Shown piece after piece: positions 1-64,000 of a stretch of 64,000 nucleotides of DNA. The translations under genes and the position numbers were made by a program. Positions within the stretch are counted from its first letter, which is position 1. Each line of letters opens with the position of its first letter. The notes beneath the pieces were generated by a model. That model was given only the letters and a program-made list of their open reading frames with translations, made no database searches and was not told where the DNA came from. Origin of the DNA: Dehalococcoidales bacterium (GTDB lineage: Bacteria > Chloroflexota > Dehalococcoidia > Dehalococcoidales > UBA2162); contig JAUYHA010000077.1 in the NCBI GenBank assembly GCA_030690265.1, forward strand, positions 1 through 64,000, in the 5' to 3' direction.

Positions 1-39
1 GGAGCTTAATTTCAGGACAACTACATAAGGGAGAGTCGA

Positions 40-111
40 AGAGAGGCTGAGCCTCTCTTACCAAAATCTTCCCCCTCTCCTTTGAAGGAGAGGGGGATAC
101 AGGGGGTGAGG
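40..111. repeat. Composite two-hairpin repeat, copy 1
   Basis: The first hairpin has arms AGAGAGGC and GCCTCTCT (40-58). The second has perfect 12-base arms, CCCCCTCTCCTT and AAGGAGAGGGGG (71-96). The element ends in GGGGGTGAGG (102-111), just before the start codon of the next gene. The same layout recurs at 34062-34164, 36925-37055 and 38620-38844, and the right end alone recurs at 4206-4240, 4859-4868 and 55182-55191. It is a dispersed non-coding element whose right end probably acts as a ribosome-binding site here. Confidence 0.8.
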
Positions 112-114
112 TTG

Positions 115-1425
115 ATGGTTAGAGAGCCAGTTGTCGCCGGACAGTTCTATCCGGGAACACCCGACCGGCTCAGGTCGATGATTAAAGAATTGGTTGACGA
201 AGAAGCGACCAGGGAAGAAGTAATCGGTCTGCTTTCACCCCATGCCGGCTATGTCTATTCGGGAGCGGTAGCCGGAGCTGCTATCTCCAGGGTTAGCTTT
301 AAGGATACCTTTGTTGTTATGGGGCCCAATCATACCGGGGCGGGTAAACCTTTCAGTATTATTACCGAAGGCGCCTGGAAAACACCTCTCGGGGAGGTAG
401 AGATTGATTCGGAACTGGGCAAGCAGATTCTGGCATCATCTGAATACCTGGAGGAAGACCACCTGGCTCATCAATATGAACACTCTATTGAAGTTCAGCT
501 CCCCTTTCTGCAGTATTTCAAACCGGACATTAAATTTGTCCCCATCTGCCTCAGCTACGCAACCGGGGAGGTTTACAAGGAAATCGGTAAGGGGATAGCC
601 CGGGCCGCTAAGGAGCTGAACAAAGAGGTGGTTATTATTGCCTCCAGTGATATGACCCACTATGAGTCTCAGGAATCAGCACGGCAGAAGGACAATCAGG
701 CGATAGAAGCCGTGCTGGACCTCGACGAGGATGAGCTGTTGAAGCGGGTGCAGGAACTGGACATATCAATGTGTGGTTACGCCCCGGCAGTCAGCCTCAT
801 TTCTGCGGCTAAGGAACTGGGTGCCGGAAAGGCAGAGCTGGTCAAATACATGACCAGCGGAGACACCACCAGGGATTACGCCAGCGTGGTAGGTTACGCC
901 GGGATAATAATAATCGGCTTATCACCTCTGGCGAAGTTAGCCCGGGAGGCGGTAGAGAGCTATGTGAGACAGGGCAAGGTGCCCTCTCCACCCCGGGAGC
1001 TTACCCCGGAAATGGAGCAAAAAGCCGGCGTCTTTGTTTCTATCCATAAGCTTGGCGAGCTGCGCGGTTGCATCGGCACTTTTGAACCCACCAGGAAGAA
1101 TGTAGCCGAGGAAGTTATTGCCAACGCCATTAATTCAGCCATCAGAGACCCACGCTTCCCCCAGGTTGCCCGCAGTGAGCTTAAAGACCTTGACTACAGC
1201 GTGGATGTGCTTACCTCTCCCGAGCCGGTGGAGAACAAGGACGAGCTGGACCCCAAAAAATACGGGGTTATCGCCCAGTGCGGCTGGCGGCGGGGCTTGC
1301 TTCTCCCTGACCTCGAAGGAGTGGACACCGTTGACCAGCAGATTAAAATCTGCTGCCAGAAAGCCGGCATCGGCCCCAAAGAACCGATAAAGCTCTACTG
1401 CTTTCAAGTGAAGAGGTATAAGTAA
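115..1425 (+). CDS. Memo-AMMECR1 fusion protein (AmmeMemoRadiSam proteins B and A)
   Basis: This protein of about 436 residues joins two domains. The N-terminal two thirds is a Memo-like domain related to extradiol dioxygenases, with conserved histidine motifs such as [16 protein letters not shown] and SSDMTHYE. The C-terminal part, from about residue 275, is an AMMECR1 domain with its hallmark LRGCIGTF. Both families occur with a radical SAM partner in the AmmeMemoRadiSam set, whose exact reaction is unsettled; no radical SAM partner is next to it here. I chose ATG 115 (or TTG 112) because the open frame further upstream only translates the repeat, and GGGGGTGAGG at 102-111 sits in the ribosome-binding position. 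Confidence 0.88.
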
Positions 1426-1463
1426 ACTAGCTGAATAACGGAGATACCAAAAGAAGGTGGAAT

Positions 1464-2375
1464 ATGGACAGTAACGGAGTAGTAAAGAACCACAAAACCT
1501 TGAAATTTCTGAGTGAAGTCTTTGGTGTAGAGTTTAAAGAACTCGTCGGTTGGAAAGAAGGGCATAAAACACTTGAGGGTATATTAAATTTATCTCCGTC
1601 AGAAGATTCAACGATAGTCCATTTCTTAATCCCTATATTAAAGAGCGTTCTGGGATATGTAACCGGCGATATCGATATAAAACCTGTTTTACATATCAAC
1701 CAGGGCAATAAGGTAAAAGAATTTGGTGGTCAGAGTGATATTGTTGTTAGAAAAGCGAAAAAACCAGTGTTTGTTATTGAAGCCAAAAGGTACGGACACC
1801 CCTTAGAGTCAAAAGAAGAGGATGCCGAAGGACAAGCCTATGATTACTCAAGGGCAAATGAATTAAAGCCTAAAGTTTGGTATCACATCACATCTAATGT
1901 TAGAGAAATCCACGTATATGACAACAATACCAGAAAAGAGGTATTGACGATTAAAGAAGAGGAGTTGGATGATAAACTTCCTCAACTAATATCGCTTCTT
2001 CATAAAGACCAGATAATTCCATTCAGCCAATCCAAAATGGAGCAGATACAGACAGTATTCAGGACTCCGATAACTGGTAAGAAAGAGTTTGAAAGACTGT
2101 TGAATAAATGCCAAGACTATATGAGAGAAGCAGAAGAGGCTAAAACGGGAAAAGAAGCCTTTGACGAAATGAATAAAATCCTCTTCATAAAGATATTTGA
2201 GGATAGAAGGGAACGAAGAGGGGAAGAGAACAGATTTACCACTTATAAAAAATTGATAGAGGGAGATAATTATATCAGAGGGACTCTATTTGAAGATATT
2301 AAGAACTACTTTGAAAAAAGGGGACTCCCATATTTGCGCCGGAAGATGAAATTAAACTGGATTCAAATACCGTAA
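1464..2375 (+). CDS. Restriction-modification enzyme, N-terminal nuclease part (split by frameshift)
   Basis: These 303 codons hold the nuclease and linker of a single-chain restriction-modification enzyme of type I-like/IIG design. A PD-(D/E)XK core is visible as GGQSDIVVRK followed by VFVIEAKR (about residues 88-112), as in type I HsdR N-terminal domains. A helical linker follows. The frame fails in an A6G4 run near 2319-2328: shifting by -1 there reads on as PIFAPEDEIKLDSN and then joins the methylase part without interruption. The last 16 or so residues of this frame are therefore out of register. The region is A/T-richer than its neighbours, which suggests acquisition. It could be a pseudogene, a phase-variable gene or an assembly error. 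Confidence 0.75.
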   Translation: MDSNGVVKNHKTLKFLSEVFGVEFKELVGWKEGHKTLEGILNLSPSEDSTIVHFLIPILKSVLGYVTGDIDIKPVLHINQGNKVKEFGGQSDIVVRKAKKPVFVIEAKRYGHPLESKEEDAEGQAYDYSRANELKPKVWYHITSNVREIHVYDNNTRKEVLTIKEEELDDKLPQLISLLHKDQIIPFSQSKMEQIQTVFRTPITGKKEFERLLNKCQDYMREAEEAKTGKEAFDEMNKILFIKIFEDRRERRGEENRFTTYKKLIEGDNYIRGTLFEDIKNYFEKRGLPYLRRKMKLNWIQIP

Positions 2376-2383
2376 ATCTTATC

Positions 2384-4147
2384 GTGGAGAAATTGCAGTC
2401 AAGGTTTTTAGTGGATGAGGATGGGAAAGTATATGAGCCTATAGGCGATGTTTATGAAAACTTCGTTAGCACGATATTCAGAGGAGAAAACGGGCAATAT
2501 TTTACTCCGAGACCTGTTGTTGATTTCATTATTAAAATGACGGGTATTGAATGGGGAGAAGAGGGAATGGTAGTTTGCGACCCGTGTTGCGGGTCTGGTG
2601 GTTTCTTGCTTTATGTATTTGAGAAAATGGATAGGGATTTGAAAAAAGAATTCATGAACGAAAACATGGATTTTAAAAATAAAAAAGCAGAAGAACAATA
2701 CAGAGCATTCAAGGATAAATTGTGTAACGAACTTTTAGTTGGTTATGATAATGAGAGAAGCATAGCCAATACCGCTATGATGAATATGAGCGTGCATGGC
2801 GATGGTAGTGTAGGAATATATTACGGGAATTCACTGCTTAAAACCAAGACGAGGCAGATATTGCCTCCTAACAGTTTTGATTGCGTCGTTACTAATCCGC
2901 CTTTTAGCCTTAGTGTGAAAAAAAATACCATGAAGGATAGCGATGAGCGAGACGTATTGGAAGAATACGATTTGGGGCACTCCCATAGATATAATATGAA
3001 AACTAAGCAATTTGAGACAGACCCTAGCATAAAGGATATAAGAGGGAGCCAAGATTCAAAGAAGCTATTTATTGAAAGGTGTTATCATCTCCTGAAAAGT
3101 AAAAAATACTTAGGCATTGTGTTAGACGATGGAGTATTAAATAACCCTTCTGACGCATACTTGAGAGATTGGATATACAATCATTTTCTCATCAAGGCAG
3201 TTGTATCATTGCCATTTGAGATATTTAGAGAAAGAGGCGCTACAAACAGAACAAGTATCCTTATCTTACAGAAAAACGATGGCAACATGATTCAAAAAGA
3301 TATATTTATGGCTATTGCAGAACATGCGGGAGAGAATTACGGCAAACTAGGATGGAAAATGCCAAACAATTTAGATGAGATATATCAGGAGTGGTTAAGG
3401 TACAACAGCGAAGAAAAAAGCAGTTTTCGGTTTTCGTTCATAGTTAAAAATGAAGAACTGGAAAATTTTTATGATGACAAGGAGAAGGTCTATAGAAATA
3501 GGCTAGACCCCAAATACTACAATCCGAAGTTTAAGGCACTAATAAACAAGATAGAAAAGAATAAGAATGTTGACAGTATAGGTAATTTAGTGGATTTTGT
3601 TGAGGAAATATGTAAGCCAGATGACGTAAATGCATTTGGCTCAAAATATGTAGAGAAGATAACGAAAAATAATCAGATAGAAATTGGGGAGATTGACGGA
3701 ATAAACGATCCTAAGGGTAAAGAGGATAGGGTATTTAAGGCTGGAGACTTAGTTGCATCTAGGATAAATATTAAAAGTGGCATGATTGCTTTCGTTCCTG
3801 ACAATATTGAGGAAATAAGGGCGACAAGTGAATATTATAAATTCGTTCCTAAGCTAGACGAATCAGGAAAGCCAAAGGTGCTTAAAGAATATCTATTTAT
3901 TGCTTTAATTTCAAACCCTATGCAGATGATTATGGATGCGCTGGCAACAGGCCAATATATGAGGTTAAAAGAGGAAGAGTTAGCTAAAATAAAAATACCT
4001 GTCCCCAAACTGCCTGCACAGGAAGTAGTTATTAAAAAGTTTAGGGATGAGAGGGCAAAGGTATTTGCTTTACAGCAAGACGTTACTTCTAAAGCAGAAG
4101 TAATGAATAAGCAAATAGAAGAATTAATAATAGGTCAGGCAGAATAA
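2384..4147 (+). CDS. Restriction-modification enzyme, methylase and specificity part
   Basis: This is the continuation of the preceding frame. It carries an HsdM-type N6-adenine methyltransferase domain: GQYFTPRPVV, the SAM motif CDPCCGSGGF and the catalytic NPPF (in VVTNPPFSL). After about residue 360 there is one HsdS-like target-recognition domain ending in a helical stretch. GTG 2384 has no ribosome-binding site, and coding similarity extends upstream in this frame to about 2330, so the true product is probably one chain of about 895 residues starting at 1464. If the frame is really broken, this half could still methylate only if translated separately. Recognition sequence unknown. Confidence 0.78.
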   Translation: MEKLQSRFLVDEDGKVYEPIGDVYENFVSTIFRGENGQYFTPRPVVDFIIKMTGIEWGEEGMVVCDPCCGSGGFLLYVFEKMDRDLKKEFMNENMDFKNKKAEEQYRAFKDKLCNELLVGYDNERSIANTAMMNMSVHGDGSVGIYYGNSLLKTKTRQILPPNSFDCVVTNPPFSLSVKKNTMKDSDERDVLEEYDLGHSHRYNMKTKQFETDPSIKDIRGSQDSKKLFIERCYHLLKSKKYLGIVLDDGVLNNPSDAYLRDWIYNHFLIKAVVSLPFEIFRERGATNRTSILILQKNDGNMIQKDIFMAIAEHAGENYGKLGWKMPNNLDEIYQEWLRYNSEEKSSFRFSFIVKNEELENFYDDKEKVYRNRLDPKYYNPKFKALINKIEKNKNVDSIGNLVDFVEEICKPDDVNAFGSKYVEKITKNNQIEIGEIDGINDPKGKEDRVFKAGDLVASRINIKSGMIAFVPDNIEEIRATSEYYKFVPKLDESGKPKVLKEYLFIALISNPMQMIMDALATGQYMRLKEEELAKIKIPVPKLPAQEVVIKKFRDERAKVFALQQDVTSKAEVMNKQIEELIIGQAE

Positions 4148-4205
4148 ACCAGACTTTTGATGCAACTCCCTGACTTTTGATACAGAAGGTACTTATGATA
4201 CAAAG

Positions 4206-4240
4206 CTCCTTTGAAGGAGAGGGGGATACAGGGGGTGAGG
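4206..4240. repeat. Right half of the composite repeat
   Basis: CTCCTTTGAAGGAG hairpin followed by GGGGGTGAGG, the same right end as at 71-111. It lies 60 bases after the restriction-modification gene. Because it resembles the copy upstream of the Memo gene, the Memo and restriction genes are bracketed by direct copies. Confidence 0.75.
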
Positions 4241-4279
4241 ATAATAGAAATAAATAAGAATGGATATGAAGGAGAAAAG

Positions 4280-4846
4280 ATGATAAAAGATTTGGTATTA
4301 AAGCACCGGAGCTGTCGGCGGTTTTATCAGGAGGTTCCGGTAGAAGAGGAAACTTTGAGAGAGCTGGTTGACCTGGCAAGATGCTCCGCATCTTCCAGCA
4401 ACAGACAGCCTCTCAAATATATCCTTTCCTGTGACCCGGAAAAGAATGCCCTGGTATTCAAGACTCTTGGCTGGGCTAGAGACCTGAAAGACTGGCCCGG
4501 TCCTTCTGAAGGAGAACGACCATCCGCCCATATCGTTATCCTTTTGGACAAAGAGATAAGCGAATCCGTTGACTGCGACCACGGCATCGCCGCTCAGACC
4601 ATTCTGCTCGGTGCCAGAGAAAAGGGGCTGGGTGGCCTTATGCATGGCTCGGTAAAGAAGGAAGAGCTAAGCCAGGCTCTTGGCATACCGCCCCGCTATG
4701 AAATCCGCCTGGTGCTGTCTCTGGGTAAGCCCAAAGAAAAGGCGGTTCTTGATAGTGTGGGGCCGGACGGAAAGACTACTTACTGGCGCGATAGTGAAAG
4801 CGTCCACCATGTGCCCAAGCGCCGCCTGGATGATATAATCGTATGA
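4280..4846 (+). CDS. Nitroreductase-family flavoprotein
   Basis: The 188-residue protein has the nitroreductase opening (HRSCRRF, then a Ser-rich SSSNRQP FMN-binding stretch near residue 45) and the family's C-terminal LVLSLGKPKE segment. Such enzymes bind FMN and use NAD(P)H to reduce nitro compounds, quinones or other acceptors; the substrate here cannot be told. ATG 4280 is preceded by GAAGGAG at good spacing. A longer open frame from 4211 only translates the repeat and is not used. It ends shortly before rarA on the same strand. Confidence 0.85.
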   Translation: MIKDLVLKHRSCRRFYQEVPVEEETLRELVDLARCSASSSNRQPLKYILSCDPEKNALVFKTLGWARDLKDWPGPSEGERPSAHIVILLDKEISESVDCDHGIAAQTILLGAREKGLGGLMHGSVKKEELSQALGIPPRYEIRLVLSLGKPKEKAVLDSVGPDGKTTYWRDSESVHHVPKRRLDDIIV

Positions 4847-4858
4847 GGCAAGAATAAA

Positions 4859-4868
4859 GGGGGTGAGG
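4859..4868 (+). promoter_or_regulatory. Repeat-type ribosome-binding sequence before rarA
   Basis: GGGGGTGAGG, identical to the right end of the composite repeat, four bases before ATG 4873. The GAGGT part can pair with the anti-Shine-Dalgarno sequence. Confidence 0.5.
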
Positions 4869-4872
4869 TAGA

Positions 4873-6234
4873 ATGATGGACATGTTTGAGCAAAAGGCTG
4901 AGGAGCAAAGAGAACAGCAGGCACCGCTGGCTACCCGGATGAGACCTACCAGCTTCCACGAGTTCGTCGGGCAGGAGCACCTGGTTGGTAAAGGGCGGGT
5001 ACTGAGGAAGGCTATTGACGCGGGACGGCTACCTTCCATCATTCTCTGGGGTCCGGCCGGCTGTGGTAAAACCACCCTGGCTTATCTTATGGCCAATGCT
5101 ACCAATTCACACTTCCACCCAATAAGCGCTGTCAGTGCCGGTGTTGCCGACTTACGCCGCGTAGTTGAACAAGCCAAAGAGCGCCGCAGAATTTACCAGC
5201 AGAAAACCATTCTTTTTATTGATGAGATACACCGTTTCAATAAGGCTCAGCAGGATGCCATTCTACCCTATGTTGAGGATGGGACTATTACCCTTATCGG
5301 GGCAACTACGGAAAACCCCTCCTTTGAGGTAACTTCACCCCTCCTCTCCCGGTGTCAGGTGTTTACCTTAAACCCCCTTGTTGAGGATGAAATTCGCGTT
5401 ATCATTATGAGGGCGCTGAGAGACAGGCTCAAAGGTCTCGGAGAATTAAACGTGGAATTAGCCCCTGAGGCAGTAGACCATCTTATTACTACCTCCAAGG
5501 GTGACGCCCGGATTGTCCTTAATGCGCTGGAACTGGCAGCCCTCACTACACCACCGGATGCTAAAGGAAAACGCGCCATTTCATTAGCCACCATTGAAGA
5601 TGCCATCCAGCACCCGGCTCTCCGTTACGATAAGGCTGGCGACCAGCACTATGACCTTATCTCAGCCCTTCACAAGTCGATGCGGGGTTCAGACCCGGAT
5701 GCCTCTCTCTACTGGCTGGCAAGGATGCTGGAAGCGGGAGAAGACCCTCTCTATATTGCTCGCCGTTTAGTTCGTTTCGCTTCGGAGGATGTCGGTATGG
5801 CCGACCCGCAGGCCCTGGTGATAGCCATGGCGGCTCAGCAGGCGGTCCACTTTATCGGTATGCCGGAGGGTAACCTGGCTCTGGCCGAGGCGGCCGTCTA
5901 CCTGGCAACGGCGCCGAAAAGCAACTCTCTGTATGAAGGCTACTCTAAAGTTCAGCAGGAGATTAAAAAGGGTTCGGCTGGTTCAGTGCCCCTGTACCTG
6001 CGTAATCCGGTGACGCCGCTGATGAAACAGATGGGCTACGGCGAAGGATATAAATATGCTCACGACTACCCGGAACACTTCGTTGAACAGCAGAACCTGC
6101 CTGATTCACTCCAGGGAAAACAGTTTTACTCTCCCGGCGGGCAGGGATATGAGAAACAGGTTGTAGACCGGCTCAAAAAATGGTGGTCCGGTAAGAAGAA
6201 AGCGGGCGGGGCTGAAAAAGGGGAGGAGGATTGA
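4873..6234 (+). CDS. rarA: Replication-associated recombination protein A (RarA/MgsA)
   Basis: A 453-residue AAA+ ATPase of the RarA/MgsA/WRNIP1 family, related to clamp loaders and acting at stalled replication forks. Walker A is GPAGCGKTT (about 60-68) and Walker B is LFIDEIH (about 114-120); a sensor 1 stretch IGATTENPS and the C-terminal tetramerisation region with YLATAPKSN follow. Length and domain order are normal for the family. Its last codons overlap the start of the next gene by four bases, so the two are probably co-translated. Confidence 0.93.
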   Translation: MMDMFEQKAEEQREQQAPLATRMRPTSFHEFVGQEHLVGKGRVLRKAIDAGRLPSIILWGPAGCGKTTLAYLMANATNSHFHPISAVSAGVADLRRVVEQAKERRRIYQQKTILFIDEIHRFNKAQQDAILPYVEDGTITLIGATTENPSFEVTSPLLSRCQVFTLNPLVEDEIRVIIMRALRDRLKGLGELNVELAPEAVDHLITTSKGDARIVLNALELAALTTPPDAKGKRAISLATIEDAIQHPALRYDKAGDQHYDLISALHKSMRGSDPDASLYWLARMLEAGEDPLYIARRLVRFASEDVGMADPQALVIAMAAQQAVHFIGMPEGNLALAEAAVYLATAPKSNSLYEGYSKVQQEIKKGSAGSVPLYLRNPVTPLMKQMGYGEGYKYAHDYPEHFVEQQNLPDSLQGKQFYSPGGQGYEKQVVDRLKKWWSGKKKAGGAEKGEED

Positions 6235-6875
6235 ATTCCATCCGGGTCAGCTTTCCCTGCGGTAATATTACTTTAGAGGGAGACTGGCATTTCCCCGAGG
6301 GGAATGAACTCTTTCCAAGTGTCATTGTCTGCCACCCCCACCCTCTTTATGGCGGCAATATGCGGAACAATGTTGTCACCGCCATTTGTGAAGCGTTGTC
6401 CCGGCACTCGGTCGCCACCTTTCGTTTCAACTTCAGGGGAGTGGGTGGCAGTGAAGGCAACTATGGAGAAGGTATCACCGAGCAGGAAGATGTTAAGGCA
6501 GCCCTGGATTTTGTCGTCTCCTCTCCAAATACTGACAGTGAGAAAATTGGCCTGGCGGGGTACTCTTTCGGTGCCAGGGTAGCTCTGTCGGCTGCCTTTC
6601 AGGATGAGCGGGTCAGTCTTCTGGCACTGGTCTCGCCACCGCTATCGGATGAGGCCATCTGGAACCAGCTAAGGAAGTATCCAAACCCCAAATTGCTTGT
6701 TGTTGGTGATGCTGACCCTCATTTCTCGCTTGATAGCTTTCAGCGCCTTGGTAAGGATTTCTCTCGTCCCGGGCAGTACCAAGTGGTATCAGGGGCTGAC
6801 CATTTCTGGCGGGGTTATGAAGAAGAAATGGCCCAGCGGGTATCCCGTTTCTTCGTATCTGGTTTCAAAAAATAA
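6231..6875 (+). CDS. Alpha/beta hydrolase, dienelactone-hydrolase-like
   Basis: This 214-residue protein has an alpha/beta-hydrolase fold with the HPHPLYGG loop typical of the short YheT/DLH-like group, the nucleophile elbow GYSFG (Ser about 112), an acid near 160 (VVGDADPH) and the catalytic histidine near 191 (GADHFW). It is a soluble esterase or peptidase-like enzyme of unknown substrate. It starts at TTG 6231 inside the rarA stop overlap. An imperfect hairpin follows the stop. Confidence 0.82.
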   Translation: MNSIRVSFPCGNITLEGDWHFPEGNELFPSVIVCHPHPLYGGNMRNNVVTAICEALSRHSVATFRFNFRGVGGSEGNYGEGITEQEDVKAALDFVVSSPNTDSEKIGLAGYSFGARVALSAAFQDERVSLLALVSPPLSDEAIWNQLRKYPNPKLLVVGDADPHFSLDSFQRLGKDFSRPGQYQVVSGADHFWRGYEEEMAQRVSRFFVSGFKK

Positions 6876-6902
6876 TGGAGGACACCTAATCAGTGCCCTC
6901 CA
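6876..6902 (+). terminator. Imperfect hairpin after the hydrolase gene
   Basis: Arms TGGAGGACAC and GTGCCCTCCA pair over ten positions with one mismatch, directly after the TAA stop. There is only a loose run of T downstream, so this is a possible rather than a clear Rho-independent terminator. Confidence 0.45.
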
Positions 6903-7217
6903 TTCAAGTCCAGTTCTTTTCTCGAACTTAACTCACTTGTGGTGATTACCCACAGTAGGCTTCTCTTTTCAGGAGAACCGCCTCTCTCACTGACACTAGA
7001 GCAAGTTCGAGTTTGCGTTGCCCCACCCTTGTGGGGCTTCAACTGTCAACCTGCCACACCATCAGCACAACCTGAAGCTTCATCTTACACCTCCCGAAGC
7101 AGATTCAGTTAGCATCGTGTCGCTTCACTGTCAGTAAAGCACAATTCGCTCAGTTTGTCAAGTGTGGATTCAGGCCTGGTTTTCGAGTGGGATTGAAAAA
7201 GAGGATAGTGGAGGAGG
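6903..7217. other. 315-base gap between convergent genes; possible transposon scar
   Basis: No convincing gene. There is a perfect hairpin GCCCCAC-CCTT-GTGGGGC at 7020-7037. On the minus strand, 7010-6946 reads LELALVSVREAVLLKREAYC before a stop, which resembles the C-terminal tails of IS200/IS605 TnpB proteins; this is a weak resemblance from memory. It may be the 3' scar of such an element. Confidence 0.25.
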
Positions 7218-9707
7218 TTAAAAGAGGTCGTCCAGTTCCCGGTTGCCTTCGGGCATCTCACCATGTGCCGTGATGTATTGCTGGAGAAGCTCGCTTTCCT
7301 TTTTGGTGTACATCGGTTCCTCCACGCAGACAAAGTAGCGAGCGTTTTCCTTGAGGGTTATCTGCTCCCCAAGCTCCCGGCGCAGGTTCATAGCTCCTTT
7401 AATATAAATAACCTGCTCCTGCTCATCCAGCAGTTGATAGACCCCCTCTGTCTCCGGCGCCTGGCTGATATTCTCCGGAGTGAATTCCGTCCATAGTTTC
7501 TGGCGGGGTGGCCAGATAGATGCGGCGATATTGAATCTCGAGTCACACCTGAGGCAGCGGCGTCCTTCCTCAGCCGCCTCTTCCTGGCTCAGCGAGAATT
7601 CCACGGCGTCAAAAGAGCTTATCCGCTCCTGGACACCCAGCAGGTTTCGTTTGACCCTGCTTTTATCGCTAAAGCCGACTTCTCTGCCCATGCAGGCGGG
7701 TGATTCTCTTTCCGGGCTCAGTTCTTCTTCAATGTTGCCGTCACCGCCGAGGTATTTATCAATGGCGGAAGCGGCTTTCCTGCCGCCGGCAATAGCTTCA
7801 ATGACCGTGGCAGGCCCGCTGACAACATCACCCCCGGCAAAGACTCCCTGCCTTGAGGTGGCTAATGTCTCGGCGTTTACTTTGATTCTGCCTCCTCTGG
7901 CCGTCTCCAGGCCGTACTTGTCCGGCACTATAGACTCCTGCCCGATGGCTTTTATCATCAGGTCGTATTCTTCGCTGAACTCGCTGCCCTCTACCGGCTC
8001 CGGTCTGGGTCTGCCGCTGGCATCCGGCTTGCCCAGTTGCATCCGTATCGCTTCCAGCTTCAGCTTACCATTGGCAGAGGTAACCCTGGTCGGGTTAGCC
8101 AGGTAGGTTATCTTAATCCCTTCTTCGAGTGCTTCCTCTATCTCTTCTTCGCTGGCTGGCATCTCGGCCCGGGTGCGGCGGTAGATAATGGTTACCTCTT
8201 TAGCTCCGAGGCGGAGGGCAGTTCGTGAGGCATCGATGGCGACATTGCCTCCTCCCACTACCAGCACCTTGTCTCCTATCTTTACTTCCTTACCGAGGTT
8301 GACTTCTCTGAGGAAATCCACCCCGTCTACTATGCCGGGGGTAGTTTCTCCTTCTATCCCCATGCTGGTGCCGCGGTGGGCACCCACACCGGTAAAGACA
8401 GCACTGTAACCCTGCTCAAACAGCTCATCTAATGACTCTACCGGGCTGTTTGTGGCTATCTTTATCCCCAGGTCCTCAATCTCTTTTATCTCTTCTTCCA
8501 GCACTTCAACAGGCAGCCGGTAATCAGGTATCCCTGCCCGCATCATCCCGCCGGCAACCGGCAGGGCTTCAAATACCGTTACCTGGTGCCCTTTCCTGGC
8601 TAGATAGTAAGCTGCGGTCAGCCCGGCTGGCCCGGAGCCGACGATGGCGACTTTCTTGCCCGTAGCCGTAACCGGCGTAAGTCTTCCCTTCCAGCGGTGG
8701 TCATCGTTTTCCGCGGCGAACCGTTTCAGAGCCCTGATGGCAATCGGCCCGTTCAGGTCGGTACGCCGGCATGCCTGCTCACAGGGGTGGGGACAGATAT
8801 AGCCCAGCACTTTGGGGAAGGGTACTTTCTCCCTGATAATGGCGGTAGCTTCAGCGGGTTTGCCCTCGCCAACAAGATAGACATACTGGGCCACATCGAT
8901 ACCGGCCGGGCAGGCTGCCTGACAGGGCACTTCATCAAATTTCCCCTTGTCCATAAGGGCGCCGGTGGGACAGACAGCGACACAGGTAGTGCAGAAGCGG
9001 CAGGCTGATTCCGAAGGATTGGGTCCGACGGAGCCGACGGTAACCCGGCTGTCTTTATTAAAGACGAAATCGATAGCCTCAATCCCTCTAAGTTCCCGGC
9101 AGCCCCGGATACAGCGAGTGCAGCCGATACAGAGGTTATAGTCTCTTTCAAATAATGGCTCGTCTTTTATCTGAGCCAAATCCTCAAAGATAAAGCGGGG
9201 GGTTTCCGGCTTGATGCCGACATACTCGGATATCCGCTGAAGTTCACAGTTGCCGAAGAGGGAACAGCATCTCTCATTCTCAGGGATATTCATTGAGCAG
9301 GGGAAGCGGGCGCAGCCTTCCCTTTGAGCACAGGTAAGGCAGGCGTGAGGGTGTTTTGCCAGGATAAGCGCCAGCTTGTCACGTCTGAATTCCAGAGCCT
9401 CCGGCGTGCTGCTGCGGACTACCATCCCTTCCTCTACCGGAATATTACATGCCTGGTGTAAACCTTCCCTTCCCTCAACTTCTACCACGCAGAGCTGGCA
9501 ACCCTCGTATGCCAGCTCTGGTTGCTTGTTCTCAAAAGGCACTGTACCGCGGTAAATAACTCCGGCGGGCTTTTGAGCCTCTACGGGAGGTAGGTCAGGG
9601 TGCCAGCAGATATGAGGGATATAGATGCCTGCCTGGAGTGCCGCCATTAGAACTGTCGTTCCTTTGGCGGTGGTAACTTCAGTTTCGTCAATAATGATTT
9701 TTGCCAT
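7218..9707 (-). CDS. BzdV-like NAD(P)H:ferredoxin oxidoreductase with C-terminal GIY-YIG-like domain
   Basis: The 829-residue iron-sulfur flavoprotein has, in order, a [2Fe-2S] domain (Cys 34, 70, 73, 87), a NuoG-like His/Cys cluster region near 118-155, two [4Fe-4S] motifs (CIGCTRCIRGC and CRFCTTCVAVCP), and a GltD-like half with FAD site VGSGPAGL and NAD(P) site VGGGNVAID. It probably reduces the adjacent ferredoxin that feeds benzoyl-CoA reductase, as proposed for BzdV in Azoarcus. After a CLRCD motif, the last 90 or so residues read like a GIY-YIG fold (GVYQLLD, VIYIKGAMNLR, ESELLQQYI, then P..N). That appendage is unusual for an oxidoreductase. It is the last gene of the paaX-bcr operon, 26 bases after the ferredoxin. 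Confidence 0.82.
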   Translation of the reverse strand: MAKIIIDETEVTTAKGTTVLMAALQAGIYIPHICWHPDLPPVEAQKPAGVIYRGTVPFENKQPELAYEGCQLCVVEVEGREGLHQACNIPVEEGMVVRSSTPEALEFRRDKLALILAKHPHACLTCAQREGCARFPCSMNIPENERCCSLFGNCELQRISEYVGIKPETPRFIFEDLAQIKDEPLFERDYNLCIGCTRCIRGCRELRGIEAIDFVFNKDSRVTVGSVGPNPSESACRFCTTCVAVCPTGALMDKGKFDEVPCQAACPAGIDVAQYVYLVGEGKPAEATAIIREKVPFPKVLGYICPHPCEQACRRTDLNGPIAIRALKRFAAENDDHRWKGRLTPVTATGKKVAIVGSGPAGLTAAYYLARKGHQVTVFEALPVAGGMMRAGIPDYRLPVEVLEEEIKEIEDLGIKIATNSPVESLDELFEQGYSAVFTGVGAHRGTSMGIEGETTPGIVDGVDFLREVNLGKEVKIGDKVLVVGGGNVAIDASRTALRLGAKEVTIIYRRTRAEMPASEEEIEEALEEGIKITYLANPTRVTSANGKLKLEAIRMQLGKPDASGRPRPEPVEGSEFSEEYDLMIKAIGQESIVPDKYGLETARGGRIKVNAETLATSRQGVFAGGDVVSGPATVIEAIAGGRKAASAIDKYLGGDGNIEEELSPERESPACMGREVGFSDKSRVKRNLLGVQERISSFDAVEFSLSQEEAAEEGRRCLRCDSRFNIAASIWPPRQKLWTEFTPENISQAPETEGVYQLLDEQEQVIYIKGAMNLRRELGEQITLKENARYFVCVEEPMYTKKESELLQQYITAHGEMPEGNRELDDLF

Positions 9708-9733
9708 AAGGTTATCTAGGAGACCGTTTCCGG

Positions 9734-10045
9734 CTAGCGGCTGTATGCAACCTTCCAGCCATCTGAGTGAGAGATAGCCCCCGGTTTACAGGCAGCAATA
9801 CAGGGAGGAAGTTTCTCACCGTAGCCAGGCTGACAGGGAGCACAACTGTACCTGATTTTCTTGCGGTGCTCGGCTTTCACCTTGGCTACCGGCTCATCCC
9901 GGAATGGGTCATACTCGTCCTCGCCTACTTCAAGGGCACTTGCCGGGCAGACCGGCACGCAGTCGCCACAGCCATCGCACTTTTCGGTATCAATCGCCAG
10001 GAACCAGTCTCCGGAACCATCTTTAAATCCGTAATTAGCTAACAT
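9734..10045 (-). CDS. Two-[4Fe-4S] ferredoxin of the benzoyl-CoA reductase system
   Basis: The 103-residue protein has one classical cluster motif, CDGCGDCVPVCP, and a second atypical one, CAPCQPGYG followed by CIAACKP. Low-potential ferredoxins of this sort donate electrons to ATP-dependent benzoyl-CoA reductase; the place between the reductase ATPase subunit and the oxidoreductase matches BzdM in Azoarcus. It begins 15 bases after the preceding stop. Confidence 0.85.
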   Translation of the reverse strand: MLANYGFKDGSGDWFLAIDTEKCDGCGDCVPVCPASALEVGEDEYDPFRDEPVAKVKAEHRKKIRYSCAPCQPGYGEKLPPCIAACKPGAISHSDGWKVAYSR

Positions 10046-10060
10046 TTTATCCTTATTTCA

Positions 10061-10996
10061 TCAGGCTTTTCGGGCGCTTTGTGCTCTGCCTCTTTCCAGC
10101 AGAGCGTGGGCAAACAGGGCGGCACCAACGGCACCGGCTATCTGAGTATCAAAGGGAAGGTTCTGCTCCTTCATCTTGGGGTCGGCCCACACCTGTGCCG
10201 CTGTTTTAACATTTAGCTCCTTCTCCAACCTGCTTACCACGCCGATGTTTTTACCAATGCCTCCGGTGATAGCGAATTGCTCCTCGATACCGAGGCGGTG
10301 GAGCAGTTCCGCCACCCGGTGAGCCATAGCCGCACAGTAAGCAGCCATGATTTCATTTGCCGGCATTCCTTCCTGTATTAAGCCGACAACCTCTGTCTTG
10401 GCAAAGACAACGCAGGTGCTGCTTATCATTGGCGGCTCTTTAGCAATCTGTAAGGACCTTTCGCCAATCTCCCAGACAGGTACGCCGATAAGGTCAGCAA
10501 AGACCTCCATTCCCCGGCCGGTGCCGGCAGCGCACTTGTCGTTCATCATGAACTTCAGCACTTTGCCTCTTTCATCACAATGGATTGCTTTGCAGTCCTG
10601 GCCGCCCATGTCCATCACTGTTCTGACAGTGGGCCCATACATAAAGTTCGCCCCCCTGGCGTGACAGGCAATCTCGGTTATCGTCTGCTGAGCCATTGGG
10701 ACATTAACACGGCCGTAACCGGTTCCTATGCAGTAGTCAATATTGTCCAGTGTTATAGGAGATGGCTCTAGAGCCATAACCATCACCTTCCGGGCACTCT
10801 CCGGGCTATCCGAACCGGTGCGGGTATTGCCATAGGCATAAAGCTCACCATCAATCATAACTACAGCCTGGGAACTAACCGAGCCAATATCGACCCCGGC
10901 GGTGATAAATTTCCCTTTTTGCCAGTCAATGTCCTCATTTACCCATGTGCCTTCCGGCCATCTCCAGAAGTCTACCTTTTTTTCCGTCTCGACCAT
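10061..10996 (-). CDS. bzdQ: Benzoyl-CoA reductase ATPase subunit, BzdQ/BcrA-type
   Basis: A 311-residue BcrA/BadF/BzdQ/HgdC-family ATPase with the acetate/sugar kinase-like nucleotide fold (AGVDIGSVSSQ near 33, VMDMGGQDCK near 128). Cys 155 (NDKCAAGTG) and Cys 195 (SSTCVVF) are placed to ligate the [4Fe-4S] cluster shared by the two ATPase subunits. It hydrolyses ATP to drive low-potential electrons into the catalytic subunits. Its 30-residue N-terminal extension with WRWPEG distinguishes it from the next subunit and fits BzdQ. Subunit naming follows gene order and is an inference. Confidence 0.87.
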   Translation of the reverse strand: MVETEKKVDFWRWPEGTWVNEDIDWQKGKFITAGVDIGSVSSQAVVMIDGELYAYGNTRTGSDSPESARKVMVMALEPSPITLDNIDYCIGTGYGRVNVPMAQQTITEIACHARGANFMYGPTVRTVMDMGGQDCKAIHCDERGKVLKFMMNDKCAAGTGRGMEVFADLIGVPVWEIGERSLQIAKEPPMISSTCVVFAKTEVVGLIQEGMPANEIMAAYCAAMAHRVAELLHRLGIEEQFAITGGIGKNIGVVSRLEKELNVKTAAQVWADPKMKEQNLPFDTQIAGAVGAALFAHALLERGRAQSARKA

Positions 10997-11031
10997 GCTT
11001 TTCCCCCTTAATTAGTATTTGATATCTGCTA

Positions 11032-11859
11032 TTACTTACCCTCTTGGATATCCTCTTTTTCCACGACCTTGGCTTCCACTTTTTCTTCAGTGACGCCGCT
11101 TTCGGCTGCTGTTGCAGCACCTATAGCCCCGACATAATCGGGGTTATCAGGCACGGTGACTTCCATTTGCAGTTCCTTTCTTAGTGAGTCAAGAAAGCCG
11201 ACATTTCTGGCCATACCGCCAATCATAACGATATCGTTTTCCAGCCCGACGATGCGAGCTACCGAACCGACTCTGCCCGCTATGGCATCGTGAACGGACC
11301 GGGCAATGTCTTCTTTCGATGTTTTCTGGTGAATAAGTCCAACCACTTCGGACTCTCCGAAGACAGAGCACTGGGCATTCATTGGAATGGAACGGGTTGA
11401 GTTCAGTGATATCTTGGCCATCTCCTCCACGTTTATTTCCAGAGCCCGGGCCATAGTGTCTACAAAAGTGCCCGTGCCGGCGGCACATTTCTCGTTAATG
11501 GCAAAGTCCAGTACCTTGCCTTCAGGGCTAACTTTAATTGCCCGGCCCTCCTCGGCGCCGACATCAATAACGGTTCGGGCAGTAGGGATAAGCCGGATTA
11601 TTCCTCGGGCGTCAGCGGCAGCATCGGCAATATATCCGTCGGCAAATGTAACCCTCTTGCCAGAGCTGCCGGTAGCTACTACCCGGATAACATCTTTCCG
11701 CTCCAGCCTGGCTTGCTTCAGGGCATCTTCGTATGCTTCCTCAGCCGCCTTGGCTTTATCCATTCCCGATGTCTCTCCTACCTTGGCCAGTATTTTACCG
11801 TCATTCATAATAACGGCGTGGACATTTTTACCACCAACATCTATTCCAGCGACTATCAT
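11032..11859 (-). CDS. bzdP: Benzoyl-CoA reductase ATPase subunit, BzdP/BcrD-type
   Basis: The second ATPase of the pair, 275 residues, has AGIDVGGKNVH at the start, VIDVGAEEGR near 98, and cluster cysteines 125 (NEKCAAGTG) and 164 (NAQCSVFGES). It is a homologue of its neighbour and would form the heterodimeric activator part of the reductase. The C-terminal 25 residues are a charged Glu/Lys tail of no known role. The gene lies 16 bases after the catalytic subunit gene. Confidence 0.87.
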   Translation of the reverse strand: MIVAGIDVGGKNVHAVIMNDGKILAKVGETSGMDKAKAAEEAYEDALKQARLERKDVIRVVATGSSGKRVTFADGYIADAAADARGIIRLIPTARTVIDVGAEEGRAIKVSPEGKVLDFAINEKCAAGTGTFVDTMARALEINVEEMAKISLNSTRSIPMNAQCSVFGESEVVGLIHQKTSKEDIARSVHDAIAGRVGSVARIVGLENDIVMIGGMARNVGFLDSLRKELQMEVTVPDNPDYVGAIGAATAAESGVTEEKVEAKVVEKEDIQEGK

Positions 11860-11875
11860 TTTGTCTCCTTCCTGT

Positions 11876-13195
11876 TTAGTCAGTAAGCTTATCCATCCCT
11901 AACGTTTCGCTAAAGAAGAGGTCAACCATACGGCGGGTTCGAGCCTCGTCGAAGTCCCTCTCATCAGCCATGTTTCCTTCGTAAGTCAGTGTCGGCAGGC
12001 CTATTTTTTGCAGGGCTATCTTGGACTCCATCTGGTGCTGGGCGGTTCCTTCACAACCGCGGTTGAGGTGGATTATCGCCGCATTGCATTGCCACTGCTT
12101 GGCTAACTGGGTTAGCACGGCGTTTTTGTAGTCAGCCCCGTAGAATTCGGCCCAGATTAACTTACCTCTCACCTCTCCCTCTGCCAGCAGTCTTAAAGCC
12201 TGGTCACGGTTTTTAATGGTTATTCCCTGCTCTTCAAGGGTGGGATAAGGCAGCCAGTTTCCCTGCTCATCCTGTTTCCACCACCCGACGAGGCCGTTGG
12301 TATAGATGTTAGTCACGGCGACGGCTCCATACTTCTGGAAGTAGCGATAAATATCAAGAAATGCCCAGGGAGGCTGGCTGTCGGTTAATAAACGGCATCG
12401 CTCGTTAGCTTCAGCAGCAATCTTGTTGGCTACTCTATCCTGGATCTCCGGGTAGAGCAGGTTCTTATAGAAATCGGCATGCGCGTCTTTTGACTTCTCC
12501 AGGGTAGCCAGGACATAGAGGGAGAACATTGTTTTTTCATCCAGTGGTGCCGGGACAGCCATGTTGAGATAGCATACCTTTGCCCAGTAACAACAGGAAT
12601 CGTAGGTATTTTTCACCTTACGAGCCAGTTTTTCGTCATCAATCTTCCTGCCGGTGTGTTTCTCTAAAAAGGCAATCCCATCGTGCAGTTGAGCGGCGAC
12701 ATAGTCAATGTGTCGGTCGGTTATCTTGTCATAAGGCCCGACGCCGACATCGAAACAGAAGTAAGGAGTCTTGCCCCCGCTAAGCTCATCGGCTACCTGC
12801 ATCCACTTACCGTGGCTGCAGCAGATGTGGTTCTGGAAGATAAAATCTGCCTCCGGCCACGGTCCGCCGAAGACAAATTCATTCAGGATAATAGAACCCC
12901 AGTAGTTACGCATGTAGGCGCAGAGGTCGCGGGCACAGCCCCACTTGCCTTCAGCCGCTTCCTGAAAGCGGACCTGTCGTTCAGGGTCAACCGCAACACT
13001 GGCTCCGTAAGGTTCTTCGGTTAGCCCATGAACCTCACCCTCCAGAGCCTGGGGTACCGCATCAAATGACCAGGTGCCGCCTTCCCAGCGGAGGGCACCC
13101 CGGTCATGTGCCTCCATATAGTCCTTGTAATACTCCATCCTGAGCTCTTTTGCTCTGCCCCAACAATCCAAAAGTTTGGTTTGATACTTTGCCAT
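11876..13195 (-). CDS. bzdO: Benzoyl-CoA reductase catalytic subunit, BzdO/BcrB-type
   Basis: This 439-residue protein belongs to the 2-hydroxyglutaryl-CoA dehydratase D-component family (HgdB/BcrB). Cysteines in FQNHICCSHGKW and in NRGCEGTAQH are placed like the cluster ligands of the family. With the next subunit it would form the catalytic module that reduces benzoyl-CoA to cyclohexa-1,5-diene-1-carbonyl-CoA. Its length matches the larger catalytic subunit. Confidence 0.87.
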   Translation of the reverse strand: MAKYQTKLLDCWGRAKELRMEYYKDYMEAHDRGALRWEGGTWSFDAVPQALEGEVHGLTEEPYGASVAVDPERQVRFQEAAEGKWGCARDLCAYMRNYWGSIILNEFVFGGPWPEADFIFQNHICCSHGKWMQVADELSGGKTPYFCFDVGVGPYDKITDRHIDYVAAQLHDGIAFLEKHTGRKIDDEKLARKVKNTYDSCCYWAKVCYLNMAVPAPLDEKTMFSLYVLATLEKSKDAHADFYKNLLYPEIQDRVANKIAAEANERCRLLTDSQPPWAFLDIYRYFQKYGAVAVTNIYTNGLVGWWKQDEQGNWLPYPTLEEQGITIKNRDQALRLLAEGEVRGKLIWAEFYGADYKNAVLTQLAKQWQCNAAIIHLNRGCEGTAQHQMESKIALQKIGLPTLTYEGNMADERDFDEARTRRMVDLFFSETLGMDKLTD

Positions 13196-13238
13196 TTCCC
13201 CTCCTTATAAATCTATTTAATCTATCTTGAGTATGTAC

Positions 13239-14396
13239 TTAAGCGAATAGTTCTTCCGCCAGGAGCTGTTCAATAAAGGCTTCCACCCTGATTTTGAACG
13301 GTCCCAGAGGCACGGTAACCTCAAATTCCAGGAAATAACAGGGTATGCCATTATTTTCAAGAACCCGTCTCAAGCTTGGAATATCAAGCTCATGGGGGTC
13401 ACAGAATTTTTGCTGGGTAAGGATTGCTCCCTGAACCCGATATTCTTTAGCAAACTCGAGAATCTTGTCAAAGCGGACTCTGCTCCCATCTTCCATCCCC
13501 CAATCCTTACTGGGGCAGGGGGTCCGGTCACAATAGCGGTCGGCAATAGCCTGAAGGCGGTCTTTCTGGGGGGTAATTTCATCCCAAAAATACCTGGTGC
13601 CGGTGCAATGGTCTTCAATGACGAAGGTGGCTCCCAGCTCAGTTTCCACCATGTTTAGAAACTCCCGGTCATCATCCTCACTGCCGACAATCATCAACCG
13701 GACTCCGGTCTCCCGGTCGAGCTTGCGTTCAGGCAGTGTCTCGAGGAGCTGTTTCAGCATTTCGTTTTGCTCCCTTTTGTCCATCAGCTGGCTTGCCCAG
13801 ACTATGGTCATCGCTTCAGTGCCGGTTATCGGGGGATTATCTTCCTTGCGGAATTCATAAACCTGCTTCATCAAGCGCCGGTTGGTGTCGACAATGTCGA
13901 TACCCCTGTCCAGGTCTTCTTCGGAAATGGTTTTACCGGTCCATTCCTCCAGAGCTTTTTTGAATTCAACCAGCTCTCCCCGCAGGAAGGTCTTGGCGTG
14001 GGGACTGCGCACCGCATTGGGCATGACAAAGTAGTAGCTCCACGGAGTCGGAACATTAGCCGTCCAGGCACCATAAGCGACGCGCATATGAAGGCAGGTG
14101 TTGACCTCCATTACACCATCCAGGTAGTCGTACTTTCCCTTCAGAGCCTGGTTCAGGCAATCGCGGCTGAAAGGACACCACATATCGAACATGTGGGGTG
14201 CGGCCTGGGAGGTTGCTTCATGCCCGCCTAAGATGCGCACTGGAAGCATGCCAGCCGCATACATCACCTCCTCCGGATAGTAGGTGCACATGCAGCCAAC
14301 TACTTTGCCTCCGTTTTTCTGTTTCCAGTCTTTGGCATATTCATGCCGTAGCTGCCAGATGTCGTTAAACTGTTTCAAGATTTCCGAAGCTTCCAA
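13239..14396 (-). CDS. bzdN: Benzoyl-CoA reductase catalytic subunit, BzdN/BcrC-type
   Basis: The 385-residue HgdB/BcrC-family protein shows GCMCTYYPEEVMYAAGMLPV near residue 35, the usual opening of this family, and cysteines in MWCPFSRDC and EVNTCLHMR suited to [4Fe-4S] ligation. It pairs with the 439-residue subunit. It begins 19 bases after the PaaX-family regulator, so regulator and reductase are read as one operon. Confidence 0.87.
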   Translation of the reverse strand: MEASEILKQFNDIWQLRHEYAKDWKQKNGGKVVGCMCTYYPEEVMYAAGMLPVRILGGHEATSQAAPHMFDMWCPFSRDCLNQALKGKYDYLDGVMEVNTCLHMRVAYGAWTANVPTPWSYYFVMPNAVRSPHAKTFLRGELVEFKKALEEWTGKTISEEDLDRGIDIVDTNRRLMKQVYEFRKEDNPPITGTEAMTIVWASQLMDKREQNEMLKQLLETLPERKLDRETGVRLMIVGSEDDDREFLNMVETELGATFVIEDHCTGTRYFWDEITPQKDRLQAIADRYCDRTPCPSKDWGMEDGSRVRFDKILEFAKEYRVQGAILTQQKFCDPHELDIPSLRRVLENNGIPCYFLEFEVTVPLGPFKIRVEAFIEQLLAEELFA

Positions 14397-14415
14397 TTTC
14401 TACTCCTTTCCTTAA

Positions 14416-15270
14416 TTAATTCCTGTTTGACAATTGTGGCTCATTATATTGGTTAAAGACGAACTCAAAATATTCATTGGCTTTTTCCGCTAAAAGGTCA
14501 TGGTACTGATGAAACAGGTCGGCTGCCTGAGAGCGGAGCCAGTCTTTGGGTAATAGCTCCTCCGGCAAATCAGGGTCAAAGAAGGGCAGCCGCCGGTATT
14601 GATGAATCAACTTGAACCTCTCCACAAAGCACCAGCTTGCCTCTATCGGCTCGCCATCCTGGAACCGTCCCTGGTAGTCTTCCAGTTTCGAGGAATATTC
14701 ATTAAGAAAGCTGGCATATTTTTCGTGGATAAGGTGTAAATCCCAGCAGCGGGATATTATGCTTTGGGGATTAGTGAAATCCCGAAGCTTAGCCTTAAAC
14801 ATTTGGACATATTCTTTGATTTGAAGCCTGGCTATTATCTCGGCTATTTCCCTGCTTGAATCGTGGGGTGAAATCCAGGTAGCGGTGCTTAAAGGTCCGT
14901 ATCCCGCCCAGTTTAGTTCCTGACGCAGTTTGTCCCTTGCCTCCCTTTTTTCTTCAGGGATAAAGTAGACTACGACACTCCAGGTTCCATCCCAGCCGCT
15001 CGTTTTTCGCTCGAAAATGCGCTGGGCTCCTTTATCCAGCAGGTCAAAGCCAGCTTCTGTTAGCGAATAGTAGCTTCGTAACCCGTTATGCCTTACCTTA
15101 AATAAACCGGCCCGACTCATCCTTGACACCGCTGACCTTATCGATTGTTCCGAAAGGCTAAAATTTGCCAATAGCTCGATTAAACCGCCAATCCCGATTT
15201 CTCCACCTCTGTGGCGAACATAATCCCCATAGAGGGTAAGTATTGTAGCCCTAGGACGAAAAATTAGCAT
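14416..15270 (-). CDS. PaaX-family transcriptional regulator
   Basis: This 284-residue protein has the PaaX layout: an N-terminal winged helix (about 10-95, with SEQSIRSAVSRMSRAG as recognition helix), the central region with GWDGTWSVVVYFIPEEKR, and the PaaX C-terminal domain. PaaX itself represses phenylacetate degradation and is released by an aryl-CoA ligand; here the likely ligand is benzoyl-CoA or a ring-reduced CoA ester. It is the first gene of the reductase operon, with a promoter and perfect palindrome directly upstream, so autoregulation is likely. Other bzd clusters use a different regulator, BzdR. Confidence 0.87.
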   Translation of the reverse strand: MLIFRPRATILTLYGDYVRHRGGEIGIGGLIELLANFSLSEQSIRSAVSRMSRAGLFKVRHNGLRSYYSLTEAGFDLLDKGAQRIFERKTSGWDGTWSVVVYFIPEEKREARDKLRQELNWAGYGPLSTATWISPHDSSREIAEIIARLQIKEYVQMFKAKLRDFTNPQSIISRCWDLHLIHEKYASFLNEYSSKLEDYQGRFQDGEPIEASWCFVERFKLIHQYRRLPFFDPDLPEELLPKDWLRSQAADLFHQYHDLLAEKANEYFEFVFNQYNEPQLSNRN

Positions 15271-15283
15271 ATCACTAGAAAAG

Positions 15284-15306
15284 TATAGCGTTAATTTAAC
15301 GCTATA
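15284..15306. promoter_or_regulatory. Perfect palindromic operator upstream of paaX-bcr
   Basis: The arms TATAGCGTTAA and TTAACGCTATA are perfect inverted repeats of 11 bases around a single T. The site begins 14 bases before the regulator's ATG and two bases after the -10 box, so it covers the expected transcription start. This is the layout of a steric repression operator. I did not see another full copy in the window. Confidence 0.75.
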
Positions 15307-15308
15307 TA

Positions 15309-15337
15309 ATTCTATATAATGTAACTGCTTTTGTCAA
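15309..15337 (-). promoter_or_regulatory. Sigma-70-type promoter of the paaX-bcr operon
   Basis: On the minus strand there is TTGACA (15337-15332), a 17-base spacer, then TAGAAT (15314-15309). Match and spacing are near ideal. Transcription would start inside the palindrome at 15284-15306. Confidence 0.72.
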
Positions 15338-15382
15338 GTCCTTTCCAGGTGATATTTTAAAATTTTTAATCAAAATACCACA

Positions 15383-15408
15383 TCGGCTAAAGCTTAATAG
15401 ACAGCCGA
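15383..15408 (-). terminator. Weak hairpin after the molybdopterin oxidoreductase gene
   Basis: A six-base stem TCGGCT/AGCCGA with a long loop lies just after the minus-strand stop at 15412, and T-rich sequence follows. It may partly separate the oxidoreductase transcript from the paaX promoter. Confidence 0.35.
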
Positions 15409-15411
15409 AAA

Positions 15412-17478
15412 TCAAATCTTCTTTATCCGGCATAGTAGTGTTTTAAGCTCGGCATAGCCGGTTACCGGGTCCCGGGGTTCGAGGCTGGTCAGCAGGTTAA
15501 CATTGGCTTCAGCCCAGCCGTGGGGGATGCTGATAATGCCGGGGGCTAAATCTTCGGTGGTCTTTACCTTAATGGCTATCTGCCCTTTGTTTGTTTCCAC
15601 CCTCATCATATCGCCATCAGCCAGGCCATACTGTGCGGCGGTATCAGGGTGAATCTCAGCCACCGGCTCAACGGCTGCTCTCTTTAAGGTTGAAATATTC
15701 CTGAACTGGGTATGGGTGTATTGCGGTATTCGGGCGCCGGTGGTCAGGATTAGAGGGTAATCCTTCGCCAGTTCCGGAGCACTGACCGGGCTCTGGCTGG
15801 GCTCGACATAAACAGGCAGCGGGTCATAGCCGTTCTCTTTAAGCGTTTCAGAGTAAATCTCTATCTTGCCGGAAGGGGTCCGGTAGTTGTTGGTTTGATA
15901 CGTGCGATACTTCTTCTCGGCATAGAAAGCTCCCTCAGGATGGTCTCTCTCCAGTTGCTCTCTGGTTAAACCGCTTGGTTCTAAAAAGAAGTCAATAACC
16001 TCCTCCTCGGTTTGCCAGGGGAAGAACTCCCCGTAGCTCATCCTCCGTCCTATTTCAGTCCAGATTTTCCAGTCAGCCCAGCTTTCCCCGATAGGCTCGA
16101 TTATCTTTTTACGGAGTAAAAGATAGGGTATGCCTGCGGTTACCCCGTAAACATAGCCTACCCCGCTCTTCTCCGGGAAGGAGCAAGCCGGAAGCACAAT
16201 GTCGGCCAGTTCGGCAGTTTCGGTCAGAAACAGGTCAATCACTACCATGAAATCCAGCTTCTCCAGTGCCTGCTTGATTCGGGACGAATCGGGCAGGGTA
16301 AGGACGGGGTTGCCGCCGTTGACAATCAAGGCGGTAATGGGATATGGCTTTCTTTCTAGAACGGCATCGGCAAAAAGCATTTCCTGGCTGAAGGGGGCTT
16401 TTCTGCCCCAGAAACCGTGGAAAAGAGGGTACTCTTTAGCTCCAATCGCCTCACCCGTCTCGGTAACTCGAAGTTCCCGGGCGCCGAGACGGAGGTAGGG
16501 CATGCCTACCCATCCCCCGGGTATATCGATATTACCGGTTACCGTCTGCAAAAGCGAAAGGGCACGGTTATTCTGGAAACCGTTGATATGCTGGTCAAGG
16601 GCGGCGGTGCCGGGCACTATGGAAGCGGGCTTGACGGTGGCGAAAAGGCGGGCAATTCGTCTGATGTCTTCAGCCGGCACCCAGGTTATCTCGGCCACTT
16701 TCTCCGGGGAATAACTTTTTACATGTTCTGCCAGCTGGTTAAATCCCAGGGTATATTTCTCCACGAAGTCTTTATCGTAGAGTCCTTCGGCGATGATGAC
16801 ATTCAGCATTGCCAGCATCAGGGCACAGTCAGTCCCCGGTCTTATCCGGATGTAAATTCCCTTTTCCGCCATCGGGATACGTCTGGGGTCAATAACAATT
16901 AACTGCTCCAGAGTACCGCTATCCAGGGCTTTATAAATCTTGTTGGCCATGGTCATTCTTGTCCGGTCCATGTTCTGTCCCCAGACGATAACGCATCTGG
17001 CGTTCCAGGGCTCTTCAATGAGGTAACTGCCGAAGGTCATCTGGCGAGCCATAATCCGGGAGCGAAAGCAGTTCCCTTCCACGGAGAGTAGATTGGGGGT
17101 GCCGTAAGCGCCGCAGAATATTTGGGCAAAGGTAGCCAGCTCAATATTCTCTGTCCCAATTGAGCCGTTATAGACGGCGAGAGCCTCCGCCCCGTGTTTT
17201 TCTTTGATTGCCTGTAATTTTTCAGCGATGGTATTCAGAGCCTCGTTCCAGGAGATTCTCTGCCAGCCTCCGCCGGCTTTTTTCATTGGATATTTCAGGC
17301 GGTCCGGCGAATAGACATACTCCGGCAGTGCCTCACCCCTGGGGCAGATTACCCCTTCGCTTACCGGGTGTTCGGGCATACCCTCTACCCTGACCAGCCT
17401 GCCGTCATCAACATAGGCATTGATGCCACAGCTATTGATGCACATGATGCAGTCGGACTTGATTACTTTTAGCGCCAC
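15412..17478 (-). CDS. Molybdopterin (bis-PGD) oxidoreductase, DMSO-reductase superfamily
   Basis: The 688-residue catalytic subunit has an N-terminal [4Fe-4S] motif (Cys 10, 13, 17, 45), then the molybdopterin oxidoreductase domain with GNCFRSR near 135-141, where Cys 137 is a candidate Mo or W ligand, and a C-terminal dinucleotide-binding domain (YPLILTTGAR). No twin-arginine signal is seen, so it should be cytoplasmic. No electron-transfer or membrane subunit lies next to it. It starts 13 bases after the Dch gene. The substrate is unknown: a hydratase, transhydroxylase or ring-hydroxylation step on an aromatic or alicyclic acid would fit the context but is inference. Confidence 0.85.
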   Translation of the reverse strand: MALKVIKSDCIMCINSCGINAYVDDGRLVRVEGMPEHPVSEGVICPRGEALPEYVYSPDRLKYPMKKAGGGWQRISWNEALNTIAEKLQAIKEKHGAEALAVYNGSIGTENIELATFAQIFCGAYGTPNLLSVEGNCFRSRIMARQMTFGSYLIEEPWNARCVIVWGQNMDRTRMTMANKIYKALDSGTLEQLIVIDPRRIPMAEKGIYIRIRPGTDCALMLAMLNVIIAEGLYDKDFVEKYTLGFNQLAEHVKSYSPEKVAEITWVPAEDIRRIARLFATVKPASIVPGTAALDQHINGFQNNRALSLLQTVTGNIDIPGGWVGMPYLRLGARELRVTETGEAIGAKEYPLFHGFWGRKAPFSQEMLFADAVLERKPYPITALIVNGGNPVLTLPDSSRIKQALEKLDFMVVIDLFLTETAELADIVLPACSFPEKSGVGYVYGVTAGIPYLLLRKKIIEPIGESWADWKIWTEIGRRMSYGEFFPWQTEEEVIDFFLEPSGLTREQLERDHPEGAFYAEKKYRTYQTNNYRTPSGKIEIYSETLKENGYDPLPVYVEPSQSPVSAPELAKDYPLILTTGARIPQYTHTQFRNISTLKRAAVEPVAEIHPDTAAQYGLADGDMMRVETNKGQIAIKVKTTEDLAPGIISIPHGWAEANVNLLTSLEPRDPVTGYAELKTLLCRIKKI

Positions 17479-17491
17479 CCTTTTCCCCCGT

Positions 17492-18262
17492 TTATTTGTT
17501 CTTCCAGACTGGGGCTCTCTTTTCCAGAAAAGACTTCAGTCCCTCCTGGCTGTCCTCTGTTTCCCAAGTCTTGATGCCGAGCTCGGCTCCCTTTTCCAGA
17601 GCCTCCGTTAGCTGAGCCGTATCGGCACACTGGTAGAAGACATCCCGGCACAGTTTTACCCCGATGCCGCTTTTTTCAAGGAATTTGGCGGCCAGTTCCT
17701 CAGCCGTCTTTTCCAGTTCTTCTTCGGCAACCACCTTGTTGACCAGGCCGATTCGTTCCGCTTCTCTGGCACTGATGATTTCACCCAGCATGATAAGCTC
17801 AAAGGCTTTCTTCTCCCCCAGTATTCTGGGGAAATAGGCAACGGCGGCGGAGGCAAGACCACCCAGGGTAATCTCCGGCACGCCGAACTGGGCCTTCTCG
17901 GAGGCAATTGCCATATCGCAGCCGACGGCAAGCTCGCAGCCCCCCCCTAAAGCCACGCCGTTCACCACTGCGATGCTTGGCTTGCCCAGATTTCTCAATA
18001 GCTGAAACATTCTTCCGAATACCTTGAGCATTCTGGCTGCCATTTCCCCGAGGTGGTCTCTTATTTCAACACCGGCGCTGAAAGCCCGGTTGCCGCTGCC
18101 GTAAACGAGCAAAACTTTTGTTTCCTCGTCCTTAGCCAGCTCTTCCAGGACAGCATTAATTTCCTGTATCGTCTCATAATTAATGATATTGACCGGGGGA
18201 CGGTTAATGGTGAGTCTGGCTATGCCCTCTTTTTTCTCCAGGGTGATATTTTGAAGCTCCAT
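17492..18262 (-). CDS. dch: Cyclohexa-1,5-diene-1-carbonyl-CoA hydratase (Dch)
   Basis: A 256-residue crotonase-fold protein with the oxyanion-hole motifs (NRAFSAGVEIRDH near 57 and VNGVALGGGCELA near 100) and an acidic catalytic residue region around GVPEITLGG. General crotonases share this fold, so the specific call comes from context: the gene lies with the benzoyl-CoA reductase, Oah and Had genes. Dch adds water to the dienoyl-CoA made by the reductase. It is followed closely by the molybdopterin oxidoreductase gene. Confidence 0.78.
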   Translation of the reverse strand: MELQNITLEKKEGIARLTINRPPVNIINYETIQEINAVLEELAKDEETKVLLVYGSGNRAFSAGVEIRDHLGEMAARMLKVFGRMFQLLRNLGKPSIAVVNGVALGGGCELAVGCDMAIASEKAQFGVPEITLGGLASAAVAYFPRILGEKKAFELIMLGEIISAREAERIGLVNKVVAEEELEKTAEELAAKFLEKSGIGVKLCRDVFYQCADTAQLTEALEKGAELGIKTWETEDSQEGLKSFLEKRAPVWKNK

Positions 18263-18339
18263 ACCTTCTCCTTGAATGCTTTTAGGCTCCTGTTTTAGAA
18301 ATACTCTAGTTTATCCCTGTCTCCTTGTCAATCAAAAAC

Positions 18340-18368
18340 AGAAAGCCCGGCTATCTGCCGGGCTTTCT
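18340..18368 (-). terminator. Rho-independent terminator after oah
   Basis: Perfect 12-base arms AGAAAGCCCGGC and GCCGGGCTTTCT around a five-base loop. On the minus strand the stem is followed by GTTTTTGAT. It lies between oah and dch and would end the had-oah transcript, so dch needs its own promoter or readthrough. Confidence 0.85.
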
Positions 18369-18391
18369 AGCATTACAGGTAAGCGACTTAA

Positions 18392-19534
18392 TTACTGCTG
18401 TTTGGGTTTGGGCATGACGGCTTCCATCAGCTCATCATCATACGGATGACCCTGGGCGAGAAGCTGGCGCAGCTTGATGAAGTCTATCTCCCGCTGGCCG
18501 GTCAGTCCGGCGGTGTTGAAGGCATTGAAGCCAAGCCAGGCTTCGGTATTCATATTGGCAGCCAGCCAGTACATCGAGTGTACCTTGGTCTCGTCCCAGA
18601 AGAACTTTTTCTTCATTCTTATCGACTCAACGGTCATCATCTCACAGAGAGGGAAGAGGTTAGCCATTGTCCAGACTATTTTATCAATGTAAGCATCCAG
18701 CAGCGACCAGTCGGTCTGGAGTCCCTTTAGAGTATCCGTAGCCTGTTTAAGCTCGTCCCCTTTTTTCATCTCGCCGTAAACTATCTCGCCGTTCTCCACA
18801 TATTTATCGGTAATCACCCTGGGGTCTCTTACCCACTCTCCCTTGTCGTTTTTCTTAATCGGGAGAGCCTTGGTGATGGAGTTCAGCCTTTCCATCTTGT
18901 AAGCGCTCCACAGTTCGTTAGAGAAGGCGTTCCACATTGCCAGCTCCGTGGTGGGCAGCTGCCAGGGCAGAAAATCGGTGGAACCGCCGGTCGGTGTGGA
19001 GCCGTGTCTTGTTCCCGCCTGGCCGAACTGAGCCGTATCAGCCGCTACGGTAAGGTCGCAGGCCTGGCCAATCTCCTGGCCGCCGGCGACGCGCATACCG
19101 TTACACCGCTGGATTACCGGCACCCGGCTCTTCAGGATGGCGTCTACCATGCCAACGAACAGGTCTATGTAGTCCGCATACTCCTTGGGTCTTCTGGTGT
19201 AATACTCGGCATACTCCTTGGTGTTGCCGCCGGTGCAGAATGCCCGGTCGCCGGTGCCGGTGAAGATAGTGGCGACTACGCTTCTATCCATCGAAGCCTT
19301 GTGCATACCAGCGATAACCCCCTTTACCATTTCTGTGGTGTAAGAACCGTATTGGCCGGGGTTATTGAGGGTAATCCAGGTAGTATAGAGACCCTCAACC
19401 GTCTCCCCGGTATTAGGGTTAACCAGCAGCTTTTTCTCGAACATGGTGCACGGTGCTTCGGTGCCAAAGTGCTCGTCACCGAAAATCTGGTGATTTTTCA
19501 GGACATCATCTCTGGGTATCCAATCTAAAGACAT
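18392..19534 (-). CDS. oah: 6-oxocyclohex-1-ene-1-carbonyl-CoA hydrolase (Oah)
   Basis: This 380-residue protein is a large crotonase-superfamily member with the length and N-terminal extension of Oah (opening WIPRDDVLKNHQIFGDEHFG), the oxyanion motif TGDRAFCTGGNTKEY and CNGMRVAGGQEIG. Oah adds water and cleaves the ring of 6-oxocyclohex-1-ene-1-carbonyl-CoA to give 3-hydroxypimelyl-CoA. It lies 27 bases after had and is followed by a strong terminator. Confidence 0.92.
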   Translation of the reverse strand: MSLDWIPRDDVLKNHQIFGDEHFGTEAPCTMFEKKLLVNPNTGETVEGLYTTWITLNNPGQYGSYTTEMVKGVIAGMHKASMDRSVVATIFTGTGDRAFCTGGNTKEYAEYYTRRPKEYADYIDLFVGMVDAILKSRVPVIQRCNGMRVAGGQEIGQACDLTVAADTAQFGQAGTRHGSTPTGGSTDFLPWQLPTTELAMWNAFSNELWSAYKMERLNSITKALPIKKNDKGEWVRDPRVITDKYVENGEIVYGEMKKGDELKQATDTLKGLQTDWSLLDAYIDKIVWTMANLFPLCEMMTVESIRMKKKFFWDETKVHSMYWLAANMNTEAWLGFNAFNTAGLTGQREIDFIKLRQLLAQGHPYDDELMEAVMPKPKQQ

Positions 19535-19561
19535 TTAATACCTCCCGTTTAGTTTATTTAA

Positions 19562-20632
19562 TTAAAAATCAGGGATTAGCACTATTCTCTGCGTCAGCCC
19601 GCCCTTATGAGCTTCTTCAAATGCTTCCTGTATCGTGCTCATCGGTCTTGTCTCAATAAAAGGCTCTATCTGTATCTTACCTTCCAACACCATGTTGAGA
19701 ACCTGGGGGTAATACTGGGGTAAACAGCCCCAGCTGCCCATAATATCAGCATCAAAAGCCATCAGTCTTGATAGCTGATATTCCGTCTTTTGCATACCGA
19801 AACCACCTATAATCAGTTTGCCGACAAAGGAGAGCAGCTCTAAAGCAATCTCCTGTCCGGCAGCCACGCCAGTCCACTCAAAAATTTTCCATCCGTAATT
19901 GGGCAGCCCTTTTTCTTTGCAGTAGTTCCGGAACTCGTCTCTGATTGCCCTGACGTCTCCGCCGCTTTGAATAGTATGTGTGGCGCCAAAGTCCAGGGCT
20001 CTCTTCAGCTTCTCCGGGTTACGGGCAATGCCGATTACCTCTTTTGCCCCCAGGGCAGAGCATATCTGGGTAGCGTAGATACCAAGCCCGCCGGTAACCC
20101 CGATGACAATGGTCAAGTCTCCCGGCTTTACCCCGGCTTTCATTGCTGCCTGGTAGGGCGAGGTTACCGCATCGGCAACGACGGCGAAATGGGAAAGAGG
20201 TATCCCTTGCTTGTCCTCTGGAATCTGGCACAAATCATGGCTGGGAACGACGATATGACTGGCGAAGCCGCCGAAAATGCCCGTGCTGTTCCCCGGCATT
20301 TTCTGAGCCAGGCAGCGGTTGCCTCTACCTTCGGCACAAATAGGGCAGTTATTGCAGGGCATTACCGCCGGAATAACTACATCTTTGCCCACCAAGGCGC
20401 TGTCCCCTGCTATTACCGTGCCGCTGATTTCATGTCCCAGGGTTAAAGGTGGTTTGTTCACTGTGGGTACGCCATCATAAAAGAAGCCCACATCAGTGTG
20501 GCATACCCCGCAGCCGGCGATTTCTACCAGTACTTCCCCCTCCTTCAGTTCCGGGATATCAATGCTGGCTCTAGCCAGTTTTCCCGGCTCTACCATCTGC
20601 CAGGTTTCAATCTTTTTCGGTATCTTTGCCAT
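19562..20632 (-). CDS. had: 6-hydroxycyclohex-1-ene-1-carbonyl-CoA dehydrogenase (Had)
   Basis: A 356-residue zinc-dependent alcohol dehydrogenase. The catalytic zinc site is suggested by Cys 44 (GCGVCHTD) and His 67 (LGHEISG), and the structural zinc by cysteines 93, 96, 99 and 107. GVTGGLGIYATQ is the NAD-binding motif. Next to oah it fits Had, which oxidises the 6-hydroxy intermediate with NAD+. TAAGGAGG precedes the ATG. It is the first gene of the had-oah transcript. Confidence 0.9.
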   Translation of the reverse strand: MAKIPKKIETWQMVEPGKLARASIDIPELKEGEVLVEIAGCGVCHTDVGFFYDGVPTVNKPPLTLGHEISGTVIAGDSALVGKDVVIPAVMPCNNCPICAEGRGNRCLAQKMPGNSTGIFGGFASHIVVPSHDLCQIPEDKQGIPLSHFAVVADAVTSPYQAAMKAGVKPGDLTIVIGVTGGLGIYATQICSALGAKEVIGIARNPEKLKRALDFGATHTIQSGGDVRAIRDEFRNYCKEKGLPNYGWKIFEWTGVAAGQEIALELLSFVGKLIIGGFGMQKTEYQLSRLMAFDADIMGSWGCLPQYYPQVLNMVLEGKIQIEPFIETRPMSTIQEAFEEAHKGGLTQRIVLIPDF

Positions 20633-20780
20633 CCTTACCTCCTTACCAAAATTATTCTCAATAACACCAGCCTATCGTCTCATCTGTTTCATCTTTACCT
20701 ACTGACCTTTGGAGCCCGACGGAAATTTTAAGTTTTCCCTGCCATGCTGTCAAGGGCTTCCCTTTCCGGTATTGATATAG

Positions 20781-22055
20781 CTATTCTAACCTCCGTAACC
20801 GGGGAACGAAGGAGAGTGCCATTATGGACACGAAGACAAGAATTATAGCGAAGCCACCAATTGCCCACTGTACTCCTATCGCCTCTGCTAGTACCCCGGC
20901 GGCGAAGCTACCAAAACTGGCTAGACCCAACTGCATCAAGAAGAGACTCATCACCCTTCCTAGGTACTCATTCTTTACATAGTACTGGAGCAGGGTATTG
21001 CTCAGAGCCATTCGCCCCGACTGTCCCAGTCCCACGAAGACAATCAGGGTCAGGGAGAGAGGCCACACACTGGAGAAAGCGAAGCCTGCTAAGGCTGAAC
21101 CAGAAAGGACACCGCTTGCCAAAAGCAAAAGTCCCCGCTTCTTATTGGGTAGGGAGGCGAGGACGAGTGAGCCAATCATAGCTCCGACACCGGAGACGCT
21201 CATTAGCACCCCCATGCCGCTGGCACCAACCTTCAGAATGTCATCAGCAAAGATAGGTAGTAGTATGATGTAAGGCATTGCCAGTAAGATAGCAAAGAGG
21301 GTAAAGAGCAGGACAATGAGGATAATGGTGTCGTGCCGGACATAGTTGAGTCCTTCTTTTATACTGGTCAGGGCACTGACGCCGCCTTTAACTGTTGTGC
21401 CGGTGAGTGGCAAAAGGGCAATGAAGACCACAGCCATGAGGTACATGCCAGTCATAGTATAGTAGACTGCCTCAAAGTCGAAGGCGTCAACGAGAAAGCC
21501 TGCTAGCGCCGGAGCCAAGATCTGGAGAGCGTTCATCCCCATGACATTCAGAGATATAGCATTCATCAGTTGTTCTCCCCCAACAATCTCACCAATGATA
21601 GCCTGACGCGAGGGCAATATCAGAGCCATAGTACTCCCCTGGAGCATAGAGGATATCACGAGAATCCACCACGAGCCGGGGTTTTCAACGCTCAGGTAAC
21701 CCAGCGTCAGAGCGAGGGCGATGCTCAGAGAAACTACGGCGAAGGCTGTCTGCCCGATGATTATGACATATTTCTTCTGCATCCGGTCAGCGATGATGCC
21801 GCCGAAGAGAGATAGACAAATCATGGGTATAGCGTTGGCAAGAGACATCACCCCCAAGATAGCTGCTGAGCCGGTCAAGCGGTAGATAAGTAGAGAGCCG
21901 ACTACCAGCTGCATGTTCATAGCTGCCATCTGACCCAACATACCACCGTAGTAAAGGCGGTAGACCGGGTTCTTGAAGGAACTGAAAGTCTTAGGACGTA
22001 GTGAGAATCCGCCCCGCCCCCCTCCGACAACTCTTGAACCTGCCTCGGTATTCAT
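20781..22055 (-). CDS. MFS transporter, MFS_3 type (paralogue 1)
   Basis: This 424-residue membrane protein has about twelve hydrophobic segments and the loop motif GGIIADRMQKKYVI after helix 2, as in the drug/siderophore exporter-like MFS_3 group. It is clearly paralogous to the next gene, with near-identical stretches such as SRQAIIGEIV/SRQAIIPEIV. Substrate unknown. Being beside the benzoyl-CoA genes it could move aromatic acids, but the family mostly exports. Confidence 0.85.
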   Translation of the reverse strand: MNTEAGSRVVGGGRGGFSLRPKTFSSFKNPVYRLYYGGMLGQMAAMNMQLVVGSLLIYRLTGSAAILGVMSLANAIPMICLSLFGGIIADRMQKKYVIIIGQTAFAVVSLSIALALTLGYLSVENPGSWWILVISSMLQGSTMALILPSRQAIIGEIVGGEQLMNAISLNVMGMNALQILAPALAGFLVDAFDFEAVYYTMTGMYLMAVVFIALLPLTGTTVKGGVSALTSIKEGLNYVRHDTIILIVLLFTLFAILLAMPYIILLPIFADDILKVGASGMGVLMSVSGVGAMIGSLVLASLPNKKRGLLLLASGVLSGSALAGFAFSSVWPLSLTLIVFVGLGQSGRMALSNTLLQYYVKNEYLGRVMSLFLMQLGLASFGSFAAGVLAEAIGVQWAIGGFAIILVFVSIMALSFVPRLRRLE

Positions 22056-22246
22056 ATGCTTCCTTCTTCACTCACTACTCCCCTACTTTCAAACAAAAGG
22101 AAAAGCTCCTCCCTAATTGGAAAGCCAAACTTTTCCTTGAATTCTCCGCTTTGTTCTCATAGTTTACACTTGTAGCTCAAGTTTGGCAAACAAAACACCT
22201 GCCTTGCCTCCAGAGGTGCTTGGACAAGCAATACCAGCAAGTGTAG

Positions 22247-23557
22247 CTAATCCAGCTTCCGTAAGCGGGGGACGAAGAACAGTGCCATTATGCACAGGAA
22301 GACCAGAACCATGGCAAAGCCGCCAATTGCCCACTGTATTCCTACTCCTTCTGCCAGTAATCCCGCGGCGAAGCTGCTGAAACTCTGCAGGCCGAATTGC
22401 ATCATATAGATGCTCATTATCCGTCCCCGGTACTCCTCCTCAGAGTAGGACTGGAGAAGGGTGTTACTCAATGACATACGCCCCGCTTGCCCCAGTCCAA
22501 CGAAGACAATCAGAGCCAGAGAGAGAGACCACGAGCTGGAGAAGGAAAAGCCCGCCAGAGCCAGACCCAGAGTGAGGCTGCTGGCTAGCAGCATAAAGCC
22601 CCGTTTCCGGTTGGGTAGAGAGGCAAGGACAAGGGAGCCGACCAGGGCACCGGCACCGGAGGCGCTTATCAGCACTCCCAGTCCGCTGGCACTAACCTTG
22701 AGGACATCTTCGGTGAAGACCGGCAGGAGCAGCATGTAGGGCATGGAAAGTACGACAGTGAAGAGGCTGAAAGCCAGAATAATGAGGAGGCTAGACTCCT
22801 GGCGAAGGTAGTGAAAGCCCTCTTTGATTTCGGCAAAGGCACCGCTACCCCGGATGGTCATCGTGCTGGTGAGGGGCATAAGGGCAATAAAGACCAGACC
22901 TATAAGGTACATGCCGGTCATGGTAAAGTAGACGGCTTTAAAGCCGATGGCATCGATGAGGAAGCCACTTAACGCTGGAGCCATTATCCGAAGAGTATTC
23001 ATTCCTAAAGCGTCCAGGGATATGGCGTTCATGATTTGTTCTTCATTAACAATCTCAGGGATGATAGCCTGGCGTGAGGGTATCATCAAGCCCATAATAC
23101 TCCCCTGAAACAGGGAGGCTACCGCCAGGATCCACCACGAGCCACTGCGTTCGACACTCAGGTAGCCCAGGGTCAGGGCAAGAGCAACACCCAGGGAGAC
23201 AACGGCTGAGCTTGCTAAGCCAGCGAGCAGGACATACTTCTTCTGCACCCGGTCGGCGATGACCCCGCCGAAGAGAGACAGTGCTAGCTGGGGTACGGCG
23301 TTAAAAAGAGACGTCATTCCCAGGATAGCTGCTGAGCCGGTTATGCGGAAGATAAGCAGGGAACGGGTCATCATCTGCATATTCATTGAGGCTCGCTGCC
23401 CCAGCATACCCAGAAAATAGAGGCGGTAGACCGGGTTCTTCAAGGAGGTGAAAGTTTTTAGATTGTGCAGAGAGAGTCCACCCTCGTCTATAGCAGGCTC
23501 AACTCCTATATCAGGTTTTATTCCAATCTCTCTGTCTCTATCACTGTCCCTTTTCAC
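22247..23557 (-). CDS. MFS transporter, MFS_3 type (paralogue 2)
   Basis: The 436-residue paralogue of the preceding gene shares order and length of the membrane segments and the motif GGVIADRVQKKYVLL. It has a longer polar N-terminus of about 25 residues. The two genes lie head to tail 191 bases apart, which suggests a tandem duplication that has since diverged. Function as above. Confidence 0.85.
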   Translation of the reverse strand: MKRDSDRDREIGIKPDIGVEPAIDEGGLSLHNLKTFTSLKNPVYRLYFLGMLGQRASMNMQMMTRSLLIFRITGSAAILGMTSLFNAVPQLALSLFGGVIADRVQKKYVLLAGLASSAVVSLGVALALTLGYLSVERSGSWWILAVASLFQGSIMGLMIPSRQAIIPEIVNEEQIMNAISLDALGMNTLRIMAPALSGFLIDAIGFKAVYFTMTGMYLIGLVFIALMPLTSTMTIRGSGAFAEIKEGFHYLRQESSLLIILAFSLFTVVLSMPYMLLLPVFTEDVLKVSASGLGVLISASGAGALVGSLVLASLPNRKRGFMLLASSLTLGLALAGFSFSSSWSLSLALIVFVGLGQAGRMSLSNTLLQSYSEEEYRGRIMSIYMMQFGLQSFSSFAAGLLAEGVGIQWAIGGFAMVLVFLCIMALFFVPRLRKLD

Positions 23558-23644
23558 TCACTACTCCCCTGTGTTCAAACAAAAAAACGCTCTGACAATA
23601 GAGTGCTAACTTCTTCTTCAAAAAAGCTTCTATTTTATGAGATT

Positions 23645-23722
23645 ACTGAAAAAGTCCTTCGGACATTTTCAGTAAAGCTACCTTAGATTTAACTACCGCT
23701 GAAAAACTGGGTTTTTCAGCGG
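23645..23722. terminator. Two strong hairpins downstream of the methyltransferase gene
   Basis: Hairpin 23645-23673 has 13-base arms with one mismatch around TTC. Hairpin 23696-23722 has perfect 12-base arms CCGCTGAAAAAC and GTTTTTCAGCGG around TGG. They follow the 3' end of the minus-strand methyltransferase gene and precede the MFS gene. Neither has a clean T run outside the stem. Confidence 0.55.
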
Positions 23723-23764
23723 TCTCTTATGCCTAGTTTAGGCTCATGGCTCTCAAAAAGCAAG

Positions 23765-24418
23765 TCAATTGGTTCCACTCTCTTTTTTCACGAGCAAACA
23801 GATATTCCTTGAAAAGAACTTAAACGGGTGACGGTCGGAGCTTCCAGAGGATAATTTGATTATCTGGAAGCCTTCTTTTTCCACCAGCTTTTCCAGTTCA
23901 GGGTAAGAGAACAGGTAATAGTAGCGCCCCAGGACTTTTTCTCCTGTCCGCCAGGGAACGGTGATTTCTTTACCGCTGAACCAGAAGCGGGGCTGCCAGC
24001 GGTTCCAGACGGTGATAAAAGCTTCTCCCCCCGGCTTTAAAATCCGCTTCAATTCCCTTATTGCCAGCAGTCTTTCCTGCTTACTCCTGATGTGGTGGTA
24101 GGTGGCTACTGAGATTGCCCAGTCAAAGGTCTGGTCAGCAAAGGGGAGGTAGCTGGCATCGGCCAAAAACAGGTTGGTACTGAAGTCAAACTTCCGGGAG
24201 TATTTGACGGCAAAGCTCAGCATCCGGGCGGAAAAATCCAGCCCGTAAAGCTCAAAGTTCTCCCTGAAGGGCAGGAAATCGGCTCCGTGGCCGCAGCCGA
24301 TGTTAAGCAGGCTGCCTTTCTGCCACCGTTCTGCCAGCGCCTCCAGCTCCTTACGGAATATAGACCAGTGCCTGAAGTTATACCAGCCCGGGGCTATCTC
24401 ATTAAATATGTCTTTCAT
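23765..24418 (-). CDS. Class I SAM-dependent methyltransferase, Trm9-like
   Basis: A 217-residue protein with SAM motif LLNIGCGHGADFLP near 38-51, the acidic ribose-binding stretch YGLDFSARM, and motif IV region FDWAISVATYHHI. This pattern, with FITVWNRWQPRFW, resembles the Trm9/ALKBH8 family that methylates the carboxymethyl group made at tRNA wobble uridine downstream of Elp3. It is divergent from an elp3 gene, start codons 45 bases apart, which supports a shared role in tRNA wobble modification. That link is an inference. Confidence 0.78.
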   Translation of the reverse strand: MKDIFNEIAPGWYNFRHWSIFRKELEALAERWQKGSLLNIGCGHGADFLPFRENFELYGLDFSARMLSFAVKYSRKFDFSTNLFLADASYLPFADQTFDWAISVATYHHIRSKQERLLAIRELKRILKPGGEAFITVWNRWQPRFWFSGKEITVPWRTGEKVLGRYYYLFSYPELEKLVEKEGFQIIKLSSGSSDRHPFKFFSRNICLLVKKESGTN

Positions 24419-24463
24419 TTCTCTCAGGGGCTAAAATTTGTTAAACTATTATTAGGGGGCATA

Positions 24464-25855
24464 GTGAAGTATACAATGAAAAAATTTACCAGGACAATAT
24501 CCGGGGTTACTCCGCTTGCCGTGATGGCTTCACCGATGGGCTGTCCCGGGCATTGTGTCTATTGCCCCACTTTTTCCGCTACTCCCCAGAGCTATACTCC
24601 CCGTTCCCCGGTGGTGTTGCGGGCCAGGGAATATAACTATGATGCCGGGGAGCAGGTCAGGTTAAGACTAAGAATTCTGTCTGAAATGGGGCATCCCACC
24701 GATAAAATTGAGCTTATTGTCATGGGGGGGACTTTCCTTGCCTGTCCTGAGGAGTATCAATACCGGTTTATCAAGGACTGTTTTGACGCTCTGAATGGTG
24801 AAGAGTCAGCCACGCTGGAAGAGGCAAAAGAGCTTAATGAGAAAGCCAGCCACCGCTGCACCGGACTCTGTATCGAAACCAGGCCGGACTGGTGCGGGCA
24901 GGAAGAAATAAACAGGATGCTTGAGTTTGGCACCACCCGGGTCGAACTGGGGGTGCAAACTCTGGATGACGAAATTTACCGGCAGGTGCGGCGAGGACAT
25001 ACGGTTGAAGATGTGGTTCAGGCTACCCGCCTGCTTAAGGAGCATGCGTTTAAGGTGCACTACCACTGGATGCCCGGACTACCTGGCTCAACCCCGGAGA
25101 AAGACCTGACCCTGTTTCAACAGCTATTCAGCGATGCTCGCTTTAGGCCGGACGGCTTGAAAATCTATCCCACCATGGTAATCGAGGGCACCGAGCTGGC
25201 AGGGTGGTATCGGCAGGGACGTTATCAACCATACTCAAGTGAGACGATGATTAATCTGGTAGCGGCTCTTAAATCTGTTGTGCCCGGGTATGTCAGGATT
25301 TCACGGGTGCTGCGGGACATCCCTTCGGAATATATCATCGGTGGTTTAAGAGATTCGCTGAGGCAGGTGGTGAAACAGCAGATGAGCCAGCTCGGCACCG
25401 AGTGCCGGTGCATCCGGTGCCGGGAGTATGGCCACCGGCGCCGGGCCGGCTGTGAAACAGGCGAGCCGCGGATGGTAAGAATGGATTATGAAGCTTCAGA
25501 TGGCAGGGAGGTTTTCCTGTCCTTCGAAGATAACAATGAGACCCTTTTTGGCTTGCTGCGGATGAGAATCCAGTCTGAACCCATAGCCAGGCTGGGGCAG
25601 AAAACTGATGGTAATTTAGCTTTAATCAGGGAGTTACATGTTTATGGGGCTGAGGTTCCCTTGAGGCAGCAAAATCCTGAGGCAGTCCAGCACCGGGGGT
25701 TGGGCAGGTCTTTGCTGGCTGAAGCCGAGAGGATTGCCCGGGAAGAATTTCAGGCGGGGCAGATGGTGGTACTGTGTGGGGTGGGAGCCAGGGAGTATTT
25801 CCGCTCCGAGCTTGGCTCCAGCCTGCAAAACCATTATATGGTCAAAAGTTTGTAA
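24464..25855 (+). CDS. elp3: Elp3-family radical SAM/acetyltransferase
   Basis: This protein of about 463 residues is a bacterial Elp3. It has the radical SAM cysteines in CPGHCVYCPTF, the Elp3 stretches VMGGTFLACPEEYQ and IETRPDWC, the zinc-binding RCIRCREYGH, and a C-terminal GNAT domain with HRGLGRSLLAEAE. Elp3 makes 5-carboxymethyluridine at the tRNA wobble position; bacterial copies are known in Dehalococcoides. I prefer GTG 24464, which has AGGGGG at suitable spacing, over ATG 24476; an open frame from 24287 overlaps the divergent gene and is not needed. Confidence 0.9.
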   Translation: MKYTMKKFTRTISGVTPLAVMASPMGCPGHCVYCPTFSATPQSYTPRSPVVLRAREYNYDAGEQVRLRLRILSEMGHPTDKIELIVMGGTFLACPEEYQYRFIKDCFDALNGEESATLEEAKELNEKASHRCTGLCIETRPDWCGQEEINRMLEFGTTRVELGVQTLDDEIYRQVRRGHTVEDVVQATRLLKEHAFKVHYHWMPGLPGSTPEKDLTLFQQLFSDARFRPDGLKIYPTMVIEGTELAGWYRQGRYQPYSSETMINLVAALKSVVPGYVRISRVLRDIPSEYIIGGLRDSLRQVVKQQMSQLGTECRCIRCREYGHRRRAGCETGEPRMVRMDYEASDGREVFLSFEDNNETLFGLLRMRIQSEPIARLGQKTDGNLALIRELHVYGAEVPLRQQNPEAVQHRGLGRSLLAEAERIAREEFQAGQMVVLCGVGAREYFRSELGSSLQNHYMVKSL

Positions 25856-25864
25856 ATTTATCAA

Positions 25865-26007
25865 TGTCATTGCGAGGAGCACATTCGCTTCGTTCAGTAT
25901 AAACTCCGCGACGAAGCAATCTCTAAGATTTGTTGAGATTACCACGCTACGCTCGTAATGACATTTGAAGAGATTGCTTCGCCTTCTGCGAATGGCTCGC
26001 AATGACA
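25865..26007. repeat. Inverted-end repeat TGTCATTGCGAG, copy 1
   Basis: Perfect inverted ends TGTCATTGCGAG (25865-25876) and CTCGCAATGACA (25996-26007) bound 143 bases with internal palindromic pieces such as GAAGCAATCTC and GAGATTGCTTC. Further copies are at 44803-44897 and 58128-58235. It has no coding capacity and looks like a MITE-like or REP-like element. Confidence 0.8.
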
Positions 26008-26097
26008 AAGGAATTGTTAAACAACCTCCGCTCTCCCCTTTGACAGAAGCCTCTAAAGACGATAAAATTCCTTCGGTCAAAGCAAGCGGAAGTAGAT

Positions 26098-26613
26098 ATG
26101 TTGCCGGAAGAGATTAGCCAGTCTGCAGGTAAAGTTGAAGTCAGCACCTTTGAAGTGGAGAAGGGAGCCATCAGGAAGTATGCTGATGCCGTGGATGACC
26201 CCAATCCGCTCTACTGGGATGAGGAGTATGCCAGGAAGTCATCTTACGGCTCGCTTATTGCTCCTCCCGGTTTTTTCGGCTGGCCGGCTAAATGGGAGAA
26301 AGGCAGCACCTTCCCTGTTTTTTCGGGAGCTATGCTGAAGCTGATAACCGGCTTAAGAGAAGCCGGTTATACCAAGGTTATTGACGGGGCGATAGATTAC
26401 GAGTTTTTTTGCCCGGTTCGGGCTGGTGATAGCCTGACAGCTTCGGCGGTGATTGAAGATATTGCCGAGCGGAAAGACGGGGAGGGGAAAGCGGTCTTCG
26501 TCATTATCGAGACCACCTATACCAATCAGAATGAAGACCTGGTGGCTAAAGTGCGCCAGATTTTCGTCAACCGACAGCCGGGTAATTCTTCCGGAGAAGA
26601 AAGAAGTGAGTAA
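26098..26613 (+). CDS. MaoC-like dehydratase, N-terminal type
   Basis: A 171-residue hot-dog-fold protein of the FAS1 dehydratase/MaoC N-terminal kind, with VEKGAIRKYADAVDDPNPLY at 17-36 and IAPPGFFGWP near 58. In this family two half-enzymes, this one and the next, form a heteromeric enoyl-CoA hydratase. The stop overlaps the next start by eight bases, so the pair is translationally coupled. Substrate unknown. Confidence 0.82.
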   Translation: MLPEEISQSAGKVEVSTFEVEKGAIRKYADAVDDPNPLYWDEEYARKSSYGSLIAPPGFFGWPAKWEKGSTFPVFSGAMLKLITGLREAGYTKVIDGAIDYEFFCPVRAGDSLTASAVIEDIAERKDGEGKAVFVIIETTYTNQNEDLVAKVRQIFVNRQPGNSSGEERSE

Positions 26614-27070
26614 TAACCTGTACTGGGAGGATATTGAGGTAGATAGTGAAGTTACCCCGCTACCCAAGGTGGCTACCACCCAGATGCTGGTCAGGTGGGC
26701 GGGGGCTTCCGGAGATTTTAACCCTCTTCACTATGATGATGCCTTTGCTGCTTTCCAGGGAGCCGGTAAGCCGATTGTCACCGGACAGTTGAAACGTGCC
26801 TGGCTGGTTCAGCTAATCACTGACTGGATAGGGGAAGAAGGTATTCTGAAGAAATTTTCCTGCCGTTTCCGGGCGGTGGATTACCCGCGTCCTATGAGAA
26901 CAATAGCCGAGCCTCAGGAAGGAGAGACCTGGTGGTGTAAAGGGAAGGTCGCCAAAAAGTATCTGGAAGAGGGCAAGCATTATCTCAACTGTAATGTTTG
27001 GGTGGAGAATGGGCAGGGGGAGATAACAACTACGGCCAGGGTGACGGTCATCTTGCCATCCAGAGGCTAA
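26606..27070 (+). CDS. MaoC-like dehydratase, C-terminal type
   Basis: About 154 residues of a MaoC domain with the hydratase motif AGASGDFNPLHYDDAFA near residue 31-47, where Asp and His are the usual catalytic pair, and ITGQLK-like VTGQLKRAWL. GTG 26606 overlaps the partner gene and is preceded by GGAGAAGAAAG; the open frame upstream of it is not needed. It completes the hydratase begun by the preceding gene. Confidence 0.84.
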   Translation: MSNNLYWEDIEVDSEVTPLPKVATTQMLVRWAGASGDFNPLHYDDAFAAFQGAGKPIVTGQLKRAWLVQLITDWIGEEGILKKFSCRFRAVDYPRPMRTIAEPQEGETWWCKGKVAKKYLEEGKHYLNCNVWVENGQGEITTTARVTVILPSRG

Positions 27071-27096
27071 TTTATCAAGTTTACGGAGGGCAAAAT

Positions 27097-28008
27097 ATGG
27101 GTGATAGATTAAAAGACAAAGTAGCGATAGTTACCGGCTCGGGGCAGGGCATCGGTCAAGCTATAGCGGTGGCTTTTGCCAGGGAGGGAGCTAAGGTAGT
27201 AACCAATAACCGTCGGGCAGGAACTTCAGGTGGAGATGCGGAGACCGTAGCCGGGCAGATTACAAGTATGGGTGGTCAGGCGGTACCCTTCTTTGGCAGT
27301 ATCTCCGAGTTTGGAGTAGCCGAGAAGCTGATTAAAACGGCGGTGGATAATTTCGGCAGGCTTGATATCCTGGTGAACAATGCCGGTGCCGACCAGCCCC
27401 GTATGGTCTGGAATATGACCGAAGAGGACTGGGATATCTGCCTGGATTCCTTTCTCAAAGGCTCTTTCAACTGCACCCGCTTTGCCTGTGGTGTCATGAG
27501 AGAGCAAAAGTGGGGCAGGATAATAAATACCACCTCCACTGCCTGGCTGGGCACTGTGGGACACTGTAATTATGGTGCCGCCAAGGCAGGACTCGTCGGT
27601 CTGACCAGGGCAGTTGCCCGGGAGATGGGCAGGTACGGAGTAACCTGTAATGCCTACGCCCCGACGGCGGCAACACGGTTCACTTTAAGTGAAGATATAG
27701 TAGCCGGTTTTAAGAAAAGATTTGAAGCCGGGCTGATGACCAAAGAGAGATACGAAGAGCTGACCAATCCGCCCAGTCCGGAGACAGTAGCTCCCTTCCT
27801 GGTATACCTCTGCACTGACCAGGCGGCTGATATCAACGGGCAGGTGTTTGATGTTACCGGAGGTTCTATCGCTATTTACTCGGAGCCGATAAAAAATAAG
27901 ATTATAAAGAAAAAAGAAGGCTTGTGGTCTGTTGATGAGTTAATAGACCAGGTGCCTAAAGTATTACTGGAAGGCTACCAGAACCCGGCACCGCCGGAAA
28001 AGGCCTAG
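27097..28008 (+). CDS. Short-chain dehydrogenase/reductase
   Basis: A 303-residue SDR with the nucleotide motif VTGSGQGIGQAIA near 12, NNAGAD near 88, a Ser-Tyr-Lys type active site (STAWLGTVGHCNYGAAKAG) and the C-terminal VFDVTGG. The C-terminal 45 residues are longer than in typical SDRs. It follows the MaoC pair by 26 bases with GGAGGG upstream, suggesting a hydration-then-oxidation pathway on a CoA or acyl substrate. It might act in beta-oxidation of ring-cleavage products, which is only an inference. Confidence 0.85.
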   Translation: MGDRLKDKVAIVTGSGQGIGQAIAVAFAREGAKVVTNNRRAGTSGGDAETVAGQITSMGGQAVPFFGSISEFGVAEKLIKTAVDNFGRLDILVNNAGADQPRMVWNMTEEDWDICLDSFLKGSFNCTRFACGVMREQKWGRIINTTSTAWLGTVGHCNYGAAKAGLVGLTRAVAREMGRYGVTCNAYAPTAATRFTLSEDIVAGFKKRFEAGLMTKERYEELTNPPSPETVAPFLVYLCTDQAADINGQVFDVTGGSIAIYSEPIKNKIIKKKEGLWSVDELIDQVPKVLLEGYQNPAPPEKA

Positions 28009-28101
28009 GCTGGCAAAGAACAAGCTGACCATTCTTCAGCCACCCTCTGACATCTGGATATTGATTGACTTTACTTAATAATAGGTATACGATGCCCAGA
28101 A

Positions 28102-28290
28102 ATGCCAGGTAATTTTGCTTTTAATAAAAAGAAACGGTCTCGAAATTCTTGGTTCTATAAATTTCTAGGCTTTTTAATCATAGCAGGCATAGTCATCGGC
28201 TTATTTGGTCCAAAACACTTAATTACTGCCTTTTTTGTCATTCTTGTTGGTGGTTTGTTCTATTTAGCTCTTAGTTCCCACCACCAGTAA
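28102..28290 (+). CDS. Small two-helix membrane protein
   Basis: 62 residues: a basic N-terminus (NKKKRSRNS) followed by two hydrophobic segments, about 22-37 and 42-57, with a short polar link. This resembles small membrane proteins of unknown function. No clear ribosome-binding site precedes ATG 28102, so it may be non-coding. Confidence 0.45.
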   Translation: MPGNFAFNKKKRSRNSWFYKFLGFLIIAGIVIGLFGPKHLITAFFVILVGGLFYLALSSHHQ

Positions 28291-28358
28291 GGCTTACATT
28301 AAAAAAAGGGAATTGTATAATTGCTTCGATTGCCCGAGTTCTAGCTCTGGAGGTGCCT

Positions 28359-29210
28359 ATGGAAGCGATACGACTGCTCAAAAAGAGGCCCTGGGGGATA
28401 CCTGGTGCGGTAATATTGCTGGCTGTAATACTGCTTGCCGCGCTGTCTCCGGTAATAGCCCCTTATTTCTTTAACCAGATGAATATGACCCAGCTCTTGG
28501 AACCACCCGGCGGGGATTTTATCCTGGGTACGGACAATCTTGGCAGGGATATATTCAGCCGGTTTGTTTATGGCTCGCGCCCCTATCTGGGAACAGGTCT
28601 GATAGCTGTTGGCATCGCCAGCCTTCTTGGCATCCTGCCGGGAATTACCTTTGCTCGGGCCGGCAGAAAGGCACAAAATATCCTGAAGGTGGCCTTAATT
28701 GCCCTTTCCATCATCGGAGGGCTTACCGTGCTTCTGGCTGCAACTATGGTCGTATTACGTTTTATACCATTTCTTTCCATCGGCAGACTAATGACTTCCA
28801 TCCACGGATTTGGAAATACAGGGTTGTTTATGGTTATCACCGGCCTGCTGCTGTCCTTCATATTCTTACCATCAGTCTATTTTTCCATGCGAAGCGCTTC
28901 CATTGATGGACTAAAGCAAGGCTTTATTTCTCTTTTATCAGCCATTCCTGTCCACCTTGGAGTCGCCACAGGGCTGGCGGTAGTGGTCATCGCTCCAATG
29001 AGCTACTACGGTTTTGGCATTCCGCCCCCGCTTCCTGAATGGGGGAACATGCTCAGCGGAGCGGGACCCCGGTACATGCTGACGGCTCCCTGGACGGTTG
29101 TAGCCCCGAACATAGCTATTGCCATAACTCTGCTGGGTCTTGTTCTCTTCGGTCTGGCTACGCGAGAAATATGGTTTCCCACTTTTCCCGGAACTACTGA
29201 AAAGTTCTAA
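28359..29210 (+). CDS. Orphan ABC-transporter permease, OppC/DppC-like
   Basis: About 283 residues with an OppC/DppC-type start (LLKKRPWGIPGAVI, then SPVIAPY) and the segment LGTDNLGRDIFSRFVYGSR that is characteristic of dipeptide/oligopeptide permeases. The central part with the usual EAA coupling loop looks poorly conserved, and no ATPase, second permease or binding protein gene is near. It may be a decaying remnant or work with a distant system. GGAGG at 28349-28353 supports ATG 28359. Confidence 0.7.
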   Translation: MEAIRLLKKRPWGIPGAVILLAVILLAALSPVIAPYFFNQMNMTQLLEPPGGDFILGTDNLGRDIFSRFVYGSRPYLGTGLIAVGIASLLGILPGITFARAGRKAQNILKVALIALSIIGGLTVLLAATMVVLRFIPFLSIGRLMTSIHGFGNTGLFMVITGLLLSFIFLPSVYFSMRSASIDGLKQGFISLLSAIPVHLGVATGLAVVVIAPMSYYGFGIPPPLPEWGNMLSGAGPRYMLTAPWTVVAPNIAIAITLLGLVLFGLATREIWFPTFPGTTEKF

Positions 29211-29245
29211 GCAAAGTAAAAACGAATCATTACTGGTGGAGTTGA

Positions 29246-30946
29246 CTATTTAATCAGCTTAAACTCGTTAACATCTACCAGCCCCAGGTCGGTCAGCCTG
29301 AGCTCGGGGATTACCGGCAGAGCCACGAAAGATAGGGTGGAGAAGGGGGAGGACAGCCTGGTTCCCAGTTCAGCCGCTACTTGCTCCAGCCTGGACAGTT
29401 TATTCACCACCGTCTCCAGCGGTTCGTCGGAGAGCAGCCCGGCGATAGGCAAAGCCAGGCTGGCTAATACTTTGCCACCGGCTACCGCCACCAGGCCCCC
29501 CCGCAGTTTTTCAACTTCCTTTACGGCAGCGAATATGTCTTCATCGTTGGTGCCGACAGCGACAATATTGTGAGAATCGTGGGCAATAGATGAGGCAAGA
29601 GCCCCTTTCTTCAAGCCGAACCCTGTGACCAGCCCCAGTCCGATATTGCCGCTCGCTTTATGTCTCTCCACCACCACCAGCTTGAGAATATCCCGGCTGA
29701 CATCAGGCATAACAGTCCCATCAACAACCTTGACTTTCTCCATTCTTTTCCGGGTAATTATCTGGCCCGGCACAATCTCAATAACCGGCACAGTTTCTCC
29801 AGAAGCCGTAAGTTTCAATGCCTCAATATTGAAGGGCTTGATTTTCACGGTGCTGGTTAATCCTCCACCGCTAACCTTATCTGCCGAAAATAGCGGTTTC
29901 CCTTCTCTGGCAACAAGACGGCCCTGATAAAAGACCATATCTATTTGCAGGCTGGGCAGGTCGCTGATGGTAATCAGGTTAGCCTGGTAGCCGGGAGCTA
30001 CCGCCCCGAGCCCCTCCAGCCTGAAATATCCGGCGGGATTAATGGTTGCCAGTTGAATCGCCCGCACCGGGTCAAGACCAAGGGCAATCGCTTTTCGCAC
30101 CACAGCATCAATATCGCCGTCCCCGAGCAGGTCAACACAGCTGCGGTCATCAACGACAAACATGCATCTTTTATAGGTTTTGTCAGTGACCAGGGGCAGT
30201 AGAGCCTCCAGATTTTTCTCCGATGAGCCTTCTCTAATCATGATAAACATACCCTGCCTCAGTTTTTCTTCAGCCTCTTCCAGGGAGACAGATTCGTGGT
30301 CAGAGCGGATGCCGGCGGCGATATAGGCACTCAGGTTCTTACCCCTGAGGCCGGGGGCATGTCCATCAATCACTCTTCCCCGGGCAAGGTCAATTTTGCC
30401 CAGCACATTTTCATCCCCGCCAATCACCCCAGGGAAATTCATTAGCTCCCCCAGTCCGATACAGCCCCTCCATCTCAAGACCTGGCGCAGTTCTTCAATG
30501 CCAAGACTGGCTCCGGAGGTCTCCAGGTGGGTAGCCGGCACGCAGGAAGGAGCCATCAAAAAAAGCTCCAATGGCAGGCGGCGGGCAGAGTTCATCACAT
30601 ATCTCATACCGTCCAGCCCGGAAACATTGGCTATTTCATGGAGGTCGGTAACTACGGCTAAAGTGCCCCGCGGCACTACGGCACGGGCATATTGAGCCAT
30701 ATCAAGCATTGAGCTTTCTATATGGACATGCCCGTCGATAAGACCGGGGGCAAGATACTTACCCCCCAAATCCAGCACCTCCCTGGCATGGCTGTAATCA
30801 CCGACTCCGGCAATCCTGCCTCCGTAAATAGCCACATTGCCCGGCTCAATCTCGCCGGTAAAGACATTCACTACCCGGGCATTAGCCAGAACCAGGTCAG
30901 CGGGCAACTCCCCTTTAGCTACTGAGATTAAGCGATTATTTATCAA
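29246..30946 (-). CDS. ade: Adenine deaminase
   Basis: The 566-residue amidohydrolase has the metal-binding motif GLIDGHVHIESSM near 72-84 and later histidine/aspartate motifs GHAPGL and DDRSCVDLL; the C-terminal adenine-deaminase domain has SIAHDSHNIVAVG. It converts adenine to hypoxanthine. The nearby hypoxanthine phosphoribosyltransferase gene on the same strand, 121 bases upstream, completes a purine salvage route. Confidence 0.92.
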   Translation of the reverse strand: MINNRLISVAKGELPADLVLANARVVNVFTGEIEPGNVAIYGGRIAGVGDYSHAREVLDLGGKYLAPGLIDGHVHIESSMLDMAQYARAVVPRGTLAVVTDLHEIANVSGLDGMRYVMNSARRLPLELFLMAPSCVPATHLETSGASLGIEELRQVLRWRGCIGLGELMNFPGVIGGDENVLGKIDLARGRVIDGHAPGLRGKNLSAYIAAGIRSDHESVSLEEAEEKLRQGMFIMIREGSSEKNLEALLPLVTDKTYKRCMFVVDDRSCVDLLGDGDIDAVVRKAIALGLDPVRAIQLATINPAGYFRLEGLGAVAPGYQANLITISDLPSLQIDMVFYQGRLVAREGKPLFSADKVSGGGLTSTVKIKPFNIEALKLTASGETVPVIEIVPGQIITRKRMEKVKVVDGTVMPDVSRDILKLVVVERHKASGNIGLGLVTGFGLKKGALASSIAHDSHNIVAVGTNDEDIFAAVKEVEKLRGGLVAVAGGKVLASLALPIAGLLSDEPLETVVNKLSRLEQVAAELGTRLSSPFSTLSFVALPVIPELRLTDLGLVDVNEFKLIK

Positions 30947-31067
30947 CCCTGTCCTTCCTGAGCAAATCCGAAATCCAAAGAACTAAATCCTAAACAAATC
31001 TGAATTTCAAAATCCAAAATCTAAACATTTGACATTTGAGTTTTGTTATTTGGCATTTGTTTAGAGT
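30947..31067. repeat. A/T-rich CTAAA/TTTAG repeat
   Basis: Many short words such as AAATCCAAA, CTAAATCCTAAA and TTTAGAGTTTAG, with partial inverted symmetry. The same kind of sequence lies at 54230-54295 and 55124-55175. It fills the gap between ade and hpt and contains no gene. Confidence 0.6.
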
Positions 31068-31619
31068 TTAGAGATTAGTATTTAGTATTTTCTCTGTCTC
31101 CAGGTAACATATATCAGGCAGGTAACGAAACTTCTCGTCCCAGTCAATACCGTAACCCACAATGAACTTGTTGGGAACGGTAAAACCGAGGTAGTCAATA
31201 GTAACCGTCACTTCTCGCCGGGACGGCTTATCGGTCAGGGCGCAGAGCTTTAAGGAGGCAGGCTTTTTCTTCCGCAGGTAGTCCATAAGGAAAGCCGCAG
31301 AGTGCCCGGTATCAACTATATCCTCAACCACCAGCACATCCCTGTCCTTGATTTGAGTATGAAGACCCTGCACTACCTTTAACTTGCCCGGAGCGCTCCT
31401 GCCCCGACCATAGCTGGATAATCTGACAAACTCCACCTCCAGGGGGAAGTTTAGAAGTCGAATCAAATCAGCCAGAAAGACAAACGAACCTTTGAGAATG
31501 CCTATTAAGAGAGGGTTCTTATCCTGATAATCAATCTTGATTTCAGCCGCCAGCTTGCCCACCGTAACTTCTATCTCCTGCCGGCTTAAAAGAATTTGAC
31601 GCTTAGCTTGAGCACTCAT
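31068..31619 (-). CDS. hpt: Hypoxanthine phosphoribosyltransferase
   Basis: A 183-residue type I phosphoribosyltransferase with the PRPP-binding motif VLVVEDIVDTGHSA near 95-108 and the flexible-loop and purine-binding stretches LIGILKGSFVFLADL and VGYGIDWDEKFR. It makes IMP (and GMP) from free bases. Pairs functionally with adenine deaminase downstream. Confidence 0.93.
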   Translation of the reverse strand: MSAQAKRQILLSRQEIEVTVGKLAAEIKIDYQDKNPLLIGILKGSFVFLADLIRLLNFPLEVEFVRLSSYGRGRSAPGKLKVVQGLHTQIKDRDVLVVEDIVDTGHSAAFLMDYLRKKKPASLKLCALTDKPSRREVTVTIDYLGFTVPNKFIVGYGIDWDEKFRYLPDICYLETEKILNTNL

Positions 31620-31691
31620 CGCTACTCGTGATTATAGTCTTTGTCCCATGTTCTGTCTACTTGCCGAAAGCCCAGGTAATTTGCTATTCTT

Positions 31692-31697
31692 TATAAT
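31692..31697 (+). promoter_or_regulatory. -10 box upstream of msrP
   Basis: TATAAT 49 bases before ATG 31746. No good -35 at normal spacing was seen, so the promoter call is tentative. Confidence 0.35.
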
Positions 31698-31745
31698 GTA
31701 GGGATTCAAAAAAGCTGGGCTGTTTGAAGGACGGAGGGGGGTAAT

Positions 31746-32696
31746 ATGATTAATATAAATCCCTCTGAAATCACTCCTGAGTATGTTTATTATTCCCGTC
31801 GTGATTTTCTGGTGGGTATAAGTGCTTTGCTGGCAAGTTTTATGCTTTTTGGCGGGTGTAGACGTCTTGACGGTTCGTCTGAATTACCAGGTGGAGGTTC
31901 TGTGGAGCCGGGGCAGGTAAGCGGTAAAACGGACGAGCTGGGTGATGCTCTAACGGATTACAAATCAATCATCAGCTATAACAACTTTTATGAGTTCAGC
32001 ACTGGAAAAGAGGGCATCGGAGAGCTGGCAAAAGATTTTAAGACATCACCCTGGACGCTAAGTGTTGGCGGCTTGGTCAATAAACCCCGCACCTTTGATA
32101 TTGATGACCTGAACCGTATCTTCCCTCCGGAAGAACGAATTTACCGCCTGCGCTGTGTGGAAGGCTGGTCTATGGTTATCCCCTGGCTCGGCTTTCCTCT
32201 GGCAAAGCTCTTGAAAGAGGTGGAGCCGAAGTCTGAAGCTAAGTATGTTCGGTTTGAATCCCTTTACGACCCGGAGCAGATGCCGGGCCAGAGGTCCGGT
32301 ATGTTCAGCTGGCCGTATGTCGAGGGTCTACGCCTGGATGAGGCGATGAACGACCTGACATTGCTAACTACCGGTATTTACGGCAAGTCTATCCTGCCTC
32401 AGAACGGGGCTCCGATTCGCCTGGTGGTGCCCTGGAAATACGGTTTCAAGAATATCAAGTCAATTGTGAAAATTGACCTGGTGACGGAGATGCCGACCTC
32501 TCTCTGGATGGCGGCGGCTCCTCACGAATATGGCTTTTATGCTAATGTCAACCCGGAAGTACCCCACCCCCGCTGGCCCCAGTCGAGTGAGCGCCGGATT
32601 GGTGAGTTCGGGCGCCGGAGAACAATAATTTTCAACGGGTATGCTGAGGAAGTTGCTTACCTTTATCAGGGTATTGACCTGAGAAAATTCTTCTGA
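31746..32696 (+). CDS. msrP: Protein-methionine-sulfoxide reductase catalytic subunit MsrP
   Basis: A 316-residue sulfite-oxidase-fold molybdenum protein. The N-terminus has a twin-arginine signal (SRRDFLVG) followed by a hydrophobic stretch ending LFGGC, which could also be a lipobox. The Mo-cofactor cysteine lies in YRLRCVEGWSMV near residue 137. MsrP repairs oxidised methionines in exported proteins using electrons from MsrQ. The stop overlaps the msrQ start by one base. Confidence 0.92.
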   Translation: MININPSEITPEYVYYSRRDFLVGISALLASFMLFGGCRRLDGSSELPGGGSVEPGQVSGKTDELGDALTDYKSIISYNNFYEFSTGKEGIGELAKDFKTSPWTLSVGGLVNKPRTFDIDDLNRIFPPEERIYRLRCVEGWSMVIPWLGFPLAKLLKEVEPKSEAKYVRFESLYDPEQMPGQRSGMFSWPYVEGLRLDEAMNDLTLLTTGIYGKSILPQNGAPIRLVVPWKYGFKNIKSIVKIDLVTEMPTSLWMAAAPHEYGFYANVNPEVPHPRWPQSSERRIGEFGRRRTIIFNGYAEEVAYLYQGIDLRKFF

Positions 32697-33313
32697 TGCG
32701 CACGCTTAAGAGACAGTGGCTCCGGCTTCTGACCCATATCGCCGCCTTGCTACCCTTGCTCGTACTGGTCTGGGACTTCTCCCAGGGACAGCTTACTGCC
32801 AACCCGATTCAGGAAATCCAGCTACGTACCGGTAGATACGCCCTCACTCTGTTAATCCTCTCTCTGGCTTGCACTCCGCTTAACATCGTCTTCGGAATCA
32901 GGCAGATACTCCAGCTCCGCCCTCTGCTCGGCCTCTATGCTTTCGTCTATGCCTGCCTTCATCTCCTCAATTTCTTCGGGCTGGATTACGGCTTTAACTT
33001 TCCTCTGGTCTGGGAGGATTTTGCCGAAAAGCGTTTTATAGTGGCCGGGCTGGCTGCCTTTCTAAGCCTGTTGCCGCTGGCGGTAACCTCGACAGCAGGG
33101 TGGGTGAGAAGACTGGGTAAAAACTGGGGGCGCCTTCACTGGCTGGCTTACTCAGCAGGGGCGCTGGCGATAGTCCATTTTTTGTGGCAGGTTAAAGCGG
33201 ACTTCACCAGACCGTTGATTTACGGAATCGTGCTGGCTTTGCTGCTGATTATTCGCCTGCCGAATGTCAGAAGGGCTATCGGTGAATTTCGCCAGCGGTT
33301 AAGTAAGGGCTAA
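32696..33313 (+). CDS. msrQ: MsrQ heme-binding membrane subunit
   Basis: A 205-residue integral membrane protein with about six hydrophobic segments and histidines in HLLNFFGLDYGF and HWLAYSAGALAIVHF that fit the heme b ligands of the YedZ/MsrQ family. RTGRYALTLL is the family's first loop. It passes quinol electrons to MsrP. It follows msrP with a one-base overlap. Confidence 0.92.
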   Translation: MRTLKRQWLRLLTHIAALLPLLVLVWDFSQGQLTANPIQEIQLRTGRYALTLLILSLACTPLNIVFGIRQILQLRPLLGLYAFVYACLHLLNFFGLDYGFNFPLVWEDFAEKRFIVAGLAAFLSLLPLAVTSTAGWVRRLGKNWGRLHWLAYSAGALAIVHFLWQVKADFTRPLIYGIVLALLLIIRLPNVRRAIGEFRQRLSKG

Positions 33314-33315
33314 AG

Positions 33316-33918
33316 CTAAAAGAATAGGCGGTGTCGTCTCCTTCTGAATATGTAACCCGCCATTAGACCCAGCACCAGCCCGCCAAAATGGGCCTGCCAG
33401 GCTACACCGGGGAAGAAAGAAAGTAATAAAAAACCGCCGATAACGGCTATCCAGAGAGGCACGGGTACAGGAATGGGAAAGATAAATACCGTTGACTTTG
33501 GTCTCAATACCGTCAGTGCCCCCGCCACAGCAAAAATAGCTCCCGAAGCACCGATAGCGAGATAAGAATGGGGAGCCATCAGTAAGAAAAAAATATTCCC
33601 CAGCAGCCCGCCGAGAAAATAAACAATCAGGAAATTCCTCTCGCCGACCAGTCTGGCGAGATAACTGCCGAAGAAGTAGAGAGTCAGCATATTGGCTAAA
33701 ATATGGCCTATGCTGGGGAGGGGGGCATGGATAAACATGCTGGTCACTATGGTCCACGGTTGGGCCAGAAAACTTCGCCATGACAGGCCGAACAGATTGA
33801 GAAAAAGGTCTGGTCTTATCGAGGTTGCCAGCCACAACAGCAGGTTTACTACTATCAGGAACCCGATAGGGCCCAGACTGAAACCAGTCGCTCTTCTATA
33901 GCTTACCCGGTATGCCAT
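33316..33918 (-). CDS. Rhomboid-family intramembrane serine protease
   Basis: A 200-residue membrane protein with six hydrophobic segments. The catalytic serine is in GASGAIF near 125 and the histidine in WQAHFGGLVLG near 175; the N-terminal WTIVTSMFIHA stretch is also typical. It cleaves membrane proteins; substrate unknown. It converges on msrQ with only two bases between the stops. Confidence 0.9.
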   Translation of the reverse strand: MAYRVSYRRATGFSLGPIGFLIVVNLLLWLATSIRPDLFLNLFGLSWRSFLAQPWTIVTSMFIHAPLPSIGHILANMLTLYFFGSYLARLVGERNFLIVYFLGGLLGNIFFLLMAPHSYLAIGASGAIFAVAGALTVLRPKSTVFIFPIPVPVPLWIAVIGGFLLLSFFPGVAWQAHFGGLVLGLMAGYIFRRRRHRLFF

Positions 33919-34061
33919 TATTCGTTTACCTCAAAAGAAGATTGATTAAGAAAAATTAGCTCTATTCCTATATAATAACCTTCGATAGCCTTTTGTCGCA
34001 AGGTGGATGGTAAATTATTTATTAAGGAATCCGAAAGAAGCTCATAAATGGATAGGGGCGT

Positions 34062-34164
34062 TTAAGAGGGGCGGTAGCCCCTCTTAATAAATCTTCCCCC
34101 TCTCCCTTGAGGGAGAGGGGTTCACCCTGAAGGGTTCTCCCTGAAGGGGATAAAGGGGGTGAGG
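34062..34164. repeat. Composite two-hairpin repeat, copy 3
   Basis: First hairpin TTAAGAGGGGC/GCCCCTCTTAA (34062-34087), then CCCCCTCTCCCTTGAGGGAG, two CCCTGAAGGG words, and the right end GGGGGTGAGG at 34155-34164. This copy is not next to a start codon; the following gene begins 114 bases later. Confidence 0.8.
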
Positions 34165-34278
34165 GTGATAACGAGAATTAATCTATTGGCTATATCCGGG
34201 CCGGCTGTGCTATTATGATGAAAAACAAAATTGATTGAAAGTAATCTGCATCGTTACCAGGTAGTTATCAGGTATTAA

Positions 34279-35460
34279 ATGAAATTCGTTAAAGCTTTGT
34301 CTCTCAGCTTGCTCGGCTTTTTTCTCTTTCTTGCCCTGTCTATCTTCGGTCTGCTTTATATGCTGGATAGCACTCTGCTCAAGCCGGAATTTGTTGTCGC
34401 TGAACTTAACAGCCTGGATGCGTCAGCACTTGCAGAGGAGCTCGTTGATATAGAATCCCCTCCGGAAGTACCGAATTTTGAACAGGTAATCAATAAGACA
34501 GTTGCGGATGTCGAGCCTGTCATCAAAGAGGAGCTGGGTTCTGCCATTTTCTCTGTCTATGACTACTTGCTGGGAAAAACTGACAGCCTGGACCTGAAAT
34601 CAATACTGAGGAATACGTTCTTCAGTGCGGATTTTGTTTCTTCCGTGGTGGATAATACCGATATTTCATCGCTGGCCGGAGTGTTCATCAGCCAGCAATT
34701 TGCAGGCTCAATCCCTGTAGAAATAACGAATCTGGATAAATATATAACAGATGCCATTGCTGCGGCTGAACCCTCGCTAAAAGAAGAGATTGTCGCCGCT
34801 GCTGACCCGGTATTTGACTACCTGCTGATGGAGAGCCAGACTCTGGACGTATCGATTTCCCTGGAAGAGGTGAAGAGAAACCTGAGGGATAAGCTTTTAC
34901 AGGTTTTTCTTGAATCACCGCCTCCAGAACTGGCGGCGATACCCCCAAACATGCGAGAACCAATTTTCAACCAGTTTTACGATGAGTTTTCACAGGAGAT
35001 ACCTTCAACTTTTCAACTGGATGAGACTGTGATAGGCACTGATGCCCCGGCAAATATTGCCGAAGGGATTGCCCAAACCACGGAAACGCTCACAGAGATA
35101 AGGCAGTATGTTGCCTATTTCCAGCTTGGATATAAACTTTTGATTGTCATTATGTTACTGCTGGTCGCGGGTATAATACTAATAAGCCGCGATGTTGTAG
35201 ATATCTCCCGCCGTCTGGGCACTCCTCTGCTTACCTACGGAGCCTTGCAGTACGCCGGCATCTGGCTTGCCAGGTATTTTGCGGAAAAACAGGTGGAGAT
35301 GCCCGGAGTACCGGCTTCACTCCAGAGCTGGATAATCCAGCTTTCCTATGACCTCATCGCCCCGCTGGAGGTTTTCAGCCTCGCTTTGCTGGTTGGAGGG
35401 GTAGTACTGGTCGTGGTCTCATTCGTCTATAAGCGGAGGCAGCCTCCGGCTGAAGAATAA
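34279..35460 (+). CDS. Membrane protein of unknown function with internal duplication
   Basis: 393 residues: one N-terminal hydrophobic segment (8-30), a long exported or cytoplasmic region, then about three hydrophobic segments near 293-312, 325-335 and 360-385. The middle part holds two related units, about 70-115 and 155-210, both with VEP/AEP..KEE followed by (V/F)DYLL and a leucine-rich helix. No catalytic motif is visible and I do not recognise the family. It is bounded upstream by the composite repeat and by a minus-strand NfeD-like gene at its end. Confidence 0.75.
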   Translation: MKFVKALSLSLLGFFLFLALSIFGLLYMLDSTLLKPEFVVAELNSLDASALAEELVDIESPPEVPNFEQVINKTVADVEPVIKEELGSAIFSVYDYLLGKTDSLDLKSILRNTFFSADFVSSVVDNTDISSLAGVFISQQFAGSIPVEITNLDKYITDAIAAAEPSLKEEIVAAADPVFDYLLMESQTLDVSISLEEVKRNLRDKLLQVFLESPPPELAAIPPNMREPIFNQFYDEFSQEIPSTFQLDETVIGTDAPANIAEGIAQTTETLTEIRQYVAYFQLGYKLLIVIMLLLVAGIILISRDVVDISRRLGTPLLTYGALQYAGIWLARYFAEKQVEMPGVPASLQSWIIQLSYDLIAPLEVFSLALLVGGVVLVVVSFVYKRRQPPAEE

Positions 35461-35461
35461 G

Positions 35462-35872
35462 CTATCCGTTATCTTCGGAGCTGTCAGTGCTGCTACTCTG
35501 GCATACCATAAGTTTTAGCCTCTCCTGCCCCACCACAATAACTTTTTTGCCCCTCTTCATTTCACCGCTGGCTGATTTTGCTACCCAGAGTTCCCCTTTA
35601 ATTCTGACCAGCCCCTCCGGGGTTAACGGACTCGCCACCACACCGCTGGTACCAATCATGTGGGGCAAACCGACCACCTGTTTTCTTAACAGGGCACGGG
35701 TGCCAAGCCGGTGAGTAAAGACAGAATAGCCAGCCCAGGCAGCCATTATGATAACAAGCCCCCACAAGGGAATTTGAATCCCTGCCTGAGGCAAACCCCA
35801 GCGCACGATTATCACTATGGCGGTCTCTTCAAGTATGGTGCTGATAATAGAAAAAATAAGCCTGCCTGTCAT
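35462..35872 (-). CDS. NfeD-like membrane protein
   Basis: About 136 residues: two hydrophobic segments at the start, then an OB-fold NfeD C-terminal domain (MIGTSGVVASPLTPEGLVRI, then GELW and VIVVGQERLKLMV). NfeD partners usually assist membrane proteases or flotillin-like proteins; none is adjacent. I chose ATG 35872, preceded by GGAGGGGC, over the long upstream frame to 36145 that overlaps gatC on the other strand. Confidence 0.8.
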   Translation of the reverse strand: MTGRLIFSIISTILEETAIVIIVRWGLPQAGIQIPLWGLVIIMAAWAGYSVFTHRLGTRALLRKQVVGLPHMIGTSGVVASPLTPEGLVRIKGELWVAKSASGEMKRGKKVIVVGQERLKLMVCQSSSTDSSEDNG

Positions 35873-35978
35873 TGCCCCTCCGCTCTTATTATAACAGGAA
35901 GACTCTATTGCGGATATCGGGATGAGGGTGCTAAAATCCTCTAATATATTTGCATCCGGATAATTCAGGAGGTAAACG

Positions 35979-36266
35979 ATGAAACTGAGCCGTGAGGAAG
36001 TTCTGCATGTGGCTCGCCTGGCACGGTTGGGCTTAACCGAAGAGGATGTAGCTCGAATGAGTGAGCAGCTTTCCAATATCCTGGAAAATTTTGAGATACT
36101 AAAGCAGGTAGATACCACTGATATTCCACCTACCGCCCAGTCCATCGCTCTCCAGAATGTGGTCGGCAGGGATGAAATCGCTCCATCCCTGCCTCCGGAG
36201 CAGGTTCTGGCTAATGCCCCGCAAAAAGAAGCGAGCTTCTTCAGGGTGCGGGCCGTCCTGGAGTGA
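35979..36266 (+). CDS. gatC: Aspartyl/glutamyl-tRNA amidotransferase subunit C
   Basis: The 95-residue GatC is shown by [13 protein letters not shown] near the start and the C-terminal [11 protein letters not shown]. It supports assembly of GatCAB, which amidates Glu-tRNA(Gln) and Asp-tRNA(Asn). CAGGAGG precedes the ATG. gatA lies 784 bases downstream, separated by a CDF-like gene and a repeat; gatB is not in the window. Confidence 0.93.
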
Positions 36267-36293
36267 GATGGTGAATGAATAAAGAGAGGCTCT

Positions 36294-36899
36294 ATGTATA
36301 AGGAAGGACTTCGCCGGCGGGCTTTACTGCTGGTCTGGCTCGGCGAACTCTGGAATATAGCTGAAGCCGGAGTCGCCCTGTTCTCAGCCAGGAGTGCCGG
36401 CAGTGTAGCCCTGCTGGCTTACGGCCTGGACAGCCTTATCGAACTCTTTGCCGGGGGAGTCTTAATCTGGCATCTGCGCCGGGAGTGGCGAGGGCAAGAG
36501 CATGAAGAAGCCGGAGAAAAGAAGGCGCTACGGCTGGTGGGAATCACTTTCTTCGTGCTATCAGCCTATATCGTTTTTCAAGCCATTGCCACTCTTCTGG
36601 GCTGGTTTACTGAACCGAAGGAGAGCCTGGTGGGTATTATCCTGGTGGTCGCCAGTGCCGTGGTAATGACGGTCCTCTTCTTTGGCAAAATGAATATCGC
36701 CCGGAAATTAGGCTCTCCGGCTCTACGGGCGGAAGCCAAAGAGAGCCTGGCCTGCGACCTCCAGGACCTGAGCCTGCTCGTCGGGCTTGGCGCCAATGCC
36801 CTCTGGGGCTGGTGGTGGGCAGACCCGGTGGCAGCTTTAGCTCTTATTCCCTGGCTGCTCAAGGAAGGCTGGGAGAGTGTCTCCCACGAAGAAGAGTGA
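36294..36899 (+). CDS. Cation-efflux-like membrane protein
   Basis: A 201-residue protein with about five hydrophobic segments resembling the membrane domain of cation diffusion facilitators: SVALLAYGLDSLIELFAG has the helix 2 polar residues and LACDLQDLSLLVGLGAN stands at helix 5. The usual HD pair and the C-terminal cytoplasmic domain are missing, so metal transport is uncertain. It sits between gatC and gatA. Confidence 0.72.
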   Translation: MYKEGLRRRALLLVWLGELWNIAEAGVALFSARSAGSVALLAYGLDSLIELFAGGVLIWHLRREWRGQEHEEAGEKKALRLVGITFFVLSAYIVFQAIATLLGWFTEPKESLVGIILVVASAVVMTVLFFGKMNIARKLGSPALRAEAKESLACDLQDLSLLVGLGANALWGWWWADPVAALALIPWLLKEGWESVSHEEE

Positions 36900-36924
36900 G
36901 CAAAACGGGGGGAAAAGTGTCTTT

Positions 36925-37055
36925 GAAAGAGGCGAAGCCTCCTCTCTCAATAAAATCCTTTCCCCCTCTCCTTCGAAGGAGAGGGGTTCACCCTGAAGGG
37001 TTCAGCCCGAGTTCACCCCGAGGGGTTCTCCCTGAAGGGGATTAAGGGGGTGAGG
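36925..37055. repeat. Composite two-hairpin repeat, copy 4
   Basis: GAGGCGAAGCCTC hairpin, then CCCCTCTCCTTCGAAGGAGA, direct copies of the word TTCACCC(T/C)GA, a CCCTGAAGGGG word, and the right end GGGGGTGAGG at 37046-37055. The gatA start lies inside or immediately after it. Confidence 0.8.
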
Positions 37056-38531
37056 TTGCTAAATAATCTAAACCAGTTATCAATTCACGAAGCACACGAA
37101 CTGCTTAAAACGAAGCAACTGTCCTCAGTGGAACTAACCAGGGCTTGCCTGGAGCGTATCAGGCAGGTGGAGCCGCAGGTTCACGCCTTTGTCACCGTTA
37201 CCGATGAGCTGGCTCTGAAGCAGGCTGAAAAAGCTGATGAGCTTATTGCCAGGGGTGATGCCAGTCCCCTTATCGGCATTCCGGGACTGATTAAAGACAA
37301 TATGTGTACCCGGGGAATGCTAACCACCTGTTCCTCAAAGATGCTTCAGAATTTCATCCCTCCTTACGATGCCACGGTAATTGAAAAACTGAATGAATGC
37401 GGTATGGTGATGGTGGGCAAAGCGAATATGGACGAGTTCGCTATGGGCTCATCTACAGAGAATTCCGCTCTCTTTGTCACTCATAACCCCTGGGACCTGA
37501 CCCGGGTTCCCGGCGGAAGCAGTGGCGGTTCAGCGGCTGCGGTAGCCGCCGGTGAAGCTATCTATGCTCTCGGTTCGGATACCGGGGGCAGCATCCGCCA
37601 GCCGGCCGGCTTCTGCAGCGTCACCGGACTGAAACCCACCTACGGTAGAGTGAGCCGCTACGGGCTGGTCGCCTTCGCCAGCTCTCTTGACCAGATAGGG
37701 CCCCTGACCGGGGATGTTACCGACTGTGCCCTGGTGATGAACGCCATCGCCGGCTACGACAGCCGGGATTCAACCTCCGTCCCCCAGCCCACCCCCGACT
37801 ACACCAAATGCTTGACCGGCGATATTAAAGGGCTCCGCCTCGGCGTCCCGAAAGAGTATTTTGTCGAAGGAATGCAGGCCGAGGTGGCAGCAGCGATAAA
37901 AACGGCTATTAAGAAGCTCGAAGAGCTTGGAGCCAGGGTGGAAGAAGTATCCCTCCCCAGCACCCGCTACGCCCTGGCGGTATATTACATTATCGCCCCC
38001 TCGGAGGCTTCGGCGAACCTCGCCCGTTACGATGGAGTAAAATATGGCTTCTCGGCTGAAGAGGCGGAAAATATGTGGGACGCTATGGAGAGGACCCGCC
38101 AGTTCGGCTTCGGGCCCGAGGTGAAAAGGCGTATTATGCTCGGCACCTACGCTCTCTCCGCCGGCTACTATGACGCCTACTACCTCAAGGCGCAGAAGGT
38201 GCGTACCCTGATAAGGCGGGAGTTCGACCAGTTGTTTGAAAGGTTCGATGCTCTGGTAACCCCCACCTCCCCCACCGTCCCCTTCAAAATCGGGGAGAAG
38301 ACGGACACCCCGCTCCAGATGTATTTAAGCGATGTCTGCACCCTGCCGGTAAACATTGCCGGCCTGCCGGCAATCTCCATCCCCGCCGGCTTCGCTGACG
38401 GCCTGCCCATAGGTATGCAGATTATCGGCAAACCCTTCGCCGAGGAGATCATCCTCAAAATCGCCCACGCCTACGAACAGGCGACAGAGTGGCGTAAGAC
38501 GAGAGCGGAAATAAATACAGGAGGTGTCTGA
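37050..38531 (+). CDS. gatA: Glutamyl-tRNA(Gln) amidotransferase subunit A
   Basis: A 493-residue amidase-signature enzyme. The catalytic Ser-Ser-Lys triad is evident from IKDNMCTRG (Lys), [11 protein letters not shown] and [14 protein letters not shown]. It releases ammonia from glutamine for tRNA-dependent amidation. The start is GTG 37050 or TTG 37056; both lie in or against the right end of the composite repeat, so the repeat supplies the translation start region. Confidence 0.92.
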
Positions 38532-39110
38532 AAAGGAGAAGGAAAATGTGCGGAATTGAAGGTTCATAATTGACCTGAACTTTTCTAAAAAGACATTTAC
38601 GGTTATTGCGCCGGTAGTGCTGGGAGGCTCTGCCTCTCTCTATACCTCTTCCCCCTCTTCTTTTTAAGGAGAGGGGTTCACCCTGAAGGGTTCAGCCTTC
38701 AGTCCGAGGCCCGAGTTCACCCCGAGGGGTTCTCCGTTCGGCTGAGCTCAGTTCTGGCGACAGTTCTGGTGACATCACTGGAACCATCACTGGAACCATC
38801 ACTGGAACCACGGCGAAGCCCTGAAGGGGACTGAGGGAGTGAGGTAGATACTAAGATTCTTCGCGGAGTTTACACTGAACTCGTTCCGACTTGCCTCGAC
38901 TCGTTCCGATAAGTCAGAGTGAACAAGCTCGGAGCAGGTTACCTGTAGCGAGGTTCGGTAACGAGTTATCGTCTTCAGACCGAGTTCAGACTTCAGGCCG
39001 AGCCTTCAGTCCGAGGACCGAGGTCAGAGTGAACTCGTTCCGATTATCGTCAGAGTGAACTCGTTCCGATTATCGTCAGAGTGAACGAAGTGAACGTGCT
39101 CAGAATGATA
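38532..39110. repeat. 579-base repeat-filled gap with a degenerate composite repeat and two tandem arrays
   Basis: It holds a diverged composite repeat (38620-38844, right end GGGAGTGAGG), then direct and inverted words built from CTCGTTCCGA, CCGAGTTCA and CTTCAG. Two tandem arrays are clear: CATCACTGGAAC three times at 38773-38808, and a 26-base unit containing GTCAGAGTGAACTCG twice at 39023-39074 with a partial third copy. No gene is seen. Confidence 0.75.
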
Positions 39111-39755
39111 CTATATCTTCCTCGCTTCGAGCAGTTTGAAAATGCCGGTGCGGTCAAGCTTGGTGATGTTTTCCAGCCGCAAACCGCTCTCTACCACACC
39201 TTCCTCTATTTTTCGATTGATGTGTTCCGCTCCGGTTACCCAGGCTACTATGGGGTCAGCAGCATTCATTAACGCACCTATCACACGGTTCTCACTGAGA
39301 CCGTGTTCCAGCAATACAACCTTGCCCCCAGGCTTGCAGACGCGTTTTACCTCTTTCAAACCGGTCAGCGGGTGCGAGACCGAGCAAAACAGGAATGAGC
39401 CAATCACGGAATCAAAAGAGTCATCCTGAAAGTGGAGGTTCTGCACGTCCATCTGGAGCAGCTCTACCTTTATCTGCGCCTTAGCCATTCTCTGGCGCGC
39501 ATACCTGAGCATGCCATCACTGAGGTCTATGGCTGTCAAGTTGTGGTTGATAGCGTCAGCGTAGAGAAAATTCAGGCCGGTACCAGCGCCAACCTCGAGG
39601 ATTTCTTTACCTTCGGCCTTATTCCAGAGTAAGGAACGCCAGCTCTTAAACCGTCCCCTTTCGGCAGTTTGCACTACCCGGTCATATATTGGAGCGATTC
39701 TATCGTATCGCCTTTTGACTGTCTCAGTAGCCCCGTCTTCTATTTCAGTGCTCAT
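39111..39755 (-). CDS. Class I SAM-dependent methyltransferase, UbiE/PhcD-like
   Basis: A 214-residue methyltransferase with IAPIYDRVV near 20, motif I LEVGAGTGLNFLY near 54, the ribose acid in TAIDLSDGM and motif III VCKPGGKVVLLEHG. This is the general Methyltransf_11/UbiE pattern that acts on lipids or small molecules; substrate unknown. Its 3' end runs up to the tandem repeats. Confidence 0.82.
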   Translation of the reverse strand: MSTEIEDGATETVKRRYDRIAPIYDRVVQTAERGRFKSWRSLLWNKAEGKEILEVGAGTGLNFLYADAINHNLTAIDLSDGMLRYARQRMAKAQIKVELLQMDVQNLHFQDDSFDSVIGSFLFCSVSHPLTGLKEVKRVCKPGGKVVLLEHGLSENRVIGALMNAADPIVAWVTGAEHINRKIEEGVVESGLRLENITKLDRTGIFKLLEARKI

Positions 39756-39848
39756 TTGTCTTCCCGGTATACAACAGGCTTTTTCAGGTAATGAGTCCGA
39801 TAGAGCGGCTGTGGGTCGTGCATCTTATTGCATCCGGGCTGTAGTCTA

Positions 39849-40328
39849 TCAAGCTAATGCTGTCGCGCATCCCGGTGCCCTTACCATTAGAACAGGCACA
39901 CAGGTACTTCTGAATACTTTGTCAGCGATACTCCCATAAGCCCATCGGCTCGGACCGGAACGCCCGTGGCTTGCCATGATGATAAGGTCAATCCCATTCG
40001 TTGACGCGTATTCTACAATCTCGGTAGCCGGGTCACCCAAAGTAGCCTCTAATCTTATGTTATTAAGTCCCGAATCTTTCAATCGCTTCTCTGCATCCTT
40101 AAGGTAGAGACTACACTGCTGTTGTGAAGAAGATGTAAGTTCCTCTACGTGTTCTTCCCAACTCGTCGGCGTATTTTCTGGATAGTCTGAAAGTATGCTC
40201 GGTGCTTCACAAACTCGAAAAAGGATAACCTCCTTTACCCCACAATCTCCGGCAATTTTCTCAATGTGAGGGAAAACGCACTCAGCCAGCTTTGAACCAT
40301 CCAGCGGAACAAGTATCTTGTCATACAT
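39849..40328 (-). CDS. Universal stress protein, UspA family
   Basis: A 159-residue single-domain Usp protein with the N-terminal KILVPLDGS and the ATP-binding motif ASHGRSGPSRWAYGSIADKV. Typical role is stress adaptation through ATP/ADP binding. It lies 93 bases upstream of the methyltransferase gene on the same strand. Confidence 0.9.
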   Translation of the reverse strand: MYDKILVPLDGSKLAECVFPHIEKIAGDCGVKEVILFRVCEAPSILSDYPENTPTSWEEHVEELTSSSQQQCSLYLKDAEKRLKDSGLNNIRLEATLGDPATEIVEYASTNGIDLIIMASHGRSGPSRWAYGSIADKVFRSTCVPVLMVRAPGCATALA

Positions 40329-40559
40329 TTCTTAATCTCCTTAGGCGGGCGTTTTGTGGCTATTATAGCACGTATCTTAGAATAGATAAAAAGTTGGAAT
40401 TGATGAAGATGCTCTTTGGTTCTTTCGACAATGGGAAACGGGATAACATAGAAATTCCCTTTTCATATTGCTCAGGTCGCCTCGGATTTTAATAAGCGGT
40501 CGCCCGCTTTGACGGGGCTATGCCAAGCAAGTATAATGACCATAGCAAAACAAGCATTT

Positions 40560-40647
40560 GGAGAGGTGTCCGAGTGGTTGATGGTGCCGCTCTCGAAAAG
40601 CGGTCTCCGTGTATAACGGAGCGTGGGTTCGAATCCCACCCTCTCCG
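40560..40647 (+). tRNA. tRNA-Ser (anticodon CGA)
   Basis: An 88-base class II tRNA. The acceptor arm GGAGAGG pairs with CCTCTCC, the anticodon stem CCGCT/AGCGG encloses loop CTCGAAA (anticodon CGA), the long variable arm is CTCCGT/ACGGAG, and the T arm is GTGGG/CCCAC. Discriminator G; CCA is not encoded. Its last 18 bases are repeated at 41034-41051. Confidence 0.95.
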
Positions 40648-40744
40648 TTTACCCTTCAGGGAGAATCCTTCAGAGCGAGTCTTCGGGACGAGCCCTTCTG
40701 GGTGAACCCTGAGCGATTTATCCTGAGTCTGCCGAAGGAATGAA

Positions 40745-41032
40745 ATGAGTCGAAGGGCAATAACAGAACAAGAATGGTTTTTCTATATTGGCAGGTGCCG
40801 AGACGATTCCCTGTATTGCGGCATTACAGTTGACTTAGAAGGTCGCCTTAGAGAACATAATAAAGGAATCGGAGCTAAATATACTGCCGTTCGTAGGCCT
40901 GTGACTCTGGTTTATAGCGAAAAGTATGATAGCGCTTCTGAAGCGAGGAAACGAGAGGAGCAAATTAAGGGTTGGTCTAAGATAAAAAAGGAGAACTTAA
41001 TTAAGGGTTTTCCTCGACTTCGCTCGGAATAA
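40745..41032 (+). CDS. Single-domain GIY-YIG nuclease-like protein (first)
   Basis: A 95-residue protein with one GIY-YIG domain: FYIG followed ten residues later by LYCGIT, then the conserved arginine in LEGRLREHN and the glutamate in EARKREEQIKGW. Small proteins of this kind (YhbQ/URI-like) are putative endonucleases of unclear role. The first codons lie in a dispersed repeat (GAGTCGAAGGGC), so the start is uncertain. It begins 98 bases after tRNA-Ser(CGA) and is followed two bases later by a copy of the tRNA 3' end. Confidence 0.82.
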   Translation: MSRRAITEQEWFFYIGRCRDDSLYCGITVDLEGRLREHNKGIGAKYTAVRRPVTLVYSEKYDSASEARKREEQIKGWSKIKKENLIKGFPRLRSE

Positions 41033-41033
41033 A

Positions 41034-41086
41034 CGAATCCCACCCTCTCCGCCAGCCTGCGCTAAAGCTTCGGCTGGCAAGCCGGA
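41034..41086 (+). repeat. tRNA-Ser 3'-end duplication plus palindrome, site 1
   Basis: 41034-41051 is identical to the last 18 bases of tRNA-Ser(CGA), followed by CCA. Next come inverted arms GCCAGCC and GGCTGGC and the core GGCTGGCAAGCCGG (41072-41085). It separates the two GIY-YIG genes. Confidence 0.85.
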
Positions 41087-41092
41087 CTTACT

Positions 41093-41332
41093 ATGTGGTA
41101 TGTATATATACTGATGAGTGCAATGGATAAGAATCTCTATGTAGGTTCAACAAACGACATTAGCCGTCGTTTGAGTGAACACAACTCTGGGAAGGTTGAT
41201 TCTACGAAAAACAGGATGCCATTCAGCTTGGAAGCATATTTTGCTGTTAAAGACCAGCCCAGAGCTATTGAACTTGAACAATATTTAAAGACTGGGTCGG
41301 GGAGGGCTTTCTTGCAAAAACGAATCCTTTAG
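41093..41332 (+). CDS. Single-domain GIY-YIG nuclease-like protein (second)
   Basis: 79 residues of a GIY-YIG domain: WYVYIL, then LYVGSTNDISRRLSEHNSG with the conserved arginine, and the glutamate in AIELEQYLKTGSG. It belongs to a different subgroup from the first copy. No ribosome-binding site is visible; the gene begins six bases after the palindrome of site 1. Its opening ATGTGGTATGT recurs as remnants at 41475 and 42094. Confidence 0.82.
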   Translation: MWYVYILMSAMDKNLYVGSTNDISRRLSEHNSGKVDSTKNRMPFSLEAYFAVKDQPRAIELEQYLKTGSGRAFLQKRIL

Positions 41333-41390
41333 CCATCGAAGCTCTACCTGCCCGCCGAGCTTTGGCAGGCGGGTCAGAGAGCGTAGTTGG

Positions 41391-41437
41391 CCACCCTCTC
41401 CGCCAGCCTGCGCTAAAGCTTCGGCTGGCAAGCCAGC
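41391..41437 (+). repeat. tRNA-Ser 3'-end duplication plus palindrome, site 2
   Basis: CCACCCTCTCCGCCA (41391-41405) repeats the tRNA-Ser end, followed by the same palindromic block as in site 1 and the core GGCTGGCAAGCCAGC at 41423-41437. A separate hairpin with CCTGCC and GGCAGG arms lies just upstream (41347-41370). Confidence 0.85.
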
Positions 41438-41474
41438 AAAAGGAAGATATATGGCTGGACAGGACAGATAAAAT

Positions 41475-41495
41475 ATGTGGTATGTTTATATTTGA
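41475..41495 (+). pseudogene. Remnant of a GIY-YIG gene start
   Basis: ATGTGGTATGTTTATATTTG opens as in the second GIY-YIG gene (MWYVYI) but then meets TGA. It lies 37 bases after the site 2 core, the position the intact gene has after site 1. Confidence 0.6.
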
Positions 41496-41536
41496 GGAGT
41501 TTACAAATAATAAGCTTTTCTGAAAGGAGAATCGGG

Positions 41537-41926
41537 GTGCTGGGAGGCGTATTAAAAAAATTACGTTATCGGGAAGACCTGGGAGGTGTTGTCTTAAATG
41601 CACCGGCAGCCATTGAGAAAGAGCTGGCAGGGGCGGGTTTGGCAACTGCGTTAGAAGGCAGCTCCAGATTTACCGTGTTATTTGTTAGAAACTAGGGAGA
41701 CTTTGAAAGTAGAATAGAGACAACGCTGGACAGTATTGAGTATGACAGTATTCTGTGGATTGCCTATCCTAAAAGCTCTTCCCCAATAAAAACAGATATT
41801 AATCGCGACAGCTTGTGTGACTTGTTGAAGCCTTATGGCTACAGGCCAGTGGCGCAAGTAGCCATTGATAATGACTGGTCAGCGCTCAGGTTCAGGCCTG
41901 AAGGCGCGGTCAAAACCAGGAAGTAA
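41537..41926 (+). pseudogene. DUF3052-like gene with an in-frame TAG
   Basis: One frame of 129 sense codons is interrupted only by TAG at codon 53 (41693-41695). Before the stop is VLNAPAAIEKEL and FTVLFVRN; after it the same frame continues as ILWIAYPKSSS, INRDSLCDLL and DNDWSALRFRPE, which match the end of DUF3052-like proteins. GTG 41537 has AGGAGA at good spacing. A single CAG-to-TAG change would explain it; readthrough or a sequencing error are alternatives. The true stop is eight bases before tRNA-Ser(GGA). Confidence 0.75.
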
Positions 41927-41934
41927 GTTACTGC

Positions 41935-42056
<122 letters not shown>

Positions 42057-42093
42057 AAAAGTAAGGCTGTACGCTGGCAAAGATAAATAAAAT

Positions 42094-42136
42094 ATGTGGT
42101 ATGTCAAAAAAGGATACCATAAGGAGGTAATATCAA
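42094..42136 (+). pseudogene. Second remnant of a GIY-YIG gene start
   Basis: ATGTGGTATGTC at 42094 repeats the GIY-YIG opening (MWYV) after the same AAATA context as at 41475, then diverges to unrelated codons and runs into the ribosome-binding site of the next gene. Confidence 0.5.
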
Positions 42137-42784
42137 ATGGTCCGGGCGAGATTCTCCGAGATTAAAGAAAGCTGGACTATCGGGGTTAAGAACACGGCTC
42201 TGGTAGTGATTGACATGCAACGGGCATACGTAGACCAGGGAGCTCCCTTTGAATGCGTTGGGGCTAGAGAGATGGTGCCCGGGATAAATGAACTTACCGC
42301 CATATGCCGTTCACTCAAAATCCCGGTAATCTTCGTCAAGATGAGCCGCCGTGCTGACTTATCTGACTCAGACTTTATGAAAGATTTGGAGCCAAAACCT
42401 GCGGTTGGCGAAATGGAGGCATACGAAGGGAAAAAGGGTGCTGAATTTTGTCCCGGGTTGAATGTAGATGAGGATGATTATATAGTTACCAAAATCCGTT
42501 ACAGTGCTCTAATCCCGGGTTCGTCCACCTTGGAGCCGTTACTTCGGGGGCTGGGTAGAGATAGCTTCATTATCTGCGGGGTTGCCACAGATGTGTGTGT
42601 TGGAACGACGACTATGGATGGGATGATGCTTGGTTTCAAAGTATTCTTTGTTGGTGATTTAACCGCCTCAATTAGTGAAGAACGCCGTAAGACAGCATTG
42701 GAGGTATACGACATGCATTTTGCCAAAGTGATAACTTTTAATGAAGTAATGAAGGAGCTAGCACAACTCAAAGCCGGGCGATAG
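42137..42784 (+). CDS. Isochorismatase-family cysteine hydrolase
   Basis: 215 residues with the catalytic aspartate in TALVVIDMQRAYVD near 20, a lysine in VTKIRYSAL near 120, and the nucleophile cysteine with its cis-peptide in ICGVATDVCVGTT near 150-160. Such enzymes hydrolyse isochorismate, nicotinamide, N-carbamoyl compounds or other amides; the substrate is not clear. TAAGGAGG precedes ATG 42137. It is one unit of the palindrome-separated array. Confidence 0.88.
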   Translation: MVRARFSEIKESWTIGVKNTALVVIDMQRAYVDQGAPFECVGAREMVPGINELTAICRSLKIPVIFVKMSRRADLSDSDFMKDLEPKPAVGEMEAYEGKKGAEFCPGLNVDEDDYIVTKIRYSALIPGSSTLEPLLRGLGRDSFIICGVATDVCVGTTTMDGMMLGFKVFFVGDLTASISEERRKTALEVYDMHFAKVITFNEVMKELAQLKAGR

Positions 42785-42798
42785 GCTGTTTTGGCTAC

Positions 42799-42813
42799 GG
42801 CTGACAAGCCAGC
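42799..42813 (+). repeat. Palindromic core, site 4
   Basis: GGCTGACAAGCCAGC then AAAAG, as at sites 2 and 3, lies 15 bases after the isochorismatase stop. No tRNA 3' end is present at this site. Confidence 0.75.
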
Positions 42814-42910
42814 AAAAGGGAGGCTACGGCTGTAGATGGAATACATTTGAATAGTCGAAAGGAACACCGCTATTAGACTATCCCGTTTTGGTTCATTTTT
42901 CCTGGGGTTA

Positions 42911-44065
42911 GTGCCTCTCTTTGTGCTGGCACACTTCGGTCATCATCTCATTGCTGCACTGCTGCAGCCGCTTTTACCCTTTATCCGTGATGATTTTGCC
43001 CTCGGTTACGCTCAGGCAGGCTGGGTAGTGTCAGCCTTCACTCTGGCTTACGGCTTCTCCCAGCTGCCGGCGGGGTGGCTGGCAGACCGTATCGGCTCCC
43101 GCATACTGATTACCTTAGGCATTTCAGGCGTGGCGGCATGTGGATTCCTGGTTGGTCTTTCACCAAGCTACACGGTAATGGTTATTTTCCTGGTAGTGAT
43201 GGGAGTCATTGGTGGAGGCTATCATCCGGCTGCCTCACCTCTGGTCTCGGCATCAGTTGAGGAGCAAAACCGTGGTCGAGCACTGGGGCTTCACCAGATA
43301 GGGGGCACCGCCAGTTTTTTCCTGACGCCGCTAATTGCCGTCGGTATTGCCAGCGCCCTGGGGGGTTGGCGCGGCTCCTTCACCGCACTGTCTGTGCTCA
43401 TATTCATATTCGGCATTATATTATTTGTCCTTCTGGGCAAACGGGGCTATACCAGACAGAATAAAGAGCAAAAACCAGAGAGTCATGCTGAGACAGCCCC
43501 AACCCGGAGCTATTTACGCCGTCTGATACCCTTCATTATTCTGGGTACGACTGTCCAGATTTCGGTTTTCTCAACGATTTCATTCATTCCCCTGTTTGCC
43601 GTTGACCACCTTGGAGTTGGTGAGGAAGCAGGAGCCGCTTTGCTGTCTTTGTTTCATTCCTCCGGTTTATGGGCAGGTCCTCTGGGTGGATACCTTTCCG
43701 ACCGGGTAGGCAAGGTTCCGGTGATGCTTTTTGTCAGCATTATAAGTGGCCCTGCCATCTACCTGTTGAGCCTGGTGAGTTTTGGCTGGAGTATCTCTCT
43801 GGTTCTGGTTGTCCTCGGCATCTGTCAGTATGCGGCTATGCCGGTGAGCGAGGCTTATGTTATTACTCATGTCCCGGAACGCAAGCGTTCGACAGCGCTT
43901 GGCATCTATTATTTCGTCAGTAGAGGGGGGCCCGGCCTGCTTATGCCGGCAATAGGCTATCTTTTTGACCGGTTTGACTTCGGCACCAGCTTTACTGTGG
44001 TAGGGGTTACTGCCCTGGCAGTGAACCTTGCCTGCTCCCTGTTTTTGTGGGGAAGTCGGGACTGA
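42911..44065 (+). CDS. MFS transporter
   Basis: The 384-residue protein has twelve hydrophobic segments and the MFS loop motif GWLADRIGSRILI near residue 55, with a second copy GGYLSDRVGKVPV in the C-terminal half. It resembles fosmidomycin-resistance and oxalate/formate-like carriers, with no clear substrate. GTG 42911 is used as the start with GGGG just before it; the frame stays open upstream to 42851 without a standard start codon. It is one unit of the array. Confidence 0.85.
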   Translation: MPLFVLAHFGHHLIAALLQPLLPFIRDDFALGYAQAGWVVSAFTLAYGFSQLPAGWLADRIGSRILITLGISGVAACGFLVGLSPSYTVMVIFLVVMGVIGGGYHPAASPLVSASVEEQNRGRALGLHQIGGTASFFLTPLIAVGIASALGGWRGSFTALSVLIFIFGIILFVLLGKRGYTRQNKEQKPESHAETAPTRSYLRRLIPFIILGTTVQISVFSTISFIPLFAVDHLGVGEEAGAALLSLFHSSGLWAGPLGGYLSDRVGKVPVMLFVSIISGPAIYLLSLVSFGWSISLVLVVLGICQYAAMPVSEAYVITHVPERKRSTALGIYYFVSRGGPGLLMPAIGYLFDRFDFGTSFTVVGVTALAVNLACSLFLWGSRD

Positions 44066-44084
44066 CCGTTTCTCAAGTAGCTTA

Positions 44085-44099
44085 GGCTGACAAGCCAGC
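44085..44099 (+). repeat. Palindromic core, site 5
   Basis: GGCTGACAAGCCAGC lies 20 bases after the MFS stop and 12 bases before the YkgJ-like start. It is the last full copy seen. Confidence 0.75.
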
Positions 44100-44110
44100 G
44101 GGGAAAAAAG

Positions 44111-44503
44111 ATGGGCACTAAACTCAGGAGGAGACCCAGGTGCTGTATGTGTGGCGAGTGCTGCCGGGCGCCCGTTGTCTTAATTACCAAGCCCGCAGAC
44201 TACCGGCGGTGGATACGGCAGGAAAGGTGGGATATCCTCCGCTATGCTTCGGAGCCTCCCCTGCGAGGTTATGGCGACCTGTGGATAGCCATAAAAGACG
44301 ATGAAGGGACCGGATATTGCCCGTTTATTGAGAAAATCAGTCCTGACAAATATATCTGCACAATCCATGATACTAAACCGAAAGTGTGCAAAGAGTTCCG
44401 CTGTGAATGGGCTTACGGGGCTGGCAAAAAGGGAGTCCCTTTCAAGACCGAACGAGGTTGGACTGACCGGGCTAAACGGCTGGGCTACGGACCGAGAGAG
44501 TGA
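44111..44503 (+). CDS. YkgJ-family zinc/iron-chelating protein
   Basis: 130 residues with the cysteine cluster CCMCGECCRAP near 11-21 and further cysteines in GTGYCPF, YICTIHDTKPKVCKEFRC. This CxxxCxxCC family (YkgJ/UPF0153) is thought to bind a metal or iron-sulfur cluster; its function is unknown. It follows palindrome site 5 and is the last unit of the array. Confidence 0.87.
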   Translation: MGTKLRRRPRCCMCGECCRAPVVLITKPADYRRWIRQERWDILRYASEPPLRGYGDLWIAIKDDEGTGYCPFIEKISPDKYICTIHDTKPKVCKEFRCEWAYGAGKKGVPFKTERGWTDRAKRLGYGPRE

Positions 44504-44974
44504 AGTTGACAGGGGTATGGCTCCAATTTTTCTTTGCTCCGGGAAAGTATATTTTGCAAACAAAAAGAGCAGACCTTCTATTTGAAGCCCTGCCCACATT
44601 TCGTTCCACTTTCTCTCCCTATCGGCTGTCACCGCCGGATGGGTGCCTCTTTTTCGCAATTACGAGGCCATAATCCTGGAGAGCCTGGGAACCTTCACAT
44701 TATATTTATCTATTACGGGTTCTTTTCCCTCCTTATCTTCTTTATCATTGTATTTAATCACACTGTCTTTAGCAGGTCTGTAACTTTTGTCACTCAATTC
44801 AATGTCATTGCGAGGGACACAGTCCGAAACAATCTATATGAATAATCTATAGAGATTGCCACGTCGTCCTTCCCAGGAAGGACTCCTCGCAATGACATAC
44901 GACCCCCTGTACTGTCATTGCGACCGACCTGCCTGGCAAGGCTTCAGGCGGGAGCGTGGCAATCTATAAAGATT
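44504..44974. other. 471-base gap with repeats and a doubtful small frame
   Basis: The right part holds the TGTCATTGCGAG element (44803-44897) and another half-copy near 44913-44960. On the minus strand, 44797-44660 is open for 45 codons from a TTG (charged, with KEDKEGKEPVIDKYNVKVPR), but its start lies in the repeat edge and no ribosome-binding site is seen. Nothing else is convincing. Confidence 0.4.
44803..44897. repeat. Inverted-end repeat TGTCATTGCGAG, copy 2
   Basis: Ends TGTCATTGCGAG (44803-44814) and CTCGCAATGACA (44886-44897) with an inner hairpin CCTTCCCAGGAAGG. A further TGTCATTGCGA start at 44911 suggests two elements side by side. Confidence 0.78.
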
Positions 44975-45157
44975 TTAGCCCTGCTCCCCTGCCTTTTCTA
45001 CCGGCACGGAGTGAGCTATGATTTCAATGTTACAGGTTCCGCCGTGGGCTTCGCACCATGCCTGGCACTTCTCCGCCCATTCCTTTTCCGGATAGGCAGC
45101 ACCACAGGCTTCGCACAAATAGAGTGTTTTATCCTCTTGAATTAATTGTTTGACCAC
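44975..45157 (-). CDS. Small zinc-ribbon-like protein
   Basis: 60 residues with CEACGAAYPEKEWAEKCQAWC, a four-cysteine pattern resembling a treble-clef or rubredoxin-like zinc site, and a C-terminal CNIEIIAHSV. Similar tiny proteins occur in anaerobic bacteria and archaea; function unknown. It lies divergent from dprA. Confidence 0.72.
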   Translation of the reverse strand: MVKQLIQEDKTLYLCEACGAAYPEKEWAEKCQAWCEAHGGTCNIEIIAHSVPVEKAGEQG

Positions 45158-45253
45158 CTCTTATCTTAACCTCTAATTTATTATATTTATTATACCATTT
45201 CACAGCAAGCTAAATTGTCATCAAATTATCTCTATGCTAGAATTGCTCTGGAA

Positions 45254-46375
45254 ATGAGCAGGGAAGAGATTAAATACTGGGTGGGGTTTAGCCTGGTACC
45301 GGGTATCGGCCGGGTCAAGTTCGGTCAGCTTGAGAGCTATTTTAAAAGCCTGGAGAATGCCTGGCAGGCGGCTCCTGCCGAGCTAAGGCAGGCGGGGCTG
45401 GATAGCGGGGCGATACGGGCTATTACCTCCTGGCGACCCAAAGTTTCTCTGGAAGCGGAGATGGAGAAGCTGGAGCGCTACGGGGTAAAGGTGTTTACCT
45501 GCCACGATGATGGTTATCCCTCCCGCCTGAAAGAAATCTATGACTATCCGCCGGTGCTTTATGTCAGGGGTTCCCTGCTCCCCGAGGACGAGTGGTCCCT
45601 GGCGGTAGTGGGTACCCGCCGGGCAAGCGTCTACGGCAGACAGGTAACGGAAGAGATTGTCGCTGACCTTGCCCGGAGTAAAATCACCGTTGTCAGCGGC
45701 CTGGCTAAGGGGATTGACTCTGTAGCCCACCGCACTGCCCTGGCAGCCGGGGGCAGGAGCCTGGCCGTGTTTGGCTGCGGGCTGGATATTGTCTACCCGG
45801 CGGAGAATGTCGAGATGGCTCGCCGCATCATGCAGCAGGGAGCTTTGATAAGTGAGTACCCTCTGGGCACCAGGCCGAGAGCGGATAATTTCCCCCGCCG
45901 TAACCGCATCATGAGCGGAATCTGCTTGGGAGTGCTGGTGGTTGAAGCCGGAGAAAGTAGTGGAGCGATGATTACCGCCCACCTGGCACTGGAGCAAAAC
46001 AGGGAGGTCTTTGCTATCCCGGGCAGCATTCTTTCGCCGGCCAGCCGGGGGACCAACCAGCTTATCCAGGAAGGAGCCAAGCTGGTCCGTAGCTATACCG
46101 ACATTCTGGAGGAGCTGAACCTGACGGCAGTTGCCCAGCAGATAGAAATGAAAGAAATAATACCCCCATCGGATACCGAGTCCTTATTATTAAAGCAACT
46201 GGGTGCCGAGCCGGCTCATATTGATGAGGTCTGCCGCTCCAGCGGTCTACCCATATCAACGGTCTCCAGCACCCTGGCGATGATGGAGCTTAAGGGCATG
46301 GTCAGGCAGGTGGGAGCAATGAATTATATCCTGGCTAGAGAAACCAGGGAGGAATACGGGGTTAAAGCAGAATAA
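45254..46375 (+). CDS. dprA: DNA processing protein DprA
   Basis: 373 residues: an N-terminal helix-hairpin-helix region (SLVPGIGRVKFGQL), the DprA Rossmann domain with VVGTRRASVYG, VVSGLAKGIDSVAH and FPRRNRIMSGI, and a C-terminal winged helix. DprA loads RecA on incoming single-stranded DNA in transformation. ATG 45254 fits the family start better than the frame opening at 45215. Its stop overlaps the topA ATG by one base. Confidence 0.93.
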   Translation: MSREEIKYWVGFSLVPGIGRVKFGQLESYFKSLENAWQAAPAELRQAGLDSGAIRAITSWRPKVSLEAEMEKLERYGVKVFTCHDDGYPSRLKEIYDYPPVLYVRGSLLPEDEWSLAVVGTRRASVYGRQVTEEIVADLARSKITVVSGLAKGIDSVAHRTALAAGGRSLAVFGCGLDIVYPAENVEMARRIMQQGALISEYPLGTRPRADNFPRRNRIMSGICLGVLVVEAGESSGAMITAHLALEQNREVFAIPGSILSPASRGTNQLIQEGAKLVRSYTDILEELNLTAVAQQIEMKEIIPPSDTESLLLKQLGAEPAHIDEVCRSSGLPISTVSSTLAMMELKGMVRQVGAMNYILARETREEYGVKAE

Positions 46376-48492
46376 TGGCTAAGAAAACAAATCTGGTTAT
46401 TGTGGAATCGCCGGCTAAGGCAAGGACACTGGGCAGAATTCTGGGCAGTGATTACAGCCTGAAAGCATCTCTGGGTCATATCAGAGACTTGCCCAAGAGC
46501 AAGCTGGGGGTCGATGTCGAAAACAACTTCACCCCGGCCTATGTCGTGCCCAGGGCGAAGAGCAAGATTGTCCGTGAGCTTAGAGAAGCCGCCAGAACGG
46601 CTTCTACCGTCTATCTGGCTACCGACCCCGACCGTGAGGGAGAAGCCATCTCCTGGCACCTGGTCGAGGTGATGAAATCAAACAAGACACCTTACCGGCG
46701 GGTGGTCTTCCACGAGATAACTGAAGAGGCAATCAAAAATGCCTTCCAGCATTCCCGCTCCATAGATATGCAGCTGGTCAATGCCCAGCAGGCAAGGCGG
46801 GTTCTGGACAGACTGGTCGGCTACAAGCTCAGCCCGCTGCTCTGGAAAAAGGTCAGAGGAGGGCTTTCAGCAGGCAGGGTGCAGTCGGTGGCACTGAAGA
46901 TTATTGTCGACCGTGAGCGAGAAATTGGGCAGTTCGTGCCGAAAGAGTACTGGACTATTGAAGCCGAGCTGACTAAAAAAGCCAAAGAAGCAGGCTTCCG
47001 TGCCCTGCTGGTTGGCCTGGTGAACGGCGATAAGATGGAGATTAATAACCAGGCGGAAGCCGGCAGGATTGAAAAGGAGCTGGAGAGAGGGGATTACCGG
47101 GTTATCAAGGTGACGACTAAAAAGGTGACCCGCCAGCCGGCGCCGCCCTTTACCACCAGCACCCTGCAGCAGGAAGCCTGGCGCCGGCTCCGCTTTTCGG
47201 CCGCTCAGACGATGGCTATTGCCCAGCAGCTTTACGAGGGTTTGCCTGTGGGCAATGAGGGAAGTGTCGGGCTTATTACCTATATGCGGACCGACTCCAC
47301 CCGCGTGGCTCGTTCTGCCATCGTTGAAGCCAGGGAATATATCGAGGCTAAATACGGGGCTGAGTTTCTTCCTCCCCACGCCCGTTCTTTTATCAAAGTG
47401 GCTAAAGGAGCCCAGGAGGCACACGAAGCGATTCGCCCCACCAGAATTCAACGGGAGCCAGCCCGGATTAAGCAATACTTAAATAATAACCAGTTCCGGC
47501 TCTACGAGCTTATCTGGAAGCGGATGGTAGCCAGCCAGATGGCGGCCGCCATATTTGATAACACCACTGTTGATATTGAAGCCAGGTGTCTCATTACTCA
47601 CTATCTTTTTAGAGCTTCCAGCTCGGTCAACCGCTTTCCAGGCTTTATCGTTCTCTATACCGAGCAGAAGGACGATGGCGAGGAAGAGGAAAAGCAGTCC
47701 CCCCTCCCCCGCCTGGAAAAGGGGGATAAGCTGAACCTGCTGGGACTTTTCCCGGAGCAGCATTTTACCCAGCCCCCGCCCCGCTTCACCGAAGCCACCC
47801 TGATTAAGATGCTGGAGCAGTGGGGTATCGGGCGTCCCAGCACCTATGCCCCCATCCTCTCCACCATTCAGGAGCGGGAATATGTTGCCAGAGCCAACGG
47901 CAGTCTTAAGCCTACGGAACTGGGTTTTATCGTTAATGACCTGGTCAACCAGTATTTCCCCGAGATTGTCGATATCAAGTTCACCGCCCGTATGGAAGAC
48001 GAGCTGGATGAAATAGCCAATGCAAAAAGAGACTGGGTGGGCGTTGTGCAGGACTTTTACACTTCCTTTGAGAAGGACTTAGCCAGGGCTACTCAGCTTA
48101 TGGAGAGGGTGAAAATACCCGATGAAGTAACCGACGAAACCTGCCCTGAAGGCCATCCCCTGGTGGTCAAGACCGGGCGGTTCGGCAAGTTCCTTGCCTG
48201 CAGCAAGTACCCGGAGCACAAGTATACCCGCTCCTTTCAGATTAAGACGGGCGTCAAGTGCCCCGAGTGCGGCGGCGATTTAATCCAGAGAGTAAATAAA
48301 AAGAAACGCACCTTCTACGGCTGCAGCAACTACCCGAAGTGCACCTTCGCCACCAACTTCAAGCCCCTCCCTCAGCCCTGCCCCGAATGCGGCGGCTTGA
48401 TGACCCTCTACCGACAAAACTGGGGCAGATGTATTAAATGCGGGCAGAGGGAGAAGGTTAAAGAGGCAGAGACAAGCGTGAGTAAAAGATAG
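46375..48492 (+). CDS. topA: DNA topoisomerase I
   Basis: A 705-residue type IA topoisomerase: TOPRIM domain (VIVESPAKARTL, ATDPDREGEA), catalytic Tyr 303 in GLITYMRTDS, and a C-terminal set of zinc ribbons (CPECGGDLIQ with CSNYPKC, and CPECGGLM with CIKCGQ). It relaxes negative supercoils. dprA-topA is a common bacterial pairing. The A/T-rich island starts 57 bases after its stop. Confidence 0.95.
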   Translation: MAKKTNLVIVESPAKARTLGRILGSDYSLKASLGHIRDLPKSKLGVDVENNFTPAYVVPRAKSKIVRELREAARTASTVYLATDPDREGEAISWHLVEVMKSNKTPYRRVVFHEITEEAIKNAFQHSRSIDMQLVNAQQARRVLDRLVGYKLSPLLWKKVRGGLSAGRVQSVALKIIVDREREIGQFVPKEYWTIEAELTKKAKEAGFRALLVGLVNGDKMEINNQAEAGRIEKELERGDYRVIKVTTKKVTRQPAPPFTTSTLQQEAWRRLRFSAAQTMAIAQQLYEGLPVGNEGSVGLITYMRTDSTRVARSAIVEAREYIEAKYGAEFLPPHARSFIKVAKGAQEAHEAIRPTRIQREPARIKQYLNNNQFRLYELIWKRMVASQMAAAIFDNTTVDIEARCLITHYLFRASSSVNRFPGFIVLYTEQKDDGEEEEKQSPLPRLEKGDKLNLLGLFPEQHFTQPPPRFTEATLIKMLEQWGIGRPSTYAPILSTIQEREYVARANGSLKPTELGFIVNDLVNQYFPEIVDIKFTARMEDELDEIANAKRDWVGVVQDFYTSFEKDLARATQLMERVKIPDEVTDETCPEGHPLVVKTGRFGKFLACSKYPEHKYTRSFQIKTGVKCPECGGDLIQRVNKKKRTFYGCSNYPKCTFATNFKPLPQPCPECGGLMTLYRQNWGRCIKCGQREKVKEAETSVSKR

Positions 48493-48548
48493 ATAGAATT
48501 GCTAGAATCTTAGGGGGTGGGGTGGTAAAATAGGCAAAAGGAGAAGCT

Positions 48549-49163
48549 ATGAAATCTAATCATAGTACTACGACTGACATTTTTCAGGATGTAGAACCAA
48601 GGCAGTTATCTTTTGGAATAGCTATTCTTAACAAGGAAAGATTTGTCGATGCTTTGGAGAAGTGTAACTCAATAGATGACTTTTCATCGCTTAAAAATAA
48701 AATAGCAGCGATACGACAAATAATAACCTCACCCAGAGATGATAGTCAGGGATTACTTAATATAGATTCTAACGGAGATACAATATCGCTTCGTAAAGAT
48801 GTGCTGATTTCTGAACTCAATCAGATTTTAGATGCGCAGATTATTGGAAGAGCTAAATATTATTTGAAACGACTGGAAGACGGAATTCAAAAAGTCAAAA
48901 CCAGCAAAATAAATGATATTAATCTTCATAGATGGAAAGAATACGATGAGATTATTACCGATAGCCTCTGGCGGTTAGATAAGAGAGACGCATCAGGTGC
49001 CCACCTGGGCTGGTATTGGGGCAATTTCATTCCGCAGATTCCCCATCAAATGATGCTCAGATATACCAAGAAAGGCGATTGGGTTCTGGATACCTTTGTT
49101 GGTAGTGGGACTACCCTGATTGAGTGCCGAAGGTTAGGGAGAAATGGAATTGGAAAATTATAG
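48549..49163 (+). pseudogene. Truncated DNA methyltransferase
   Basis: 204 residues ending soon after the SAM motif VLDTFVGSGTTLIECRRLGR, the point where related methylases read on into an acidic strand and then a DPPY-type catalytic motif. No DPPY, NPPY or PPxW motif is present, so the fragment should be inactive. AAAGGAG precedes ATG 48549. Base use is A/T-rich, in contrast to topA. It is read as the N-terminal half of a gene that lost its 3' part. Confidence 0.72.
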
Positions 49164-49332
49164 GATTACAATTATAGCTAAAGTGGTTTCATCTTTGCCA
49201 AGAGAGGATTTAGAGGCAAAATTAGTCGCAGCACTTTTTGATGTAGAAACTGAAATGAAAATCAGTGACGGAGATAATGAGCAATTTGAAGTCGTGGATT
49301 ACGAATTAACAGAAGCGATTCCGATTGGTTAG
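49144..49332 (+). CDS. Small protein of unknown function
   Basis: 62 residues overlapping the end of the methylase fragment by 20 bases, with AGGGAGAA before the ATG. Strongly acidic (KISDGDNEQFEVVDYE) and without known motifs. It may mark the point where a deletion fused the methylase to an unrelated gene. Not recognised. Confidence 0.45.
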   Translation: MELENYRITIIAKVVSSLPREDLEAKLVAALFDVETEMKISDGDNEQFEVVDYELTEAIPIG

Positions 49333-49382
49333 TCAAAACTTTAATTGAAATGAAAATATCAGTATGAAAAATTTGAGGGAAT

Positions 49383-49595
49383 ATGCCTAAACTGAAATCT
49401 AAGGTAGTTAACGGGGATAAATTCTTTTACTCTGGTTCATTTGATATAGATGATTTTATTGGTGATGGCGTATGGTGGTTGGAACTTTATGATAGCCATC
49501 GAAATAAAATTTATGATAAACCTTTTGCTTCAAGTATGGGCAAATCAGGTATGTATCGGATTAAAGATATTATCAAGCAAGAATTCTTAACATAG
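49383..49595 (+). CDS. Small protein of unknown function
   Basis: 70 residues, mixed polar, with FDIDDFIGDGVWWLELYD and no recognised motif. It precedes the nuclease gene by 19 bases and may be co-transcribed with it. Confidence 0.45.
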   Translation: MPKLKSKVVNGDKFFYSGSFDIDDFIGDGVWWLELYDSHRNKIYDKPFASSMGKSGMYRIKDIIKQEFLT

Positions 49596-49614
49596 TAATT
49601 AGGGAGAATATGTT

Positions 49615-50643
49615 ATGAGAGGGCATGTTTTTATAACCGACAAAGATACCTTCCCGATAGTCAGAGATAACAGTTTCTGGGGCGTAGGGATAAAAGATAT
49701 ACCCAATACATTAGAGGAAGTAGTTAAGGAAAATTTAAGGAATAGTAGGAGCCCATATTTTGGAATGATGGGCGATATTTTAGGTACACGGATAGGAGAT
49801 GTGGTTTTTCTTTATGAAAGACAAGTGGGATTCCACGGAATATATAAAATTACGAGTGAGCCATTTTTTGATGCTACGCCGATAGGGTGTGTTGGGGAAA
49901 TTTGGCCTATGAGGGTAAAGATAGAATGCTTAAATTATTTCCCTAAACCGGTGCCTGAAGATTACCTATTCTCTACGAGAGAATATGAATCCAAATTTTG
50001 GGGGTGGTTTTACAGGAAAATACAGGGTGCGAGAGGAATTAACACTATAAATCCTGAGGCCACCGAGGCCCTTATTGAATTGCTTGTAAAGATGAACGGG
50101 AATGCCATAAACAAGCCCTCCTGGATTAAACCTTACCCCTCAAAAAATATTACCAAAATTACATTACCTTTGGATAGAGAGGGCAAGGTCTATTTGGAAG
50201 ATATATTACGAGCGTGGTTAATTTCAAATATTGATAACCCCAACCGAAAAGATTTAAGGGATATTTTTGGTCCTACCGAGGATATAGAATGGTTTGCTAA
50301 TAATGTGCCTTATCATGTTACACGAAAAAATATTGACGTCCTTTGTTATCACAAGAATATGAAATACACAGGTTTCCCGATTAGGTATCAATTTAGCGTT
50401 GTAGAATTAAAAAGAGATAGAGCCAAACCCGAAGACGTAACACAGGTTATCAATTACTCAAAATGGGTAGCGGGTCGGCTGGCGAACAGTGAAATAGAAA
50501 CTGTTCGACCTATTCTGATTGCCTTTGGTTTTGATGAAGAAACAATGACAAAAGCAAGAGACAGCGATTTTAGCGATAGAGGAATCTCTCTTTTCCGGTA
50601 TGAAGTGAAAAGTAGTGATTTAAGATTTGAAAAGGTAAGCTAA
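49615..50643 (+). CDS. Putative EVE/PUA-like plus PD-(D/E)XK endonuclease
   Basis: 342 residues. The first 120 or so read like an EVE/PUA-fold reader domain (IGDVVFLYERQVGFHGIYKI, then WPMRVKIECLNYFPKPVP). The last 130 contain a NucS/DUF91-like nuclease core: Asp 241 (KNIDVLC), Glu 264 and Lys 266 (VVELKRD), Gln 277 (VTQVINYSKWV). Reader-nuclease fusions of this design cut DNA bearing modified bases, so a modification-dependent restriction role is likely but inferred. GGGAGAA precedes the ATG. The gene is A/T-rich like the rest of the island. Confidence 0.65.
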   Translation: MRGHVFITDKDTFPIVRDNSFWGVGIKDIPNTLEEVVKENLRNSRSPYFGMMGDILGTRIGDVVFLYERQVGFHGIYKITSEPFFDATPIGCVGEIWPMRVKIECLNYFPKPVPEDYLFSTREYESKFWGWFYRKIQGARGINTINPEATEALIELLVKMNGNAINKPSWIKPYPSKNITKITLPLDREGKVYLEDILRAWLISNIDNPNRKDLRDIFGPTEDIEWFANNVPYHVTRKNIDVLCYHKNMKYTGFPIRYQFSVVELKRDRAKPEDVTQVINYSKWVAGRLANSEIETVRPILIAFGFDEETMTKARDSDFSDRGISLFRYEVKSSDLRFEKVS

Positions 50644-50875
50644 TGAAGAGAAAAGAAATGCCTCACAGAATAACTTATGGAAAAGCCGTTATTGTGAATA
50701 TTGTAAGAAAACTGGGGAGAGAGGTACTTTTATCGGTATAAATTACTTCTATACAGGAGATGATTCCTGGGATAGTAATGTAGCAGATGATGATGAGCAA
50801 GGTTGCTTCGGGTGTTTTTGGTATGATCCAGAAACTTGGAGGAATAGTTTAAATAACGAGTTAAAAGAAAGATGA
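50643..50875 (+). pseudogene. Frameshifted small zinc-ribbon gene
   Basis: From ATG 50643 the frame reads MKRKEMPHRITYGK and then becomes nonsense; a -1 shift at GGAAAAG (near 50680) continues as RYCEYCKKTGERGTFIG, later GCFGCFWYDPETW, to the TGA at 50873. The two Cys pairs suggest a zinc ribbon. No start codon exists in the second frame. Likely a one-base deletion in an A run. Confidence 0.55.
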
Positions 50876-50934
50876 CAAAACCAGTTAGAGTGCGGTTTGC
50901 CCCCAGTCCCACCGGCACTCTTTGTGAAGGATAA
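50872..50934 (+). pseudogene. gltX: gltX 5' remnant (glutamyl-tRNA synthetase)
   Basis: The 20 codons MTKPVRVRFAPSPTGTLCEG match the start of glutamyl-tRNA synthetase (RFAPSPTG is the first half of its HIGH signature region) and then stop at TAA. Its HIGH motif and the whole body are missing; xer follows directly. The island end therefore lies against a deleted gltX, so an intact copy must be elsewhere in the genome. Confidence 0.8.
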
Positions 50935-50946
50935 TTGAAAGTAGCA

Positions 50947-51864
50947 ATGCAACAAATTTTTAACAGATACATAAACTATCTTGAGGCGGAGAGGAATGTT
51001 TCGCCCTATACGGTGCGTAACTACACCACCGACCTGCTCGGCTCGAAGAATATCAAGGGGTTCTTTACCTTCCTCAATGAAAAGGGTATAAAATCGCTGG
51101 CTGAGGCGGACAGGCATTTAATGCGTGATTATCTAGCCTATCTGCTAGAGCGGGGACTGGTCAAGGCTAGCATCGCCCGCCGGCTATCGGCAATCCGCTC
51201 TTTCTACCGCTATTTGGTAAGAGAAGAGATACTGTCAGTAAACCCGGTGCAGGAGACCTCTTCACCCAGGCTGGACAGGCGTTTACCCTCTTTTCTGACC
51301 ATACCGGAGATAACCCGCCTGCTGGAAGCCCCCGGTTCAGCCACGCCCCAGGGGCAGCGTGACCGTGCCTTGCTGGAGCTACTCTATGCCTCCGGCCTCA
51401 GGGTGAGTGAGCTGGTAAGCCTGAACCTGGAGAAGGTAGACCTCGGCAGCCGTGAAATACGGGTGCTGGGCAAAGGTGCTAAAGAGCGGATAGTGCTGAT
51501 GGGCGAGCCTGCCGCCCGGGCTTTGACCGCTTATCTCAAAGACGGCAGGCAGAAATTACTGGGTGAAAAGAGAAACCGTGCCCTCTTCCTCAACCGCTAC
51601 GGGGGACGCCTGACAGAGCGGAGTGTCCAAAGCGGCTTAGAGAACTATGCCAGAATGGCAGGCATCGGGAAAAGGGTTCATCCCCATATGCTGAGGCATA
51701 CCTTCGCCACCCATTTGCTTGATGGAGGAGCCGATTTGCGGGTAGTCCAGGAGCTGCTCGGGCACGCCAGTCTTTCTTCCACCCAGGTTTATACCCACAT
51801 CAGCCAGACTCAGGCGAAAAAAGTATATCTGTCCGCCCATCCCCTGGCTAGAGAAGAAAAGTAA
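50947..51864 (+). CDS. Tyrosine recombinase, XerC/XerD family
   Basis: About 305 residues with a SAM-like N-terminal DNA-binding domain and the tyrosine recombinase catalytic residues: Arg in ASGLRVSEL, HPHMLRHTFATHLL, the second His in LLGHASLSSTQVYTHIS and the Tyr in that same stretch. It probably resolves chromosome dimers at dif. ATG 50947 gives the usual XerC/D opening; TTG 50935 is an alternative. Confidence 0.92.
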   Translation: MQQIFNRYINYLEAERNVSPYTVRNYTTDLLGSKNIKGFFTFLNEKGIKSLAEADRHLMRDYLAYLLERGLVKASIARRLSAIRSFYRYLVREEILSVNPVQETSSPRLDRRLPSFLTIPEITRLLEAPGSATPQGQRDRALLELLYASGLRVSELVSLNLEKVDLGSREIRVLGKGAKERIVLMGEPAARALTAYLKDGRQKLLGEKRNRALFLNRYGGRLTERSVQSGLENYARMAGIGKRVHPHMLRHTFATHLLDGGADLRVVQELLGHASLSSTQVYTHISQTQAKKVYLSAHPLAREEK

Positions 51865-51876
51865 GGGAGGTTAGTT

Positions 51877-52950
51877 TTGACATCAGTAAAAAAACGGCTG
51901 GGAAAGCTGCGTCAGAATTTGATTGAAAGAGGGCTTGACGGAATTTTCGTTGCGCACCCGAAGAACCGCTATTACCTCTCCGGCTTTGATGGTTCGGCAG
52001 GCTACTTGCTGATTACCCAGGAAGATGCCATTGTCGCCACGGATTTCCGTTATATAGAGGAGGTCAAGGTGGTGGCTCCGGATTACCGGGTCTTCCGTAT
52101 AACCGGCAGCACACTGGACTGGTTTCCCCGGCTGATAGCCGAAGTGGACTTGAACCGGCTGGGATTTGAGGCTGAAGGGGTCACTTTTAACCTCTACCGG
52201 AAGCTGTCTCAAGGGCTGAAAAAAGTCCGGCCTCAGCTTGAGTTTGTCCCCGTGGAAGGACTGGTGGAGTCTCTCAGGGTGATAAAAGAGCCTGAAGAAA
52301 TTAAGCTGATTACTGAAGCGGCGGAGATAACCGATAAAGCCTTTGAGTATATTGAAGGCATAATTCATCCCGGTATGACGGAAAAAGAGGTAGCCTGGGA
52401 GCTGGAAAAGTTTCACCGTGAGCAGGGCAGCCAGCCTCTCCCTTTTGAAATTATTGTCGCTTCGGGACCGAATGCGGCTCTGCCTCATGCCAGACCTTCC
52501 CGGCGCCAAATCGGTTCCGGCGAGCCGGTAGTAATTGATATGGGAGCCAGGGTCGGAGGCTACGGCAGCGATTTGAGCCGGACTCTCTGCCTCGGGGAAC
52601 CTGACAAGACTTTCAAAAAGGTGTATGATATTGTTCTTAGAGCGCAGCTGTCTGCTATAGACTCAATCAGGGAAGGGATGAGTGGGGAAGAGGCAGATAA
52701 CCTGGCAAGAAGGGTTATCGAGGAAGCGGGCTACGCCGAAGCCTTCGGGCATTCGTTAGGCCACGGTGTCGGGCTGGCTCCTCACGAAGCTCCCCGCCTC
52801 AGCCGGAACTCGGCTGAATCTCTTAGCGCAGGTATGGTGTTCACTATTGAACCCGGAATCTACCTGGTTGGTTGGGGAGGAGTGAGGATTGAGGATTTGG
52901 TGCTGATGACGGAGGATGGAGTTAAGGTATTATCTAAAGGGAGGAAATAA
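51877..52950 (+). CDS. Xaa-Pro aminopeptidase/prolidase, M24 family
   Basis: 357 residues: an N-terminal creatinase-like domain and a C-terminal pita-bread fold with metal ligands in VIDMGARVGGYGSDLSR, GHSLGHGVGLAPHE, FTIEPGIY and GGVRIEDLV. It removes N-terminal residues before proline or splits X-Pro dipeptides. TTG 51877 has GGGAGG upstream. EF-P follows 20 bases later, as in many bacteria. Confidence 0.92.
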   Translation: MTSVKKRLGKLRQNLIERGLDGIFVAHPKNRYYLSGFDGSAGYLLITQEDAIVATDFRYIEEVKVVAPDYRVFRITGSTLDWFPRLIAEVDLNRLGFEAEGVTFNLYRKLSQGLKKVRPQLEFVPVEGLVESLRVIKEPEEIKLITEAAEITDKAFEYIEGIIHPGMTEKEVAWELEKFHREQGSQPLPFEIIVASGPNAALPHARPSRRQIGSGEPVVIDMGARVGGYGSDLSRTLCLGEPDKTFKKVYDIVLRAQLSAIDSIREGMSGEEADNLARRVIEEAGYAEAFGHSLGHGVGLAPHEAPRLSRNSAESLSAGMVFTIEPGIYLVGWGGVRIEDLVLMTEDGVKVLSKGRK

Positions 52951-52970
52951 TATGCCGACTGGAGTTCAAT

Positions 52971-53528
52971 ATGATAAGTGGCAGTGAGCTAAGAAAAGGA
53001 GTTATTATCGAACTGGATGATAAACTCTATCAGGTGATTGATTACCATCATGTCAAGATGAAGCGAACTGCCCTCGCCAAGGTAAAGCTCCGGGACATTG
53101 AGGCGGGTCATACCATTGAGCAGAGCTTTCAGTCAGATGCCAGGTTCCCCCGGGTTCGCCTGGAGTTCCGTGGTGTGCAGTATCTCTATAACGATGGTGA
53201 TTTGTACTATTTTATGGATGAGGAAAACTTTGAGCAGATACCGCTTGATGCTGACCAGCTGGGGGATGCTGTCAACTATCTCAAGGAAGGTATGTCCCTG
53301 CAGATATCCAGCTATAAAGACAAACTGGTAGGGGTGGAGCTGCCCATTACTGTTGAGCTTGAGGTGACTGATACCAGCCCTGCTTTTAAGGGAGATACCG
53401 TTACTGCCGGCACCAAGTCAGCCACGCTGGAAACCGGGGTGACTGTCCAGGTGCCTCTGTTTATTGACAAAGGCGAAATTATCAAGGTTGATACCCGTGA
53501 CGGGAGCTACGTAGAGAGAAGCTCTTAA
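52971..53528 (+). CDS. efp: Elongation factor P
   Basis: A 185-residue EF-P with KOW, central and C-terminal OB domains (VELEVTDTSPAFKGDTVTAG). EF-P helps ribosomes through proline runs. The tip loop reads HVKMKRTALAKVKL, without the PG(K/R)G found in most bacteria, so the usual modified lysine or arginine site is replaced. GGAG lies six bases before ATG 52971. A short 11-codon frame at 52952 with a good ribosome-binding site overlaps the start and is probably incidental. Confidence 0.93.
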   Translation: MISGSELRKGVIIELDDKLYQVIDYHHVKMKRTALAKVKLRDIEAGHTIEQSFQSDARFPRVRLEFRGVQYLYNDGDLYYFMDEENFEQIPLDADQLGDAVNYLKEGMSLQISSYKDKLVGVELPITVELEVTDTSPAFKGDTVTAGTKSATLETGVTVQVPLFIDKGEIIKVDTRDGSYVERSS

Positions 53529-53569
53529 ACTACTGCGGGGTATCTGGAGGGAGTTGAAGGTTCATTAAA

Positions 53570-54226
53570 TTGATAAAAGCTGATTTTCATGTCCATACAA
53601 AATACTCGATGGACTGCGATATGCCTTTAGAAAAGATAATTGAGAGCTGTCTTAAAGCTCAGGTTGATTGTATTGCCATATCCGACCACGGTACTGTAGA
53701 GGGGGCACTGGAGTTGCAGGGGATGGCTCCTTTTAAGGTGATTGTCGCCGAGGAGATTCTAACGCCTCACGGTGAGATTGGCGGCATGTTTCTCAAAGAA
53801 AGTATTCCCAGTGGTATCCCTGTCGAAGAAGCCGTATCCCGCGTCAAGGCTCAGGGCGCTCTGGTCTATTTGCCTCACCCCTTTGACCCCTTCCGCGGGC
53901 TCAGGCTGAATGGCCACAGGTTGGAGGAGCTGGCTGAGCAAATCGACCTGGTAGAAGTTTTTAACGCCAGGAGTCCTATATCTATGGGTGAAAGTAAAAC
54001 CCGGGCTTTTGCCACCAGGTACGATCTTGCCAAAATTGTAGGCAGCGATGCTCATACCCCTAATGAAATAGGCAGAACTTATCTTGAAATGCCTGAATTC
54101 AATGGTAAAGATGAATTTCTCGGGGCAATAAGAGCAGGCAGGATTTCGATGCACCGCTCAAGCCTGCTCGTCCACGTTGCCAGCACCTGGGTATGGCTCA
54201 AATACAAGCTGGGACAGTTGCTCTAG
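53570..54226 (+). CDS. PHP-domain phosphoesterase
   Basis: 218 residues with the PHP metal motifs DFHVHTKYS near 4, SDHGTVEGA near 39, EEILTPHGEIG near 61, and a terminal GSDAHTPNEIG near 160. Such proteins are Mn or Fe-dependent phosphatases of nucleotides or small metabolites. TTG 53570 is the likely start. It opens a PHP-formyltransferase-HAD group. Confidence 0.82.
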   Translation: MIKADFHVHTKYSMDCDMPLEKIIESCLKAQVDCIAISDHGTVEGALELQGMAPFKVIVAEEILTPHGEIGGMFLKESIPSGIPVEEAVSRVKAQGALVYLPHPFDPFRGLRLNGHRLEELAEQIDLVEVFNARSPISMGESKTRAFATRYDLAKIVGSDAHTPNEIGRTYLEMPEFNGKDEFLGAIRAGRISMHRSSLLVHVASTWVWLKYKLGQLL

Positions 54227-54229
54227 TTT

Positions 54230-54293
54230 AAAAATACCAAGCTCTAAACTCTAGATCCTAAACTTTTGGTATTTGGAATTTGGTAATTGTGAT
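54230..54293. repeat. A/T-rich CTAAA/TTTGG repeat at a gene start
   Basis: CTCTAAACTCTAGATCCTAA then TTTTGGTATTTGGAATTTGG and GTAATTGTGATTTGGTAATT. It recalls 30947-31067 and 55124-55175 and runs into the start region of the next gene. Confidence 0.55.
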
Positions 54294-55121
54294 TTGGTAA
54301 TTAATTCCTACCAATTTGGCTGGTTTTCCACGGGCAGGGACAGTGCTGCCAGAGACCTCTTAACGGCGGTAAAAGATAGCATCAGGCAGGGTGAGATTGA
54401 AGGCGAGCTCGCCTTTGTTTTTTGCAGCCGCGAGCCCGGTGAGGCAGAAGAGAGCGATTCTTTTATCACACTGGTTGAAGATTACCACATTCCCCTCATC
54501 TGTTTCTCCTACCAGAAGTTTAAAGCCAGACAGAGTTCCTCTACTACAGACCAGTCAGCTTTGCCCGCATGGCGTCTCGACTATGACCTGGAGGTGATGA
54601 GCCGGCTGCAGGGTTTCAGTCCTGACCTGTGTGTTCTCGCCGGTTATATGCTCGTTGTTGGTAAAAAGATGTGCCAGCGATACAATATGATTAACCTCCA
54701 CCCGGCCGCCCCCGGTGGGCCTGCCGGCACCTGGCAGGAGGTAATCTGGCAATTAATTAAAAATGATGCTGGAGAAACTGGAGTGATGATGCACCTGGTG
54801 ACTCCTGAGCTTGACCAGGGCCCCCCGGTAGCCTACTGTACCTTTCCAATCAGGGGCGAGCCATTTGACAGGTACTGGCGTGAAATAAAAGGCCAGTCCG
54901 TGGAGCAGATTAAAAAGAGTCAGGGGGAGAATAATAACCTTTTTAAACTAATCCGCAAACACGGCCTAGCAAGGGAATTTCTCCTGATAATAGCTACCCT
55001 GAAGGCTTTCAGTGAGGGTACAATTAAGATAAATACAGAAAAGCAGGTGGTTGATGCTGAAGGCAGACTCATAAAAGGCTATGATCTGACTGATGAGATA
55101 GACCAGTTAGTCAAATTCTAA
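54294..55121 (+). CDS. Formyltransferase-family protein, PurN-like
   Basis: About 275 residues. The formyltransferase catalytic pattern Asn-His-Asp is suggested by NLHPAAPGGPAGTW and ELDQGPPVAYC. FSTGRDSAARDLL at the start matches PurN-like N-termini. A role in one-carbon transfer, possibly to an amino sugar or purine precursor, cannot be decided. The start is either TTG 54294 or TTG 54273, both at the edge of the A/T repeat. It follows the PHP gene. Confidence 0.78.
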   Translation: MVINSYQFGWFSTGRDSAARDLLTAVKDSIRQGEIEGELAFVFCSREPGEAEESDSFITLVEDYHIPLICFSYQKFKARQSSSTTDQSALPAWRLDYDLEVMSRLQGFSPDLCVLAGYMLVVGKKMCQRYNMINLHPAAPGGPAGTWQEVIWQLIKNDAGETGVMMHLVTPELDQGPPVAYCTFPIRGEPFDRYWREIKGQSVEQIKKSQGENNNLFKLIRKHGLAREFLLIIATLKAFSEGTIKINTEKQVVDAEGRLIKGYDLTDEIDQLVKF

Positions 55122-55123
55122 GC

Positions 55124-55191
55124 ACTAAATATAAAATCCTAAACTTTTGTATTTAGAATTAGGATTTAGGATTTGGCAAAGGGGGGTGAGG
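55124..55191. repeat. A/T repeat and composite-repeat right end before the HAD gene
   Basis: CTAAATATAAAATCCTAAAC, then TTTAGAATTAGGATTTAGG, then GGGGGTGAGG at 55182-55191, immediately before the coding frame of the HAD protein. Confidence 0.6.
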
Positions 55192-55194
55192 TAG

Positions 55195-56211
55195 ATAAAT
55201 AATTACATCTGTTTTGATTTAGAGGGGCCGCTTTCCCCGCAGGATAACGCTTATGAGCTGATGAAGCTCTTTCCTGATGGGGGTAAGGTTTTTGAGGTTA
55301 TCAGCCGCTATGATGACCTGCTGGCGCTGGCTGAAAGGGAAGGTTATGAGCCGGGGGATACTCTGGCTCTTATTGTACCTTTCCTCGTCCTCCATGATGT
55401 CTCGGAGGCTGATATTGCTGAGTTAGCGGCCAGAGCCAGCCTGACCGGCGGTGCCGCTGACCTGCTCTATCAGCTTCAGGTTGACGGCTGGAGGGCTTTT
55501 TGCATCAGCACCAGCTACCAGCAGTATGCCCTTCTTATCACCCAGAAACTGGGTATCTACTCCCATAATGTCGCCTGCACCTCCTTGCCGCTAAGCCGCT
55601 TCCGCAGACTGCTGGCTAAAGAGGAAGCTACCCTCATAGAGCAGGCTGAAAAAGAGTTCCTTGCTCTTTACCCCCCGACTGATGATGAGCGTATCAGGCA
55701 GACCCTGGACGCTTTCTACCTTGAGAAACTGCCCGGTACTGAAATAGGTAAGGCAATAAAAGAGGTAAAGCCGGTTGGCGGACGGCGCAAGGTGACTGCC
55801 CTGAACAGATTTGCTGAGGCTCATAATCAGCCCATTCGACAAGCTCAGGACAAGCCTTTATCACAGTGGGTGGTGGTGGGAGACAGCATCACCGATTCCC
55901 GGATGCTTCAAGTGGTAGAGGAGGCAGGAGGACTGGCAATTGCCTTCAATGCCAATGAGTATGCCCTGCCCTACGCAACAATGGGCCTGGCTTCTACCTC
56001 TATTGCCGACCTGAAAGAAATTCTTCAGACCTGGCAGAAGAGCCAGCGAAAAGGGGTGGAAAAACTGGTTAAACAGAAAGAAAAAGCCGGCGGCAAAGGA
56101 GACCGGGGTTACTTCCACTGGCTATCCGGCAGAAGAGACCTGGACGAAATTATCGCCGTCCACAAACGAATAAGAAAGTTGGTCAGGGAAGAAGCCGGCA
56201 ATCTGGGGTGA
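55195..56211 (+). CDS. HAD-superfamily phosphatase-like protein with a non-ATG start
   Basis: The nucleophile motif CFDLEGPLSP lies upstream of the first ATG (55261), so translation must begin earlier. The frame is open back to a TAG at 55192; the first codon, ATA 55195, lies four bases after GGGGGTGAGG. The product would be about 338 residues. Motif II-like CISTSYQ and the metal motif VVVGDSITDSRML are present. Within it, QPIRQAQDKPLSQW (near 55834-55855) is a dispersed DNA repeat read in frame. It resembles archaeal-type HAD phosphatases; substrate unknown. Confidence 0.75.
   Translation: MNNYICFDLEGPLSPQDNAYELMKLFPDGGKVFEVISRYDDLLALAEREGYEPGDTLALIVPFLVLHDVSEADIAELAARASLTGGAADLLYQLQVDGWRAFCISTSYQQYALLITQKLGIYSHNVACTSLPLSRFRRLLAKEEATLIEQAEKEFLALYPPTDDERIRQTLDAFYLEKLPGTEIGKAIKEVKPVGGRRKVTALNRFAEAHNQPIRQAQDKPLSQWVVVGDSITDSRMLQVVEEAGGLAIAFNANEYALPYATMGLASTSIADLKEILQTWQKSQRKGVEKLVKQKEKAGGKGDRGYFHWLSGRRDLDEIIAVHKRIRKLVREEAGNLG
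55834..55855. repeat. Dispersed repeat fragment inside the HAD gene
   Basis: TTCGACAAGCTCAGGACAAG is a common dispersed repeat word in such genomes (compare CTGAGTCTGCCGAAGGAATG at 40724). It is in frame and adds about seven residues between two conserved parts. Confidence 0.65.
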
Positions 56212-56261
56212 ATAGGGGAGTTTAAGATGGGCGAAGCCCTTTTGGGAAACTATTAAGGCTG

Positions 56262-56400
56262 TCCAAAAGTGTCATTCTGAGCACATTCGCTAAGCTCAAT
56301 GTAAACTCCGCGAAGAATCTTGGGGAGGGGCAAACAATGAATGCACACCCACCCCTCCGAGACCCTTCACTTCGTTCAGGGTGACACAGAATATTGACTG
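56262..56400. repeat. Repeat of the GTCATTCTGAGC type
   Basis: GTCATTCTGAGCACATTCGC near the left end, GAAGAATCTTGGGGAGGGGC inside, and CACTTCGTTCAGGGTGACAC near the right end. The ends GTCATTCTGA and AGGGTGACA are imperfect inverse copies. Fills the gap before the PfkB gene. Confidence 0.65.
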
Positions 56401-56441
56401 GGTTTTCAGACGATAGCATATAAAGGGGATAGGGTTATAAA

Positions 56442-57455
56442 ATGAGCAATATTCAGGTGGTCGGGCTGGGGGCGATGAATATGGACTATATCTACCGGGT
56501 AGAGTCCATTCTGGGAGATGGAGAGACCACAGACCTTCGTAAATATAAAGACGAAGGTCTGGAGCCCCCGGGTAAATTCCCTGGCGGTTCGGCTGCCAAT
56601 ACTATTTACGGCTTAGCCAGGCTGGGAGTGAAAACCGGCTTTATCGGTGCTATCGGGGATGATGATAATGGCAGGGCACTGCTCCAGGACCTTAAAAAAG
56701 CGGGGGTGGATACCACCCGAATCAGGGTAAAATCTGGAGTGAAAACGGGTCGGGCAAGATGCCTCATCGACAAAGCTAATTTCCGTTCTATTCAGGTTAC
56801 CCCCGGAGCGAACATCCTGCTGACAATGGACGACCTGGATTTAGAATATCTGAATCAGGCGGAAATACTCCATATGTCCTCTTTTGCTGGTAACAGGCAG
56901 TTCAAAATATTACTGGAGCTGATGGGGAAATTAGACTCGTCTGTCAAAGTCAGTTTTGCCCCCGGAGCGTTATACGCAGCTAAGGGGCTGAAGGCTCTGG
57001 CACCGATACTAAACAGGACTCATGTACTTTTCACTAATCAGAATGAGATACGGCAATTGACCGGGATGAATTTTGAAACGGGTACTGAAGAATGCCTTAA
57101 GCTGGGCTGCAGGATGATTGTGGTCACCTTTGGAAGAGGACTGGAAATACAACGAGAAACGCCGGCTCCGACAAGGGTTACTGCTGTTAGTTATATTAGA
57201 GATGCTCAGGCGGGGTATATAATTGAGGTGCCTGACCCGGGTGAATTAGTTTCCATAGATACCATCGGAGCCGGAGACGCTTTTGCTGCCGGATTCCTCT
57301 ACGGTTTACTGAGAGGAAGAGACCCCAGAGAGTGTGGGGTTCTCGGTGATATTACCGCCCGGTTTTCAACCACAAAAGTAGGGGCAAGGCAAGGATTACC
57401 TGCCCCTGGAGAACTGTCAGGTCGCTACCGGGAGATTAGCAGACAGAGTTCTTAA
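56442..57455 (+). CDS. PfkB-family carbohydrate kinase
   Basis: 337 residues of ribokinase-like fold: PGGSAANTIYGLARLG near 51, AIGDDDNGR near 75, and the ATP/catalytic motif TIGAGDAFAAGF near 275-286 with the catalytic aspartate. The substrate may be a sugar, nucleoside or similar. No sugar genes are nearby to narrow it. Confidence 0.87.
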   Translation: MSNIQVVGLGAMNMDYIYRVESILGDGETTDLRKYKDEGLEPPGKFPGGSAANTIYGLARLGVKTGFIGAIGDDDNGRALLQDLKKAGVDTTRIRVKSGVKTGRARCLIDKANFRSIQVTPGANILLTMDDLDLEYLNQAEILHMSSFAGNRQFKILLELMGKLDSSVKVSFAPGALYAAKGLKALAPILNRTHVLFTNQNEIRQLTGMNFETGTEECLKLGCRMIVVTFGRGLEIQRETPAPTRVTAVSYIRDAQAGYIIEVPDPGELVSIDTIGAGDAFAAGFLYGLLRGRDPRECGVLGDITARFSTTKVGARQGLPAPGELSGRYREISRQSS

Positions 57456-57489
57456 TTACCAAAAGACACCCGTGAGATTGTTTAGTAAC

Positions 57490-57640
57490 ATTTTTCTGTC
57501 ATTCTGAACCCTTCAGGGAGAACCCGTTCGGCTGAGCTCAGTTCTGGTGACAGTTCTGGTTACATCACTGGAACCATCACTGGAACCACGGCGAAGCCTT
57601 CAGGGTGAACCCTTCGCTTTGTGTCATGACATTACTAAAC
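57490..57640. repeat. Repeat with a 12-base tandem, second location
   Basis: CTGTCATTCTGAACCCTTCA, then GGCTGAGCTCAGTTCTGG, two copies of CATCACTGGAAC (57563-57586), CACGGCGAAGCC and TTCAGGGTGAACCCTTCG. At 38740-38820 the same block has three copies of the 12-base unit. No gene. Confidence 0.7.
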
Positions 57641-57669
57641 GAGCCCAGCTGTGTCTACCTCCCCCCGGA

Positions 57670-57678
57670 TGATATAAT
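57670..57678 (+). promoter_or_regulatory. Extended -10 promoter of the archease-rtcB pair
   Basis: TGATATAAT, an extended -10, sits 21 bases before ATG 57700. The identical nine bases occur upstream of rpsF. Confidence 0.55.
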
Positions 57679-57699
57679 GTACAGTATAGCTGGCTTGTT

Positions 57700-58107
57700 A
57701 TGGAAAAAGAGTTTGAAATTCTGAATCATACCGCTGATGTGGGCATTATCGCCTACGGCAGTGATATTAACGAGGCGTTTGCCAATGCGGCTAAAGGTAT
57801 GTTCAGCCTGATAACTGACAGCGATGTGGAGGAGATTGAGTACCGGGATATAGAGATGACGTCCCCGGACCAGGAGAGCCTGCTGGTGAAGTGGTTAAAC
57901 GAGCTTATCTATTACTTTGATGCCGAGAATATGCTCTTTAAGAGGTTTGATATTACCCAGCTTAGCCAGAGACATCTTAAGGCGAAGAGTTACGGGCAAA
58001 GAGTTACCGACCAGGAAATAAAAATAGGGATTAAAGCAGCCACTTACCATATGTTGAAAATTGATAAAAATAATGGCTGTAGGGTTCAGGTAGTGTTTGA
58101 TATTTGA
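57700..58107 (+). CDS. Archease
   Basis: 135 residues with the archease opening NHTADVGIIAYG, the acidic motif DQESLLVKWLNELIYYFD and the C-terminal IKAATYHMLKI. Archease activates RtcB turnover by helping form the RtcB-GMP state. It precedes rtcB by 162 bases with a repeat between them, so the pair is likely functionally linked. Confidence 0.92.
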   Translation: MEKEFEILNHTADVGIIAYGSDINEAFANAAKGMFSLITDSDVEEIEYRDIEMTSPDQESLLVKWLNELIYYFDAENMLFKRFDITQLSQRHLKAKSYGQRVTDQEIKIGIKAATYHMLKIDKNNGCRVQVVFDI

Positions 58108-58127
58108 GACTGTTTCTAATTTAAAAC

Positions 58128-58235
58128 TGTCATTGCGAGACCATTCCGCCATAGGCGGAAGGCGAGGCAATCTGTGGGGAGGGGAACTCCCTACCTCCCA
58201 GATTGCCACGTCGGCTACGCCTCCTCGCAATGACA
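58128..58235. repeat. Inverted-end repeat TGTCATTGCGAG, copy 3
   Basis: Ends TGTCATTGCGAG (58128-58139) and CTCGCAATGACA (58224-58235). The inner arms GAGGCAATCTG and CAGATTGCCACG extend the palindrome, and an inner GGGAGG/CCTCCC pair closes it. It lies between archease and rtcB. Confidence 0.8.
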
Positions 58236-58269
58236 GTTAAACGGTCTCCATTTAGTAGGGGGGTGAAAG

Positions 58270-59730
58270 ATGGCGACACCGTGGCAGGGAAAGCTAAAGA
58301 AGATAGATGACTACCGCTGGGAGATTCCTATCAGCTATAAGGCAGGTATGAATGTGCCCGGTCTTATCTTTGCCAGCGAAGATATGCTCAGCCATATCAT
58401 TGGGGACAATGCTTTTGAGCAGGTAGCCAATGTTGCTTTTCTGCCCGGTATCGTTGGCTACTCACTGGCGATGCCGGATATTCACTGGGGCTACGGCTTT
58501 GCCATAGGTGGGGTAGCGGGCACCAGAGTAGAAGATGGGGTGGTATCACCCGGCGGAGTCGGTTTTGATATTAACTGCGGTGTCCGCCTCTTGCGGACCA
58601 ATCTTACCGAGGCAGAGGTAAGACCAAAAATCAAGCAGCTTGTTGACGAGCTTTTTAGCAGCATTCCTTCAGGGGTGGGCTCCAAAGGCAAGCTGAGGGT
58701 GAGTGAAAAAGAACTGGATGAGGTTATGGTTAAGGGTAGCCGGTGGGCGGTGGAAAATGGTTTTGGCGATGCCGAGGATGTTGTCCTTACTGAAGAGTCA
58801 GGCTGTATCAAAGGAGCAAATCCTGATAAGGTAAGCAAAAAGGCGAAACAGAGGGGGATTCCGCAACTGGGAACCCTGGGCTCGGGCAATCACTTTCTGG
58901 AGGTGGCGGTGGTGGATGAAGTCTATAACCCTGATGCCGCTAAAGTGATGGGTATCGGTGAGGTGGGGCAGGTGGTAATCTGGATTCATACCGGTTCCCG
59001 TGGCTTCGGGCACCAGGTGTGTACCGATTATGTGGCTTTGCTGGGCGGCGTGGTGAAAAGATATGGCATAAACATCCCTGACCGCCAGCTAGCCTGTGCT
59101 CCGGTTAATTCAGCAGAAGGTAGAGACTATCTGGCCGCTATGGCTGGCGCCGCTAACTATGCCTGGACCAATCGCCAGTGTATTGCTCACTGGACGAGAG
59201 AATCTTTTATGAAGGTCTTTGGCAGGAGCCGGCAAGAACTGGGACTGGAGCAGGTTTATGATGTGGCTCACAATATTGCCAAGATAGAAGAGCACAGTGT
59301 CAGCGGCAAGAAACAGACCCTTTGTGTTCACCGCAAGGGAGCCACCAGAGCTTTCCCAGCCGGGCACCCAAATGTCCCCCCGATTTACCGTGACATTGGT
59401 CAGCCGGTGCTTATTCCCGGAGACATGGGGCGTTACTCCTATGTAGCTGTGGGTACAGAGACAGCTATGAAAGAAACTCTCGGTTCTACCTGTCACGGGG
59501 CGGGCAGGATGCAGAGCCGCTCGGCAGCTAAACGCAGCTTGAGAGGCAGCGATGTTGTTCAGGCACTGGCAGCCAGGGGGATTACCGTTAAGGCAGGTAG
59601 CCTGGCTTCGCTGGCTGAGGAAGCTTCGGAAGCCTATAAAGATGTCTCGGATGTAGTTGAGGTGACCCATCAGGCGGGTATTTCTCTCAAAGTGCTAAAA
59701 TCAGTGCCTGTGGGCGTAACTAAGGGGTAG
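58270..59730 (+). CDS. rtcB: RNA-splicing ligase RtcB
   Basis: 486 residues with RtcB metal and GMP sites: PDIHWGYGFAIGG, GVGFDINCGVRLL (the Cys metal ligand), LGSGNHFLEV, HTGSRGFGHQ, the GMP-attached histidine region in STCHGAGRMQSRSAAKR. It joins 2',3'-cyclic phosphate and 5'-OH RNA ends, as in tRNA splicing or RNA repair. It pairs with the archease gene upstream. Confidence 0.95.
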   Translation: MATPWQGKLKKIDDYRWEIPISYKAGMNVPGLIFASEDMLSHIIGDNAFEQVANVAFLPGIVGYSLAMPDIHWGYGFAIGGVAGTRVEDGVVSPGGVGFDINCGVRLLRTNLTEAEVRPKIKQLVDELFSSIPSGVGSKGKLRVSEKELDEVMVKGSRWAVENGFGDAEDVVLTEESGCIKGANPDKVSKKAKQRGIPQLGTLGSGNHFLEVAVVDEVYNPDAAKVMGIGEVGQVVIWIHTGSRGFGHQVCTDYVALLGGVVKRYGINIPDRQLACAPVNSAEGRDYLAAMAGAANYAWTNRQCIAHWTRESFMKVFGRSRQELGLEQVYDVAHNIAKIEEHSVSGKKQTLCVHRKGATRAFPAGHPNVPPIYRDIGQPVLIPGDMGRYSYVAVGTETAMKETLGSTCHGAGRMQSRSAAKRSLRGSDVVQALAARGITVKAGSLASLAEEASEAYKDVSDVVEVTHQAGISLKVLKSVPVGVTKG

Positions 59731-59784
59731 GTGCAGGGGGATTTCTCCCGATTTTCATGATGTTGTTTATTTTCTTGGTTTCTG

Positions 59785-59793
59785 TGATATAAT
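59785..59793 (+). promoter_or_regulatory. Extended -10 promoter of the rpsF operon
   Basis: TGATATAAT 28 bases before ATG 59821. The -35 region TTGTTT is at a 19-base spacing, so the extended -10 probably dominates. Confidence 0.55.
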
Positions 59794-59820
59794 GGGGTAA
59801 GAAAATTTTGAGGCAAAGAG

Positions 59821-60147
59821 ATGGTAACTGAAAACTTATCAATTACAGAAGAGAGGCAGTTGAGAGATTATGAGCTGGTGGTGGTCATAAGTCCTGAGGT
59901 TGCCGGGGAAAACCTGGAAGCAGCAATAGATAATGTCACCCGGCTTATTATCGGGAAGGGAGGCATTGTTTCCGATACAGAACGATGGGGACAAAGAAAG
60001 TTAGCCTACCCGATAAGACATTTTATGGAGGGTAGTTATGTCTTGTTTAAGTTAAGATTATCACCGTCTGCGGGGAAAGAAGTGGAAGCAAGTCTAAGGG
60101 TTTCTCAGGAAGTGTTACGGCATCTATTGATAAGGTTGGGTGAGTAG
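59821..60147 (+). CDS. rpsF: Ribosomal protein bS6
   Basis: 108 residues with the S6 pattern YELVVVISPEV, the central GGIVSDTERWGQRKLAYPI and ending VLRHLLIRLGE. It binds 16S rRNA with S18. First gene of an rpsF-ssb-rpsR operon. Confidence 0.95.
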   Translation: MVTENLSITEERQLRDYELVVVISPEVAGENLEAAIDNVTRLIIGKGGIVSDTERWGQRKLAYPIRHFMEGSYVLFKLRLSPSAGKEVEASLRVSQEVLRHLLIRLGE

Positions 60148-60203
60148 CCGGGCAGGCCACTCTTCCCCGGTTCTTGAGGAGAAGCGGAAGGAGTTTTGAG
60201 ACG

Positions 60204-60611
60204 ATGGTTAGTGTGAATAAGATGATAATTATTGGTAATCTGGGTAGTGAGCCGGAAATGCGCTTTACCCCGAATGGCAGACCGGTAACCTCTTTTAGTG
60301 TTGCCACTAACTGGCGATATACTACTCCTGAAGGCGAGCGCCGTGAGGAAACGGAATGGTTTACCGTGGTCGCCTGGGGTAAGCTGGCGGAACAATGTAA
60401 TCAGTTTCTGACTAAAGGTCGGCTTGTCTATGTTGAGGGCAGGCTTCGTACCCATAGCTGGGAAGGTCAGGATGGGCAGAAACGTTCCCGGAATGAAATA
60501 GTAGCCGATAGAGTAAGCTTCCTTGACAGGCAGGCAGTTGGCTCTCTTCGTGAGGGGCAGGTCGAGGAAGGTGAAACTGGCGAATTAAAGCCTGATGATA
60601 TTCCCTTTTAA
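60204..60611 (+). CDS. ssb: Single-stranded DNA-binding protein
   Basis: About 135 residues: OB-fold with MIIIGNLGSEPEMRFTPNG and the WFTVVAWGKLAEQC strand, and the acidic tail PDDIPF used to recruit partner proteins. ATG 60204 fits the family start; GGAAGGAG is ten bases upstream. Confidence 0.94.
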   Translation: MVSVNKMIIIGNLGSEPEMRFTPNGRPVTSFSVATNWRYTTPEGERREETEWFTVVAWGKLAEQCNQFLTKGRLVYVEGRLRTHSWEGQDGQKRSRNEIVADRVSFLDRQAVGSLREGQVEEGETGELKPDDIPF

Positions 60612-60625
60612 GGAGTTAATAACGG

Positions 60626-60925
60626 GTGGCAAAGCGAACATTTAATCAGTCAAGGACAAGAAGTCGTGATTCAAGATATACGCCGAGGCGCAAGGTTTGC
60701 TCTTTTTGTGCCTCTAAGGTTAAGGCAATAGATTATAAAGATGCTGACAAGTTGAGCGGCTATCTAACCAATAGAGCGAAGATAGCGCCCCGTCGTAGAA
60801 CCGGGACCTGTGCCAAGCACCAGCGTATCTTAGCCAGAGCGATAAAAAGGGCACGGCACTTAGCTTTACTGCCCTATGTTCCAGCTTTTTTACCTGATGT
60901 GCCGAGTATGAGAATAGCTGAGTAG
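60626..60925 (+). CDS. rpsR: Ribosomal protein bS18
   Basis: 99 residues: [35 protein letters not shown] and the S6-binding helical end [10 protein letters not shown]. Cysteines at both ends of this stretch suggest the zinc-binding form. GTG 60626 with AAGGAG upstream. Confidence 0.94.
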
Positions 60926-60992
60926 TTAAAAAAGCTGGGGCTTTATTCATCCCTCTTTCTTGTTCTGCATTACCGTTCACAGAGAGGTTAAA

Positions 60993-61133
60993 ATGCCAAA
61001 GAGGACTTATCAACCCAAAAAAATACCGCGTAAGCGTGAGCACGGCTTTCTGAAGAGAATGAGTACCCGGGCCGGCCGCCTTGTCTTAAAAGCCAGAAGG
61101 CTGAAGGGCCGTAAGCGATTGACGGTGGTTTAA
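60993..61133 (+). CDS. rpmH: Ribosomal protein bL34
   Basis: 46 residues, [19 protein letters not shown] then [20 protein letters not shown], the full L34 pattern. The stop is one base before the rnpA start. A run of ribosomal genes and rnpA without dnaA nearby differs from the usual rpmH site at oriC. Confidence 0.95.
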
Positions 61134-61134
61134 A

Positions 61135-61527
61135 GTGAAGGGAGAGCAATATCTCACCAAGCCCCGGCAGTATGCTTTAGTTTATAGACGGGGTGGTTCC
61201 TGGGCATCCAGTCTGGTGGTGATGAGGGCTTTACCTAACGGCCTGGCTCTATCCCGGTACGGTTTCTCGGTTAGCAAACGGGTGGGTAAGGCGGTAACGA
61301 GAAACAGGGTGAAGCGCTTACTGCGGGAAATCTTGCGGATAATGCCCCTTAAACCGGCATGGGATATTGTATTTATCGCCCGTCCGGCGGCAGCTACCGC
61401 TGACTATGCCAGCCTTAAGAGGGCAGTTGCCGGTTTATTATCCCGGGCTGGATTACTGCAGACCGGAGAAGAGTCAGCTTTTCTGGTGGGAGTTGACGGC
61501 GGTGATAGCCGGGAGCGAGCGGTTTAA
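61135..61527 (+). CDS. rnpA: Ribonuclease P protein component
   Basis: 130 residues with YRRGGSW near 20, RYGFSVSKRVGKAVTRNRVK near 50-69 (the RNR RNA-binding motif) and the C-terminal DIVFIARPAA. It assists the catalytic RNA in tRNA 5' maturation. GTG start adjacent to rpmH; the C-terminal 20 residues are longer than usual. Confidence 0.93.
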   Translation: MKGEQYLTKPRQYALVYRRGGSWASSLVVMRALPNGLALSRYGFSVSKRVGKAVTRNRVKRLLREILRIMPLKPAWDIVFIARPAAATADYASLKRAVAGLLSRAGLLQTGEESAFLVGVDGGDSRERAV

Positions 61528-61540
61528 TTAGTGAAAGAAT

Positions 61541-61750
61541 ATGAAAAGGGTTGGTTTAGGATTAATCAGGCTTTATCAATTGACCTTTTCACAGGTTTTG
61601 CCACCATCCTGCCGTTTTATGCCGACTTGCTCTCAATACACTTATGAGGCTATAGCCAAGTATGGCTTTTTTAAAGGGGTGGTTCTGGGAGTAAAGCGCC
61701 TGGCTCATTGTCATCCCTTTCATCCTGGAGGCTATGACCCTGTGCCATGA
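61541..61750 (+). CDS. yidD: Membrane protein insertion efficiency factor YidD
   Basis: 69 residues with [31 protein letters not shown], and [14 protein letters not shown], the full YidD pattern. It aids YidC-dependent insertion. Its stop overlaps the next start (ATGA). Confidence 0.94.
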
Positions 61751-62961
61751 TAGTGAAATCAGTGTTCAAAACACCATTCCTGCTGCTTATTCTTCTGATC
61801 GGACTAGTCTTAACCGGTTGCCGTCCCCCGGGTCTTGGGGCTGTGCCCAAAGGCTGGTCGGGAGGGGTTATAGATGATGGAGTCCTCTTCATCGGTTCTA
61901 TGACGGGCAGTCTGGTGGCGGTGAATGCAACGGATGGCAGCCTTTTGTCAGCGGTACCTCTGGACACTTCTGGTGTAGCTGTTTATGGTTCTCTGGATGT
62001 GGATGAGGGTTCAGTTTATGTTCCCGGCTATGACGGTAAGGTCAGAGCTTTTGTATTTGAAGGAGCCAGGCTTGGTGAGGAACCAAGATGGGATTCTCAG
62101 GCGGAGAATACCAACGGCTCCATTGTCGGCGGGCTTGTTATTGACGGGGATAAAGTCTATTACGCTACTTCCGGCGGCCAGGTTTATGCCGTGGATATTG
62201 CTAATGGTAACAGGCAGTGGATGTTTGAGACAGGAGATAAAATCTGGTCAACCCCGGTGGTCAGCGGAGAGACCCTATACATCGGCTCTTTTGATAACAA
62301 ACTCTATGCCCTGAGCGCTGAGAGTGGTTCCCTGAAGTGGCAGTTTGAGACTGAAGGGGCTATCGTGTCAACCCCGGTTATTTATGAGAATACGCTTTAT
62401 TTCGGTTCTTTTGACCGGCATTTTTACGCTGTAGACTCTGCCAGTGGTAACCTAGTGTGGAAGTCCGAATCCCGGGCTGATAACTGGTTCTGGGCGACAC
62501 CGTTAATCTATGAGGGTACTGTATACGCTCCTAATCTGGACGGTAAGGTCTATGCCTTTGATACCATAAGCGGTAAGGAGCTGTCTGAATTTGAGCTTGG
62601 TAGTCCGGTTGCCTCTTCACCGGTGCTGATGGGTAACTCGATTATCGTGGCTGCGGAAAACGGGACAGTATTCGCTCTGGATACCATTAACGGGCAAGAA
62701 AAGCAGCTAATAAATCTGGCAGAAAATGTGCGGGCGTCGCTAGCTGCTGATGGGGAAACAGTCTATATTCATACCAGTGCTGATAAAGTTTATGCCTTGA
62801 ATGCCCGGTCAGGTGCTCAGCTCTGGAGCCTTTCCATGAAAGAGGAGGCACCGCCACCACCGGCGGCCAAAACAAATTGGGGATTCATTGTACTTATTGC
62901 TGTGGTTAGTCTGATTCTGGTAATGGCAATATCGGCGCTGGGCAGGCGCCGCAAAGCCTAA
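61747..62961 (+). CDS. PQQ-repeat (BamB-like) lipoprotein
   Basis: 404 residues: a signal peptide ending in a lipobox (VLTGC near 25), seven or so PQQ/beta-propeller units (for example [30 protein letters not shown]) and one C-terminal hydrophobic helix (about 376-396) followed by GRRRKA. It has both a lipid anchor and a membrane helix. Placed between yidD and yidC, so perhaps a factor for envelope protein folding; this is inference from place only. Confidence 0.85.
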
Positions 62962-62975
62962 TGAGGTAGATTCTA

Positions 62976-63944
62976 TTGAGTATTGGGGCATTCTGGGACC
63001 TGGTTATCCTGAACCCGATGATAAATGCTCTCATCGTGATTTCCGGTTATCTCTTTGATAACTTCGGGCTGACCGTTATTGTGCTGACCGTCGTTGTCAA
63101 TCTTTTGATGTATCCTCTTACCAAGAAGCAGCTGCATGCCAGCAAGAAGATGCAGGAAATTCAGGCTGAAGTTGCCGAGATTCGCAAGAAGTATGCTAAA
63201 GATAAGCAAAAAGTGGCTCAGGAGCAGATGAGACTCTTTAAAGAGTCCGGGGTCAGCCCTGCCGGCTGCCTGGTGCCTATGTTAGTCCAGCTTCCGGTCT
63301 GGATAGTCCTTTACCAATCGATTATCCGGGTTTTAGCCGTATCTCCTGAGGATTTTCTGAATCTCTCCCAGCGTCTTTACCCATCATGGACGTCTGTCTT
63401 CTCTCAGGTGCCTCTGGGTAACAAGTTCCTCTGGCTGGACCTGGCCACCCCTGATTTGCTTATGGCTGTTCTGGTCGGGGCTACCATGTGGCTGCAGCAA
63501 AAGATGATGTCTCCCCGGAGCACTGACCCTCAGCAGCAGGCTCAGAGCCAGATGATGCTGTATATGATGCCGCTGATGTTCGGCTTTTTTGCTTTATCCT
63601 TCCCCAGTGGTCTGGCTCTGTACTGGGTGACTTCATCCGCTATCAGGATTATTATGCAGTATTTCGTTACCGGCTGGGGAAGCCTGGTGCCATCAGGGGC
63701 GAGAAAGAAACCCGCTAAAGAAAAAGAAATTAAAGGGCGTGCCGTCCGGCAAAAGAAACCTCTGGGGGAAGCTGATATCAGCGCCGATATCGTGCTTGAG
63801 CCGGATTCTGCCCGGGAAGAAGGAATGAGTTATGGAGAGTCTGGAGATAAGCGCCAAGACAGTAGAAGAAGCTATCCAACAAGCCTTAGAGCAATTAGGC
63901 GTAAGCCAGGAGGAGGTAGAGATTACCGTCGTAAAAGAAGGTAG
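62976..63944 (+). CDS. yidC: Membrane protein insertase YidC
   Basis: 322 residues of the short YidC/Oxa1 type: MYPLTKKQLHASKKMQEIQ, the coiled cytoplasmic loop, SPAGCLVPMLVQLPVWIVLY, and LPLMFGFFALSFPSG-like MPLMFGFFALSFPSGLALYW, plus a long basic tail. It starts at TTG 62976. No lipobox is seen. Its last 113 bases overlap the jag frame, so its tail or stop may be shifted. Confidence 0.92.
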   Translation: MSIGAFWDLVILNPMINALIVISGYLFDNFGLTVIVLTVVVNLLMYPLTKKQLHASKKMQEIQAEVAEIRKKYAKDKQKVAQEQMRLFKESGVSPAGCLVPMLVQLPVWIVLYQSIIRVLAVSPEDFLNLSQRLYPSWTSVFSQVPLGNKFLWLDLATPDLLMAVLVGATMWLQQKMMSPRSTDPQQQAQSQMMLYMMPLMFGFFALSFPSGLALYWVTSSAIRIIMQYFVTGWGSLVPSGARKKPAKEKEIKGRAVRQKKPLGEADISADIVLEPDSAREEGMSYGESGDKRQDSRRSYPTSLRAIRRKPGGGRDYRRKRR

Positions 63945-64000
63945 GTCCGGCATTCTGGGTCTGGGTGCCGATGAGGCGGTGGTCAGGGTGACGCCTTTGG
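63832..64000 (+). CDS. jag: Jag/KhpB RNA-binding protein, N-terminal part
   Basis: From ATG 63832 the frame reads MESLEISAKTVEEAIQQAL, then KEGRSGILGLGADEAVVRV, the Jag_N domain. It overlaps yidC in another frame and continues past the window end. Jag follows yidC in many genomes and is linked to cell-envelope gene control. Confidence 0.85.
   Translation, partial: MESLEISAKTVEEAIQQALEQLGVSQEEVEITVVKEGRSGILGLGADEAVVRVTPL

Follow-up and report, generated by a model that had tools for sequence, protein, structure and literature searches.

Genes at the bzd locus

The window, which is the whole analyzed stretch of 64,000 nucleotides from a Dehalococcoidales bacterium, carries a gene for a BzdV-like oxidoreductase on the minus strand. 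Located upstream of it in the direction of transcription are genes for a ferredoxin, BzdQ, an activase at the position of BzdP, BzdO, and BzdN and, farther away, for Oah and Had. The features of the locus are as follows.

7218..9707, minus strand: bzdV-like oxidoreductase gene, 829 amino acids (aa), from the open reading frame (ORF) and its Pfam domains
9734..10045, minus strand: ferredoxin-like gene at the BzdM position, the homologues of which keep their place upstream of bzdV
10061..10996, minus strand: BzdQ (TIGR03192, over the cutoff)
11032..11859, minus strand: second activase-type subunit of benzoyl-CoA reductase (BCR), at the BzdP position
11876..13195, minus strand: BzdO (TIGR03191, over the cutoff)
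13239..14396, minus strand: BzdN (TIGR03190, over the cutoff)
18392..19534, minus strand: 6-oxocyclohex-1-ene-1-carbonyl-CoA hydratase (TIGR03200, over the cutoff)
19562..20632, minus strand: further gene listed for the bzd locus

Because BzdN, BzdO, BzdQ, Oah, and Had all exceeded their NCBIfam cutoffs in the window, where the ferredoxin gene is also present, the locus is assigned, as judged from sequence, to a class I benzoyl-CoA pathway of the bzd type. The position of the BzdV-like gene beside bzdNOPQ and ferredoxin genes is that of BzdV in this pathway, which has been described as a putative NADPH:ferredoxin oxidoreductase (PMC5658619). A bzdV gene together with the bzdNOPQ set was also inferred for deep-sea Chloroflexi (PMC5736913). 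Two other genes are interspersed in the cluster. A PaaX-like regulator (238 bits, cutoff 264.55) at 14416-15270, between bzdN and the remaining cluster, is a possible regulator of the benzoate genes, and a molybdoenzyme similar to the alpha subunit of formate dehydrogenase is located at 15412-17478.

Architecture of the BzdV-like protein and its tail

The 829-aa protein consists of an N-terminal Fer2_4 2Fe-2S domain, a NuoG-type 4Fe-4S domain, a GltD-type FAD/NAD(P) domain, and a C-terminal GIY-YIG-like tail, and its domains fit a predicted NAD(P)H:ferredoxin oxidoreductase. A first-pass annotation had claimed a fusion of a GIY-YIG-like domain to a BzdV-like oxidoreductase at 7221-7487, and this fusion was borne out by the ORF and its domains. 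The interval corresponds to residues 741-829, and every peptide quoted for it is present: GVYQLLD (755-761), YIKG (768-771), NLRREL (774-779), ESELLQQYI (804-812), and MPEGN (818-822). The spacing of “ten residues” is correct from GVY to YIKG but not from GVYQLLD to YIKG, which are six residues apart. The features of the tail are as follows.

7221..7493, minus strand: GIY-YIG-derived tail domain (DUF7508), residues 739-829 (Pfam, profile, and fold comparisons)
7437..7445, minus strand: first motif GVY, residues 755-757 (alignment of 33 tails)
7395..7406, minus strand: second motif YIKG, residues 768-771; YIG is canonical, and Lys770 is at the Gly position
7374..7376, minus strand: Glu778, ten residues after Tyr768, where the catalytic Arg would stand (spacing in a UvrC chain and 33 tails)
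7278..7283, minus strand: Gln809-Gln810, where the metal-binding Glu of the active site would be (alignment with 2lwf and 33 tails)
7242..7265, minus strand: HGEMPEGN, residues 815-822, similar to GKVPPGN of GRXS16, with Asn822 at the GIY-YIG Asn position
7221..7232, minus strand: acidic C-terminal peptide DDLF

The tail is a real extra domain of the BzdV-like gene, comprising residues from about 739 to 829, and it is old and under purifying selection. Comparison with the tail of its nearest relative (L125) yielded a dN of 0.17 and a dS of 1.39, and two other tails (L106 and L109) differed with a dN of 0.019 and a dS of 0.44. A C terminus of the form (D/E)(D/E)LF/Y or ELF recurs among other genomes.

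A frameshift or assembly artifact at the gene end was considered and ruled out by the recurrence of the fusion and of the C terminus across many genomes and by the dN and dS values of the tail.

Relationship of the tail to the GIY-YIG fold

In Pfam, the whole protein matched DUF7508 (PF24348), a family of unknown function, with 31.9 bits and the tail alone with 36.4 bits, at a cutoff of 26, and all 21 of the 21 scanned tails matched this family. The DUF7508 model reached an E value of ≤0.001 in 70 of 201 genomes of the phylum, mostly in frames of about 600 to 700 aa, and those inspected were UvrC. The GIY-YIG family itself (PF01541) was matched by four of eight members of alignment A3, the best of which, the first row, had an E value of 2e-4 and 22.0 bits versus a cutoff of 22.6. 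When the A3 profile was compared with 177635 PDB sequences, the plant glutaredoxin GRXS16 (2lwf) was at the top (E = 0.006, aligned over profile positions 27-108), followed by UvrC (1yd6, E = 0.062). A phmmer search with a single tail against the PDB gave chance-level matches only, a plasmid search using the tail gave zero matches, and the GRXS16 fragment compared with Pfam found GIY-YIG only, below the cutoff, without reaching DUF7508.

Pairwise hhalign comparisons of the tails with 33 UvrC N-domains gave probabilities of 94 to 96% and scores of 44 to 51, compared with at most 3% and a score of 18 in a control of 40 column shuffles per query; these are single pairwise comparisons, and the alignment spans only the first half of the domain. 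It includes the P-x-x-x-G-V-Y ... V-I-Y-I region and the first helix. A global hhalign comparison with UvrC yielded no reliable alignment for the second half of the domain, which aligns poorly, and UvrC, unlike the tail, retains YIG-K, the catalytic Arg and Glu, and a positive charge.

The structure prediction and comparison with UvrC that the first-pass annotation had called for placed GIY-YIG chains at the top. The two AlphaFold models of tails were of low to middling confidence (pLDDT of 62.4 and 66.5), and no Foldseek match attained an E value of ≤0.001. With model 1, the top Foldseek match was 2lwf and UvrC took third place; with model 2, ranks 1 to 6 were all GIY-YIG chains (probability 0.25 to 0.94, best E value 0.079), and GRXS16 occupied rank 1 or 2 in both searches. 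VIA-align gave a Z score of ≥2 for 4 of 35 chains with model 1, all of them GIY-YIG (2lwf, Z = 3.8), and for 122 of 769 with model 2, where pieces of the RimK ATP-grasp fold tied with 2lwf (Z = 6.2). Since the DUF7508 match is over the cutoff and the profile, PDB sequence, and fold comparisons agree, the tail is almost certainly homologous to the GIY-YIG superfamily, as had been proposed. Its nearest relative appears to be the GIY-YIG domain of GRXS16, followed by UvrC.

Loss of the catalytic positions

The Gly of the first motif was present in 33 of 33 tails and the Tyr in 7; the protein of the window has GVY and thus agrees with G-I/V-Y. The second motif deviates from Y-I-G. It is YIKG here, with the Gly one residue late, which is the G/K swap that had been noticed earlier, and among the 33 tails, 7 have Gly at position 770 and 7 have the Tyr of YIG. 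In the UvrC chain of T. maritima, with Y19, Y29, and R39, the catalytic Arg follows ten residues after the second Tyr. The corresponding column (778) contains Glu in this tail and Arg in none of the 33. The column of the catalytic Glu (809) contains Gln in 29 tails, Ser in 4, and Glu in none, in a register that depends on the alignment with 2lwf, where a Glu of GRXS16 faces Gln809, and on the distance from the Asn rather than on a UvrC profile aligned over its full length. The C-terminal Asn is Asn822 in this protein and an Asn in 17 of 33 tails. From the “conserved Arg, Glu and Asn” of the first-pass annotation, consequently, Asn822 stands, but the Arg and the Glu do not: Arg776 is at +8, position +10 is Glu778, and the Glu position is Gln809.

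Averaged over the tails, the C-terminal 91 residues carry a net charge of −10.8 (from −15 to −4), compared with +4.5 (1 to 8) for the N-terminal 94 residues in 33 UvrC domains. Because the domain is strongly acidic, reuse of the fold for contact with RNA or DNA, as the first-pass annotation had suggested, is disfavored. Six “C1-type” relatives have kept YIG or FIG and Asn822 but possess a Gly in the Arg column and a Gln in the Glu column. The alignment columns and the charge indicate that the tail is very probably a noncatalytic derivative of GIY-YIG.

An active nuclease was disfavored as a candidate: the columns of the catalytic Arg and Glu are unoccupied in 33 tails, and the charge is about −11.

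Comparison with GRXS16

GRXS16 resembles the BzdV-like protein in that a GIY-YIG-type domain is joined to an Fe-S/redox protein and in that the alignment includes the G-x-x-P-x-G-N ending. It differs in that its domain is N-terminal to a CGFS glutaredoxin, in the Glu at the place of Gln809, and in its reported endonuclease activity; no CGFS glutaredoxin domain was found in the 829-aa protein among the listed 25 of its 37 Pfam families. For GRXS16, nuclease activity, redox cross-talk, and mutual inhibition of its domains were reported (PMC5890173). Because GRXS16 is a published fusion of GIY-YIG with a redox protein (PMC5890173), the fusion in bzdV is less unexpected. In the literature collection that was searched, no paper joined GIY-YIG with benzoyl-CoA or named DUF7508, none combined GIY-YIG with “NADPH-dependent glutamate synthase,” and one (PMC7641849) was listed for GIY-YIG together with FAD-dependent and ferredoxin.

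The tail may be nevertheless a working or conditional nuclease or a nucleic acid-binding module that couples redox state to DNA or RNA, as claimed for GRXS16, its closest solved relative, which reportedly has endonuclease activity and shows redox cross-talk. Moreover, six relatives keep GVY or GVF, YIG or FIG, a nearby Arg, and the Asn. The missing Arg alone is no proof of inactivity, because GRXS16 too is without an Arg at +10 in the 2lwf alignment and reportedly cuts DNA (PMC5890173). Both catalytic positions, however, are empty in 33 of 33 tails, only 7 of 33 retain the Gly of YIG, the charge is −11, and the regulatory Cys of GRXS16 has no evident conserved counterpart, position 794, the only Cys of the window's tail, being a Cys in 3 of 26 tails. 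A nuclease or nucleic acid binder is accordingly regarded as improbable, and the noncatalytic derivative is preferred.

Occurrence of the tail and association with benzoyl-CoA reductase

A survey for the same tail, which the first-pass annotation had proposed for BzdV homologues, found it in 24 of 132 genomes of the Zixibacteria group (to which the Candidatus Zixiibacteriota MAG G401 belongs; P0002 search) and in 12 of 197 genomes of the window's class (alignment-based search). Twenty regions were fetched, 19 with a fused gene and 1 (L092) with a stand-alone domain. BCR and/or ferredoxin homologues were located directly upstream in 17 of the 19 fused regions; the exceptions were L075, with BzdN about 50 kb away, and L085, with the gene near the contig end.

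These fused regions had been found via the tail, and the converse was therefore tested from BzdN, which was present in 22 of 132 Zixibacteria-group genomes and in 18 of 197 genomes of the class, although it exceeded the cutoff in only 6 of these 197. In the Zixibacteria group (n = 132), 20 genomes contained both the tail and BzdN, 4 the tail only, and 2 BzdN only (Fisher P = 1e-17, relatedness of the genomes ignored). In the window's class (n = 197), the respective numbers were 11, 1, and 7 (Fisher P = 1e-12, relatedness again ignored). Both Zixibacteria-group genomes with BzdN only are interrupted, G445 breaking off after the ferredoxin and G424 having a gap inside bzdV. The lack of a detected tail in 7 of 18 BzdN-positive genomes of the class was counted against a docking role. 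Five of them were fetched (G541, G566, G560, G564, and G622; G580 and G590 were left out). Four displayed BCR and ferredoxin without an adjoining BzdV and with at most weak matches to distant flavoproteins, and the contig of G560 ends inside the BCR cluster. A tailless BzdV directly beside BCR was not seen in this sample.

Tailless relatives and phylogeny

Tailless homologues are complete genes that stop near residue 735, and the window's own genome also holds one of them (L122). In the tree of the protein body with 35 rows, 11 of the 12 tailless rows were in one clade (support 99/99), and the tail label was explained by few changes; a single origin of the tail with later loss is possible. The tree left out broken or partial copies (L085, L093, L099, L111, and L119) and the tail-bearing Zixibacteria-group genomes G400, G423, G442, G446, G465, and G498, the regions of which were not fetched. 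Alignment A2 contains 21 rows versus 26 tails, without L058, L063, L066, L068, and L072 and with L002 representing L052.

Homologues of the molybdoenzyme in the bzd cluster adjoin a tailless BzdV in L118, L119, and L122 and may supply electrons to such flavoproteins. A contig filed as viral (L125, 1-5641, contig end; IMGVR_UViG_3300035179_000023) ends in a tailed bzdV gene, the tail of which is 69% identical to that of the window (first A2 row). Unrelated, possibly phage ORFs right behind this bzdV suggest either a binning error or a provirus located next to a bzd operon.

Fused and stand-alone copies in other settings

Exclusive occurrence of the tail in BCR operons was rejected, with six fused copies lying elsewhere.

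The surroundings of five of these six relatives (L106 to L110, in G670, G593, G582, G605, and G660) were listed: all five are next to a gene for a Clp ATPase, and four also follow an fhs gene, with neighbor identities tested with NCBIfam for L106 only and read from the N termini for the others. The tails remote from BCR retain the canonical YIG. All six genomes contain a BzdN-like gene elsewhere, below the cutoff; G670 possesses a BCR-like cluster and G605 part of one. These relatives were likewise counted against a docking role in the benzoyl-CoA pathway.

Stand-alone copies of the domain exist in G570 (113 aa, near a Clp-like gene) and G602 (97 aa), with 42.4 bits for DUF7508; with a dN of 0.09 and a saturated dS, they are under purifying selection. 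The stand-alone DUF7508 genes at L141 10054-10392 and L140 3996-4286 come from two related genomes with at least nine BzdN-like matches each, and the short ORF preceding them had no Pfam match at an E value of ≤0.001. An acyl-CoA dehydrogenase gene immediately follows another stand-alone copy in G548 and in G356; these two DUF7508 members, in contrast to the tail, are unfused. The stand-alone DUF7508-like form with YVGYAGG or YIGMAGG directly before acyl-CoA dehydrogenase (L142 9131-9580; L035 1501-1776/L092) comes from two genomes of different families. The existence of stand-alone copies argues that the domain acts on something beyond its own BzdV body.

This bears on the possibility that the tail only caps a BzdV subfamily as a passive structural element, used for intramolecular packing or dimerization and without a specific partner. 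Clustering of the tail label on the body tree, as for an inherited part of a subfamily, and the completeness of the tailless genes agree with such a cap. The selected stand-alone copies in two genomes and others beside acyl-CoA dehydrogenase suggest a wider role instead, and the conserved acidic C-terminal peptide suggests one besides packing on BzdV; a mere cap is thus rather unlikely. The recurrence of DUF7508 members beside enzymes handling acyl-CoA (BCR and acyl-CoA dehydrogenase) would also agree with a regulatory sensor for a ligand, for example, acyl-CoA or a nucleotide, that gates electron flow. No ligand-binding motif was recognized, however, and tails linked to BCR vary at the old active-site positions, which leaves little probability for a sensor.

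Proposed function

On balance, the best explanation, and one slightly more likely than not, is a nuclease-dead DUF7508 GIY-YIG tail through which a BzdV feeding class I BCR would dock to or assemble with other proteins. Taken separately, the docking or assembly role in the benzoyl-CoA pathway is evenly poised. The BzdV-like protein, if expressed and folded as predicted and not a nuclease in the cell, would be an NAD(P)H:ferredoxin-type enzyme and may pass low-potential electrons to the neighboring ferredoxin, presumably in this direction. The ferredoxin would deliver them to the class I (ATP-dependent) BCR, and the tail may help BzdV to dock or assemble with the ferredoxin or the reductase. 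From the earlier proposal of a reuse of the fold “to couple electron supply to regulation,” the structural reuse and an association with electron supply agree with these results; a coupling to regulation is only conjectural.

A broader possibility is offered only tentatively: DUF7508 may be a redox-associated GIY-YIG branch, akin to the domain of GRXS16, that has converted its nuclease fold to docking in Fe-S electron delivery; in bacteria it would link BzdV and ferredoxin to ATP-driven reductases of the benzoyl-CoA type and, as a stand-alone protein, would act with other acyl-CoA flavoenzymes.

To our knowledge, the electron route to class I BCR in strict anaerobes is still partly unsettled, and a domain that is conserved, can be removed, and tracks with BCR provides a direct handle on its electron supply. 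If the docking role is true, DUF7508 would gain a function, and there would be a second example of GIY-YIG fused to redox machinery, here without the catalytic residues.

Follow-up and report, generated by a model that had tools for sequence, protein, structure and literature searches.

Single-domain GIY-YIG nuclease genes beside part-duplicated tRNA genes are probable minimal mobile units of bacteria

The window analysed in this study, the whole stretch of 64,000 nucleotides, contains two tRNA-Ser genes, two short genes for GIY-YIG nucleases, and displaced pieces of tRNA-Ser sequence lying among them. How the pieces of a tRNA gene came to flank the nuclease genes is the question raised by this locus. 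An earlier sequence-only reading proposed that each GIY-YIG gene, together with one tRNA end and a palindrome, forms a small mobile unit, and compared the arrangement with integrative elements that duplicate the 3' end of their target tRNA.

The 18-mer CGAATCCCACCCTCTCCG, which extends from the T-loop of tRNA-Ser to the discriminator base, occurs in three exact copies in the window, at 40630-40647 in tRNA-Ser(CGA), at 41034-41051, and at 42004-42021 in tRNA-Ser(GGA), against a chance expectation of 0.00 and 0 copies in shuffles. No further copy was found elsewhere in the window with up to three mismatches. As proposed earlier, the second copy is the tRNA-Ser end followed by CCA, but tRNA-Ser(CGA) itself lacks an encoded CCA, and its 3' junction reads CTCTCCG|TTTACCC. 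What had been taken for a shorter piece at 41391-41405 is indeed a tRNA end, but it belongs to a longer copy, split by a palindrome, of which it forms the second half. This copy consists of CGAATCC (41321-41327), a 64-nt palindromic insert (41328-41391), CACCCTCTCCG (41392-41402), and CCA (41403-41405), and the sequence resuming after the insert is CACCCTCTCCGCCA. Both displaced copies begin at the C of the T-loop sequence GTTCGAATC. Moreover, the last codons of GIYb, CGA ATC CTT TAG, contain the first half of the second copy, and CGAATCC from the T-loop copy, together with TT, encodes the C-terminal RIL of the protein. Nested inside the 64-nt insert is a further palindrome (CCTGCCCGCCGAGC...GGCAGGCGGG), and the related loci L066 and L128 carry the outer palindrome alone.

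The GIY-YIG genes do lie between copies of the tRNA end, as the sequence-only reading stated; the second tRNA-Ser gene and the two remnants of a GIYb start were left out of that picture (Table 1). The 3' flank of both displaced copies, comprising CCA, the palindrome, and ATGTGGTATGT, matches the flank of tRNA-Ser(GGA) at 42010-42104 and shows no match to the sequence behind tRNA-Ser(CGA). Similarly, the palindrome GCCAGCC...GGCTGGC is also present 3' of tRNA-Ser(GGA). Between the two tRNA-Ser genes, a coding-looking stretch with an internal stop (41537-41925) gave no match in a Pfam search. At 40655-40709, within the left end of the GIYa unit, lies a dispersed palindrome that is missing at the corresponding place in the relative G007, and the alignment indicates a clean insertion; several more copies occur in this genome, and approximately six copies at 91-93% identity occur in G025, a genome of another family. 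A short tandem direct repeat (cagagtgaactcgttccgattatcgt) lies at 39026-39090 near a methyltransferase-like ORF.

Table 1. Features of the tRNA-Ser locus in the window
Feature	Position	Strand	Basis
tRNA-Ser(CGA), intact, without encoded CCA	40560-40647	+	ARAGORN; 3' context compared with relatives
First CGAATCCCACCCTCTCCG copy, inside tRNA-Ser(CGA)	40630-40647	+	Sequence match
Left end of GIYa unit (TTTACCC...), in place of CCA; holds dispersed palindrome of ~55 nt	40648-40744	+	Alignment
GIYa, gene for 95-aa single-domain GIY-YIG nuclease	40745-41032	+	Pfam PF01541, E=1e-19; dN/dS
Displaced tRNA-Ser 3' end (18-mer + CCA), 1 base past GIYa stop	41034-41054	+	Sequence comparison
Palindrome GCCAGCC...GGCTGGC, between tRNA end and GIYb	41051-41078	+	Sequence comparison
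GIYb, gene for 79-aa single-domain GIY-YIG nuclease	41093-41332	+	Pfam PF01541, E=3e-16; model; dN/dS
Second displaced tRNA-Ser 3' end, split copy	41321-41402	+	Sequence comparison
GIYb start remnant (MWYVYI, stop)	41475-41495	+	Sequence comparison
tRNA-Ser(GGA), intact, with encoded CCA	41935-42024	+	ARAGORN; flank comparison
GIYb start remnant 3' of tRNA-Ser(GGA)	42094-42104	+	Flank comparison

Against PF01541, GIYa scores 70.6 bits and GIYb 59.8 bits (cut-off 22.6), and the active-site residues Y5, Y16, G18, R26, and E62 are invariant in 36 related proteins. The dN/dS values against relatives are 0.11-0.35 for GIYa and, in the pairs where they are computable, 0.06-0.13 for GIYb. Collectively, the invariant active site and the low dN/dS indicate that both genes are maintained by purifying selection as likely active nucleases. 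The predicted model of GIYb (pLDDT 94.9) corresponds to a bare GIY-YIG fold, for which the nearest solved folds are UPF0213 BH0048 (PDB 1zg2, the best match), Slx1, and I-TevI; the 79-aa model has no separate DNA-binding region beyond the catalytic domain, in contrast to known homing endonucleases. The group I intron endonuclease model TIGR01453 gives 25.2 bits, under its cut-off of 56.05. A scan of viral contigs with the first mixed alignment returned no relative. The phage homologues are only distant (36-39% identity), namely ten Rhizobium phage records and one uncultured phage, and at the one such locus inspected there is no annotated tRNA beside the gene. On plasmids, the matches of GIYa stay under 60% identity, and those with a name are ordinary GIY-YIG genes such as yazA.

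The comparison of tRNA-Ser genes covered 41 genomes from the same family and order. In most relatives, tRNA-Ser(CGA) and tRNA-Ser(GGA) are adjacent with usually little between them (36 nt in G019). The tRNA and both nuclease genes are not a constant feature of these relatives, for GIYa stands beside tRNA-Ser genes in 6 of the 41 genomes, four times behind CGA and twice behind GGA. Encoded CCA was found in 0 of 6 GIYa-occupied tRNA-Ser genes versus 40 of 50 other tRNA-Ser genes (Fisher p = 2e-4). Five of the occupied junctions read CTCTCCG|TTTACCC, and that of G007 reads CTCTCCG|TTCGCCC. The displaced copy behind GIYa retains its CCA in the window, G007, G010, and G006 and lacks it in G035. Because CCA is missing on the occupied tRNA and kept on the displaced copy, the GIYa unit appears to lie between the tRNA and its CCA, with the displaced copy being the old end. 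Additionally, both copies in G010 carry an identical host variant of the T-stem (CCCGCC), which would fit target duplication better than homing copied from a donor. Linkage of the GIYa lineage to tRNA genes was seen in this clade only.

Beyond tRNA-Ser, the same layout recurs at many tRNA genes, which supports the earlier proposal that each nuclease gene and its tRNA end form a small mobile unit. With the A2 profile, genes for tRNA-Ser, Ala, Asn, and Pro immediately precede the strongest matches in 301 genomes of the phylum, and most of the top matches have a piece of the neighbouring tRNA behind the ORF. A set of 80 loci, collected by scanning genome contigs for similarity to GIYb alone, spans Bacteroidota, Ignavibacteriota, Patescibacteria, Planctomycetota, Chloroflexota, and others. 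Within 400 nt, a tRNA is present in 59 of the 80 loci (28 before the ORF and 31 after), on the same strand in 59 of 59, against a background in the same loci of 0.078 tRNAs per 800 nt, or approximately 0.08 per locus. As a control, the GIY-YIG gene of UvrC had a tRNA nearby in 0 of 14 loci. In a separately drawn Bacteroidota sample, 26 of 30 loci are tRNA-adjacent and all 26 are on the same strand; the family is carried by 65 of the 198 Bacteroidota genomes sampled (E<=1e-20). Altogether, it adjoins at least 13 tRNA isotypes in many phyla. Since named isolates are among the carriers, for example Roseivirga thermotolerans (L197), the arrangement is not only an artefact of metagenome assembly. 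Furthermore, the target isotype tracks the nuclease tree across phyla, with 23 changes compared with a shuffled mean of 43.0 (0/200), in a tree built on few columns and with many unresolved forks; its Pro clade spans Chloroflexota, Ignavibacteriota, and Bacteroidota. Insertion at tRNA genes that duplicates part of the tRNA, and its recurrence at clade-specific tRNAs, are shown by these loci.

In most of the tRNA-linked loci, a partial copy of the same tRNA lies across the ORF from the intact tRNA. A 5' fragment typically precedes the ORF where the intact tRNA lies downstream, and a 3' fragment typically follows the ORF where the intact tRNA lies upstream; in approximately half of the units it is the 5' part that is duplicated. 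Based on their truncation and inserts, the partial copies are presumably dead. They are often interrupted by palindromes; of 31 inserts, 21 reach at least 6/7 in a score for terminal inverted repeats. Eleven of the 31 inserts lie at the 3' edge of the D-loop and 4 in the T-loop, and the rest lie elsewhere, mostly at the D-loop or anticodon loop. The breakpoints of the copies are spread over several tRNA loops rather than a single site; those of Ser, Asn, Arg(acg), and Gln copies fall at the T-loop sequence GTTCSAWTY. Near-identical units stand in tandem in L163 (three units, 310 bp each), G540 (four or more, 322 bp each), and G486. At L132, ARAGORN calls a tRNA-Thr(tgt) behind the GIY-YIG gene, which is most likely a palindrome-bearing dead copy of tRNA-Pro; relics of this kind can enter annotations as genuine tRNAs.

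A filled and an empty site were found within one genus. G158 carries tRNA-Pro(TGG), the nuclease, and a dead copy, and G094 carries tRNA-Pro only. Their left flanks align over approximately 200 nt; on the right, the G158 flank that starts past the dead copy aligns with what immediately follows the tRNA of G094. Judged by these flanks, the two loci are a clear filled/empty pair, with the gene located at its apparent target and an empty allele in the relative, the pattern of a SegB-like free-standing homing endonuclease, with which the CCA swap at tRNA-Ser also agrees. The T-stems of the two tRNA-Pro copies in G158 differ, so that the insertion is either old or brought its own part of the tRNA.

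No tRNA lies within 400 nt in 21 of the 80 loci, a few of which have split palindromes at their flanks instead. At L169, L172, L173, L182, and L184, tRNA-less GIY-YIG ORFs lie between the halves of a split palindrome (GCCCCGTGGAAT...ATTCCACAGGGC, or CCCCGT...ACGGGGT); by eye, the sequence upstream of L169 and L173 resembles a four-helix-bundle gene (23S IVS-type). Another small GIY-YIG type (YYVYILAS...TLYTGVTND) has no tRNA and is often flanked by dispersed palindromes, for example CATTCCGTTGAAAAACGGAATCCAG and GTCATTGCGAG...GAAGCAATC. This type, found at L070, L080, L090, L091, L095, and other loci and on contig C117:162578-162796 of G000, may be the enzyme of those repeats. Inverted repeats surround tRNA-less GIY-YIG genes in 8 of 42 cases versus 8 of 210 control pairs. 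As this excess is modest, mobilisation of palindromes by the nuclease is kept here as a side hypothesis.

Free-standing GIY-YIG endonucleases at tRNA genes are a kind already known from phages. SegB, a free-standing phage GIY-YIG homing endonuclease in a tRNA cluster, cleaves within phage tRNA genes and causes a unit of tRNA plus segB to be amplified in tandem; the motif published for it is RAWTSGAAC, in a paper in which the words T-loop and T-arm do not occur (PMC13096335). SegB of T4/T6 is also treated by Brok-Volchanskaya et al. 2008, as cited in PMC2988022. The complement of the motif, GTTCSAWTY, corresponds to the tRNA T-loop and is present in 120 of the 180 tRNAs collected here. In T4, segB is on the same strand as the tRNAs, 41 nt behind tRNA-Ile and 5 nt before tRNA-Arg, and no partial copies of these neighbours were found there beyond an 8-nt T-loop match. 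The units described here share with SegB the GIY-YIG family, same-strand adjacency to tRNAs, tandem tRNA-plus-nuclease units, and the T-loop motif. In contrast, SegB has approximately 221 aa rather than 79-95 aa and resides in phages rather than on chromosomes, no palindrome module is described for it, and T4 segB has no dead tRNA copy.

Other systems resemble the units in part. The single-domain GIY-YIG proteins of the UPF0213/YhbQ-like group (BH0048, PDB 1zg2) have the same fold and size as the nuclease of the units, but we found no tRNA association or mobility described for them. REP elements with RAYT (TnpA-REP) transposases are small palindromes tied to one small nuclease gene and are similar to the units in this respect, whereas RAYTs belong to another enzyme superfamily and are not known to be tied to tRNA genes. 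Tyrosine-integrase elements at tRNA genes likewise preserve one intact copy of the target while duplicating part of it; however, they need an integrase, while the units have only the GIY-YIG nuclease and duplicate the 5' part in about half of cases. With group I intron endonucleases of the I-TevI type, the units share the catalytic domain and a weak similarity to TIGR01453, below cut-off, but an intact, uninterrupted tRNA copy stands beside the ORF.

We consider it probable, at about 0.68, that GIYa and GIYb represent two lineages of minimal tRNA-targeted mobile units whose nuclease probably drives a homing-like insertion. Each unit would comprise a single-domain GIY-YIG gene, a palindrome, a partial copy of the target tRNA, and little more, and would lie inside or against a tRNA gene of the same strand, with the intact tRNA on one side and the partial, presumably dead copy on the other. 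The nuclease may cut or nick the loops of tRNA genes, at GTT|CGAATC in the T-loop for the Ser units and at the end of the D-loop or in the anticodon loop for other lineages. Repair from a unit-bearing donor (homing), or repair with target duplication, would then leave the unit in place. A tRNA gene would make a safe target, as one intact copy is preserved by the unit. The palindromes may later inactivate the dead copy or may mark the cut site. Against this reading count the lack of the extra DNA-binding region of known homing endonucleases, the scatter of breakpoints over several tRNA loops, the 21 loci with no tRNA nearby, and the restriction of tRNA linkage in the GIYa lineage to this clade. 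We hold more tentatively, at rather less than even odds, the broader view of a new class of minimal bacterial mobile element, a few hundred bases long, whose single-domain GIY-YIG nuclease targets hairpin loops, chiefly those of tRNA genes, in many phyla, and which keeps the host tRNA alive by part-duplication and is linked to the palindromic repeats abundant in these genomes.

A rival explanation is ordinary tandem duplication and decay of tRNA genes, which would leave the fragments, with the GIY-YIG genes as unrelated passengers; two tRNA-Ser genes do stand side by side here and in relatives, and dead copies decay. Yet the recurrence over so many isotypes and phyla, always on the same strand and with the fragment opposite the intact tRNA, is disfavouring, above all the 59/59 strand rule, and at the tRNA-Pro empty site the gene and the dead copy are absent together, so that this explanation is hardly credible. 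The 3' ends of tRNA genes are the usual attachment sites of integrase-type islands, and a duplicated 3' end is the mark of such islands, so the units might be their remains, with the GIY-YIG genes left over. It was here that the sequence-only reading, in likening the locus to integrative elements, did not hold: the locus has no att logic of the integrase type, duplication begins in the T-loop, a palindrome splits the second copy, and the layout is not specific to tRNA-Ser. The frequent duplication of the 5' part also speaks against island remains, as do the small size of the units, a few hundred bp with the nuclease as the only constant gene, and the lack of an integrase among the ORFs read around the window locus, where, with four ORFs searched against Pfam and the remainder named by eye, two nucleases and ORFs of USP, isochorismatase, and MFS type were seen. 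We regard such an origin as very improbable.

A hairpin-targeted mechanism on single-stranded DNA deserves more weight, although we judge it unlikely. According to this explanation, stem-loops are the substrate of the nuclease, so that both tRNA genes and REP-like palindromes serve as targets, and the hairpin loops take up insertions of palindromes as well as of nuclease genes. Single-domain GIY-YIG enzymes of Neisseria reportedly act on single-stranded DNA at repeats. The terminal inverted repeats of 6 or 7 of 7 in 21 of 31 inserts agree with it, as do the position of most inserts within a tRNA loop or at its edge, with the D-loop 3' edge the site of 11, and the palindromes that often flank tRNA-less GIY-YIG genes. 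However, these genomes are rich in palindromes, which may insert at any site, and the dispersed palindrome in the GIYa unit of the window was inserted near the base of a stem, not in a loop, as read by eye.

Our literature search, which had most subscription journals and all preprints outside its coverage, returned no description of such units on bacterial chromosomes. As far as we found, the bare domain, the palindrome-bearing dead tRNA copy, and the spread across bacterial phyla are new. If the reading of GIYa and GIYb as tRNA-targeted mobile units is true, they would rank with the smallest autonomous bacterial mobile elements, with carriers making up about one-third of the Bacteroidota genomes sampled, and would account for partial tRNA copies that annotation software may mistake for real tRNAs. 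Such units would reshape tRNA genes and would provide a link among phage SegB homing, the evolution of tRNA genes, and orphan REP-like palindromes.
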